Positions 1-44,921 of a stretch of 44,921 nucleotides of DNA are shown here, piece by piece. The stretch comes from Candidatus Omnitrophota bacterium. GTDB lineage: Bacteria > Omnitrophota > Gorgyraeia > Gygaellales > Profunditerraquicolaceae. The DNA is taken from positions 1 to 44,921 of the forward strand of contig JAQTQJ010000012.1 in assembly GCA_028712255.1 (NCBI GenBank). Reading direction: 5' to 3'. A model generated the notes under the pieces. That model did no database searches. It was not told the origin of the DNA and saw only the letters and a program-made list of their open reading frames with translations. Both the position numbers and the translations under genes were made by a program. Numbering within the stretch: the first letter of the stretch is position 1; every line of letters begins with the position of its first letter.

Positions 1-815
1 ACAGCCGTTTAGGTTATACAAGCCTCTCTTCAGAGAAACAGGTCAATGAGAGTTTTATGAAGGCGGTTAAATACTTACGTTAAATCGGTTATAAGAGGAT
101 ATCGTTAAAGACCGGTTCTTACGGCATGGAAGCATTGGCTATGTCTATAAAATATGCATCTGAAGCCAAACTTGACCTACTTACTATTGATGGGTCTGGC
201 GGCGGCACAGGAATGAGCCCTTGGAATATGATGGAGACATGGGGAGTTCCCTCAATATTATTACATTCTAAGGCTTATGAATACGCAGAGATTTTACGTA
301 AGAAGGGACAGAAAGTAGTGGATATGGCTTTTGCCGGAGGTCTGGCCCGTGAAGATCATATATTTAAAGCGTTATCATTGGGAGCACCCTATACAAAGTT
401 AGTCTGTATGGGGCGGGCGCTAATGATTCCGGCGTATCTGGGTTCAAATATCGAAGGAGTATTAAATCCATCGGTAAAAGCCAAGGTGAGTGGTAGCTGG
501 GACAAGCTTCCTGCATCTGTGGCTGAATTTGGCTCAACTCCAGAGGAACTTTTTGCCGGCTACTATGACCTTCAGAAAAAGGTTGGTAAAGATGAAATGA
601 AAAATGTGCCATTAGGAGCAGTTGCCTTTTGGACTCTGGCTGATAAATTGGCAGCGGGCCTGCAGCAGTTAATGGCTGGGACAAGAAGATTTACGCTTAG
701 TTCAATTACCCGTAGTGATATTTTTTCGGCAAATCGTGAGACAGAAAAAGAAACAAAAATAACCTTTATCACGGATGCCTCTGATGATAAGGCTAAGAAA
801 ATATTGAAAGAGTAG
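1..815 (+). pseudogene. FMN-binding glutamate synthase family protein, 3' part, interrupted by in-frame TAA
   Basis: The reading frame is open from the window edge (base 3) to a TAA at 81-83, then again to the stop at 813-815. Both pieces read as one protein: ...SRLGYTSLSSEKQ before the stop and IGYKRISLKTGSYG just after it, leading into the FMN-site stretch DGSGGGTGMSPWNMM and then AFAGGL and CMGRALMIP. Family knowledge: these are stand-alone relatives of the glutamate synthase large-subunit FMN domain, of about 500 residues, and their conserved block runs unbroken through the TAA position. The ATG at 126 lies inside this block, has no visible ribosome binding site, and would drop conserved residues, so I do not take it as a true start. 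Either the gene is inactivated by one base change (for example AAA to TAA) or the base is an assembly error. The 5' part is outside the window. Confidence 0.7.
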
Positions 816-820
816 GTAAA

Positions 821-899
821 AAAGGGACCGTTTCTAAAAAAGGGACCGTTTCTATTTTTCATCTTTTATAACTAGAAAAACAGAAACGGTCCCTTTTTT
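821..899. repeat. Family A palindrome, copy 1, with a duplicated left arm
   Basis: The arms GGGACCGTTTCTATTTTTC and GAAAAACAGAAACGGTCCC pair across a short loop at 836-899. A second partial copy of the left arm precedes it at 821-836. It lies just after the broken glutamate synthase gene and could act as a terminator. See the other family A copies at 4229, 11637, 13797, 19581, 28723, 34272 and 42548. Confidence 0.9.
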
Positions 900-917
900 A
901 CTGTCCGTATTTATTAG

Positions 918-946
918 TTGCAGGAGTAGTTTTTTGGTTGTAGAAT
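918..946 (+). promoter_or_regulatory. Sigma-70-type promoter, leaderless geometry
   Basis: TTGCAG (918-923) and TAGAAT (941-946) are separated by 17 bases. The GTG start of the next gene is at 954, only seven bases after the -10 box, so the predicted transcript begins at or one base before the start codon and no Shine-Dalgarno site is possible. Confidence 0.55.
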
Positions 947-953
947 AGCTTTC

Positions 954-2906
954 GTGGACAACGAAAAAATATTAGAAGGTTTCTTCCGTGCTTTAAGAGT
1001 CACCCTTACCAACTCTTTTTCTTATTCTAAAGACCATCCTTACTTTATTAAATCCGTCGAAAATTTCAAAGTTAAACTTGAGGAAGCCCTTGCCGTTTTA
1101 GATCCGCTTAATATCGGAATTACTAGCTCCGGAATTGTGGTTGGTGGAAAAAATCTGACTAAAAGCGGGTTTTTTGAAGAATTAGCCCATCTGTTGCACC
1201 AGCGTAAAATTAAAACCATTGAAATTAGAAGTGGTATAACGCTTGAAGAGTTGATCCAGTTTCTTTCGGTAGTTTCTTTGCCTCAGAAAGATGTTTTCAA
1301 AGGTGGCGGCATTAACGCTATCTTGGGCAAGAGTAAACCCGTGCATTTAACAATCGAGGAGTTGGATTACTCTGTTTTTTTACATGGGCAAGGAAGTGAG
1401 TGTAATGATCTCTGGGGGTATATGCTTAAAGAAGCCGTATATAGCGATGATACTGTTAAACTAGAGAGAATCGCCGATGAATTTGGACAGCTTATTAAAC
1501 AGAGCAGTGGCAAAGATATCTGTGAAGGCGAAGATCTTCCGGCTAATATTAATGAATTCTTGTTTTGTTTAAAAGAAAGAAATAAGGAAAAATTCGATAA
1601 ATGTGCAAAGGATGTTTTTTTATGGCTCATGCATAATAAAAAATTTCTTGATGCAGAAAAACTGGAGAAGCTCAAGCCAATTTTCGATTGTTTGGATCAG
1701 GAAGATTTCAGCGCTTTTCTCTGGGAAGGAATTTTACATGAGGATAATTTTGATGCTTTAAGCCTTAATCTTTTCTCCAAGATTTCTGAGCACAGAGATA
1801 CGCATAAGATTACTGAAAAATTTTTGAGTAGAACGGATGGAGCTGAACGCCTAAAGAATAATCCTAGCGCAGTAAGAAGAGTCCAGAATCTATTGACTAG
1901 TCCCCAGGGAGAAGATATATCCCCGGTATACCGGAATATCTTGGAATCTTTGGTTAAGGGAATTACTCCCTCTGGAATATTATCCTTCGATAAAAAAGTG
2001 CTTCGTCAAAATTACCATTATATACTTTTGAGCCTGTTTTCAGTTAGCGAGGATCAGGATAATTTGAAGTTTATCGCAGAGTTGTTAGAAAAAGAATTAC
2101 CCGTAATATTTGAAGATAATGATATCGATTTCTTAAAAGAACTCCATAGTTTTCTGGCTAGAGAAAAGAATGATGGTATGGAGGTATGTATCGAGCTTGA
2201 AAATAAACTTTCTGCATTTATCGAGAATATCGTTTTAAACCAGTCTTTGCCTGTTCAGCAGGAATTTCTTTTGGATATGGTTTCATCAGCCACTCAAGAT
2301 ATTAACTATTACTTGGATAAAATATTTGCTCCCTTAGATGCCGGGGTTCTAACGGGGCCTAGTTCTGGAAAAATCAACAAACAGGTTTTAATGTTATTTT
2401 TTAAATTGTTTCCTCAGCAGATGGATGTTTTTTACCCGCGTTTAGAGCAAAAAATTACAGACATGGATTTTCTTGGAGATTTAATTGATTCTTTAAGCCA
2501 GCTTGATGAAAGGATGGCTTTGCCTGTATTGGAATATATCTATTCTTCAGCTAATGAATTGATTAAATCTGAAACACTAAAAGCCATGCGTAAATTTGAA
2601 AAAGTGGATGTTGATTTTCTTTTACGTCAGCTAGGGACGAATTCCTTGTCGCTTAGGAAAAATTTGTTTTCTGTTTTAATGTTGGACGACCAAGGCCAGC
2701 TTGCTGCGTTGGATTTATTGTTTAAGATTCCCAGTCCTTGGGGCAGGAGGAATAATCTTTTAATAGAAAATATGCAGATCGTTTTTGATTTAAAAATTAC
2801 CAAAGCAGCAAGCTGGATTCGTGAATTAGCTAAAAAGAGATTTTTTTGGAATAGAAAGTTGCGTAATAAAGCAAAACAGATTTTAGGAGAGTGGAATGTC
2901 TGCTGA
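954..2906 (+). CDS. Large helical protein paired with an HD-GYP-type protein
   Basis: I do not recognise a named family for the 650-residue product. Residues 1 to about 135 align by eye with the N-terminus of the next protein: HPY.IKS near residue 25, IGI near 55, an R.I...I..G.T.EEL block near 80-100, then VFKG. The remaining 500 residues are rich in leucine and lysine and look like repeated helices of HEAT/armadillo type. I see no catalytic motif, signal peptide or membrane segment, so it is probably a cytoplasmic scaffold. It overlaps the next gene by 11 bases, so the two are translationally coupled and probably act together. The GTG start fits the promoter at 918-946, and no nearby in-frame ATG offers a better start. 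Confidence 0.75.
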   Translation: MDNEKILEGFFRALRVTLTNSFSYSKDHPYFIKSVENFKVKLEEALAVLDPLNIGITSSGIVVGGKNLTKSGFFEELAHLLHQRKIKTIEIRSGITLEELIQFLSVVSLPQKDVFKGGGINAILGKSKPVHLTIEELDYSVFLHGQGSECNDLWGYMLKEAVYSDDTVKLERIADEFGQLIKQSSGKDICEGEDLPANINEFLFCLKERNKEKFDKCAKDVFLWLMHNKKFLDAEKLEKLKPIFDCLDQEDFSAFLWEGILHEDNFDALSLNLFSKISEHRDTHKITEKFLSRTDGAERLKNNPSAVRRVQNLLTSPQGEDISPVYRNILESLVKGITPSGILSFDKKVLRQNYHYILLSLFSVSEDQDNLKFIAELLEKELPVIFEDNDIDFLKELHSFLAREKNDGMEVCIELENKLSAFIENIVLNQSLPVQQEFLLDMVSSATQDINYYLDKIFAPLDAGVLTGPSSGKINKQVLMLFFKLFPQQMDVFYPRLEQKITDMDFLGDLIDSLSQLDERMALPVLEYIYSSANELIKSETLKAMRKFEKVDVDFLLRQLGTNSLSLRKNLFSVLMLDDQGQLAALDLLFKIPSPWGRRNNLLIENMQIVFDLKITKAASWIRELAKKRFFWNRKLRNKAKQILGEWNVC

Positions 2907-4230
2907 TATTCAGACAGCTTTTAAGGATTTACTCAATTGCCTCCAGGCCCTTAAGATGTACGGGCCTAAGCACCCTATGTATACCAAATCTTTGGATAAT
3001 ACTTATATAGCTTTTGAGAGTGTTTTTTCTACTCGTCAGGAGATGGTTATTGGGATTGTTGGAGAAGAGCTGGCTTTTGAAAAGGAAATTCTTTTTGATT
3101 TGAGCAAGTTTCTGCGTCCATCGATTCTTTATCTAAAAGAGAGGAATATCGAAAGGCTTGGTTTTCTTATCGGGTTGACTAAAGAGGAACTTGAAAACTT
3201 TGTAAGTTTAATTGCCAGGCCTAAGGAGGTTTTTAAAGGTGACCCCCAGGAAATGCTTACAGTTTCCGGAATAAATCATATTAAGATAAGTAAGCTAAAA
3301 GTTGATGATGAAAATGAAGAGAAAGCCTTTGGGCTGGCTCAGCTTAGCCTTTATGATTCTTCTGCAGACAAAGTTAACCAGGCTTTAAGCGGAGTGCTTA
3401 ACTCCGAACAAATCGATCACCTTGCGCTTAAGTTTTCACTCAATAATATTCTGGAAAACCTAGATACACAGCGTAATGAACTGCTCAAACTGGCTACGCT
3501 GAAGAGATATGATGTGGAAACCTATACACATATGCTCAATGTTTCTATCTTTTCTATGTATTTTGCTTCACGGTTAGGTTTCGATAAAGCGGATGTTTTG
3601 GATATTGGCGTTGCAGCCATGTTCCATGATATCGGTAAAATATCCATTTCACGGAAAATATTACATAAAGCCGGTAAACTTTCCGATTCTGAATTTGGCA
3701 GTATTAAAAGCCATACTATATTAGGCGCAGAAATAATGCTTAAGTATGTCGATACCTTGGGTATGTTACCAGTAGTGGTTAGCTTTGAGCACCATCTAAA
3801 ATATGACTCTTCAGGCTATCCAAGGCTACCCTTATTGAGGAAACAACATATCGCCTCTTCGATTGTTTCTATTTGTGATGTTTATGATGCCCTTTCGCAA
3901 AGGCGTAGCTATAAACAAGACTACTCCCCGGATTTAGTTTATAATATAATGAATAGAAATGAAGGGGGATCATTCGATCCTCAGCTATTGGATAAGTTTT
4001 TTAAATTTTTAGGACTTTGGCCAGTTGGCGCGGTAGTTGCGCTAAGTGATGAAAGTATTGCTATAGTTAAGGAGGAGAATGAATCCGATATCCGTAGGCC
4101 AAAGGTTGAAGTAGTTTCTCCTGTAGAAAAGAGGCGCCTGGTTGACCTTGCTCAAGATAATAGTTTAAGTATTCAACGTTATCTTAACCCTTGGAAGGAA
4201 GGCAAGGAATTTTTGCATTTACCTGAATAA
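2896..4230 (+). CDS. HD-GYP-type phosphohydrolase with N-terminal paralogous domain
   Basis: Residues 1 to about 135 match the N-terminus of the upstream protein. From about residue 205 comes an HD-GYP domain: YTHMLNVS near 212, the HD pair in FHDIGK at 244-245, KSHTILGAEI, then HHLKYDSSGYP near 299-309 and SICDVYDALSQRRSYK. HD-GYP proteins usually hydrolyse cyclic di-GMP. The signature here is slightly degenerate, with L for the usual E after HH and S for the first G, so activity is likely but not certain. The ATG follows TTAGGAGAG. The stop codon overlaps family A palindrome copy 2. Inference: the N-terminal domain senses a signal or partner and the upstream helical protein is that partner. 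Confidence 0.85.
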   Translation: MSADIQTAFKDLLNCLQALKMYGPKHPMYTKSLDNTYIAFESVFSTRQEMVIGIVGEELAFEKEILFDLSKFLRPSILYLKERNIERLGFLIGLTKEELENFVSLIARPKEVFKGDPQEMLTVSGINHIKISKLKVDDENEEKAFGLAQLSLYDSSADKVNQALSGVLNSEQIDHLALKFSLNNILENLDTQRNELLKLATLKRYDVETYTHMLNVSIFSMYFASRLGFDKADVLDIGVAAMFHDIGKISISRKILHKAGKLSDSEFGSIKSHTILGAEIMLKYVDTLGMLPVVVSFEHHLKYDSSGYPRLPLLRKQHIASSIVSICDVYDALSQRRSYKQDYSPDLVYNIMNRNEGGSFDPQLLDKFFKFLGLWPVGAVVALSDESIAIVKEENESDIRRPKVEVVSPVEKRRLVDLAQDNSLSIQRYLNPWKEGKEFLHLPE

Positions 4231-4268
4231 AGGGGACGGTTCTCTTTTTTAAGAGAACCGTCCCCTTT
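4229..4268. repeat. Family A palindrome, copy 2 (GGGGACGG subtype)
   Basis: AAAGGGGACGGTTCTC pairs with GAGAACCGTCCCCTTT around a very short loop. It begins within the stop codon of the HD-GYP gene and is followed by TTTAT, so it could also terminate transcription. Confidence 0.9.
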
Positions 4269-4282
4269 ATTTTAAAAATAAT

Positions 4283-4311
4283 TTGACATTCCTAATTGTT
4301 TTTGTTATAGT
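4283..4311 (+). promoter_or_regulatory. Near-consensus sigma-70 promoter of pyrG
   Basis: TTGACA (4283-4288), a 17-base spacer and TATAGT (4306-4311) form one of the best promoter matches in the window. The expected start site is near 4318, giving a leader of about 59 bases before the pyrG ATG. Confidence 0.8.
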
Positions 4312-4321
4312 TAATAAAACA

Positions 4322-4362
4322 AAGGCGTTTAGGGGCCCAAATATCTGGGCACCAAACGCCTT
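4322..4362 (+). promoter_or_regulatory. Long hairpin in the pyrG leader
   Basis: AAGGCGTTT (4322-4330) pairs with AAACGCCTT (4354-4362), and the inner segment GCCCA...TGGGC extends the stem around the loop AATATC. The hairpin fills most of the leader, starting a few bases after the predicted start site. No T-tract follows, so it is not a simple terminator. No Shine-Dalgarno site is visible between it and the ATG. It may be a regulatory leader or simply another dispersed palindrome. Confidence 0.6.
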
Positions 4363-4376
4363 CTCCATATAAACCT

Positions 4377-5978
4377 ATGACCAAATATATCTTTGTAACC
4401 GGTGGTGTAATTTCAAGCTTGGGAAAGGGAATAGCTTGCGCTTCTATCGGTAAAATTTTGGAATCTCGCGGCCTTAAAGTTACCTTAATGAAATTGGATC
4501 CTTATATCAATGTTGATCCGGGCACGATGAATCCTTATCAACATGGAGAGGTTTATGTTACTGATGACGGGGCAGAGACTGATTTAGATTTGGGCCATTA
4601 CGAAAGATTTACCAAGGCGCAGATGACCAAGTTTAATAACGCTACTACCGGCCAGGTTTATAATGCTGTAATTTCGCGTGAGCGCCGCGGTGATTATTTA
4701 GGTAAAACCATTCAGGTTATTCCCCATATTACAGGTGAAATAAAAGATAGGATTAAAAAGGTTGCTCAAGTCAGCCAGGCTGATATCGTCTTGATTGAGA
4801 TTGGCGGAACCGTGGGAGATATTGAAAGCCTGCCTTTCTTGGAGGCGGCTCGGCAATTTGAATTGGATGCCGGAGAAAAGAATGTTCTCTATATCCATCT
4901 TACCCTGGTTCCCTATATAAAAGTTGCTGATGAAATAAAAACTAAGCCTACGCAGCATAGCGTGCAAACTTTACGTGAGATTGGGATACAGCCGGATATA
5001 TTGGTTTGCCGTACCGAAAAACCTCTTTCTGATGATGTTAAGGAAAAAATATCCCTGTTTTGTAATGTAAGAAAAGAAGCAGTTATCGAATCGCGTGATG
5101 TGGAATCAATCTATCAGGTTCCTCTGGTTTTTAAGGGGCAGATTTTGGATGAAATAATCTTAAGTCACTTTGGATTAATCTCTAAGCCATCCGATTTAAA
5201 GGATTGGGAAAAAAATGTGGTAGAACGCCTGTTTTCTCCTAAAAAGACAGTTCAGGTGGCGGTAGTAGGCAAATACATTGGGTTACAAGATGCTTATAAG
5301 TCTATTTATGAAGCCATTACTCATGGCGGTATCAGTAACCAAGTCAAAGTTGAGGTCAAAAAGATTGATTCTGAGGATATTGAAAAACATGGGGCTGAGA
5401 AGTTGCTTACGGGAGTAGATGCAATTTTAGTGCCCGGAGGGTTTGGGTGCAGAGGCATAGAGGGCAAGATTAAAGCGGTTAGTTTTGCGCGTAAAAATAA
5501 GATTCCTTTTTTGGGGATCTGCTTGGGAATGCAGTGTGCAGTGATGGATTTTGCACGCGCCATATGCGACTTAAAAGATGCAAATTCTACTGAGTTTAAG
5601 CCCAAAACAAAGAATCCGGTAATTAGCCTTTTAATTGAGCAGAAAAATATTAAAGATATGGGGGGCACGATGCGCCTGGGTGCCTATCCATGTAAGATAA
5701 AAAAGAATACTCTGGCCTGGAAGGTTTATCAGAAAAAAATTGTATTTGAGCGGCACAGGCATAGGTTTGAGTTTAATAATAAATTCCGTAAAAAACTTGA
5801 GTGCAAAGGTGTGGTCTTTTCCGGTATTTATCAGAAGAAAAATTTGGTTGAGATCGTGGAATTAAAGAAACATCCTTATTTTATTGCCGTGCAATTTCAC
5901 CCCGAATTCAAATCCAAACCCGATGCGGCGCACCCTCTATTTAGAGAATTTATCCGCGCTGCAGCAGAAAAAAAATAA
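4377..5978 (+). CDS. pyrG: CTP synthase
   Basis: This 533-residue enzyme makes CTP from UTP using ATP and glutamine, the last step of de novo pyrimidine nucleotide synthesis in the cytoplasm. The N-terminal amidoligase domain opens with [11 protein letters not shown] and contains [14 protein letters not shown] and [11 protein letters not shown]. The C-terminal class I glutaminase domain has GGFGCRG, nucleophile Cys382 in GICLGMQ, and FHPEFKSKP near the end. The length is normal for the family. carA follows after two bases and carB after that, so pyrimidine genes are grouped. Start and end fit homologs, although no clear ribosome binding site precedes the ATG. Confidence 0.98.
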
Positions 5979-5980
5979 TT

Positions 5981-7081
5981 ATGGTGGCCTATCTTGTTTT
6001 AGAGGATGGATTAATATTCAAAGGGCGCTCTTTTGGCTCAAACGGCGAAGCTTTGGGTGAAGTTGTTTTTAATACCAGCATGGCCGGCTACCAGGAGATT
6101 ATCACTGATCCTTCTTATCGTGGCCAGATTGTGGCCATGACCTATCCTTTGATCGGCAATTACGGGATTAATAAAGAAGATGTGGAGAGCCGTAGAGCTT
6201 TTTTAAATGGTTTTGTAGTTAAAGAATACAGTAATCTGGCCAGTAATTGGAGAAAAGACCAGGATTTGGGGGATTATTTAAAAGAAAATAATATTTTGGC
6301 AATTGAAGGGATTGATACTCGGGCGCTTACCTTACATATAAGAGAAAAAGGCGCTATGAAAGCGATTTTATCAACGCAGGATTTAGATAGGAATAGCTTA
6401 ATAAATAAAGCTAGAAAAAGCCCAGGTTTAGTGGGTTTGGATTTAGTTAAAGAAGTTGCTATTGTCAAAAAATATGTTTATTCACAGTCTAAAGAAAATA
6501 AATATAAGGTTGTAGTTTTAGATTGCGGGGTAAAACTTAATACATTAAGGGTGTTGGCGGCACTTAAATGTAATGTTACGGTTGTGCCCGCGCAAGCAAG
6601 TTCTAAGGAGATCTTAGAAGAGAAACCAGATGGCATCTTACTTTCTAATGGGCCGGGAGATCCGGCAGCAGTTGATTATGTAATTAAAACAGTTGCCAAT
6701 TTAATTGGTCAGGTTCCAATTTTTGGGATTTGCCTGGGGCATCAAATGCTTGGGCTTGCTTTAGGAGGCAAAACCTATAAGTTAAAATTTGGCCACCATG
6801 GAGCAAATCATCCGGTGAAGGATTTAAGAACTGGTAAGGTTTCTATCACTAGTCAAAACCATGGGTTTTGTGTAGATACGGGTTCTTTAAACAAAAAAGA
6901 TATTGAATTAACGCATGTAAATTTAAATGATGACACTTCAGAGGGGTTCTGCCATAAAAAGCTGCCTCTATTTTGTGTACAGTTTCACCCTGAAGCTTCT
7001 CCCGGGCCGCATGATGCGCAGTATTTATTTGCTGAATTTATAGAATTGATGAAAGAGTGGAAAACCAGAAATTCAAAATAA
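5981..7081 (+). CDS. carA: Carbamoyl-phosphate synthase small (glutaminase) subunit
   Basis: The 366-residue protein releases ammonia from glutamine for carbamoyl phosphate synthesis, feeding pyrimidines and arginine. The N-terminal domain starts LVLEDGLIFKGRSFG and includes FNTSMAGYQEIITDPSY. The class I glutaminase domain has LSNGPGDPA, nucleophile Cys251 in GICLGHQMLG, and QFHPEASPGP. The length is typical. The ATG is two bases after the pyrG stop, so the two are probably cotranscribed. The stop codon runs into a family B palindrome that separates carA from carB. Confidence 0.97.
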   Translation: MVAYLVLEDGLIFKGRSFGSNGEALGEVVFNTSMAGYQEIITDPSYRGQIVAMTYPLIGNYGINKEDVESRRAFLNGFVVKEYSNLASNWRKDQDLGDYLKENNILAIEGIDTRALTLHIREKGAMKAILSTQDLDRNSLINKARKSPGLVGLDLVKEVAIVKKYVYSQSKENKYKVVVLDCGVKLNTLRVLAALKCNVTVVPAQASSKEILEEKPDGILLSNGPGDPAAVDYVIKTVANLIGQVPIFGICLGHQMLGLALGGKTYKLKFGHHGANHPVKDLRTGKVSITSQNHGFCVDTGSLNKKDIELTHVNLNDDTSEGFCHKKLPLFCVQFHPEASPGPHDAQYLFAEFIELMKEWKTRNSK

Positions 7082-7140
7082 GCTGTAAGCTATAAGCGGT
7101 AAGTATTAAGCTTACAACTTATAGCTTAAAACTTACGGCT
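7081..7140. repeat. Family B palindrome, copy 1
   Basis: AGCTGTAAGCTATAAGCGG and its imperfect complement (ACTTATAGCTTAAAACTTAC then GGCT) form a long stem with AAGCTT at the centre. It fills almost all of the carA-carB gap and starts on the last base of the carA stop. Confidence 0.85.
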
Positions 7141-7152
7141 GTTTTTAAAAAT

Positions 7153-8811
7153 ATGCCTAAAAGAACTGATATAAAAAAGATTCTAATTATAGGAAGCGGC
7201 CCTATCGTTATCGGACAGGCCTGTGAATTTGATTACTCCGGTACCCAGGCTTGTAAGGTTTTAAAACAGGAAGGATATAAGATTATTTTAGTAAATTCCA
7301 ACCCGGCGACAATTATGACTGATCCGGAGGTTGCCGATAAGACCTATCTTGAGCCTATTACGGCAGAGATAGTAGAAAAAATTATTGCTAAGGAAAGGCC
7401 GGATGCGCTTCTGCCTACTCTTGGCGGACAGACTGCTTTAAATACTGCCGTGGAATTGGACAAATTAGGAGTATTAAAAAAATATAAGGTTGAGACTATC
7501 GGAGCCGATATAAAAGCAATTAAAAAAGGCGAAGACCGTAAGTTATTTAAAGCAGCAATGAAGAAAATCAGATTGGATTTGCCTAAAAGCGATCAGGCTC
7601 ATAATTTAGAAGAGGCAATTGGTATAGCCAAAGATATAGGTTTTCCTATAATTATCCGGCCAAGTTTTACTATGGGTGGAGCAGGGGGATCAATTGCTTA
7701 TAATATGGAAGATTTTAAGGTCTTAGCTAAACGAGGATTAGAGTCCAGTATGATAGGTGAGATTCTGGTTGAGGAGTCTTTGATTGGCTGGAAGGAATTT
7801 GAGTTGGAAGTTATGCGCGACTTAAAAGATAATGTAGTGGTTATCTGTACTATTGAGAACCTAGATCCTATGGGTATACATACCGGAGACAGTATTACAG
7901 TTGCTCCTATTCAGACATTAACGGATAGAGAGTATCAAAAGATGCGTGATGCTGCTATTGCCTGCATTCGCGAAATTGGGGTTGCTACCGGCGGTTCCAA
8001 TATTCAGTTTGCTATTAATCCTAAGACTGGCAGAATGGTAATCATCGAGATGAATCCCCGCGTTTCGCGTAGCTCGGCATTATCTTCGAAAGCTACCGGT
8101 TTTCCTATCGCCAAAATTGCTGCTAAACTTGCAGTAGGTTATACTCTTGATGAAATACCCAATGATATTACTAAGTCCACATGCGCTTGTTTTGAGCCGG
8201 CGATCGACTATTGCGTGGTAAAGATACCGCGTTTTACTTTTGAAAAATTTGCTTTGGCAGATGATACATTAGGAGTATCAATGAAGTCGGTAGGAGAGGC
8301 TATGTCTATCGGCCGTACATTTAAAGAATCTTTGCAGAAGGGCTTGCGTTCTTTGGAAATTAAAAAATTTGGATTAGAAAGCATTGTTTTTAATAATTTA
8401 GAAGATATAAAAGTAGAAAAAGAAACTTTAGATGAGATTTATTGTAAGTTGAAGCAGCCTAACGCAGAGAGGATCTTTTATATTGGGGATGCTTTCCGCG
8501 CCAAGCTGGATATCGAAACAATTCACGATCTGACTAAAATTGACCCCTGGTTTTTGCATAATATTAAAGAGATTATTGATTGCGAGAGAGAGTTATTGGC
8601 AAATAAAAATAATATAACTTATGAATTACTTAAGCATGCTAAGGAATATGGTTTTAGTGATAAACAATTGGCTAAAATTTTATCACAAGATGAGGTAGGT
8701 GTTTATAATTTAAGAAAATCCATGGGTATAACGGCGGATTTTAAGTTGGTTGATACATGTGCGGCAGAATTTATGGCTTACACCCCGTATTTTTATTCTA
8801 CCTACGAATAA
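7153..8811 (+). CDS. carB: Carbamoyl-phosphate synthase large subunit, N-terminal half only
   Basis: The protein has 552 residues, against roughly 1,070 for a full CarB. It contains the first ATP-grasp (carboxyphosphate) domain with [41 protein letters not shown] and [18 protein letters not shown], then the oligomerisation domain. It stops at YFYSTYE, exactly where the second, carbamate-phosphorylating half begins in fused enzymes. The next gene is unrelated and no second half is present in the window. Split CarB genes are known in some archaea and in Aquifex, so a carB2 elsewhere is the simplest explanation; truncation is the alternative. No Shine-Dalgarno site is visible before the ATG. Confidence 0.93.
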
Positions 8812-8829
8812 ACAAGCAAAGAGAAAATT

Positions 8830-10224
8830 ATGTCAGTTAAGATAAAATTTCTAGGAGGAGCAAAAACTGTTACTGGTTCTAGCCATCTGATTACGGCTGG
8901 TAAGACAGAGGTTCTTCTTGACGCTGGCCTCTTTCAAGGGCATCGTGATGCCTTCTATGGAATCAATACAACTTTTCATTATAATCCGCGTACGATTAAT
9001 GCCATGGTTTTATCGCATGCGCACATCGATCATTGCGGAAATATTCCCAATCTAATTAAGCAGGGATTACGTTGCAAGATCTATACTACTTCGGCAACTA
9101 AGGATTTGGCGGATCTTATGTTGATTGACTCGGGAAAGATTCAAGAAGAGGATGTGCGCTACGTAAATAAAATCAATAAACGCATAAATATGCCTTTGCG
9201 TAAACCTTTGTATACTGCAAAAGAGGCATCCCGTGCCACTAAAATTTTCCGCCCGATTGCTTATAATCAGAAGTTTTGTATAGCCCGCGATATTTGCGCA
9301 ACCATTCTAGATGCTGGGCATATTTTAGGTTCAGGAACCGTTGTTTTGGATATTAAAGACGAGCAGAAAACTTTTCGCCTGGGCTATGCGGTAGATTTGG
9401 GGAGAAAGAATCTTCCTCTTTTGGGTGACCCCGTAATTCCTAAGGGGCTTGATTATTTAATCATGGAGTCTACTTATGGGGGCCGCCTTCATCGGCCAAT
9501 TGAAGAGGCGCAGTCAAAATTAAGAGAAGCAATTGCCCGGGCTATAAGGCGCGGGGGAAAGGTTTTAATTCCTTCTTTTACTCTGGAGCGCACGCAGGAG
9601 GTAATTTATTTCCTGAATGAATTACTTAAGGATAAGCTTATTCCTTCTGTGCCTATTTATGTGGATAGCCCGCTAGCCACCAATATTACCGATCTGTTTG
9701 AGTATCACATTGATTTTTTAAATGATAAGACCAAGCGTGCATTTGATAAAGGTGATAATCCGTTTGAATTATTGAATTTGCGTTTTATCCGGGAGCAAAA
9801 AGAATCCAAGGCTTTGAATTTTGATAAGCGTCCGATGATTATTATTGCTGGAAGCGGTATGTGTGAATCCGGAAGAATATTGCACCATTTGCAGAATAAT
9901 ATCGAGGATACACGTAATATGATCCTGGTTGTCGGATATATGGCGCAGGATACTTTAGGCAGAAGGATAGTCGAGAAAAATCGTTTGGTAAAAATATTCG
10001 GAGTAGAGTACGAACTTAATGCGGAGGTAGTAGTAATTAATGCTTTTTCCGGGCATGCCGACCAGACAGAGCTATTGGATTTTGTTTCAGGATGCCTACC
10101 ACTTAAACGGATCTTTTTGGTACATGGCGAACTTGAACAGTCCCAGGCCCTTGCTCAGATATTGATGCAAAAGGGGCTAGACGTGCATATCCCGGATAAA
10201 GATGAAGAGGTATTGCTTAATTAG
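8830..10224 (+). CDS. Beta-CASP metallo-beta-lactamase RNase
   Basis: This 464-residue protein belongs to the RNA-processing metallo-beta-lactamase family (YSH1/CPSF-73-like, bacterial COG1236 group). The metal site is SHAHIDHCG, with His63, His65, Asp67 and His68. Further family features are DAGHILGSG, the MESTYGGR segment, the beta-CASP insertion, GSGMCESGRILHHL, AFSGHADQTELLDF and the terminal FLVHGE motif. It should be a cytoplasmic endo- or exonuclease on RNA; the exact substrate cannot be read from the sequence. It lies 18 bases after carB and is probably cotranscribed. AGAGAA before the ATG is a weak ribosome binding site. Confidence 0.9.
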   Translation: MSVKIKFLGGAKTVTGSSHLITAGKTEVLLDAGLFQGHRDAFYGINTTFHYNPRTINAMVLSHAHIDHCGNIPNLIKQGLRCKIYTTSATKDLADLMLIDSGKIQEEDVRYVNKINKRINMPLRKPLYTAKEASRATKIFRPIAYNQKFCIARDICATILDAGHILGSGTVVLDIKDEQKTFRLGYAVDLGRKNLPLLGDPVIPKGLDYLIMESTYGGRLHRPIEEAQSKLREAIARAIRRGGKVLIPSFTLERTQEVIYFLNELLKDKLIPSVPIYVDSPLATNITDLFEYHIDFLNDKTKRAFDKGDNPFELLNLRFIREQKESKALNFDKRPMIIIAGSGMCESGRILHHLQNNIEDTRNMILVVGYMAQDTLGRRIVEKNRLVKIFGVEYELNAEVVVINAFSGHADQTELLDFVSGCLPLKRIFLVHGELEQSQALAQILMQKGLDVHIPDKDEEVLLN

Positions 10225-10294
10225 GGATTTTGTGGTATTATTATTGCTCATATAAAACGATAAGCCTGCTTATTTGCAGGTAGGAAGGATTAAA

Positions 10295-10543
10295 ATGATA
10301 GGTGGTTTTTCTACTCCCAAAAAAGATAAGGCACTTAAATCAAGCGGTGGAAAATTGGTTAAAACCGGAGAAATTTTGGTGCGCGGTGTGGATACTTATA
10401 AGGCAGGAATAAATGTTCGTGGGCCGGGAACATTGTTTGCTCTTTGTGCGGGTAAGGTTTACTTTACCCGTAAGAAAACCAGCCACGGCAAGGTACGCAC
10501 ATTTATTAACGTTGCTCCACTGGCCAAAACAACCAAGAAATAA
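10295..10543 (+). CDS. rpmA: Ribosomal protein bL27-like
   Basis: This 82-residue protein has the L27 core: GGKLVKTGEILVRG, YKAGINV, GTLFAL then GKVYF, and a closing F-I-N-V strand, in the order found in bL27. The N-terminus differs, since the usual AHKKGGGS-type tail reaching into the peptidyl transferase centre is replaced by MIGGFSTPKKDK. I choose the ATG at 10295 because GGAAGG lies just upstream; a TTG at 10274 would add seven residues from a small CCTGC/GCAGG hairpin. It is not next to rplU or obgE, its usual neighbours. It is either a divergent genuine L27 or a paralog. Confidence 0.65.
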   Translation: MIGGFSTPKKDKALKSSGGKLVKTGEILVRGVDTYKAGINVRGPGTLFALCAGKVYFTRKKTSHGKVRTFINVAPLAKTTKK

Positions 10544-11635
10544 ATGGCTGCTACTGCAGTGGCCAAAAGTTACTCTCATTGTAAGTACACTTTAAGCATT
10601 ATTGATTTAGTTTACAGCATAACCCTGATTCTGATTTTTTTAGGATCAGGGTTTTCTTTGTCCCTGGAGTCTTTACTTAGGAATATAAACCTGCCAAGTT
10701 ATCTACTTGTCGCCTTGTTCCTCTTAATAGTAGGGATGTTATATTATTTACTAAATTTACCGCTTAATTTCTATGCTAGTTTTTTTCTGGAACATAAATT
10801 TAATCTCACCAATCAGAAACTAGGGGCTTGGTGGATGGATCAATTAAAATCTGCAATATTAGGGTATATAATTTCTTTAATATTAGTTTTGTCTTTTTAT
10901 TGGATCTTCGGAAGATTTAACCAATGGTGGCTGGTTACTTCTATCTTTTGGATATTTTTTAGCCTGGTTTTGGCAAAGCTTACTCCCGTATTAATTATTC
11001 CGTTGTTTTTTAAATATAAGAAACTCGATGATGAAATTTTACGCCAAAGAATTTTTAATTTGGCTTCTAAAATGCAGATTAGATTGATGGATGTTTTTGA
11101 AATAGATTTCAGTAAAAAAACGCTCAAGGCAAATGCGGCATTTACCGGTATGGGGAAAAGTAGGCGGGTGCTTCTGGCAGATACCTTAAAAGATAAATAT
11201 AGCCATGATGAGATTGAGGTGATTTTGGCGCATGAATTTGCTCATTACCGGCTTGGGCATATAATAAAGTTGATTATTGTAAATTCCTTGGTGACTTTAG
11301 GGTTATTCTATTTAATTTTTAGGACTAGTGGTATTGTTTTAACAGCATTTAACTTAGAATCTCTTAAACAGATAGCAAGTCTGCCGCTGGTTTTTCTTTA
11401 TTTTATATTATTCGGGATTATTATGCAGCCGCTAGAGGCATTTATCAGCCGTTTCTTTGAGAAAGAAGCAGATAATTTAGCTTTGAAGGTTACCGGTTCT
11501 AATGAAGCATTTATCTCGTTGATGGAGAAGCTTGCTAATCAGAATCTTGCCGACAGAAACCCGCACCCATTGATCAAGTTTTTCTTTTTTACCCATCCTC
11601 CGATTGACGAACGTATAAAATTAGCCAAGAAATAA
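10544..11635 (+). CDS. M48 (Ste24-type) membrane metallopeptidase
   Basis: This 363-residue zinc protease carries the HEFAHYRLGH motif with His230 and His234 as ligands, and a downstream E in FFEKEADNLAL. Several hydrophobic segments surround it: near residues 19-40, 48-70, 100-125, 128-150, 240-262 and 275-297. This is the layout of Ste24/CAAX prenyl protease 1-like enzymes, which act at the cytoplasmic membrane, often in quality control. The ATG directly abuts the stop of the L27-like gene, suggesting coupling, although no ribosome binding site is evident. A terminator-like hairpin lies inside its 5' end at 10621-10653. Confidence 0.88.
   Translation: MAATAVAKSYSHCKYTLSIIDLVYSITLILIFLGSGFSLSLESLLRNINLPSYLLVALFLLIVGMLYYLLNLPLNFYASFFLEHKFNLTNQKLGAWWMDQLKSAILGYIISLILVLSFYWIFGRFNQWWLVTSIFWIFFSLVLAKLTPVLIIPLFFKYKKLDDEILRQRIFNLASKMQIRLMDVFEIDFSKKTLKANAAFTGMGKSRRVLLADTLKDKYSHDEIEVILAHEFAHYRLGHIIKLIIVNSLVTLGLFYLIFRTSGIVLTAFNLESLKQIASLPLVFLYFILFGIIMQPLEAFISRFFEKEADNLALKVTGSNEAFISLMEKLANQNLADRNPHPLIKFFFFTHPPIDERIKLAKK
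10621..10657 (+). terminator. Terminator-like hairpin inside the M48 gene start
   Basis: AACCCTGAT (10621-10629) pairs exactly with ATCAGGGTT (10645-10653), followed by TTCTTT. It lies about 78 bases into the M48 peptidase coding region and could attenuate read-through from the L27-like gene, or be chance within codons for the first membrane segment. Confidence 0.35.
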
Positions 11636-11636
11636 T

Positions 11637-11691
11637 AGGGACCGTTTCTATTTTTCTTGAGTTCAATTCGAGAAAAATAGAAACGGTCCCT
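11637..11691. repeat. Family A palindrome, copy 3, between convergent genes
   Basis: The 21-base arms AGGGACCGTTTCTATTTTTC(T) and their exact complement enclose a 13-base loop. The element fills the gap between the M48 gene and lpxB, which converge here, so it could serve as a bidirectional terminator. Confidence 0.92.
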
Positions 11692-12828
11692 TTATTTCAA
11701 GAAATCAAGAATTAACTTTGCGGCTCGGCTCGCTGCTCCCGGAGCTCCGAGTTTGTTTGTTACAATTGACAGTTCTTCTGTTAAAATTTTTGCGGCAAGC
11801 GGATCCTTCAGGAATTTTAGAATTGAGGCAGCAATTTTTTTTGGGTCAGCATTAAACTGAAGAAACTCCGGAACAACCTGTTTGCCGGCTACGATATTAA
11901 CCATACCAATGTAAGGTATTTTTACCTGTGGCCGATAAAGTAAGTAATTTAGAATGTTAGTTTTATATATGATTACAAAAGGTTTTTGGATGATTGCCGC
12001 TTCTAGGGTGGCTGTTCCAGAACAGACCATACTTGCTTGGGCTATATCAAGGCAGTCGTAAGTTTTTCCATCGATAATATTTAAATCCAGATTAAATTTT
12101 TTGCATGCGTCTTGGTATATTTGAGTATTTAAATTAGGAGCTTTAGCGATAACAAATTGTGTTTGAGGGTTTATTTTGTTGATAATTTTGGCAGTCTTAA
12201 GCATTATGGGCAAGATTAATCGAACTTCCTGTTTGCGTGAACCGGGTAGCAGGGCAACGATTTTTTTATTAGGAGAAAGCCTAAAAAAATCCAAAAATTC
12301 CTGTTTTGTTAGAGTTGGTTTTACTAGATCTATTAAAGGATGGCCTACGCGGGTTGCCTCTATTGAGCGTTGTTTATAAAATTCCTCTTCGAATTTAAAG
12401 AGCACAAACATCTTGGAGACAAACTTTTTTATATTATTTATTCTTTTTTCTCTTGAAGCCCAAACTTGCGGGCTGACATAATAGATGACAGGTATGCGTT
12501 TATTGATGGTTTTGGCAAGGCGCAGGTTAAAACCGGAGAAATCAACTAAAATTATGGCATCAGGTTTATCGGCGTAAATTTTCTCCAAAATTATTTTTTT
12601 TAACTTAAAGAATTTCGGCAGCTTCTTTAAAACATCAAATAACCCCATGACTGAAAGTTCTTTAATATTATAGAAAATTTCGCATCCGGCGCAGGCTAAA
12701 TTTGTACCTCCTACGCCCGAAATTTTTATGTTTGGGTTAAGGTTTTTGATTGCGCTGGCAAGATTCCCTGCCAAAAGATCTCCGGAAGGCTCGCCGCAAA
12801 CGATAAAGATTTTTTTTATCTGTTCCAT
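11692..12828 (-). CDS. lpxB: Lipid-A-disaccharide synthase
   Basis: This 378-residue GT19 glycosyltransferase joins UDP-diacylglucosamine and lipid X to make the lipid A disaccharide at the inner membrane. Signature features are GEPSGD at residues 12-17, VSPQVWASREKR, VGHPLID, LLPGSRKQE and SGTATLEAAI. The length is standard. Its start overlaps the end of the upstream Gfo/Idh gene by 13 bases, and an MsbA-type transporter lies just beyond in divergent orientation, so this is a lipid A locus. It is strong evidence for an outer membrane containing lipopolysaccharide or lipooligosaccharide. Confidence 0.97.
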   Translation of the reverse strand: MEQIKKIFIVCGEPSGDLLAGNLASAIKNLNPNIKISGVGGTNLACAGCEIFYNIKELSVMGLFDVLKKLPKFFKLKKIILEKIYADKPDAIILVDFSGFNLRLAKTINKRIPVIYYVSPQVWASREKRINNIKKFVSKMFVLFKFEEEFYKQRSIEATRVGHPLIDLVKPTLTKQEFLDFFRLSPNKKIVALLPGSRKQEVRLILPIMLKTAKIINKINPQTQFVIAKAPNLNTQIYQDACKKFNLDLNIIDGKTYDCLDIAQASMVCSGTATLEAAIIQKPFVIIYKTNILNYLLYRPQVKIPYIGMVNIVAGKQVVPEFLQFNADPKKIAASILKFLKDPLAAKILTEELSIVTNKLGAPGAASRAAKLILDFLK

Positions 12829-13733
12829 ATTTGTCTTTGGATTTTTAGAGCAACTTCCAACGCCTGACGGGCTATCGGGCCAGAAACTAGAGGGGTAGTG
12901 TTATTAGTTACACAGGAGATAAATGATTCCAGTTCTTTTTGCAGTGGTTGTTCTTTTTCTATGGGCAGGTTCTCTTTAGTTATCTGCAAACCGATTTTTC
13001 GGTAAACCGAGGCTTGGGCGTTTTTATAATCTAGGGATATATAGGTATCTTCCTGAAAGATGCGGATCTTGCGCATAGGATCATCGGATACTCGGCTGGC
13101 GGTGAGGTTAGCAACGCAGCCATTCTTAAAAGTCAGGCGGGTATTGGCAATGTCCTCAAATTTAGTCAGCACGTTTACTCCTACAGAGTCAATTCTTTTT
13201 AGCGGCGAATTTACCAGCCCCAGTACAATATCAATATCATGAATCATAATATCAAGTACTGCGCCTACATCCAAAGAGCGGTTAGGGAAGCTTGAAAGGC
13301 GGTGACACTCAATAAATTTGGGCATTTTAATGATTTTAAGCGTAGCTGCGAAAGCAGAATTGAACCTTTCAATGTGCCCAACCTGTAGAATAAGCTTATT
13401 TTTGTCGGCGATCTTAATCAGGTCGTCAGCTTCTTTTAGGGTTAAGGTGAAAGGTTTCTCAACTAGGGTATGTATGCCTGCCTTAAGGAATTCTACGGCC
13501 ACTTTGTGGTGCAATACTGTAGGAACAGCAATACTTACCGCATCTGCTTTACCAAAAAGTTCTTTATAATCGCTATATCCTGGTACTCCCAGATCGGCAC
13601 AAGTCCGGTTTAGTGATTCCGAATTAGTATCGCATACACCCACAAGTTGGCAATTTGGACTTTCCTTATATATCTTAGCGTGGATACTGCCTAAATGTCC
13701 TATTCCGATTACACCAATTTTAAGTTTACTCAT
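12816..13733 (-). CDS. Gfo/Idh/MocA family oxidoreductase, lpxB-linked
   Basis: This 305-residue NAD(P)-dependent sugar dehydrogenase-like protein has a Rossmann motif GIGHLGSIHA near residues 10-19 and the family EKP motif at 92-94, followed by GHIERFN and DIMIHDIDI. I place the start at 13733 (MSKLKIGVIG). The frame stays open upstream to 13919, but that extension translates a family A palindrome and lacks family similarity. It overlaps lpxB by 13 bases. From what I recall of delta-proteobacterial lipid A clusters, a Gfo/Idh gene often sits beside lpxB and msbA. A GnnA-like role, oxidising UDP-GlcNAc for 3-amino lipid A, is possible but no gnnB aminotransferase is present here. Confidence 0.88.
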   Translation of the reverse strand: MSKLKIGVIGIGHLGSIHAKIYKESPNCQLVGVCDTNSESLNRTCADLGVPGYSDYKELFGKADAVSIAVPTVLHHKVAVEFLKAGIHTLVEKPFTLTLKEADDLIKIADKNKLILQVGHIERFNSAFAATLKIIKMPKFIECHRLSSFPNRSLDVGAVLDIMIHDIDIVLGLVNSPLKRIDSVGVNVLTKFEDIANTRLTFKNGCVANLTASRVSDDPMRKIRIFQEDTYISLDYKNAQASVYRKIGLQITKENLPIEKEQPLQKELESFISCVTNNTTPLVSGPIARQALEVALKIQRQIWNR

Positions 13734-13739
13734 TCCATA

Positions 13740-13768
13740 ATCATAGCAAAGTGTGTGTTTTGTTGCAA
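13740..13768 (-). promoter_or_regulatory. Promoter of the Gfo/Idh-lpxB pair, leaderless geometry
   Basis: Read on the minus strand, TTGCAA (13763-13768) and TATGAT (13740-13745) are 17 bases apart. Six bases separate the -10 box from the ATG at 13731-13733, so transcription should start on the A of the start codon. Confidence 0.6.
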
Positions 13769-13796
13769 TTAAAATTTTGTGCTGTGTTAAAATAAA

Positions 13797-13830
13797 GGGG
13801 ACGGTTCTCTTAAAAAAGAGAACCGTCCCC
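13797..13830. repeat. Family A palindrome, copy 4 (GGGGACGG subtype)
   Basis: GGGGACGGTTCTCTT pairs with AAGAGAACCGTCCCC around a tiny loop. It lies between the divergent Gfo/Idh and msbA promoters. Confidence 0.9.
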
Positions 13831-13864
13831 TGGTTTTTGTAAGGCAATAATGCAATAAAAAGGT

Positions 13865-13892
13865 TTGCCAGAGTTAGATTATATGCTAAAAT
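13865..13892 (+). promoter_or_regulatory. Promoter of the msbA-like gene
   Basis: TTGCCA (13865-13870), a 16-base spacer and TAAAAT (13887-13892). The expected start near 13899 leaves a short leader holding the AGGAAGG ribosome binding site. Confidence 0.55.
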
Positions 13893-13917
13893 AATGCCCT
13901 TACAGGAAGGAATAATC

Positions 13918-15708
13918 ATGAAGGATTACTTAAAATTATTGAAATTTGTGAAGCCTTACAAGGGGCTTTTTTTTGCTGCTATCGTTTGTATGGGGTTCTC
14001 TGCGGTATTTAACGGGGTAACTTATACGATGATGCTGCCATTGGTTGATATAGTTTTGACCCATAAAAAGATTATTGTCCCTACTAAATTACCGGATTTT
14101 CTGGCTAATTTTGTAGATAAAATAAACAATATTCCTCCGGGTGTTATGCTCAACTATATGGTGATTGGTTTTCTGCTATTGCTTTTCTTAAAAGGAGTTT
14201 TTGGGTTTTTCCAAAGTTATCTTATGTCGGATATCGGCCAGCGGGTGATCCGGGATATCAAGAGCCAGCTTTACGCTAAGATTCAGTCACTATCTCTTAA
14301 TTATTTTACCCATAAACGCGGCGGAGAGTTGATGTCGCGGATTACTAACGACGCCAAAATCGTAGAAAATGCCGTTTCTTATGGTTCAACGGATTTGATT
14401 TATCAGAGCCTGCAGGTAGTAATTTTTGCTGCCTTTATTTTCTTTATCTATTTTAAGATGGCTTTGATTTCATTTGTGTTTTTACCTTTGATTAGTTTCC
14501 CAATTATAAAAGTCGGTAAGGCCTTAAGAAAGCTTTCCAAACGTTCCCAGGAAAAGATTGCCGATACTAATTCCCTGCTATATGAGACGATTATGGGAGC
14601 CAGAATCGTTAAGGCTTTTAATATGGAGGAGTATGAGGTTAATAAATTTAACCGGGTAAATGTAGATTATTTTAAAATCTGTATGAGGACAATCAAGCGT
14701 TCGCTTTTACTTAATTCTTCTATGGAGCTTTTAATAGCAGTAGCCGGAGCTTGTGTTGTTTTCTGGGGCGGGCATGAGGTTATTGCCGGCAGGATTTCTT
14801 TTGGAGTATTTGGGCTTTTTATAGGTTCATTTTTTTCATTGTTTAGCCCATTTAAAAAATTAAGTCAGGTTAATGCTTTGAATCAACAGGGCTTGGCCGC
14901 TAGCGAGCGCATACATGAGGTATTGGAAACTCAAGCTAGCGTAAAAGAGGCGCTGCAACCAAGGGTTATGGAAAATTTTAAGAAGAATATCAGATTTAGC
15001 GATGTTTGGTTCAGTTATACTGATGCCCAGATTTTAAAGGGAATTACTTTAGATATAGAGCATGGCCAGATGCTGGCGATTGTCGGGCCTAGCGGTTCAG
15101 GTAAGAGTACATTGGTAGATTTAATTCCGCGATTTTATGATCCTCAGAAAGGGATTGTATCTATCGACGGAGTTGATATCCGGGAATTTAGTTTAAAATC
15201 ATTACGTAACCAAATTGGCATAGTCAATCAGGAAACCATGCTTTTTAATGACACAATCCGTTCTAATATCGCTTATGGTAAGCTCAATGCTTCTACTGAA
15301 GAGATTGAAGAAGCAGCCAGGAAGGCGCACGCACATGATTTTATACTTAAATGCCCTCAAGGGTATGAGACGACTATTGGTGATAGAGGAGTTAAGATTT
15401 CTGGCGGAGAGCGTCAACGCATTGCTATAGCGCGCGCTCTTTTAAAGGATGCTCCGATATTGATTCTGGATGAAGCCACTTCGCAATTAGATTCTGCCTC
15501 TGAACGCATTGTACAGGAGGCCCTTGATCAGCTAGTTACTGGGAGAACGGTATTTATGATTGCACATCGGCTTTCTACGGTAAGAAATGCAAACAGAATT
15601 GTAGTTTTAGATAAAGGAATGATTGTTGAACAAGGAACGCATAGCCAACTGCTGGAACACAATGGTTTGTATAAGCGGTTGTATGAGGCCCAAGAGTTAC
15701 AAAAATAG
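13918..15708 (+). CDS. msbA: MsbA-like lipid A/phospholipid ABC exporter
   Basis: This 596-residue half-transporter has an N-terminal six-helix membrane domain (about residues 15-320) fused to an ABC ATPase. Walker A is GPSGSGKST, the signature is SGGERQR, Walker B is ILILDEATS and the switch histidine is in AHRLST. The protein would dimerise in the inner membrane and flip lipid-linked substrates. The gene is divergent from Gfo/Idh-lpxB, supporting lipid A core as the substrate; a multidrug exporter is the main alternative. The start at 13918 follows AGGAAGG. An ATG at 13894 would add eight residues but sits on the predicted -10 region. Confidence 0.85.
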   Translation: MKDYLKLLKFVKPYKGLFFAAIVCMGFSAVFNGVTYTMMLPLVDIVLTHKKIIVPTKLPDFLANFVDKINNIPPGVMLNYMVIGFLLLLFLKGVFGFFQSYLMSDIGQRVIRDIKSQLYAKIQSLSLNYFTHKRGGELMSRITNDAKIVENAVSYGSTDLIYQSLQVVIFAAFIFFIYFKMALISFVFLPLISFPIIKVGKALRKLSKRSQEKIADTNSLLYETIMGARIVKAFNMEEYEVNKFNRVNVDYFKICMRTIKRSLLLNSSMELLIAVAGACVVFWGGHEVIAGRISFGVFGLFIGSFFSLFSPFKKLSQVNALNQQGLAASERIHEVLETQASVKEALQPRVMENFKKNIRFSDVWFSYTDAQILKGITLDIEHGQMLAIVGPSGSGKSTLVDLIPRFYDPQKGIVSIDGVDIREFSLKSLRNQIGIVNQETMLFNDTIRSNIAYGKLNASTEEIEEAARKAHAHDFILKCPQGYETTIGDRGVKISGGERQRIAIARALLKDAPILILDEATSQLDSASERIVQEALDQLVTGRTVFMIAHRLSTVRNANRIVVLDKGMIVEQGTHSQLLEHNGLYKRLYEAQELQK

Positions 15709-15736
15709 TTGCAAATGGATAAAATTTTGCTATAAT
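15709..15736 (+). promoter_or_regulatory. Strong promoter of the rpsB-tsf-pyrH-frr operon
   Basis: TTGCAA (15709-15714) and a perfect TATAAT (15731-15736) are 16 bases apart. The -35 box starts immediately after the msbA stop codon. The predicted leader is about 118 bases long. Confidence 0.8.
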
Positions 15737-15748
15737 TACACGATTAAC

Positions 15749-15816
15749 TTCTTATCCTGAAATCTGGGCTTATTTTTTGAGCTGGGATTGTTGTTTTCTG
15801 CAACAATAGATAAGAA
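15749..15816 (+). promoter_or_regulatory. Structured 5' leader of rpsB
   Basis: TTCTTATC (15749-15756) pairs exactly with GATAAGAA (15809-15816) to close the structure, and inside it ATTGTTG (15787-15793) pairs with CAACAAT (15801-15807). Ribosomal protein S2 operons are autoregulated through leader RNA in several bacteria, so this is a candidate S2-binding leader. No match to a known leader family is claimed. Confidence 0.5.
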
Positions 15817-15861
15817 ATATATATTAACCAATAAAGAGAAGAAAGAAGGGGGAGTAGAAAC

Positions 15862-16755
15862 GTGCCATCAGAATTAATCAAGCAACTTCTAGAAGCAGGG
15901 GTACATTTTGGGCACCAGACTAAACGCTGGAATCCGAAGATGAAAAAATTTATTTTTGGTTCAAGAAGCGGTATTTATATCATCGATCTGGAAAAGACCG
16001 AGGAATGTATTAATGCTGCTCGGGATTTTTTAACTGAGATAACCTCTAAGGGTGAATTTGTACTCTTTGTGGGGACTAAAAAACAGGCTCAGGATGTAAT
16101 TAAGCAGGAGGCTATACGCAGCGGAATGTATTATGTTACTGACCGTTGGCCGGGCGGAATGCTTACAAATTTTTCCACTATAAAGAAGAGTATTAATCGG
16201 CTAAAAGATATCGAAAAAATGCGCACAGACGGGACATTTGAGAAATTAACTAAAAAAGAGGTTGCGCTTTTAGAAAAAGAACTGGCTAAACTGAATAAAA
16301 ACTTCTCAGGGATTGTTCCTATGGAGCGGATGCCCAAGGCGGTATTTGTCGTAGATACTAAAAAAGAAGAGACTGCGGTGCGAGAGGCACGTAGATTGGG
16401 TATCCCGATAATCGGGTTAATTGATACTAATTCTAATCCTTCTTTGGTGGATTATCCTATTCCTGGTAATGATGACGCTACTAAATCTATTCGCACGGTA
16501 GCGGCGATTATTGCCGATACGATTATTGAAGGCAGAAAAAAATTCTTGTCATATCTTACTCAAGAAGGGGTTAAGGTAGAGGAGGCTAAGCAAGATATTC
16601 CGGTTGAGGTTTTACCGGAAGAGGAGATTAAAATAAAAGAGATTGAAGAGATTGTTGAAGATAGCCATCCGCTTACTGATAATGCTGCAGCAACAAAAAG
16701 GGCGCATTTGAAACCAGCTGCGGATTTAAAGCCAAAATTAAGAAAAAAGGGGTAA
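15862..16755 (+). CDS. rpsB: 30S ribosomal protein uS2
   Basis: This 297-residue protein starts at GTG behind GGGGGAG. The S2 hallmarks are [17 protein letters not shown] at the start, [24 protein letters not shown] and [14 protein letters not shown]. The core ends near residue 228; beyond it is a tail of about 70 residues, first rich in glutamate and then lysine-rich, longer than in E. coli. The gene heads the conserved order rpsB-tsf-pyrH-frr. It assembles late into the small ribosomal subunit. Confidence 0.97.
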
Positions 16756-16762
16756 TTTTAAA

Positions 16763-17287
16763 ATGAAGAGTTCAGTTGATGCAATTAAGGAGTTAAGAGA
16801 TTTAACCTGTTCAAGTGTTGCTCATTGTAAAAAAGCCCTAGAGGAAGCCAAGGGAGACATAAAGCAGGCAATTATATTATTACGCAAACAAGGATTGGAA
16901 GTCGCTGCTAAAAAGCAGGGCCGTGCGGCTAAAGAAGGCAGGGTCGATTCTTATATACATCATGGTAACAAAATTGGGGTTCTACTAGAGGTTAACTGCG
17001 AATCGGATTTTGTTGCTAGAAATGAGGAGTTTATTAAATTTACCAAAGACCTGGCTATGCAGATTGCCGCGACTAGTCCGGAGTATATTAAGAAAGAGGA
17101 TGTTCCGGAGGAGGTCTTAAAGCATGAAAAGAGCAAAGAAGATTACTATAAAAATAATTGTTTACTAGAACAGGTTTTTGTAAAAGATCCAACTCTGACG
17201 ATCAAGGATTATTTAGGCAACATCGTTTCAAAAATCGGCGAAAATGTGGTTATCCGCAGGTTTACCCGTTATAAGATCGGCGAATAA
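16763..17287 (+). CDS. tsf: Elongation factor Ts, short form
   Basis: EF-Ts exchanges GDP for GTP on EF-Tu. The N-terminal UBA-like domain shows IKELRDLTCSSVAHCKKAL, and the core has EVNCESDFVARNEEF. At 174 residues it is much shorter than the roughly 280-residue E. coli form and resembles the compact Thermus type with a single core domain. It sits seven bases after rpsB and five before pyrH in one operon. Confidence 0.96.
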   Translation: MKSSVDAIKELRDLTCSSVAHCKKALEEAKGDIKQAIILLRKQGLEVAAKKQGRAAKEGRVDSYIHHGNKIGVLLEVNCESDFVARNEEFIKFTKDLAMQIAATSPEYIKKEDVPEEVLKHEKSKEDYYKNNCLLEQVFVKDPTLTIKDYLGNIVSKIGENVVIRRFTRYKIGE

Positions 17288-17292
17288 AATAA

Positions 17293-18015
17293 ATGGTAAA
17301 ACCAGTTTATAAAAGGATTGTCCTTAAAATAAGCGGTGAAGCGCTTGCGGGAAAGAAACCGCATGGCATAGATCCGCAGGTTCTTAAAGCCATATCGGCC
17401 CAGATTAAAGAAATTAGAGATATGGCGGTAGATGTGGCTGTTGTTTTAGGTGCAGGTAATATCTTGCGGGGCCAAGAAAATACTGATTGCCGTGGGTTGG
17501 ATATGGACCGTAGTGTCGCAGATTATATGGGGATGTTAGCTACTGTAATCAATGGACTTTCTTTACAAGATACTTTGGAGAAAAGCGGCGTGCCTACTCG
17601 CGTTATGACCGCCATTGAGATGCAAAAGATAGCGGAGCCTTATATTAGAAGGAGAGCGATACGGCATTTAGAAAAGGGCAGAGTGGTAATTTTTGTGGCA
17701 GGTACCGGGAATCCTTATTTTACTACTGACACAGCCGCAGCGTTACGTGCCATGGAAATTAATGCCGATGCTATTCTTAAAGCTACTAAAGTTGATGGTG
17801 TATATTCTGCTGATCCGATGAAAGTAAAAAATGCTAAAAAATTTAGCCGTTTAAAATATATAGATGTGCTTAAAAAAGGTTTAAAGGTAATGGATGCAAC
17901 GGCAGTTAGCCTTTGTATGGACAATAAACTACCCATTGTTATTTTTAATCTTAATCGCCTGGGTAATACCAGGCGGGTAATTTTGGGTGAAAATATCGGT
18001 ACGGTTGTTAGATAA
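17293..18015 (+). CDS. pyrH: UMP kinase
   Basis: This 240-residue amino acid kinase-fold enzyme phosphorylates UMP to UDP in pyrimidine synthesis. Motifs are [10 protein letters not shown] at the N-terminus, [28 protein letters not shown] and [13 protein letters not shown]. The length is typical and its position between tsf and frr is the usual one. It begins without an obvious ribosome binding site five bases after tsf, so translation is probably coupled. Confidence 0.98.
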
Positions 18016-18030
18016 TTGGAGGTAAGTAGT

Positions 18031-18591
18031 ATGTCTATTAAAGAAATATTGTTTAATACAGAAGAAAAGATGAAAAAGGCTTTTGAATCAATGAATCGTC
18101 AATTTCATGAAGTAAGGACAGGTAGGGCATCTCCAAGTTTAGTTGAAGGTTTGCATATCGATTATTATGGGACTCTGACCATGTTAAAACAGCTGGCGGC
18201 AATATCCGCTCCTGATGCGCATTTGATTGTTATCCAGCCTTGGGATATTACGGCAATTGCTGAGATTGAGAAGGCGATTTTAAAATCTAACCTTGGGGTT
18301 AGTCCTTCTAATGATGGTAAGGTAATTAGAATTACTGTTCCACAATTATCCAAAGAGAGACGCCTTGAAATGGCAAAGCTAGTGCATAAAATGTCCGAAG
18401 ATGGCCGTGTATCTATGCGTACAATCAGGAGAGACGCAAAAGAAGCGGTAGAGAAGCTAGAAAAAGATAAGTTTATCTCTGAGGATGAAAAATTTCGCGG
18501 TGTCGATGAATTGCAAAAAATAGTTGATAAATATATTGCTAAGATTGACGAGCTCTTAAAGAGTAAAGAGAAGGAAATATTGGAGTTTTAA
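18031..18591 (+). CDS. frr: Ribosome recycling factor
   Basis: This 186-residue protein splits post-termination ribosomes together with EF-G. The typical features are VRTGRASPSLVEGL, YYGTLTMLKQLAAIS, SNLGVSPSNDG and the long three-helix bundle with DDEKFRG-like SEDEKFRG near the end. I choose the ATG at 18031, which follows TTGGAGG; a TTG at 18016 would include the ribosome binding site in the protein. It closes the operon, and its stop codon merges into the heptamer repeat. Confidence 0.97.
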   Translation: MSIKEILFNTEEKMKKAFESMNRQFHEVRTGRASPSLVEGLHIDYYGTLTMLKQLAAISAPDAHLIVIQPWDITAIAEIEKAILKSNLGVSPSNDGKVIRITVPQLSKERRLEMAKLVHKMSEDGRVSMRTIRRDAKEAVEKLEKDKFISEDEKFRGVDELQKIVDKYIAKIDELLKSKEKEILEF

Positions 18592-18705
18592 GCTATAAGC
18601 TATAAGCTATAAGCTATAAGCTATAAGCTATAAGCTATAAGCTATAAGCTATAAGCTATAAGCTATAAGCTATAAGCTTAAAACTTACAGCTTACAGCTT
18701 TTTTT
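18591..18705. repeat. Family B element expanded as a 7-bp tandem repeat
   Basis: The heptamer AGCTATA is repeated twelve full times plus a partial copy from 18591 to 18678. It is followed by the family B right arm (AGCTTAAAACTTACAGCT, then TTACAGCTTTTTTT). The heptamer occurs once in the left arm of ordinary family B copies, so this locus looks like slippage expansion inside such an element. The final arm and T-run could act as the operon terminator. Confidence 0.93.
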
Positions 18706-18718
18706 AGAGTTAGCTTTT

Positions 18719-18791
18719 GGGCCTCTAGCTCATCCGGTAGAGCACCACACTTTTAATGTGGTTGTGCCGCGTTCGAGTCGCGGGAGGCTCA
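18719..18791 (+). tRNA. tRNA-Lys (anticodon UUU)
   Basis: This 73-base cloverleaf has acceptor GGGCCTC/GAGGCTC, D-arm TAGCTC...GAGC, anticodon stem CCACA/TGTGG around loop CTTTTAA, and T-arm CCGCG TTCGAGT CGCGG. CCA is not encoded. It is first of three tRNA genes in a row. Confidence 0.95.
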
Positions 18792-18853
18792 TAAATTCAG
18801 AACTAAGAGTTAAGAACTAAGAATTAAGAAGGGGAGTATCTGCCGTAAATGAC

Positions 18854-18935
18854 GGGCGGATGGCGAAATTGGCAGACGCGATAGCCTTAGGAGCTATTGG
18901 GGCAACCCTTGGAGGTTCAAATCCTCTTCCGCCCA
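18854..18935 (+). tRNA. tRNA-Leu (anticodon UAG)
   Basis: This 82-base class II tRNA has acceptor GGGCGGA/TCCGCCC, anticodon stem ATAGC/GCTAT around loop CTTAGGA, a long variable arm (TGGGGCAACCC), and T-arm with GGTTCAAATCC. CCA is not encoded. Confidence 0.95.
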
Positions 18936-18963
18936 AAAAAGTAAGCAATTCTAAAGATAACTT

Positions 18964-19037
<74 letters not shown>

Positions 19038-19092
19038 TTAATTCGTCCGCTGTCAAAATTAATAACGGACTCATTCAAAAAAGGAGAAACAA

Positions 19093-19563
19093 ATGCAGAT
19101 AATGGATTTTCTTTCCAAAAAAGCTATTCTCACCGATATAAAATCTACCAAGAAAGAAGATGTAATTAAAGAAATGGTCGATCTTTTGATTGAGGCAGGC
19201 GATGTAGAAAAACGCAATCGCAATAAGTTAATTGATTCTCTTATGTCTAGGGAAGCCCTTGGCTCTACTGCAATCGGCCAAGGAATTGCCATTCCGCATG
19301 CAAAATGCGATTGTGTGAATAAATTAGTGGCGGCTTTTGGCCTTTCCAAAAAAGGCGTGGATTTTGATTCTTTAGACGGAGAATTAGCTTATATTTTCTT
19401 TTTACTTGTTGCCCCACAGGATTCTGCCGGCCCGCATCTTAAGGCCTTAGCCAGGATATCACGCCTATTAAAGGATAAATATTTCCGTGATACCCTGCGC
19501 ACCTGCGCGGATGATAAATCCGTTATTAAGATTATCACGCAGGAAGACGAAAAAAAGATTTGA
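19093..19563 (+). CDS. PTS EIIA domain protein (PtsN/fructose type)
   Basis: This 156-residue protein is a single EIIA domain of the mannitol/fructose/Ntr class. The phosphorylated residue is His69 in GIAIPHAK, preceded by the typical SREALGSTAIG. No EIIB or EIIC domain is attached or encoded nearby, while HPr and enzyme I follow two genes later. It therefore looks like a regulatory phosphoacceptor of the PtsN kind, not part of a sugar permease. The ATG lies just after AAAGGAGAAAC, a good ribosome binding site. Confidence 0.9.
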   Translation: MQIMDFLSKKAILTDIKSTKKEDVIKEMVDLLIEAGDVEKRNRNKLIDSLMSREALGSTAIGQGIAIPHAKCDCVNKLVAAFGLSKKGVDFDSLDGELAYIFFLLVAPQDSAGPHLKALARISRLLKDKYFRDTLRTCADDKSVIKIITQEDEKKI

Positions 19564-19580
19564 TTTTGTATTAAGAATCT

Positions 19581-19636
19581 AGGGGACGGTTCTGTTTTTC
19601 CGTCGCCTAGTTTGATTGAAAAACAGAACCGTCCCT
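19581..19636. repeat. Family A palindrome, copy 5
   Basis: AGGGGACGGTTCTGTTTTTC pairs with GAAAAACAGAACCGTCCCT around a loop of about 17 bases. It lies between the EIIA gene and yvcK and may separate their transcripts. Confidence 0.9.
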
Positions 19637-19662
19637 TTTGTTTTTAAAATAAATATAGGCGT

Positions 19663-20904
19663 ATGAGAGATAAGTCTTTTGGAATCTTAAAATGGTTTTA
19701 TCCGGGCATTGGCATTAAGCGTTGGGTGGCTTTAAGTGCTTTTGGTGTAGTTCTTTTAATTTTAGGGACCGCTAATCTACGCAGTGAAGAATTTTGGTTA
19801 GTCCAATTTTTGGACGCCTTGATTGTAATTTCGGGAATTATAATTTTGATTTTGGGGATTAAACGGATGATGCGTTCTTTTATTGCCGTATTTGTCCCGT
19901 CATCAAGAGGAAATGAGCTGATTGATATTTTATATCAAAAAAAACAATTAAGCCGTGGCCCGCACATTGTTGCCATAGGCGGAGGGACTGGATTATCGGT
20001 TCTTTTAAGCGGGTTAAAGAATTATTCTTCGAATATTTCGGCTGTAGTTACGGTAGCTGATAATGGAGGTTCAAGCGGACGTTTACGGCAGCAGTTTGAT
20101 GTTTTACCTCCTGGCGATATCCGTAACTGTTTGGTGGCTCTTGCTGATGCCCCGGCATTGATGCGCGATCTTTTTCAGTTTCGTTTTGATAAAAATTCAG
20201 AATTTTCTGGCCACTCCTTTGGAAATCTTTTTCTTACGGTAATGACTCGTTTAACCGGTGATTTTGAGAAGGCAATTAAAGAAACCAGTAAAGTTTTGGC
20301 TTTACGAGGCCAGGTTATTCCTTCGACTTTGGGGGATGTGGCTTTGGTGGCCCATTTTCATGATGGCTCAACTATAGTAGGGGAGGATCAAATCCCTAAG
20401 GCCAGAAAGGCTATTAATAAAGTCAGCCTTACTCCGGAGTTGCCGCTTGCTACACCGGATGCGCTTAAAGCGATTAAAGAGGCTCAGATTATTGTTTTAG
20501 GCCCGGGTTCTTTATATACGAGCATAATTCCTAATTTATTAATTAAGGAGATAGCTAAGGCGATCGCCGAATCTGAGGCGATAAAAGTTTATGTCTGTAA
20601 TGTAATGACTCAGCCGGGAGAAACCGACGGTTATAGTGCCTCTGATCATATTAAGGCACTGGTAAAGCATAGCTATCCCCGTATTCTTGATTATTGCCTG
20701 GTGAATAATGGCGAGGTTCCAGAAGAGGTATTAAGGCGATATTCTAAAGATAATTCGGCTCTTGTAATTAATGACCGTAAGAAGGTCGAGGGGCTTGGAT
20801 ACCGGCTTGTTGAAGAAGATTTTAGTATGATTGCTGACGGAGTAATCCGTCATGACGCGGAAAAATTGGCGAAAATAATTTTAAGTTTTATTGAAGAGAT
20901 ATAA
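19663..20904 (+). CDS. yvcK: YvcK/CofD-like gluconeogenesis factor with membrane anchor
   Basis: The 413-residue product has two hydrophobic segments at about residues 20-38 and 46-66, then a CofD-like nucleotide-sugar-binding domain from about residue 100: AIGGGTGLSVLLSGLK, VTVADNGGSSGRLR, PPGDIRNCLVALAD, FSGHSFGNLFL and LGPGSLYTSIIPNLL. In Bacillus subtilis YvcK is needed for growth on gluconeogenic carbon sources and for normal wall synthesis, and binds UDP-sugars. There its gene lies close to crh, an HPr paralog. Here an HPr gene follows after two bases, echoing that link. No ribosome binding site is seen. Confidence 0.9.
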   Translation: MRDKSFGILKWFYPGIGIKRWVALSAFGVVLLILGTANLRSEEFWLVQFLDALIVISGIIILILGIKRMMRSFIAVFVPSSRGNELIDILYQKKQLSRGPHIVAIGGGTGLSVLLSGLKNYSSNISAVVTVADNGGSSGRLRQQFDVLPPGDIRNCLVALADAPALMRDLFQFRFDKNSEFSGHSFGNLFLTVMTRLTGDFEKAIKETSKVLALRGQVIPSTLGDVALVAHFHDGSTIVGEDQIPKARKAINKVSLTPELPLATPDALKAIKEAQIIVLGPGSLYTSIIPNLLIKEIAKAIAESEAIKVYVCNVMTQPGETDGYSASDHIKALVKHSYPRILDYCLVNNGEVPEEVLRRYSKDNSALVINDRKKVEGLGYRLVEEDFSMIADGVIRHDAEKLAKIILSFIEEI

Positions 20905-20906
20905 AA

Positions 20907-21176
20907 ATGAGTTTAATTAAAAAAGAATTAATTGTAAAGAATAAGCAAGGATTACACGCTCGGCCTGCTGCTATATTTGTGCAGGTGGCCAATAAATTTG
21001 ACTGCCGTATTACTGTGCGCCATGACGAGGAAGAGGTTAATGGTAAATCGATAATGGGTATTCTTATGCTCGGAGCAGAAAAAGGGAGCCTGATTATTAT
21101 TGAAGCAGATGGCACTGATGCAGAAAAAGCACTGGAAGAGCTGGAGAAGATAATCAGTAACGAGGAAGAGCTATGA
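20907..21176 (+). CDS. ptsH: Phosphocarrier protein HPr
   Basis: This 89-residue protein has the enzyme I-phosphorylated His17 in GLHARPAA and a serine at position 48 in NGKSIMG, equivalent to Ser46, the HPr kinase target in Gram-positives and some others. HPr passes phosphate from enzyme I to EIIA proteins. It begins two bases after yvcK and overlaps ptsI by four bases. HPr kinase is not in the window, so whether Ser48 is used cannot be told. Confidence 0.95.
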   Translation: MSLIKKELIVKNKQGLHARPAAIFVQVANKFDCRITVRHDEEEVNGKSIMGILMLGAEKGSLIIIEADGTDAEKALEELEKIISNEEEL

Positions 21177-22903
21177 TTCAGTTAAAGGGAATAGCCGCCG
21201 CCGGCGGCATAAGTATTGGCCCAGTTTATAAACTTGGAAGCGAAGAGTTTGTTGTCATGCGTGAAGTGATCAAGTGGGAAGATATTCCTGTCCAGATTCA
21301 GCTTTTCGAGGAAGCCTTGATTAAGACGCGCCGCGAGATTATAGAGCTGCAAAAAAGAATCAGCTCGGATATGGGCCAAGAGGAGGCTCAGATTTTCGAT
21401 GCGCATCTTTTAGTCTTAGAAGACCGCATGCTTATTGAGGAGGTAATATCGCGCATTAAGAAAGAACAGCTTAATGTCGCCTATATTTTCTCAGAAGTCT
21501 TAAAGAAATATATCAGCGTGTTTTTAAAAATTGAAGATGAATATCTTAAGGAACGTACTGCGGATATCAATGACGTCGGTAAACGAATACTGAGAAATCT
21601 TCTGGGTAAAGAGAAGAAGGGCTTGGGAGATGTTAAAGAAAAAGCCATTATTGTAGCCCATGACCTTTCTCCTTCAGATACTGCGGCAATGCATACTAAA
21701 AGTGTTGCAGCTTTTGTTACCGATATCGGAGGAAAAACTTCGCATACGGCGATTATGGCCAAATCTCTTGAGATACCCGCCGTAGTTGGTTTGGAAACGA
21801 TTACTGCCAAGGTTAATCCGGGAGATATCCTTATTGTTGATGGCAATATGGGAATAGTAATTGTTAATCCCGATGAAGAAACGCTTAGTGATTACCGGCA
21901 AAAACTTGAAAAATTAAAAGGTATTGCGGAAAGATTTCTATCAGTCAAAGATTTAAGTGCGGTTACTACTGATGGCAGAGTGATTATGATAAATGCGAAT
22001 ATCGAATTTCCTGACGAGGTGTCTTCCGTTAAACTGCATGGCTCCGAAGGGATAGGGCTTTATCGCACAGAATTTTTTTATATGAACCGTAAAGATTCTC
22101 CTAGTGAAGATGAACATTATCAGGCTTATAAGTATGTTGCTCAAGAGATGAATCCTCACCCGGTAGTTATCCGCACTTTAGATATAGGTGGAGATAAATT
22201 CTTATCTCAATTTAAAATTCCATATGAAATGCAGCCATTTTTAGGATGGAGGGCGATTAGATTTTGCCTGGCGCGCCCGGATATATTTAAATTGCAGTTA
22301 CGTGCTATACTTCGGGCTTCAGTGCATGGTAACCTTCAGTTAATGTATCCGATGATTTCTGGGATAGAGGAGTTGCGGCAGGCTAATCATCTACTTAATG
22401 AGGCCAAAGAGGAGTTAAAACAGAAGAAACTGGCTTTTAATGATAAAATTAAGGTAGGAGTGATGATTGAAGTCCCTTCGGCAGCATTGACTGCCGATAT
22501 TTTAGCTAAAGAAGCGGACTTTTTTAGTATCGGTACAAATGATTTGATCCAGTATTCTTTGGCAGTTGATCGCGCCAATGAGAAGGTTGCTTATCTTTAT
22601 GAACCGGCACATCCGGCAATCTTAAGGTTAATCAAGGTTATTATTGACGCCGCGCATAATGCTAAAATTAAAGTAGCTATGTGTGGTGAAATGGCAGGAG
22701 ATCCGTCTTTGGCGCTTATTCTTTTAGGCCTGGGGCTTGATGAGTTTAGTATGCCACCGCAGATTATTCCGGAATTAAAATATATAATCCGCGCTGTAGG
22801 ATTTAAATCCGCGCAAAAATTTGCCGTTGAAGCGATGAAACTCTCAACTGGTACTCAGGTAGAGGAGTTTGCTCAGAATAAACTGGAGGAGATTTTAAAA
22901 TAA
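21173..22903 (+). CDS. ptsI: PTS enzyme I (PEP-protein phosphotransferase)
   Basis: Enzyme I autophosphorylates from PEP and passes the phosphate to HPr. The 576-residue length is typical. The N-terminal swivel and HPr-binding domains carry the phosphorylated His191 in GGKTSHTAIMAKS. The PEP-binding barrel has GIGLYRTEFFYM, RTLDIGGDK, FLGWRAIRFCL, FSIGTNDLIQYSLAVDR and the active-site Cys in MCGEMAGDP. It overlaps ptsH as ATGA behind GAGGAAGAG. Confidence 0.97.
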   Translation: MIQLKGIAAAGGISIGPVYKLGSEEFVVMREVIKWEDIPVQIQLFEEALIKTRREIIELQKRISSDMGQEEAQIFDAHLLVLEDRMLIEEVISRIKKEQLNVAYIFSEVLKKYISVFLKIEDEYLKERTADINDVGKRILRNLLGKEKKGLGDVKEKAIIVAHDLSPSDTAAMHTKSVAAFVTDIGGKTSHTAIMAKSLEIPAVVGLETITAKVNPGDILIVDGNMGIVIVNPDEETLSDYRQKLEKLKGIAERFLSVKDLSAVTTDGRVIMINANIEFPDEVSSVKLHGSEGIGLYRTEFFYMNRKDSPSEDEHYQAYKYVAQEMNPHPVVIRTLDIGGDKFLSQFKIPYEMQPFLGWRAIRFCLARPDIFKLQLRAILRASVHGNLQLMYPMISGIEELRQANHLLNEAKEELKQKKLAFNDKIKVGVMIEVPSAALTADILAKEADFFSIGTNDLIQYSLAVDRANEKVAYLYEPAHPAILRLIKVIIDAAHNAKIKVAMCGEMAGDPSLALILLGLGLDEFSMPPQIIPELKYIIRAVGFKSAQKFAVEAMKLSTGTQVEEFAQNKLEEILK

Positions 22904-22981
22904 AGTGAACCCCATACCTTCTAAATATTCAACTATTAAAGCCATATGGTTTGATAAATTAATTATGAAAGAAGGTGCGCG

Positions 22982-23719
22982 GTGAAGGCATTAATTTTAG
23001 CTGCCGGATATGCCACCCGGCTTTATCCTTTAACCAGAGAGTACCCTAAGCCACTTTTGGAAGTAAGAGGAAGGCCGATTATAAAATATATACTCGATAA
23101 ATTAAGTAAAGTTTTTGCTATTGATGAGATTTATATTGTAACTAATAGTAAGTTTATTGATGTTTTTGATGTATGGATAAAATCAGTTAAATCACCCAAA
23201 AAGATTACTCTGGTAGATGATTTAACTAAGAGTAACCACGATAGGTTGGGGGCTATTGGGGATATTAATTTTGTAATTAAGAAACTAAAAATTCGGGATG
23301 ATCTTTTAGTTGTAGGAGGGGATAATTTGTTTAACGGTCCTTTAAAGGGGTTTTTGAATTTCTCCAGAAGAAAAAATTCTGCTGTAAGTATTGGTCTGTA
23401 TAAACTGAAAGAAAAAAATGATGCCAGTCGTTATGGTGTAGTGAAATTAGATATTGGTAAGAAGGTAATTAGTTTTGAAGAAAAACCAAAAAAACCTCAA
23501 AGTCTTCTGGTAGCTATGTGTTTGTATTATATGCCTAAAGATTGTTTAGGTTTGATCAAGGAATATATTCAGAATAGAAAGATAAAGGCAGATGCTACTG
23601 GCAGTTATATTGCCTGGCTTAAAGACAGAATAGATGTTTATGGGTATGTGTTTGGAGGTAGTTGGTTTGATATCGGTGATTATAAATATTTAAACGCGGC
23701 AAAAAAGGGTTTTGCCTAA
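22982..23719 (+). CDS. Sugar-phosphate nucleotidyltransferase
   Basis: This 245-residue protein is of the RmlA/GlmU N-terminal type. The signature LAAGYATRLYPLT then PKPLLEV is at the N-terminus, with a metal-site Asp in VVGGDNLF and EEKP near the middle. It would activate a sugar-1-phosphate with an NTP for polysaccharide or envelope synthesis. Sugar and nucleotide cannot be deduced; glucose-1-phosphate thymidylyltransferase-like is closest. There is no left-handed beta-helix domain. The GTG start follows AGAAGG at a suitable distance. The 78-base gap upstream shows no clear promoter. Confidence 0.87.
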   Translation: MKALILAAGYATRLYPLTREYPKPLLEVRGRPIIKYILDKLSKVFAIDEIYIVTNSKFIDVFDVWIKSVKSPKKITLVDDLTKSNHDRLGAIGDINFVIKKLKIRDDLLVVGGDNLFNGPLKGFLNFSRRKNSAVSIGLYKLKEKNDASRYGVVKLDIGKKVISFEEKPKKPQSLLVAMCLYYMPKDCLGLIKEYIQNRKIKADATGSYIAWLKDRIDVYGYVFGGSWFDIGDYKYLNAAKKGFA

Positions 23720-23725
23720 ACAAGC

Positions 23726-23772
23726 ACACCCGGCGCTAAGCGGAATTGCGCCGGTGTTGTGTTTGTACACAA
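23726..23772 (+). promoter_or_regulatory. Two adjacent hairpins in the metK leader
   Basis: ACACCCGGCGC pairs with GCGCCGGTGT (23748-23757), with one bulged base. Immediately after, TTGTG (23757-23761) pairs with CACAA (23768-23772), whose end touches the AAGGAGG ribosome binding site. It may control metK translation or partly terminate the upstream transcript. It does not match a SAM riboswitch consensus that I can recognise. Confidence 0.4.
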
Positions 23773-23781
23773 GGAGGAAAT

Positions 23782-24951
23782 ATGTCAGCTTCAAAGTTTT
23801 ATTTTACTTCAGAATCGGTAACTGAAGGCCACCCGGATAAGCTATGTGATCAGATTTCAGACGGAATTTTGGATGCTTGTTTAGCAACTGATCCTTATTC
23901 TCGTGTTGCCTGTGAAACTTATGTAACGATGGGGTTATTAATTGTGGGTGGTGAGATTACCACGCGCGGTTTTATACATGTTCATGATATAAGCAGAAAG
24001 ATTATTGAAGAGATTGGCTATAATCATCCTAAATATGGTTTTGATTTTCATACCTGTGCCATTCTTAATGCTATTCACTCGCAATCACCGGATATATCGC
24101 AAGGGGTTGATGTCGGCGGAGCAGGGGACCAGGGGATAATGTTTGGTTATGCCTGCAATGAAACCAAAGAGTTAATGCCGCTTGCTTTAATGCTTGCGCA
24201 AAAACTTTCTATGCGCTTGACCGAAGTTCGTAAGAACAATATTTTGAAATATCTTGGCCCAGACGGAAAAACACAAGTTACTGTTGAGTATGATTGTGGG
24301 AAGCCTGTTCGTGTGGATTCAGTGGTATTGGCTTCACAACATACCGAAGATATCCTGGATAAGAGTGGCAAGCGGATTACTGAAAAAGCCAGGCAGGAAA
24401 TTATCCGTCAGGTTGCCGGGCCGATACTTCGCGGTTGGGTGGACAAAGATACCAAATATTATGTTAACCAGACTGGAAAATTTGTCGTTGGCGGGCCGCA
24501 ATCCGATACTGGTATGACTGGAAGAAAAATAATTGTTGATACTTATGGTGGTGCAGTTGCTCATGGTGGCGGGGCATTTTCTGGTAAAGATCCTACCAAG
24601 GTTGACCGCTCTGCAGCATATATGTGCCGTTATATTGCTAAAAATATTGTGGCAGCCGGTTTAGCAGAGAAATGCCTTATTCAGCTTTCTTATGTAATCG
24701 GGCATGCGGAACCTTTATCAGTTATGGTTAAAACTGAAGGGACATCTGTTATTTCGGAGGAGGCTCTGGTAAAATTGGTAAGGAAAAATTTTCAACTTAC
24801 TCCTAAAGGCATTATTGAATCATTAAAGTTACGCCGGCCCATATATAGGAAGACAGCCAGCTACGGGCATTTTGGCAGGTCGGAGCCGGAGTTTCTTTGG
24901 GAGAAAACAGATAAAGCAGGAGATTTAAAAAAACAAGCGGCAAAGATATAG
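23782..24951 (+). CDS. metK: S-adenosylmethionine synthetase
   Basis: MetK makes SAM from ATP and methionine in the cytoplasm. Motifs in this 389-residue protein include [20 protein letters not shown] at the start, [12 protein letters not shown], the P-loop-like [18 protein letters not shown] and [10 protein letters not shown] choose ATG 23782 behind AAGGAGG; an upstream start at 23746 would translate the leader hairpin. With ahcY next, it forms a methyl-cycle pair, separated by a family B palindrome. Confidence 0.98.
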
Positions 24952-24963
24952 AAAATATTAAAT

Positions 24964-25010
24964 AAGCCGTAAGCGTTAAGCTTACAACTTATAGCTTAAA
25001 ACTTACAGCT
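24964..25010. repeat. Family B palindrome, copy 3
   Basis: AGCCGTAAGCGTTAAG pairs imperfectly with CTTATAGC then TTAAAACTTACAGCT, with a shortened left arm. It lies in the metK-ahcY gap. Confidence 0.8.
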
Positions 25011-25035
25011 TATCTTAGGATTTCGCATTTTCTAA

Positions 25036-26304
<1,269 letters not shown>

Positions 26305-26323
26305 TTTTATGATAAACCCTAAA

Positions 26324-26379
26324 TAAGTTGTAAGCCATAAGCGGTAAGCTTACAGTTTATAGCTTAAAACTAACAGCTT
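26324..26379. repeat. Family B palindrome, copy 4
   Basis: AAGTTGTAAGCCATAAGCGG and CAGTTTATAGC then TTAAAACTAACAGCTT form a stem centred on TAAGCTTA. Short flanking AAACCCTAAA/TTTTAGGTTT sequences extend the symmetry. It lies between ahcY and pfkA. Confidence 0.82.
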
Positions 26380-26411
26380 GTTTTAGGTTTTAGAGCCTTG
26401 AGGATTAATTA

Positions 26412-27374
26412 ATGATTAAAAAAATAGCAGTATTAACTACCGGCGGCGATGCTCCAGGGATGAATCCGGCAATCCGTGCTGTGGTGCGCTATGGGATTAG
26501 TCAGAAACTGGAAGTAATGGGAGTTTTTCGTGGTTGGTGGGGATTGATTAATGAGGAGCTAAAAAGTTTGAATCAGCGTTCTGTTTCCGGAATTATCAGC
26601 CAAGGCGGAACAATCTTGAAAACTGCCCGCTGCGTCGAGTTTAGGACTGAAGAGGGACAGAAGCGCGCATTTGAGACAATTAAGAAAAATAATATTGATG
26701 GTTTAGTAGTTATCGGAGGTAATGGTTCTTTTGCGGCGGCGCATGAGTTTTATAAAAAATACAAAATTCCTTGTGTCGGTATAGCTGCTTCTATTGATAA
26801 TGATGTAAACGGGATAGATTATACTATCGGTACGGATACGGCAATTAATACCGCTTTGGATGCAATCGATAAAATTCGCGATACTGCTACCAGTATGGAG
26901 AGAATATTTGTAGTCGAGGTAATGGGTAGAGAATCAGGTTATATTGCTTTGACCGTTGCCCTTGCCGGAGGATGCGAAGATGTACTTATCCCGGAGAAGG
27001 AAATAAATCTTAATGCAGTGTGCCATGATATCGTGCACGGTAATTTGATCGGGAAAATGAGCTGGATCATTGTGCTTGCTGAGGGAGCAGGTAAGGCTGA
27101 CTCTATTGCCAGGCAAATTACCGATATAACCGGATTAGAAACCCGGACTGTGGTTTTAGGCCATGTTCAAAGAGGCGGCAGGCCAACAGCTTTTAGCCGG
27201 GATCTGGCTTTGGGGCTTGGTAAGGCGGCAGTTGATTGCTTAATTGCCGGTAAAAAGGATATTGCTTTAGGGTTAAGTGAAGGTAAGATTATAGAGGTTC
27301 CTTTTGAGACTGCGATAAAGAAAAAAGAATTAAAATTTAATAATTTTTATAATTTAATTAAAGTTTTAACTTAA
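26412..27374 (+). CDS. pfkA: 6-phosphofructokinase
   Basis: This 320-residue kinase phosphorylates fructose-6-phosphate in glycolysis. Motifs are LTTGGDAPGMNPAIRA, GGTILKTAR, SIDNDVNGIDYTIGTDTA, VEVMGRESG and LGHVQRGGRP. At the nucleotide loop the usual GGDGS reads GGNGS, so the Mg-binding Asp103 equivalent is Asn. Gly104 is kept and position 124 is Ala, not Lys, which argues for ATP over pyrophosphate as donor. The next gene is an aldolase, so the two may supply consecutive glycolytic steps. GAGG precedes the start. Confidence 0.93.
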   Translation: MIKKIAVLTTGGDAPGMNPAIRAVVRYGISQKLEVMGVFRGWWGLINEELKSLNQRSVSGIISQGGTILKTARCVEFRTEEGQKRAFETIKKNNIDGLVVIGGNGSFAAAHEFYKKYKIPCVGIAASIDNDVNGIDYTIGTDTAINTALDAIDKIRDTATSMERIFVVEVMGRESGYIALTVALAGGCEDVLIPEKEINLNAVCHDIVHGNLIGKMSWIIVLAEGAGKADSIARQITDITGLETRTVVLGHVQRGGRPTAFSRDLALGLGKAAVDCLIAGKKDIALGLSEGKIIEVPFETAIKKKELKFNNFYNLIKVLT

Positions 27375-27394
27375 ATAATAGGGGGAGAGTCAAA

Positions 27395-28717
27395 ATGGGA
27401 AGAAAACCGCTTGAAATTGATAAAATTGTAATGGACCTGATTTTAACCGACGAGGTAGAGTTAAAGAAAAAATTAGCGAAGAAGATTCTGGATATCGCCT
27501 ACAAAAAAGGGATTTATCCATCCAGTATTCATGAACTTTATATGGCTCGCGGCAAGGAAGAATTTAGCGGTTTTACTGTGCCGGCGATGAATCTACGTAG
27601 TATGACTTATGATTTGGCCCGCGCGATATTCCGCACTGCCAAGAAGAATAATTCCGGAGCATTTATTTTTGAAATTGCTAAATCTGAAATGGGTTATACG
27701 GCCCAAGCTCCGGTTGAATATACCTCGGTTGTAATGGCTGCGGCGATAAAGGAAAATTATACTGGTCCTGTATTTATTCAGGCAGATCATTGTCAGGTTA
27801 ATGCTAAGAAATTCCAAGAAAATCCTGATAAGGAGCTGGAGGCATTGCAGAGTATGATCGCAGATAGTATTGCCGGAGGTTTTTATAATATTGATATTGA
27901 TTCTTCGACGCTGGTAGATTTATCAAAAAAGGATATCAAGAAGCAGCAGAAGGATAATTATGAGGTTTGCGCTAAATTAACCCAGTTTATCCGCCGCATT
28001 GAGCCAAAAGGCGTGACTGTTTCTGTGGGTGGAGAGATTGGTGAAGTAGGGCATCAAAATTCTACTGCTGAGGATCTTCGTGCTTTTATGGAAGGTTATA
28101 AAGAAAGATTACGTAAAGGATTAGTCGGTATAAGTAAAATTTCTGTGCAGACCGGCACATCCCATGGCGGAGTAGTTAAAGCTGATGGTTCTATTGCTGA
28201 AGTAAAACTTGATTTTGGAACATTAAATAATTTATCCGGCATTGCGCAAAAAGAATTCGGTATTGGTGGAGCGGTGCAACATGGTGCTTCAACCTTACCG
28301 GAAGAGATGTTTCACAAATTTCCGGAAAATAATACATTAGAAGTGCATTTAGCAACCGGATTTCAGAATATGATGTTTGACAGTAAATATTTTCCTGTTG
28401 ATTTAAAGAATAAGATTTATGATTGGCTAAAGGTTAATGCTGTCAGCGAAAGAAAAGTAGGGGAAACTGAAGAGCAATTTTTTTATAAGGCGCGTAAAAA
28501 AGCATTAGGCCCGTTTAAAAAAGAAATTATGTCTTTGGCCAGCGATGTGCGTGATAAAATTGCTGCAGAGATTGAAGCTAAGTTTGATTTTCTCTTTAAG
28601 CAGTTCAATGCCGTAAATAATCGAGCACTAGTAGATAAATATGTAACTTTAAAGCGGGTAATTACGCGTAAACGCCAGGATATCGGGGTGGTTCATGACG
28701 GCGAAGGCGCGGACTAA
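27395..28717 (+). CDS. Class II fructose-bisphosphate aldolase, long form
   Basis: The protein has 440 residues, against about 300-360 for common class II aldolases. Family features: PAMNLRSMTYDLARA near the start, a metal histidine in IQADHCQVN, DIDSSTL, GGEIGEVGHQNST, QTGTSHGG and QHGASTLPEE. Extra residues lie at the N-terminus (about 50) and in a helical lysine-rich C-terminus. It would cleave fructose-1,6-bisphosphate (or tagatose bisphosphate), which fits its place 20 bases after pfkA. GGGGGAG precedes the ATG. Confidence 0.85.
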   Translation: MGRKPLEIDKIVMDLILTDEVELKKKLAKKILDIAYKKGIYPSSIHELYMARGKEEFSGFTVPAMNLRSMTYDLARAIFRTAKKNNSGAFIFEIAKSEMGYTAQAPVEYTSVVMAAAIKENYTGPVFIQADHCQVNAKKFQENPDKELEALQSMIADSIAGGFYNIDIDSSTLVDLSKKDIKKQQKDNYEVCAKLTQFIRRIEPKGVTVSVGGEIGEVGHQNSTAEDLRAFMEGYKERLRKGLVGISKISVQTGTSHGGVVKADGSIAEVKLDFGTLNNLSGIAQKEFGIGGAVQHGASTLPEEMFHKFPENNTLEVHLATGFQNMMFDSKYFPVDLKNKIYDWLKVNAVSERKVGETEEQFFYKARKKALGPFKKEIMSLASDVRDKIAAEIEAKFDFLFKQFNAVNNRALVDKYVTLKRVITRKRQDIGVVHDGEGAD

Positions 28718-28722
28718 AATTT

Positions 28723-28755
28723 GGGGACGGCTCTCTTTTTAAGAGAACCGTCCCC
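28723..28755. repeat. Family A palindrome, copy 6 (GGGGACGG subtype)
   Basis: GGGGACGGCTCTCTT pairs with AAGAGAACCGTCCCC, with one mismatch in the left arm. It lies between the aldolase gene and ilvD and may terminate the glycolytic pair. Confidence 0.88.
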
Positions 28756-28785
28756 AGGATTTAAATTATAAGAGGGGGATGATAT

Positions 28786-30438
28786 ATGCGTTCAGATCAG
28801 ATAAAAAAAGGTTTGGAGAGAGTGCCGCATAGAGCGCTTTTACATGCTACCGGTTTATCTAAAAGAGATTTAGGCCGGCCTTTTATCGGTGTAGCATCCT
28901 CATTTACTGATCTTATTCCCGGGCATATCGGGATGCGTGACCTGGAAAGATTTATTGAACGTGGTGTTTGTTATGGAGGAGGCGTGCCGTTTCTATTTGG
29001 TGTACCGGGAATTTGCGACGGAATTGCTATGGGCCACTTGGGAATGTGTTATCCTTTGGCCTTACGGGAAATTGTCGCCGATACCATTGAGACAGTTTGT
29101 AATGCGCATCAGCTAGATGGGATTATTTGCTTGACTAATTGCGATAAGATTACTCCGGGCATGCTTATGGGGGTTGCCCGCCTGAATATTCCGGCAATCA
29201 TTGTTACTGCCGGACCGATGATCTCAGGCCGTTTCAATAAAAGAAAATTAGCTTTTGTGCATGATACATATGAAGGTATGGCCAGGGCAAAGAAAGGCGA
29301 TATTTCTGCTGCCGAGCTTTCATGTTTAGAAATGGAGGCATGCCCAGGACAAGGCTCATGCCAGGGCCTATATACTGCCAATACTATGGCATGTTTAACT
29401 GAAACTATTGGGTTGTCTATTCCCGGTTGCGGCACAGCTCTGGCAGGATCGGCCAAAAAACGCAGAATTGCCCAGGCAAGCGGCGAGCGGATTGTGGAGC
29501 TAGTGAAGAAGAATATTAAACCGCGCGATATTATTACCAGGCAGTCTTTGGAAAATGCTATTGTGGTAGATATGGCTTTAGGCGGTTCAAGCAATACGGT
29601 TTTGCATCTGATGAGTATCGCTCATGAAGCAGGGATTGATTTGGATCTAAAGACATTTGATAAAATCAGTAAAAGCGTGCCGCATATTACGGCGATTGAG
29701 CCTGCGGGTATACATTTTATGGAAGATGTTGAGTATGCGGGCGGGATTCCTGCTGTATTAAAGAGGTTGAAATCAAAATTGAATAATACTTTAAATGTGA
29801 GCGGCGAGAAAACATTTGAGATTGCAGATAAGGCGACTATTTTTGATGAAGAAGTGATTCGCCCCTTTACCCGTGCCTATCATAAACAAGGCGGCATTGC
29901 GGTTTTATATGGCAATATCGCGCCAAATGGCGCAGTGGTAAAGCAGTCCGGAGTGAGTGAGAAGATGATGAAGTTTTCCGGACGGGCCCGTGTATTTAAC
30001 CGCGAAGAAGAGGCAATGCAGGCGATCATGGATAACAAAATCAAAAAAGGCGATTGTATTGTTATTCGTTATGAAGGGCCTGCGGGCGGCCCGGGAATGC
30101 GTGAGATGCTGGCGCCAACGGCGGCAATCGTGGGATTAGGCTTAAGCGATTCCGTGGCTTTAATCACAGATGGCCGTTTTTCAGGCGGGACTAAAGGCCC
30201 ATGTATCGGGCATATATCTCCGGAAGCTTCGGCAGGCGGCCCGATTGCAATTATTAAAGATGGTGATACAATTAATATTGATATTCCTAATCGTAAAATT
30301 GAAGTTAGGTTGAGTAAGGAAGAAATAGGGAAGAGATTTAAGGGGTGGAAACCGGTTACGCCCAAGATTAAAACCGGCTATTTATCCCGTTATTCTAGAT
30401 TAGTGACTTCAGCGGATAAGGGAGCAATTTTAAAATAG
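28786..30438 (+). CDS. ilvD: Dihydroxy-acid dehydratase
   Basis: This 550-residue iron-sulfur enzyme carries out the third common step of valine and isoleucine synthesis. Motifs: [22 protein letters not shown], cluster cysteines in [11 protein letters not shown] and [17 protein letters not shown], and near the C-terminus [13 protein letters not shown] and [16 protein letters not shown]. It leads ilvD-ilvB-ilvN-ilvC. AGAGGGGGA gives a good ribosome binding site. ilvB starts one base after its stop. Confidence 0.98.
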
Positions 30439-30439
30439 A

Positions 30440-32107
30440 ATGATTGGCGCAAGGATATTATTAGAATCTTTAAAAAAAGCTGGCGTTGAGGTAGTTTTTG
30501 GTTACCCCGGAGGTCAGGTTTTACCTATATTTGACCAGCTTTATGATTTTGACGTTAAATTTATTTTAACTCGCCATGAACAGGGGGCGGCACACGCCGC
30601 AGACGGTTATGCCCGGGCAACCGGCAAAGTGGGAGTCTGCCTTGCTACAAGCGGCCCGGGAGCAACCAATCTGGTTACGGGAATTGCCACGGCTTACATG
30701 GATTCTATTCCCATGGTCGCTATTACCGGCCAGGTCGCCACACATTTAATCGGTAATGATGCTTTTCAGGAAGCGGATGTAACCGGAATTACCCGTCCGG
30801 TAACTAAGCATAATTTTTTGGTTAAAGATGTTAAGGACTTAGCGCGGATCATAGCGGAGGCTTTTTTTATTGCTTCCAGCGGCCGCCCGGGCCCTGTGCT
30901 TATTGATATTCCCGTTGATGTTCAAAGAGCAGACACAGAATTTATTTGGCCGGAAAAAATAGATCTACGCAGTTATAAACCTAACTATTCTGGCCATCCC
31001 GGGCAGATTAAGAAAGCTGTAAAATTAATCTCAACCAGCAAAAAACCAATTATTTATGCCGGCGGAGGGATAATTACCTCCGGAGCGAATTTAGAACTTA
31101 AAAAACTAGCGGAAAAAATTCAGGCTCCCGTAACCACTACTTTTATGGGGTTGGGTGGTTTTTGCGGGACACATAAATTATTTTTAGGTATGCTGGGCAT
31201 GCATGGCACTGCTTACGCAAATCACGCGGTGATGGAATCGGATTTAATTATTGCAATAGGTGCGCGTTTTGATGACCGGGTAACCGGGAGGCTGGATGCA
31301 TTTGCTCGTGGGGCAAAAATTATTCATATTGATATTGATCCTTCATCAATCAGCAAGAATGTCCGGGTAGATATTCCTATTGTCGGAGATGCCAGGGATG
31401 TTATTGACGAACTTATTAGCCAGATTGATAAGCTTCCCGATACTGGCGAATGGCTTAAAACAATTGAGAGCTGGAAAAAGAAGTATCCGTTAACTTATAA
31501 AGATGATAGCGCAATGATAAAACCGCAATATATACTTGAGCAGCTTTGGGATTTAACTAAAGGAGATGCGGTAATTTGTACTGAAGTAGGCCAAAGTCAG
31601 ATGTGGGCATGTCAATGGTATAAATATTTAACTCCGCGCACATTTATCTCAAGCGGCGGATTGGGAACAATGGGGTTTGGATTGCCTGCGGCAATGGGAG
31701 CAAAATTGGGCTGTCCGCAAAGAGAAGTTTTTAATATTGCCGGAGACGGTTCAATTCAAATGAATATCCAGGAGCTGGGCACTTGTGTGGCAAATAAAAT
31801 AAATGTGAAAGTATTAATATTTAACAATGGTTTTCTGGGCATGGTCAGGCAATGGCAGGAGTTATTTTATAAAAAACGTTATTCTTATACGCCGATTACC
31901 AGCCCTGATTATGTTCTGTTGGCGCAGAGCTATGGGGCAGTCGGGATTAAAGTAACAAAAAAATCCCAGGTGCGCTCGGCATTGCAAAGAGCAATAGAGA
32001 TTGATAATACCGTGTTTATAGATTTTCGTATTGCGCCGGAAGAAAATGTTTATCCTATGGTTCCAGCGGGAAAAGCAATAAACGAAATGATTGAAGGGTT
32101 AGCATAA
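30440..32107 (+). CDS. ilvB: Acetolactate synthase large subunit
   Basis: This 555-residue thiamine-diphosphate enzyme condenses pyruvate with pyruvate or 2-oxobutyrate. Motifs are VFGYPGGQVLPIFD, the catalytic glutamate in RHEQGAAHAADGYARATG, FQEADVTGITRP, and the TPP-Mg motif GDGSIQMN...NGFLGMVRQWQ. The length is typical. It is coupled to ilvD upstream and to ilvN by a one-base TAATG overlap. Confidence 0.98.
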   Translation: MIGARILLESLKKAGVEVVFGYPGGQVLPIFDQLYDFDVKFILTRHEQGAAHAADGYARATGKVGVCLATSGPGATNLVTGIATAYMDSIPMVAITGQVATHLIGNDAFQEADVTGITRPVTKHNFLVKDVKDLARIIAEAFFIASSGRPGPVLIDIPVDVQRADTEFIWPEKIDLRSYKPNYSGHPGQIKKAVKLISTSKKPIIYAGGGIITSGANLELKKLAEKIQAPVTTTFMGLGGFCGTHKLFLGMLGMHGTAYANHAVMESDLIIAIGARFDDRVTGRLDAFARGAKIIHIDIDPSSISKNVRVDIPIVGDARDVIDELISQIDKLPDTGEWLKTIESWKKKYPLTYKDDSAMIKPQYILEQLWDLTKGDAVICTEVGQSQMWACQWYKYLTPRTFISSGGLGTMGFGLPAAMGAKLGCPQREVFNIAGDGSIQMNIQELGTCVANKINVKVLIFNNGFLGMVRQWQELFYKKRYSYTPITSPDYVLLAQSYGAVGIKVTKKSQVRSALQRAIEIDNTVFIDFRIAPEENVYPMVPAGKAINEMIEGLA

Positions 32108-32577
32108 TGCGCCATACCATATCAGTATTAGTCGAAAATAAATTCGGAGTGCTTGCGCGGGTAGCCGGGCTTTTTAGCGCCAGGGGCTATAATATTGCTT
32201 CCTTGGCAGTTAGTGAAACCCTTGATCCGGGGGTATCTTATATGACGATTGTGGTTGAAGCAAAGGATGAGAAAGTTTTAGAGCAGATTAATAAACAGTT
32301 GAATAAATTAATTGATGTAATTACGGTTACGGATTTTACTAAAAGAGAGTATATTGACCGTGAATTGGTTTTGGCAAAAATAAATTACACATCAAAAGAT
32401 AAGCCTAAGCTTGAAGTAATTTTTAATAAGTTTGTAGGTAAAATCGTCCAACATAAAGCTGATACCGCAATTGTTGAAGCGGTTGGAGACCAGCATCAGA
32501 TAAAAGCTCTTCTTGAGGAGCTGGGTAAATTCGGGATTAAGGAATTAGTCAGGACAGGAAAATTGGCAATTGAATAG
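32107..32577 (+). CDS. ilvN: Acetolactate synthase regulatory subunit
   Basis: This 156-residue protein has an N-terminal ACT domain (about residues 3-75) with [20 protein letters not shown] and GYNIASLAV, followed by the usual small C-terminal domain. It binds the large subunit and gives valine feedback control. It starts inside the ilvB stop codon, so production is coupled. Confidence 0.97.
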
Positions 32578-32614
32578 TTATTTTTAATGTCATTGCGCAT
32601 TACTGTCCAAATTA

Positions 32615-32696
32615 TGTCATCCTGACCCTGAGCGTAGCGAAGGGGGAAGGATCTAGTTTTTTAGATTCTTCGTCGCTACCGCTCCTCAGAATGACA
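32615..32696. repeat. Family C palindrome, copy 1
   Basis: TGTCATCCTGACCCTG at one end pairs with CTCAGAATGACA at the other, and the inner GAAGGATCTAG pairs with TTAGATTCTTC. It lies between ilvN and ilvC. Its right end supplies an ATG at 32691 that I do not take as the ilvC start. Confidence 0.88.
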
Positions 32697-32720
32697 CAAT
32701 ATTCAGAAGGGAGATTTAAA

Positions 32721-33713
32721 ATGGCAAAGATTTATTATGATAAGGATGCAGATTTAAATTTATTAAAGGATAAAACTATAGCAATAATCGGTTACGGTAT
32801 ACAGGGACGTGGCCAATCATTGTGTTTGCGCGATTCAGGATTAAGGGTGGTAGTCTCTGAGATGGAAGGTACTCCTAATTTTGAACAAGCAAAAAAAGAT
32901 GGATTTACTCCTGTTAGCGCAGCTGATGCAGCAAAGGCTGCGGACATCATTCAGATTCTTACACAGGATCATGTGCAGGCTAAAGTCTATAAGGAGTCAA
33001 TCAAACCTAATTTAAAAAAAGGTAAAGCGCTTTGTTTTTCACATGGTTTTAACATCCGTTTTAAACAGATTAAGCCTCCGAAGAACGTAGATGTATTTAT
33101 GGTTGCGCCTAAGGGGCCCGGAGCTTTAGTGAGAAAGATGTATGAAGAAGGCAAAGGTGTGCCTTCGTTAATTGCGATTTATCAGGATGCAACAGGACAG
33201 GCTAAGAATTTAGCCTTAGCTTATGCTTTAGCGCTTAAAGCAACTACCGCCGGAGTAATTGAGACGACTTTTGATGAAGAGACTGAAACTGACCTTTTTG
33301 GCGAGCAGGCAGTGCTTTGTGGAGGAGTCAGCGAACTAATTAAAGCAGGTTTTGATACTTTGATTGGTGCAGGCTATCAGCCGGAGATTGCTTATTTTGA
33401 AGTTCTGCACGAGTTAAAGCTAATTACTGACCTTATTCAGGAGCGTGGTATTTCCGGGATGCGCAGAGGTGTTTCAAATACTGCCTGCTACGGCGATTTA
33501 ACCCGTGGGCCAAGGATCATCACGCAGAAAACACGTAAAGAAATGCAAAAGATTCTTAAGGAAATCAAGTCCGGAAAATTCGCCAGAGAGTGGATAAAGG
33601 AGAATGAAACCGGCCGTAAGAATTTTGATAGCTTGATTAAGGCAGGGGATGAACACTTAATCGAAAAAGTAGGGAAGCAATTAAGGGAGATGATGCCGTG
33701 GATGAAGAAATAA
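32721..33713 (+). CDS. ilvC: Ketol-acid reductoisomerase
   Basis: This 330-residue class I enzyme isomerises and reduces acetolactate. The Rossmann motif is [10 protein letters not shown], followed by [10 protein letters not shown], the metal-binding [12 protein letters not shown] and a C-terminal knotted domain with EVLHELKLI. The cofactor loop after beta-strand 2 reads VSEMEGTPN where NADPH enzymes usually have a GLR.GS.SW-like stretch. The arginine and serines that hold the 2'-phosphate are missing and a glutamate is present, suggesting NADH use. I choose ATG 32721 behind AGAAGGGAG; an upstream ATG lies in the palindrome. Confidence 0.96.
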
Positions 33714-33769
33714 TATATTTATAAGTTGGACAAATTATCAGTAGTATAAAAATTCTTTTAGTGGAGATT

Positions 33770-34207
33770 ATGATTAGAAAGGGATTTACATTAGTAGAAT
33801 TAATTGTCGTAATCATTATTGTTGGGATATTGGCTAGCATTGCTTTGACACAATATGCTAATATGGTTGAGTATGGTCGTGTTGCTGAAGCTAAAACGCG
33901 CTTAGGCTCGATGCGGCAAGCTGTATATGAATATTATTGGACTAATGGTTCGGTTGAAAGTATGCAAAATAGCGACGTAGGCGTTAGCGATACTTGTTCT
34001 TCTGATTCATATTATCGGTATAGAATATTTTTTTCAGTTCCGACGATTGCGCAACTTTGGGCTAGAAGATGTACTAGCGGAGGCAAAACGCCAGATAGTA
34101 GTTCTGGATATAGTATATGGTATGAGGTATCTCCTTCGGATGGTTATCAGAGGTGGCATTGTCAAAGAGGCAGTCCCCTTTCGGGATGTTTCGGTATGAA
34201 TCAGTGA
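33770..34207 (+). CDS. Type IV pilin/type II secretion pseudopilin
   Basis: This 145-residue protein opens MIRKG then FTLVELIVVIIIVGILAS: a short positively charged leader, the prepilin peptidase cleavage site after Gly5, Glu at mature position 5 and a hydrophobic helix. The remainder is a small globular domain with four cysteines, which could form disulfides outside the inner membrane. ATG 33770 follows GTGGAG; a GTG at 33761 would only lengthen the leader. It sits alone between ilvC and leuA, with a prepilin peptidase gene 2.5 kb downstream. Whether it builds a pilus or a secretion pseudopilus cannot be told. Confidence 0.9.
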   Translation: MIRKGFTLVELIVVIIIVGILASIALTQYANMVEYGRVAEAKTRLGSMRQAVYEYYWTNGSVESMQNSDVGVSDTCSSDSYYRYRIFFSVPTIAQLWARRCTSGGKTPDSSSGYSIWYEVSPSDGYQRWHCQRGSPLSGCFGMNQ

Positions 34208-34271
34208 GTGTTGTTTTCTGTTACTTAAAGCAGTTGATTAGTATTCGATTAAAGAAGTGAGTATGAAACAC

Positions 34272-34317
34272 GGGACCGTTTCTATTTTTCTAAATTTAGA
34301 AAAATAGAAACGGTCCC
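34272..34317. repeat. Family A palindrome, copy 7
   Basis: GGGACCGTTTCTATTTTTCT pairs exactly with AGAAAAATAGAAACGGTCCC around AAATTT. It lies between the pseudopilin gene and leuA; the rest of this 145-base gap shows nothing clear. Confidence 0.92.
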
Positions 34318-34352
34318 AAGATTCCAGTTAGGATTTTGAGTTTTTAATAGAT

Positions 34353-35858
34353 ATGGAAAAAATAATAATTTTTGACACAACTTTAAGGGACGGAGAGCAG
34401 GCGCCGGGAGCTTCCTTGAACTATAAAGAGAAGCTGGAGGTAGCTCGTGCGCTTAGCGACCTGGGGGTTGATGTAATTGAGGCAGGTTTTCCCATTTCCT
34501 CTAAGGGTGATTTTGCGGCAGTGCATGCAGTTGCAAAAACTATTAAATCCTCAATTATCTGTGGTTTGGCCCGCTCAATCAAGAAGGATATTGATGCGGC
34601 AGTTCAGGCAACCAGGCCTGCAAGGCGGGCACGTATCCACGTATTTTTGGCTACATCAAAGATACATATGCAGTATAAATTAAAAAAGGCCGAAGATGAG
34701 ATCTTACGCCTTGCCGTGGAATCAGTCAGTTATGCTAAGAAATTCTGCCCCGATATTGAATTTTCTCCGGAGGATGCCTCGCGCACCGAAAAAGATTTTC
34801 TTTATCAGGTAGTTGAAGCGGTGATTAAAGCGGGAGCAACTACAGTTAATATCCCGGATACGGTAGGTTATACTGAGCCTGAGGAATATGGCCTCTTGAT
34901 TCAGAAAATTAAAAATAATGTGCCTAACATTAATAAAGCGGTTATATCTGTGCACTGCCATAATGATTTGGGCCTGGCGGTTGCTAATTCATTATCGGCG
35001 GTTAAAAATGGCGCCCGCCAAGTCGAATGCACGATTAACGGAATAGGTGAGCGAGCGGGTAATGCTTCTCTCGAAGAGATAGTAATGAGTATAGATACCC
35101 GAAGAGATATTTATGCTGGATTGAAAACAGGTATAAACAAAAAAAATATTTATGGAACTTCTCGGCTGGTGAGTAAGCTCACTGGTTTTGTGGTTGCACC
35201 CAATAAAGCTATCGTCGGAGGCAATGCCTTCAGGCATGAATCCGGGATTCATCAGGATGGTATTCTTAAAGAGCGTTCTACTTATGAGATTATCCGCGGG
35301 GAAGATGTAGGTTTTAAAATAGAGGGGTTGGTTTTGGGAAAACATTCCGGCAGGCATGCTTTTAATGAGAGGCTAAAGAAAATAGGCCTACATTTAAATG
35401 AAGGCCAGGTAGATAAAGCTTTTAGCCGTTTTAAAGACTTATCCGATAAAAAGAAAGATATTTTTGACGATGATTTAAGAACTATCGTCGAGGATGAGAT
35501 CCGCTTAATCAAGCCTGTCTGGAAATTGGATAGTTTTGAGGTTCATTCTGGGACTAAAATTAAGCCGGAAGCAAAAGTAATATTGATTAAAGGTGGAAAG
35601 AATATTTCTGGAGTTTCCTCTGGTGACGGCCCGGTAGATGCTTGTTTTAAAGCTATAGATAAGGTTACCGGATATAAAGCAAGGTTAGAAGATTTCCGCC
35701 TTGAGGCAGTTACTTCCGGTAAGGATGCTTTGGGCCAGGTAAGCCTTAAGCTTAAAATTAAGGATTCTATTGTTAGCGGGCGCGGAGCAAGCACGGATAT
35801 AGTTGAAGCGGCAGTTAAGGCATATATTGATGCTGCAAATAAACTAGAGAATAGATGA
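34353..35858 (+). CDS. leuA: 2-isopropylmalate synthase
   Basis: This 501-residue enzyme joins acetyl-CoA and 2-oxoisovalerate in the first committed step of leucine synthesis. The TIM-barrel catalytic domain has [14 protein letters not shown], the metal histidines in [14 protein letters not shown], and [10 protein letters not shown]. The C-terminal allosteric domain (about residues 380-501) ends with [18 protein letters not shown]. Length and order are typical of bacterial LeuA; citramalate synthase is less likely. Its TGA overlaps the aroE ATG. No leuCD or leuB is present in the window. Confidence 0.95.
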
Positions 35859-36757
35859 CCTCAGAGCCGAAACTTTACCCCCACACCAATTGTAATAGAA
35901 AAAAAGGCGCAATTGGTGTGGGGGTGTACGGTTTAGTAGGTTTTCCCATCAAACATAGCCTATCTCCCAGCATGCATAATGCCGCATTTTCTAAATTAAA
36001 AATAAAAGCCAAATATAAATTATTCGAGTTAAAGCCCAATCAGCTCAAGGTTTTTTTAGGTAACTTAAAGAAAAAAAATATTTGCGGGTTTAATGTTACT
36101 CATCCTTATAAAGAACAGATTCTTGGATTTTTAAATAGTAAATCTTCAGGGGTAAAGGAAATCGGCGCAGCTAATACGGTGGTAGTGGATTATACCGGAA
36201 GATTAAAGGGCTTTAATACGGATTATCTAGGATTTGCCGCCCATCTTAAGGAATTAAAGGTTAAACCTAAAAAAGTAGCGGTAATTGGAGCCGGAGGAGC
36301 TTCTCGGGCAGTTTGTTTTGCTTTAGCCAGGATGAAAATTGATGAGCTTTGTATTTATGATATCGATAAATTCAAGTCTTTAAGCCTTTTTAAAAATTTA
36401 AATTCAAATTTTCCTGAAACTCAATTTAACGTCGCCAGCCGAATTGCAGATTTAGAAATAGGAAATAAAGATTTATTAGTTAATGCTTCTGCGGTTGGTA
36501 TGCGCACGACAGATCCATGCTTAATTGATCCTAGCGATTTGCATCAAGGTTTATTTGTTTATGACCTTATTTATAATCCTCTTGAAACAAAATTAATTAC
36601 TTTAGCTAAAGCGCGCAATTTAAATTTTTCTAACGGTTTAGGCATGCTTTTGTATCAGGGAGTCTTTGCTTTTAAATATTTTACCGGCAGAGTTGCTCCT
36701 GTTGAGACGATGAAAGTGGCGCTTTTGAAAGCCTGCCTGCCGGTAGGCAGGGAGTAA
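35855..36757 (+). CDS. aroE: Shikimate dehydrogenase
   Basis: The enzyme reduces 3-dehydroshikimate in aromatic amino acid synthesis. The family core starts VYGLVGFPIKHSLSPSMHN, near residue 24, with GFNVTHPYK, GAANTVV, GFNTDYLGF and the dinucleotide site VIGAGGASRA. The first 23 residues are not family-like and translate a perfect 15-bp inverted repeat. The last residues (ACLPVGRE) translate a second palindrome. ATG 35855 overlaps the leuA stop and gives 300 residues. The alternative is GTG at 35924, which gives a conventional N-terminus but is overlapped by the hairpin arm. Confidence 0.93.
   Translation: MTSEPKLYPHTNCNRKKGAIGVGVYGLVGFPIKHSLSPSMHNAAFSKLKIKAKYKLFELKPNQLKVFLGNLKKKNICGFNVTHPYKEQILGFLNSKSSGVKEIGAANTVVVDYTGRLKGFNTDYLGFAAHLKELKVKPKKVAVIGAGGASRAVCFALARMKIDELCIYDIDKFKSLSLFKNLNSNFPETQFNVASRIADLEIGNKDLLVNASAVGMRTTDPCLIDPSDLHQGLFVYDLIYNPLETKLITLAKARNLNFSNGLGMLLYQGVFAFKYFTGRVAPVETMKVALLKACLPVGRE
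35878..35924. repeat. Palindrome translated in the aroE N-terminus
   Basis: CCCCCACACCAATTG (35878-35892) and its exact complement CAATTGGTGTGGGGG (35910-35924) flank a 17-base loop. The reading frame stays open through it. The right arm ends on the first base of a GTG (35924-35926) that is a plausible aroE start, so the folded RNA could control its access. Confidence 0.9.
36732..36751. repeat. Short palindrome translated at the aroE C-terminus
   Basis: CCTGCCTGCCGGTAGGCAGG is almost perfectly self-complementary. It encodes the terminal residues CLPVGR of AroE just before its stop. CCTGCC-type palindromes of this kind recur in many uncultured bacterial genomes, from general knowledge. Confidence 0.75.
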
Positions 36758-36771
36758 AAAAAGGAGAAAAA

Positions 36772-37584
36772 ATGATTACCCAAGTAATTGTTTTTATTTT
36801 TGGTTCTATTGTTGGCAGTTTTTTAAACGTTTGCATTCATCGCATGCCTAAAGGTGAATCTGTAGTTTGGCCGCGTTCGCATTGCCCGAAGTGCCAAAAA
36901 AGAATACCCGGTTATGATAACATTCCTTTTATAAGTTTTATTTTGCTTGGTGGGAAATGCCGTTTTTGTAAAGAAAGGATATCTTTACGTTATTTGTTGG
37001 TTGAGTTCCTAACCGCATTCTTAATGCTTGCGCTTTTTAATCATTTCGGGCTAAACTACAGCTTCTTTTTGTATATGGTTATGATCTGGGGTTTGATTAT
37101 CGCTACCTTTGTGGATATTCCCCACCGTATTATTCCGGATGAAGTATCAGTAGGAGGAATGATTATCGGTTTTATTATGGTTTCCATTACCGGTTTTAAT
37201 TTTGGCCCGGTAAGATTTACTTTTATTCCTATGATAGAATCTTTAAAGGGTATAATCGTAGGTGGCGGGATAATTTATTTGACTGGCGCTATTTTTGATT
37301 TGATTTATTTTAAATTGCTCAAGCGTCCGGCAATCGGAGGAGAAACCGAGTCGATGGGTGGAGGGGATGTAAAGCTTTTGGCGATGATTGGTGCTTTTGT
37401 GGGATGGAAATTGGTGCTGCTTACTTTTTTTCTAGCTCCATTTTTAGGAATAGTTATCGGGATTATAAATTTAGTTACAAAAAAAGATCATACCATACCA
37501 TACGGCCCCTTTCTTTCAATTGCTGCATTATTATCTTTATTTTGGGGAAATAGAATAATTCAGTTAATTTTTCCTATAATGTAG
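36772..37584 (+). CDS. pilD: Prepilin leader peptidase/N-methyltransferase
   Basis: This 270-residue inner-membrane aspartic protease cuts the leader from type IV prepilins and pseudopilins and methylates the new N-terminus. The N-terminal cytoplasmic domain has the zinc-type cysteines Cys38, Cys41, Cys63 and Cys66 in HCPKCQ and CRFCKE. The membrane domain carries the two catalytic aspartates, in DIPHRIIPDE and in GGGDVKLLAM. AAAGGAG precedes the ATG. It probably processes the pseudopilin at 33770. Its stop codon lies inside the palindrome at 37581. Confidence 0.95.
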   Translation: MITQVIVFIFGSIVGSFLNVCIHRMPKGESVVWPRSHCPKCQKRIPGYDNIPFISFILLGGKCRFCKERISLRYLLVEFLTAFLMLALFNHFGLNYSFFLYMVMIWGLIIATFVDIPHRIIPDEVSVGGMIIGFIMVSITGFNFGPVRFTFIPMIESLKGIIVGGGIIYLTGAIFDLIYFKLLKRPAIGGETESMGGGDVKLLAMIGAFVGWKLVLLTFFLAPFLGIVIGIINLVTKKDHTIPYGPFLSIAALLSLFWGNRIIQLIFPIM

Positions 37585-37647
37585 ATACGCAAAATTTTGC
37601 GTTTCTACAAAAGTGTCTGCCATGCTTTTTGTGGCTGTCACTTTTGT
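37581..37647. repeat. Two adjacent palindromes between pilD and malQ
   Basis: The first (37581-37608) is a near-perfect 28-base palindrome centred on CGCAAAATTTTGCG with GTAG and CTAC ends. The second (37607-37647) has arms ACAAAAGTG and CACTTTTGT around TCTGCC...GGCTG. They fill most of the gap and may terminate pilD transcripts. Confidence 0.75.
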
Positions 37648-37653
37648 CTAGCT

Positions 37654-37659
37654 TATAGT
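37654..37659 (+). promoter_or_regulatory. Candidate -10 box of malQ
   Basis: TATAGT lies nine bases before the malQ ATG, so a start there would give a leader of only about three bases. The -35 region is weak. Confidence 0.35.
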
Positions 37660-37668
37660 TAATCAAAT

Positions 37669-39558
37669 ATGCCCGAATTAAACCTTCAAGATACCCTCAT
37701 TAAAAGTATATCCAAGGATAATTGGAAGGAGGTTGGTTTTAAAAAACGCGCTGGTGTTTTGATTCCGCTCTTTAGCGTCTATTCAAAAAATAGTTTTGGT
37801 ATTGGTGATTTTGGTGATTTAAAACTAATTATTGACTGGGCAAAGTCTACCTCTAATTCCATAGTCCAACTTTTACCGATGAATGAAGTTGGTTCTTTAT
37901 TTTGTCCTTATGATGCTCTAAGTTCCTTTGCTCTTGAGCCGTCCTATATTTCTCTAAGAGATTTTCCTGAATTAGTTGGAAAGTATACAAAAGCGCGTCA
38001 TTCTGACCCGTGCAGCGCGAAGGGGAAGAATCTCGGTGCAGAAGAGATCCTTCAGTCGGCCGTAGGTCTCCTTCAGGATGACGATAAAGGGCCTCATTAT
38101 GTTGATTATTCTGTAAAAGAGAAGAAGCTTAAGCTACTTTGGGATGCTTTTCTGGCCACCGATTTAAGCGAGGGGATAGATTTTGAAGAATTCCAGCGAA
38201 AGAATTTTTATTGGTTGAGCGATTTTGCGCTTTTTAAAGTGTTAAAAGATCATCATCAAGGCAAGCCATGGTATGAATGGGGAGAGAAATTTAAGGATCG
38301 TCAGCAGCAGGCTTTACAAGATTTCCAGCAGGAGAACATAGAAGAGGTTACCTTCCAGATGTGGCTGCAGTGGTTACTCTTTAAGCAATTTAAAGAGGTA
38401 AGCGCATATGCCAAAAAAAATAATATTCTTTTAAAAGGGGACCTACCGGTTTTAGTTTCCCGTGACAGCGCCGATGTCTGGAGCCATCCGCAATTCTTTA
38501 AGCTTGATTTTGCAGTCGGGGCTCCTCCGGATATGTATTGCGCGAAGGGCCAACGCTGGGGTATGCCTACTTATAATTGGGAAAATATTGCCAAAGATAA
38601 CTTCCATTACATAAAAGAAAAATTAAAATATGCAGAAGAGTTTTATAGTATCTTGCGCATTGACCATGTGGTTGGGCTTTTCCGTATCTGGAGCATTCCT
38701 TATAATGATCCAGAGGAGAACCAGGGGCTAAATGGTAAATTTGATCCTTCTGATGAGGGTCTCTGGTGTCAGCATGGGCAGAGGATTTTAAAAATCTTAA
38801 TAGAAAATACTAAAATGCTACTTTGCGCAGAAGATTTGGGTATGATACCTAAATGCTGCACTGATACTTTACTAGAATTTGGTATTCCTGGTAATGACGT
38901 CCAGCGTTGGGTAAAGGATTGGAACAGGCGGCATGATTTTTTATTACCGCAGGAGTATCGTAAGCTTGGGGTAACCATGCTTTCAACCCATGATACAACG
39001 AATTGGAAAGCTTGGTGGAAGTATGAAGCGGGCACGGTAGATGAGTGTTTGTTTATGAGAAAGTGTAATGAGCGAAAAATTGATTTTACTAGTGTTAGTT
39101 TAAAACTTTTTGATACTGCTCTTTCATTACATGGCAGGTTACGTTGGAAAAAAGAGATTGATAGCGTGGATAAACTGTTATTGGAATTAGGCAAAAGAAG
39201 AGAAGAGGTAGGAGATTTTATTGATCTTTATGAAAATACCTATGGTGAAAAAGAAAAACTCTGGAAGATTCTGGGTTGCTCCGGCGTAATGACAGAGACC
39301 GCTAGTAAGGAGTTATTAGCTAAAGTAACCCAATTTATCTTAGGTTCTCAGGCAATATTCTGTATTAATTTAATCACGGATTATTTAGGATTAGCAGATA
39401 TATTTAAAGGTGATTCTTATCAGTATCGTATAAATGTTCCGGGAATAATTAGCCCAAAAAACTGGTCGTTACGCCTGCCGCTTAGTCTGGAGAAGTTACT
39501 GGTTCATCCGCTTAATCAACAGATCCGCAAAATGATTACTATTTCGGAGAGGATTTAA
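37669..39558 (+). CDS. malQ: 4-alpha-glucanotransferase with an in-frame palindromic insert
   Basis: This 629-residue GH77 amylomaltase transfers maltodextrin segments, remodelling glycogen or starch oligomers. Family motifs: FGIGDFGDL near residue 44, the nucleophile Asp in LRIDHVVGLFRIWSIP, the acid/base Glu in CAEDLGMIP and the transition-state Asp in LSTHDTTNW. Residues about 110-138 are translated from a complete family C palindrome (37997-38082). They fall in a variable region before the catalytic core, so the enzyme may still work. No ribosome binding site is visible; a candidate -10 box is close to the ATG. Confidence 0.95.
   Translation: MPELNLQDTLIKSISKDNWKEVGFKKRAGVLIPLFSVYSKNSFGIGDFGDLKLIIDWAKSTSNSIVQLLPMNEVGSLFCPYDALSSFALEPSYISLRDFPELVGKYTKARHSDPCSAKGKNLGAEEILQSAVGLLQDDDKGPHYVDYSVKEKKLKLLWDAFLATDLSEGIDFEEFQRKNFYWLSDFALFKVLKDHHQGKPWYEWGEKFKDRQQQALQDFQQENIEEVTFQMWLQWLLFKQFKEVSAYAKKNNILLKGDLPVLVSRDSADVWSHPQFFKLDFAVGAPPDMYCAKGQRWGMPTYNWENIAKDNFHYIKEKLKYAEEFYSILRIDHVVGLFRIWSIPYNDPEENQGLNGKFDPSDEGLWCQHGQRILKILIENTKMLLCAEDLGMIPKCCTDTLLEFGIPGNDVQRWVKDWNRRHDFLLPQEYRKLGVTMLSTHDTTNWKAWWKYEAGTVDECLFMRKCNERKIDFTSVSLKLFDTALSLHGRLRWKKEIDSVDKLLLELGKRREEVGDFIDLYENTYGEKEKLWKILGCSGVMTETASKELLAKVTQFILGSQAIFCINLITDYLGLADIFKGDSYQYRINVPGIISPKNWSLRLPLSLEKLLVHPLNQQIRKMITISERI
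37997..38082. repeat. Family C palindrome, copy 2, inside malQ
   Basis: GTCATTCTGACCCG pairs with TTCAGGATGAC at the ends, and GGGGAAGAATCTC pairs with the inner GAGATCCTTC, as in the intergenic family C copies. The frame is open throughout and gives the peptide starting RHSDPCSAKGKNLG. It is the only copy seen inside a gene. Confidence 0.88.
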
Positions 39559-39574
39559 CTTAAAGTAAAAATAT

Positions 39575-40294
39575 ATGGGTATTTTGCAGGGCGCGAAATA
39601 TTATATTTCTAAAAGTATGGGTAAGGCGATCATGGATTATGAGATGATTACCGACGGCGATAAAATAGCGGTGGCTATTTCCGGGGGTAAGGACAGCTTG
39701 ACTTTGCTTAAGTTCTTAAAGGATAGGCAAGAGTTTGTGCCAATTAAATATAAACTATTGGCTGTGCATGTGGATATGGGGTATCCTTGTCATCATCCGA
39801 AAATCCTTGCAGAGTATTTTAAAAAGATAGGCGTAGATTATCATATTGAGAAAATAGATATATTGAAAGGTAAAAGCCGTAAAGATATCTCTTGTTTCTG
39901 GTGTTCATGGAACCGGCGTAAGGCGCTTTTTGAAGTGACTAAGCGTTTTGGATGCACTAAACTTGCTCTTGGTCACCACAAGGATGATATTATTGAAACT
40001 ACCCTAATGAATATGTTTTTTAATGGTGAAATATCGTCAATGAATCCCAAACAAGTGCTTTTTAAGGGGGCAATAACCATTGTTCGGCCGCTGGCTTATG
40101 TGGATGAAGATTTGATTGTGAAAATGGCTAAGGAATTAGATTTTCCACATCATAAATGCACTTGTCCAAATTCCGTCACTTCCAAACGTACTAAGATTAC
40201 TGAAATTATCAAAGAGCTGAAAAAAGATTGCCCGGATATAAAGACCAATATTTTTAGAAGCATAAAGAGGATAAGGCCGGAGTATTTACTTTGA
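39575..40294 (+). CDS. TtcA-like tRNA 2-thiolation ATPase
   Basis: This 239-residue PP-loop protein has SGGKDS at residues 36-41 and later GHHKDDIIETTLMNMFFNGE, matching TtcA, which 2-thiolates cytidine 32 of tRNAs using ATP and an iron-sulfur cluster. Cysteine motifs CFWC and CTC fit that cluster-bearing group. It begins 16 bases after malQ without a clear ribosome binding site. A related PP-loop sulfurtransferase with another target is possible. Confidence 0.85.
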   Translation: MGILQGAKYYISKSMGKAIMDYEMITDGDKIAVAISGGKDSLTLLKFLKDRQEFVPIKYKLLAVHVDMGYPCHHPKILAEYFKKIGVDYHIEKIDILKGKSRKDISCFWCSWNRRKALFEVTKRFGCTKLALGHHKDDIIETTLMNMFFNGEISSMNPKQVLFKGAITIVRPLAYVDEDLIVKMAKELDFPHHKCTCPNSVTSKRTKITEIIKELKKDCPDIKTNIFRSIKRIRPEYLL

Positions 40295-40318
40295 GAGGAG
40301 TATTTATTCTGCTATACT
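40291..40318 (+). promoter_or_regulatory. Promoter of rmuC, leaderless geometry
   Basis: TTGAGA (40291-40296), 16 bases, then TATACT (40313-40318). Seven bases separate the -10 box from the ATG at 40326. The GAGAGGAG further upstream is too far to serve as a ribosome binding site. Confidence 0.55.
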
Positions 40319-40325
40319 AATAACT

Positions 40326-41255
40326 ATGATATGGCTTATAGTTTTAATATTTTTAGTAATTGGCGTTTTTGTTATCGGAATAGCTCTTAAGATATCCTCT
40401 CAGGTTAATGAGCGTCTGAATCAGATGAATCAATCCCTGCAGGAGGCCAATAAGATTATTGGGGCTAATTTAGGCAGTGCAACTAGCGCTTTTGGTAACG
40501 TTAAAGAGCAGCTGGGAAAACTAGAGGAGACTAATAAACAGATTATTTTGATCAGCCGTGATATTTCAAGCTTACAAGAACTTCTGCGCGCCCCGAAATT
40601 CCGCGGCTCTATGGGTGAAACATTTCTGGAAAATTTACTTTCCCAGGTTTTGCCCAAAGAGCATTACCAGGTGCAATATAGTTTTAAAAGTGCTGATACT
40701 GTGGATGCAGTTATCCGTTTGGGAGAGCGGTTGGTTCCGGTTGACGCCAAGTTTAGTTTAGAGAATTTTCAGAGGATGATCGAGGCCTCTGATGAACCAA
40801 CAAAAGATCTTTTTCGTAAAAAATTCATTCAGGATATAAAAAACCGTATCAATGAAATTTCCGCAAAATATATTTTACCAGCGGAGAATACTTATGATTT
40901 TGCTTTAATGTATATTCCTGCGGAGAATGTTTATTATGAGGTAATTATCAAAGAGGACATTTTTTCTTATAGCATGGCAAAAAAAGTTATTCCTGTTTCT
41001 CCAAATACATTTTATGCGTATTTACAGGTGATTTGTTTAGGGTTACGCGGTTTAAAAGTAGAGGAGAATGCCAAGGTAATTTTAAAAAGTTTGAGCGCAC
41101 TTTCCATTGAAACAAATAAATTTAAGGAAGATTTTAATATTTTGGGTAACCACCTGTTTAACGCTAGTACCAAGTATAACGACGCGCAGAAACGCTTTGA
41201 AAAGGTCTCTGAACGCCTGATTAATATTCAGGATACTAAATCTATAGAGACTTAA
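40326..41255 (+). CDS. rmuC: RmuC-like DNA recombination protein
   Basis: This 309-residue protein has an N-terminal membrane helix (about residues 2-24), a predicted coiled coil (about 25-90) and a PD-(D/E)XK nuclease-like domain with GETFLENLLSQVLP, VDAVIRLG and VPVDAKFSLENF. Loss of RmuC in E. coli raises inversion between short inverted repeats, which is notable in a chromosome full of palindromes, though the link is only a thought. It appears to have its own promoter. Confidence 0.9.
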   Translation: MIWLIVLIFLVIGVFVIGIALKISSQVNERLNQMNQSLQEANKIIGANLGSATSAFGNVKEQLGKLEETNKQIILISRDISSLQELLRAPKFRGSMGETFLENLLSQVLPKEHYQVQYSFKSADTVDAVIRLGERLVPVDAKFSLENFQRMIEASDEPTKDLFRKKFIQDIKNRINEISAKYILPAENTYDFALMYIPAENVYYEVIIKEDIFSYSMAKKVIPVSPNTFYAYLQVICLGLRGLKVEENAKVILKSLSALSIETNKFKEDFNILGNHLFNASTKYNDAQKRFEKVSERLINIQDTKSIET

Positions 41256-41263
41256 ATAGTTGT

Positions 41264-41343
41264 TGTCATCCTGAGTCCGCTGTAGGCGGACGAAGGATCT
41301 CAAGAGATTCTTCGTCGAGGCTTCGCCTCTCCTCAGAATGACA
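41264..41343. repeat. Family C palindrome, copy 3
   Basis: TGTCATCCTGAG pairs with CTCAGAATGACA, and GAAGGATCTC then AAGAGATTCTTC form the inner stem. Additional small CCGC...GCGG and GAGGC...GCCTC hairpins lie on each arm. It is intergenic, between rmuC and the DUF167 gene. Confidence 0.9.
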
Positions 41344-41369
41344 GCAAGTGGTAATTAAAAAAATAATTT

Positions 41370-41594
41370 ATGATTTTTAATGTTCGTGTTTGCCCGCGTT
41401 CAAGCCGTAATTATGTCGAAGAGATTGGGAGTAATTTGAGAGTCCATCTGACTAAGCCTGCAGTTGATGGGCAAGCCAACAGTCAATTAATTGATTTGGT
41501 GAGTAAGCATTTTAAGATAAAGAAATATCAGGTAAATATCAAAAGCGGGGAGAAATCTCGTAATAAATTGGTAGAAATAGATGCAACCTTATAA
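41370..41594 (+). CDS. DUF167 (YggU-like) protein
   Basis: This 74-residue protein has the DUF167 pattern: VRVCPRSSRNYV, LRVHLTKPAVDGQAN and KSGEKSRNKLVEI. The family is small, widespread and of unknown function. The gene overlaps pgeF by 14 bases, so the two are coupled. No ribosome binding site is evident. Confidence 0.9.
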   Translation: MIFNVRVCPRSSRNYVEEIGSNLRVHLTKPAVDGQANSQLIDLVSKHFKIKKYQVNIKSGEKSRNKLVEIDATL

Positions 41595-42312
41595 CCCATT
41601 AGAAAAATTTAAGATAAATTTAGTGACTGCTGCCTTTAGTAAAAGGCAGGATGGTAACATGTCTTTATGTTATGGGGATACCAAAAACTCCCTCAAAAAC
41701 CGCCAAAAATTCCTTGATGCTATTAATATCGATTATCGCAATCTTATTTGTGCCCAACAGGTGCATGGGAAAAATGTTAAGTATGTAACTGAGGCAGATA
41801 AGGGGAGAGGGGCTTTAGATTATGGAAGTTCCTTTGCCGATACGGATGGTTTTTTCACTGATAAAAAAGGAGTTTCTATTGCTATTTTAAGTGCGGATTG
41901 CCTCTCAGTTTTTATTTATGATCCTAAGAGGCCGGCAATAGCCATTCTGCATGCAGGTTGGCGTGGTACTGAGCAAAATATTTGTGCTGAAGGAATCAGG
42001 GTTATGCAGGATAAGTTTGGCAGCCACCCGCATAGGATGTTTGTGGGATTTGGCCCTTCAATTCGTTCCTGCTGTTTTGAAGTAGAAAAGGATTTTAAAA
42101 GTAATTTTCCCTTTGGTTTAACTAATCAGGAAGGCCGTATTTTTATGGATATTGCTTTGGTGAACCAGCAGCAGCTAATTAATGCCGGAGTTAGGGAAGA
42201 GAACATTTTTGATCCCAAGATTTGTACTTTTTCCGATAATGACAATTATTTTTCTTTTCGCAAAGAAGCTGATAATGCCGGCCGCCTAGTTTCAGTGATA
42301 ATGCTTAAATGA
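41581..42312 (+). CDS. pgeF: PgeF/YfiH laccase-domain protein
   Basis: This 243-residue protein has the metal-site pattern of the family: QQVHGKN, SADCLSVFIYDP, ILHAGWRGTEQN and GPSIRSCCFEV. Members cleave purine nucleosides, and E. coli YfiH also edits misincorporated L-serine in peptidoglycan precursors. The start overlaps the DUF167 gene and the stop overlaps the next small gene as ATGA, making a tight three-gene unit. Confidence 0.93.
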   Translation: MQPYNPLEKFKINLVTAAFSKRQDGNMSLCYGDTKNSLKNRQKFLDAINIDYRNLICAQQVHGKNVKYVTEADKGRGALDYGSSFADTDGFFTDKKGVSIAILSADCLSVFIYDPKRPAIAILHAGWRGTEQNICAEGIRVMQDKFGSHPHRMFVGFGPSIRSCCFEVEKDFKSNFPFGLTNQEGRIFMDIALVNQQQLINAGVREENIFDPKICTFSDNDNYFSFRKEADNAGRLVSVIMLK

Positions 42313-42539
42313 TAACCAAATATGCATTGGAGTTTATTTTGCACGCAAAAGACAGCTCACCGAAAATTATCAAGAACACTTTAGCGGAATTTGGCAATGA
42401 ATTGACTATTGTGGATTGTCAAAAGGATACAGAAAGTTGTAATTATAAAGTAAATATGATTACCGAGGACCCCACTTTAGTTTTTGATCTTTGTTCGCAA
42501 CTGGGCAGGATCAGATCTGTTAAAGTGCAGGAGAGTTAA
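42309..42539 (+). CDS. Small hypothetical protein, ACT/ferredoxin-like fold
   Basis: I do not recognise this 76-residue protein. Its residue pattern alternates as strand-helix-strand-strand-helix-strand (KYALEFILHA, SPKIIKNTLAEFG, ELTIVDC, NYKVNMI, DPTLVFDLCSQLG, RSVKV), as in ACT-like domains. There are no membrane segments. It overlaps pgeF by four bases and a family A palindrome follows it, so it is the last gene of that unit. Its function is unknown. Confidence 0.65.
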   Translation: MITKYALEFILHAKDSSPKIIKNTLAEFGNELTIVDCQKDTESCNYKVNMITEDPTLVFDLCSQLGRIRSVKVQES

Positions 42540-42547
42540 GTTAGAAA

Positions 42548-42608
42548 CAAAGGGACCGTTTCTATTTTTCTAGAATTGGACCCGAGAAAAATAGAAACGG
42601 TCCCTTTG
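42548..42608. repeat. Family A palindrome, copy 8
   Basis: CAAAGGGACCGTTTCTATTT (continuing TTCT) pairs with the exact complement ending GGTCCCTTTG, around a loop of about 13 bases. It is the most complete copy and lies at the end of the DUF167-pgeF unit. Confidence 0.93.
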
Positions 42609-42623
42609 TTTGCCTTTATTTGT

Positions 42624-42652
42624 TTGAATGCCGAAGTTATTCATGATATGAT
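42624..42652 (+). promoter_or_regulatory. Promoter of the cutA-ccdA-tlpA unit
   Basis: TTGAAT (42624-42629), a 17-base spacer and TATGAT (42647-42652). The expected start near 42659 leaves a leader containing TTGGAG. Confidence 0.6.
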
Positions 42653-42679
42653 TATAAAAATTGGAGATTAATTTAAATT

Positions 42680-42991
42680 ATGTATATCATTATTCTAGTT
42701 ACTGCAAGTAATAAAAAAGAGGCTCAGTGCATAGCTATAAGCCTGATTAGTTCTAAATTAGCTGCTTGCGTCAATATTGTAGATAAAGTTGATTCTTTAT
42801 TTTTCTGGGAAGGTAAAATTGACAGGGCTAAAGAATGCTTGTTGGTTATTAAGTCCAAGAAGGCAAAATTATCCAAAATTATTAAATTAGTTAAGTCTCT
42901 GCATAGTTATGAAGTTCCGGAAATTATTGCCATTCCAATAGTTACCGGAAGTTCGTCATATTTAAGGTGGATTGATGCATCTCTTAGGTAG
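42680..42991 (+). CDS. cutA: CutA-like divalent ion tolerance protein
   Basis: This 103-residue protein matches CutA: ILVTASNKKEAQCIA, LAACVNIV, FWEGKI then ECLLVIKSK, HSYEVPEIIAIPI and YLRWI. CutA forms very stable ferredoxin-fold trimers; a role in copper tolerance was proposed but its true function is unsettled. Its 3' end overlaps the ccdA-like gene by 17 bases. In E. coli cutA also lies beside the thiol-disulfide gene dsbD, so the neighbourhood is conserved in kind. Confidence 0.95.
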   Translation: MYIIILVTASNKKEAQCIAISLISSKLAACVNIVDKVDSLFFWEGKIDRAKECLLVIKSKKAKLSKIIKLVKSLHSYEVPEIIAIPIVTGSSSYLRWIDASLR

Positions 42992-43643
42992 CCCGTTTGA
43001 TTTTCTGATTGCTTTTTTTGGAGGGGTATTGGCTAGCCTTACCCCGTGTGTTTATCCACTCATTCCGATTAGTGCAGGTTTTATTGTCGGTAACGCGCAA
43101 AATTCGAGAAGCAAAGGATTTTTCTTAAGCCTAGCTTATGTTACAGGTATTGCTATTACTTATGCATCTTTGGGAATTCTTGCAGTATTGAGCGGAAGTA
43201 TTTTTGGTAAGTTTAGCTCTAACCCAATAGTTAATCTTATTTCAGGTGTCTTCATATTGATTTTTGGGCTTTTTATGTTTGACATATTTCATTTTAATTT
43301 TGCCTCAAATTTAAAACTCCCTGCTATTAAGAAAGGAAGTTATCTTTCGGCTTTAGGATTGGGCCTTGTTTCGGGATTAATGATCTCACCCTGTCTTACG
43401 CCGGTTTTGGCTTCAATTTTGGCATATTTGTCGATTAAGAAAAACATATTTTATGGAGGGTTTTTATTATTTTGTTTTTCTTATGGAATGGGTTTGATAT
43501 TTATTTTAATTGGAACTTTTGGTTCGGTTTTTTCGAGATTACCTAAGCCAGGTGTTTGGATGGTTGGCATAAAGAGAATTTGCGCCTCAGTTATTGTTTT
43601 ATCAGGTCTATATTTTATTTTTACTGCAATCAGGAGGTTCTAG
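42975..43643 (+). CDS. ccdA: CcdA-like thiol-disulfide membrane transporter
   Basis: This 222-residue protein has six hydrophobic segments and the two paired cysteines of the CcdA/DsbD membrane domain, in LTPCVYPLIP and ISPCLTPVLA. It passes electrons from cytoplasmic thioredoxin across the inner membrane. The downstream gene encodes a TlpA-like thioredoxin, the likely recipient. ATG 42975 is preferred; a TTG at 42972 adds one residue. The stop codon overlaps the next GTG start. Confidence 0.93.
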   Translation: MHLLGSPFDFLIAFFGGVLASLTPCVYPLIPISAGFIVGNAQNSRSKGFFLSLAYVTGIAITYASLGILAVLSGSIFGKFSSNPIVNLISGVFILIFGLFMFDIFHFNFASNLKLPAIKKGSYLSALGLGLVSGLMISPCLTPVLASILAYLSIKKNIFYGGFLLFCFSYGMGLIFILIGTFGSVFSRLPKPGVWMVGIKRICASVIVLSGLYFIFTAIRRF

Positions 43644-44110
43644 TGGGGCTCTTTAAAAAAGTCCGGGTATTAATTTCAGTTATCTTAATTTTTCTGGTTT
43701 TAGCTTTTTTCAATAAAGCCTCTGCTCAAGATATTATACTGAATGATCTAAATGGGAAAGCAGTGAATCTTTCCAGCTACAAAGGAAGGCCAACAATTTT
43801 ATTTTTTTGGACTACTTGGTGCCCATACTGTCGCGAAGAGTTAAAAACTTTAAATCAGCTATATCCTCAGATGAAAAAAGAGGGGATAACTGTTTTTGCG
43901 GTTAATGTTGGAGAGCCAAGCTATGCAGTACGTAAGTTTTTTGTGAGCCACATTATTAGTTTTGGATTGCTTTTGGATACAGATGAGGAGGCTGCCAACA
44001 AATATAATGTTATTGGGGTGCCAACCTATGTGTTTATGACTAAATCCGGGCAAGTAATTTCGGATGAGCATGTTTTACCTGTTGACTATAAAAAGTTATT
44101 ATTTCAATGA
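43643..44110 (+). CDS. TlpA/ResA-like periplasmic thioredoxin
   Basis: This 155-residue protein starts at GTG 43643 behind AGGAGG, overlapping the ccdA stop by one base. A longer frame from 43556 only translates ccdA out of frame. A signal peptide covers about residues 1-30 (VRVLISVILIFLVLAFF then KASAQ). The thioredoxin fold has the active site WCPYC, the cis-proline in GVPTYVF and an AVNVGE strand. It probably reduces disulfides outside the inner membrane using electrons from CcdA, perhaps in cytochrome c maturation. No cytochrome genes are in the window. Confidence 0.93.
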   Translation: MGLFKKVRVLISVILIFLVLAFFNKASAQDIILNDLNGKAVNLSSYKGRPTILFFWTTWCPYCREELKTLNQLYPQMKKEGITVFAVNVGEPSYAVRKFFVSHIISFGLLLDTDEEAANKYNVIGVPTYVFMTKSGQVISDEHVLPVDYKKLLFQ

Positions 44111-44133
44111 AAGATATGTATAATTCATATAGT

Positions 44134-44219
44134 GTCATTCTGAGGAGCGTCAGCGACGAAGAATCTAATCAAGTGGGATTCTTCGTTCGCCACTGAACCA
44201 ATGTCGGGCTCAGAATGAC
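44134..44219. repeat. Family C palindrome, copy 4
   Basis: GTCATTCTGAGGAGCG and GGGCTCAGAATGAC form the outer arms, and GAAGAATC/GATTCTTC the inner stem. The GAGGAGCG arm is on the left, so the copy is inverted relative to those at 32615 and 41264. It lies before the Minf_1886-type gene. Confidence 0.88.
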
Positions 44220-44230
44220 GATTAAATATA

Positions 44231-44620
44231 ATGAGTAAATTTTACGATTTAGTTGAGGAAATCTGCAGCCAGGATAAAAGATATAAGCCGGATGCTTACG
44301 AATTTGTGCTTCAGGGCTTAAATTTCACGCAGAAGAAGCTTAAAAGAAAAACACATGTTTCAGGTGCTGAGCTTACCTGTGGATTGCGGGATTATGCGAT
44401 TAATCAATATGGGGCTCTGGCTTGTAGGGTCTTGGCATATTGGGGGATAAGCCAGACGCAGGATTTCGGCAATATTGTCTTTAATATGATTAAAATGAAG
44501 CTTTTATCCAAAACAAAAGATGATTCTTTAGCGGATTTTAAGGCAGTTTATGATTTTAAAGATACTTTTGCCAATGTTCTGGTTGATTGTGTAATTGCTG
44601 GGCTTGGAGGAAAGGCATGA
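44231..44620 (+). CDS. Minf_1886 family protein of unknown function
   Basis: This 129-residue cytoplasmic protein has the pattern I recall for the Minf_1886 family of Planctomycetes and Verrucomicrobia: DKRYKPDAYEFVLQGLNFTQ, HVSGAELTCGLRDYA then YGALA, and QDFGNIVFNMI with LLSKTKDDS. Its function is unknown. It overlaps the next gene as ATGA, so the two are coupled. No good ribosome binding site precedes the ATG. The assignment is from memory of the pattern. Confidence 0.7.
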   Translation: MSKFYDLVEEICSQDKRYKPDAYEFVLQGLNFTQKKLKRKTHVSGAELTCGLRDYAINQYGALACRVLAYWGISQTQDFGNIVFNMIKMKLLSKTKDDSLADFKAVYDFKDTFANVLVDCVIAGLGGKA

Positions 44621-44921
44621 TAAATTTGAAGGGCTTGGCAACCGGTATTGGCAGCCTTCCTTTGGTTGATCCACAAAAGGCGGTAGAATTAGTTTTACAT
44701 TATTTTCCTAAAGCTCCTTTCTGGCCTCAATTACCTAAAGCTGACAACCGCGAAGGGATGATTGCGCAGTTTAGCGAGAATCTTCCAGGGCTTAAAATCG
44801 ATAATACGGGATTACGTTTTGTTGCACGGGACAAAGAAAAAGAGTTAGAATTATTTTATGAGAAGATTATTGCTCAGGATCTGGAGTATTTTAAGATAAC
44901 TCCGGATTTTGCAAGAGGTTT
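44617..44921 (+). CDS. MetE C-terminal-like (UROD/MetE superfamily) protein, 5' part
   Basis: About 101 residues are visible, running off the window edge. The start reads MINLKGLATGIGSLPLVDP, followed by FWPQLPKADNREGM and QFSENLPG, the N-terminal pattern of stand-alone methionine synthase (MetE-like) barrel proteins in anaerobes. These may transfer methyl groups, but many have no assigned substrate. The ATG follows TTGGAGGAAAG and overlaps the previous stop. A methyl-transfer role would fit with metK and ahcY elsewhere in the window. Confidence 0.75.
   Translation, partial: MINLKGLATGIGSLPLVDPQKAVELVLHYFPKAPFWPQLPKADNREGMIAQFSENLPGLKIDNTGLRFVARDKEKELELFYEKIIAQDLEYFKITPDFARG

Follow-up and report, generated by a model that had tools for sequence, protein, structure and literature searches.

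Our analysis shows that a dispersed repeat lies in frame inside malQ of a Candidatus Omnitrophota bacterium, and very probably this repeat, an inverted dimer of CGTC-tagged REPs, entered a loop of a gene that already existed. The window, meaning the whole stretch of 44,921 nucleotides that was analyzed, contains malQ at 37669..39558 (+ strand), where it encodes a GH77 4-alpha-glucanotransferase of 629 amino acids. An earlier note on this DNA had claimed that a dispersed palindromic repeat was inserted here in frame, and the insertion is real. The element occupies 37996..38083 (no strand assigned to the whole), is bounded by CGTC...GACG tags, and is stop free in the malQ ORF. It contributes 29 codons, from R110 to D138, which encode RHSDPCSAKGKNLGAEEILQSAVGLLQDD (residues 110-138). 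All four boxes that had been named were found exactly: the ends GTCATTCTGA (37997-38006) and TCAGGATGAC (38073-38082), and the inner boxes GAAGAATCTC (38025-38034) and GAGATCCTTC (38044-38053).

The description of the repeat as palindromic was only partly right. It is hairpin forming, but it consists of two hairpin REPs joined as a dimer rather than of one simple palindrome. Read on the forward strand, it runs CGTC-ATTCT...AGAAT-CTC and then, inverted, GAG-ATCCT...AGGAT-GACG. The left half (37996..38034, + strand) is a T-type REP, CGTC-ATTCT-GACCC...GGGGA-AGAAT-CTC, with an outer T that matches an inner A. The right half (38044..38083, - strand) is an inverted C-type REP, which reads CGTC-ATCCT...AGGAT-CTC on the minus strand and has an outer C that matches an inner G. 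When the malQ element was folded as a single long DNA hairpin, the result was not significant (z -1.42), and Rfam gave no match in 37900-38200.

The MalQ product matches Glyco_hydro_77 (PF02446, E 3.5e-121), and in a structure comparison its predicted fold resembles those of amylomaltases. Residues 107-142, the loop that holds the insert, have a pLDDT below 50 (~30) in a model of medium quality (mean pLDDT 70.5) in which variable loops score low anyway. The earlier note had described the downstream catalytic motifs as intact. In agreement with this, D332, E388, and D442 are invariant in the MalQ ortholog alignment, and all are downstream of the insert; they belong to motifs known for GH77 catalysis. 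From the open frame and these conserved motifs, the insert is predicted to be translated, as a flexible 29-residue loop, and the protein to be active.

We searched for MalQ orthologues in 58 genomes, and 22 orthologues from the same genus span the insertion site. The relatives compared are all Candidatus Omnitrophota, and the named ones are metagenome assemblies. Residues 110-138 had been predicted to be absent from relatives, and they are missing from 21 of the 22, with the alignment interrupted at residue ~110 and resuming at ~141. The sole exception is MalQ of genome G013, which has a shorter element, RHSDPERNAAPAKGGVPQDDDRG, at nearly the same place and in the same phase. Most complete malQ open frames in the genus encode 602 to 620 amino acids. 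Because many are ~602 amino acids, the 29 residues of the element, the number proposed originally, correspond to a net gain of ~27 amino acids over typical orthologues.

Three other copies in the window were said to be intergenic, and they are: one at 32616..32695, just upstream of an ilvC-like ORF, one at 41265..41342, and one at 44134..44219 that is T-type in both halves (no strand assigned to any). Genome-wide, GTCATTCTGA occurs 34 times versus 2 for its reversed control, and GTCATCCTGA occurs 26 times versus 0. The resemblance of the malQ segment to this family is not due to chance. Host genome copies were gathered by sequence searches and from fetched stretches rather than by end-to-end tiling, and this yielded 26 distinct, nonoverlapping full elements. 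Two of these 26 are inside real genes, malQ and purL, both in the phase that reads HSE...QND. Across the phylum, the half-element pattern was found in 47 of 117 Omnitrophota genomes (1 to 169 copies each; control matches, 0). The distribution of the element across Omnitrophota is patchy.

Some copies touch the ends of genes. Two in the host genome (G000), at G000:C22:9806-9872 and from G000:C11:44727 on, adjoin gene 3' ends and provide the stop codon; the gene products end in ...GGTSS-stop for a purN-like gene and ...EEPILSS-stop for an SMC-like gene. The right end of an element, AGGATGAC, may also provide a lipoprotein gene (MTKRGFLVIILSIFLSGC; G006:C93 and G016:C38) with its ATG. We rejected ilvC, ribH, a lipoprotein gene, and a GspK-like gene as in-gene cases, because the open frame merely enters the element at the gene start and translation probably begins at a later ATG.

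We parsed 70 full dimers (140 ends), and both halves were readable in 62; single halves also occur. The half consensus is GTCAT-Y-CTGAG, a variable apical hairpin, and CGAAG-R-ATCT. C or T precedes GTC at 129 of the 140 ends, forming a CGTC/TGTC tag, and the bases that follow RATC are mostly TC, TA, or TT, a CT-type tail. The contiguous outer stem is 5 bp and is followed by GAG/CGA, with variable hairpins at the apex. Outer Y and inner R matched in 99 of 102 distinct halves from six genomes (T-A in 58 and C-G in 41; 58/59 T-type and 41/43 C-type halves). This covariation within each half indicates that the half, a REP-like hairpin, is the structurally conserved unit and that two such REPs, in inverted orientation, make up the dimeric element. 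The two halves were of opposite types (one T and one C) in 52 of the 62 readable dimers, versus 30.7 expected. The p-values for the matching (Fisher p 6e-25) and for the pairing (0 of 20000 shuffles reached 52) overstate independence, because related copies were counted separately. Two sister subfamilies, GTCATTGCGAG...CGAAGCAATC and GTCATTCCCAC...GTGGGAATC, are both present in the host genome, and a sister stem, ATTGC/GCAAT, is likewise retained by compensatory change. In many halves, GAG/CGA beside the 5-bp stem could form tandem G-A pairs, and the apex is GCGAAGC, an unusually stable DNA mini-hairpin. Together, these features may be recognized as single-stranded DNA.

The best-known in-frame palindromic inserts are those of Rickettsia and Wolbachia, and a few other bacteria provide REP examples. 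Literature searches returned only unrelated matches for the core sequence and nothing seemingly on point for Omnitrophota palindromes. The comparison with Rickettsia palindromic elements (RPEs) that had been drawn for malQ was apt, since Rickettsia conorii RPE-4 and RPE-6 have been classed as CGTC-tagged REPs (Di Nocera et al. 2013, PMC3733652). The CGTC/TGTC tag, the paired stems, and the inverted dimers are hallmarks of CGTC-tagged REPs, so we place the element in that kind. It also shares with them a stem start in which AT pairs with AT, compensatory stem changes, a predominance of two inverted units with the tags outside (head-to-head dimers), in-gene dimers that encode 20 to 30 amino acids, and a patchy species distribution (PMC3733652). 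CGTC REPs are described as not associated with transposase genes (PMC3733652), and no association was found here, where Y1_Tnp was examined. However, the outer stem is 5 bp plus GAG/CGA rather than 8 to 9 bp, a variable hairpin takes the place of the 4- to 5-nt loop at the apex, the tail is of the CT type rather than the 3-base CCA, the halves are mostly of opposite types, and Omnitrophota is not among the phyla given for CGTC REPs (PMC3733652). Because its stem, loop, and tail depart from the four described families, the element is not assigned to CGTC-1 to CGTC-4. The suggestion that such a process would be new in this lineage has to be narrowed accordingly: REPs inside genes have been reported before from several phyla, and what differs here is the stem, loop, and tail and the Omnitrophota host phylum.

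The element is found between genes and also in frame within unrelated genes, which is RPE-like behavior. It closely parallels eRPE-4 of Rickettsia japonica, in an unrelated phylum: both make in-frame inserts, have a common ATGAC (GTCAT) motif, and occur at the same site in orthologues with diverged, solvent-exposed content (PMC3767692). However, all Rickettsia orthologues examined are reported to carry an insert (PMC3767692), whereas here the carriers are scattered and the flanks mosaic. Rickettsia RPE-1 to RPE-3 are likewise palindromic repeats with in-frame translation in numerous genes, but by their description they are poor in ATGAC (PMC3767692) and longer. Like GTAG REPs and REPINs with their RAYTs, the element joins two inverted hairpin units into a dimer, and Y1_Tnp genes are present in 27 of 27 genomes of the genus. 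Unlike them, its tag is CGTC and not GTAG, and no element ends were found within ~1.5 kb of Y1_Tnp at the 30 loci examined. Judged by these 30 loci, we rejected a link to a Y1/RAYT transposase.

Other genes are decorated as well, and several of the host genes are essential. The purL insert is present in the host genome, G006, and G013 and absent from the remaining aligned same-genus genomes. G006 also carries in-frame elements in a radical SAM gene and in dprA, the latter in the linker preceding the winged-helix domain, and G024 has one in a serine recombinase tail. Among more distant Omnitrophota, copies read in frame are in queA, mnmE, a uracil-DNA glycosylase gene, the tail of an aminotransferase, and several very large proteins, all called from the in-frame copy itself. 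The very large proteins are in G115 and G069, where open frames reach 7964 amino acids. The queA copy is at G081:C12:82470-82553, and queA (tRNA ribosyltransferase-isomerase) is also decorated by eRPE-4 in Rickettsia, an unexpected target common to both lineages (PMC3767692).

The canonical element end has a TGA in one phase, which leaves four open phase combinations. About 25% of open readings are HSE...QND, whose mean hydropathy is the lowest (GRAVY -1.25, versus +0.24 for VIL...LRM). Stretches fetched from G000, G006, and G014 were scanned in all frames; elsewhere, the search for in-gene copies covered the HSE...QND phase alone, because a peptide profile built for the remaining phases proved too diffuse. 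The malQ, purL, dprA, and radical SAM inserts all read HSE...QND (4/4), and the chance of all four using this phase is 0.25^4 = 0.004, or 0.001 with the serine recombinase added, but the phase claim is limited to these four genes because copies in other genomes came from an HSE...QND profile and so are uncountable. The shared phase is small-number evidence, and its likeliest cause is selection for polar, disordered inserts.

The distribution of carriers bears on how the inserts travel. They are non-sister on the MalQ and PurL trees, which require two or three gains, and G016, the sister of G006, has ordinary, insert-free purL and dprA sites. The G006 dprA insert is within a ~270-nt tract, element included, that is unlike G016: amino acid identity between the two DprA proteins is 94% before the tract, 26% right of the insert, and 90% after. 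This foreign tract is an imported homologous segment, and a comparison with dprA genes of the same genus found no donor. In purL, the non-sisters G000 and G013 have an identical 32-nt left flank, and the G000 and G006 inserts have near-identical inner sequences. In malQ, G000 and G013 are alike just right of the insert, and G013 otherwise follows its own clade. This malQ likeness is the weakest of the three import cases and could be retained ancestral sequence. Judged from these sequences, homologous import of insert-bearing alleles explains dprA well and probably accounts for part of purL and malQ.

We infer that the first entry of the repeat into a gene was transposition-like. No target duplication or clean empty site was clear, including in G016, which was searched with eight of 23 flank pairs, because flanks have diverged. 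The G006/G016 junctions are not definable, because several G006 copies are common to G016 and the dprA site is in the imported tract. The statement that the element moves thus stands in part: its presence is patchy and recurrent, and active transposition is a candidate, but the insert-bearing alleles show signs of spread by homologous recombination, and no mobilizing enzyme was linked to it.

We consider it very likely, taking the evidence as a whole, that an inverted CGTC-tagged REP dimer entered an existing malQ loop. A noncoding repeat dispersed in Omnitrophota would have entered malQ at a variable loop, which would tolerate 29 extra, mostly polar residues. The repeat would spread as a nonautonomous element with the help of an enzyme acting in trans. 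Gene-disrupting insertions and those read in a hydrophobic phase would be purged, and surviving in-frame alleles would move among related species through homologous recombination of short tracts. The region does vary in length among GH77 relatives, as it might if the segment were an ordinary lineage-specific MalQ loop with a chance likeness to the repeat. That is very improbable, however, because all four boxes, the two at the ends and the two inside, match the dispersed family, all but one of the site-spanning orthologues lack the segment, and purL, dprA, and other genes contain this repeat too. We give similarly little credence to a metagenome assembly artifact or chimera: the named relatives are metagenome assemblies, but the frame is preserved in many genes and in separate genomes, completeness of the host genome is 96% and contamination 0.7%, and the malQ insert has drifted from the repeat family yet gained no stops.

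The insertion history is less settled. One ancestral insertion per gene, kept in a few species and precisely lost elsewhere, would fit the flank details common to carriers and the Rickettsia orthologues that often keep inserts at one site (PMC3767692). Even so, it is unlikely, because carriers are scattered on the MalQ and PurL trees, G016 has an ordinary purL site although its sister is a carrier, and the loop would have had to revert precisely, many times over, to an ancestral-looking state. Independent insertions might instead have recurred at hot spots in permissive malQ and purL loops. This is possible but doubtful; the inner hairpins of inserts differ between species and the trees need two or three gains, whereas the flank haplotypes that G000 and G013 share by the insert and the near-identical inner sequences of the G000 and G006 purL inserts better fit transfer of a single insertion.

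Entry of the dimer into malQ followed by transfer of the surviving alleles leads to a broader proposal, which we offer tentatively. Heterotypic CGTC-tagged REP dimers might be a phylum-wide, recurrent source of new protein segments, surviving only in one hydrophilic phase, spreading across species in short recombining tracts, and decorating the same essential-gene loop in non-sister species. The insert-free sites in close relatives provide many natural before-and-after pairs across a large uncultured phylum. With these pairs, one can ask if the inserts are neutral, how reading frame governs their purging, and by what routes they travel. The element also draws attention to one origin of unexpected residues in the annotated and modeled proteins of Omnitrophota.
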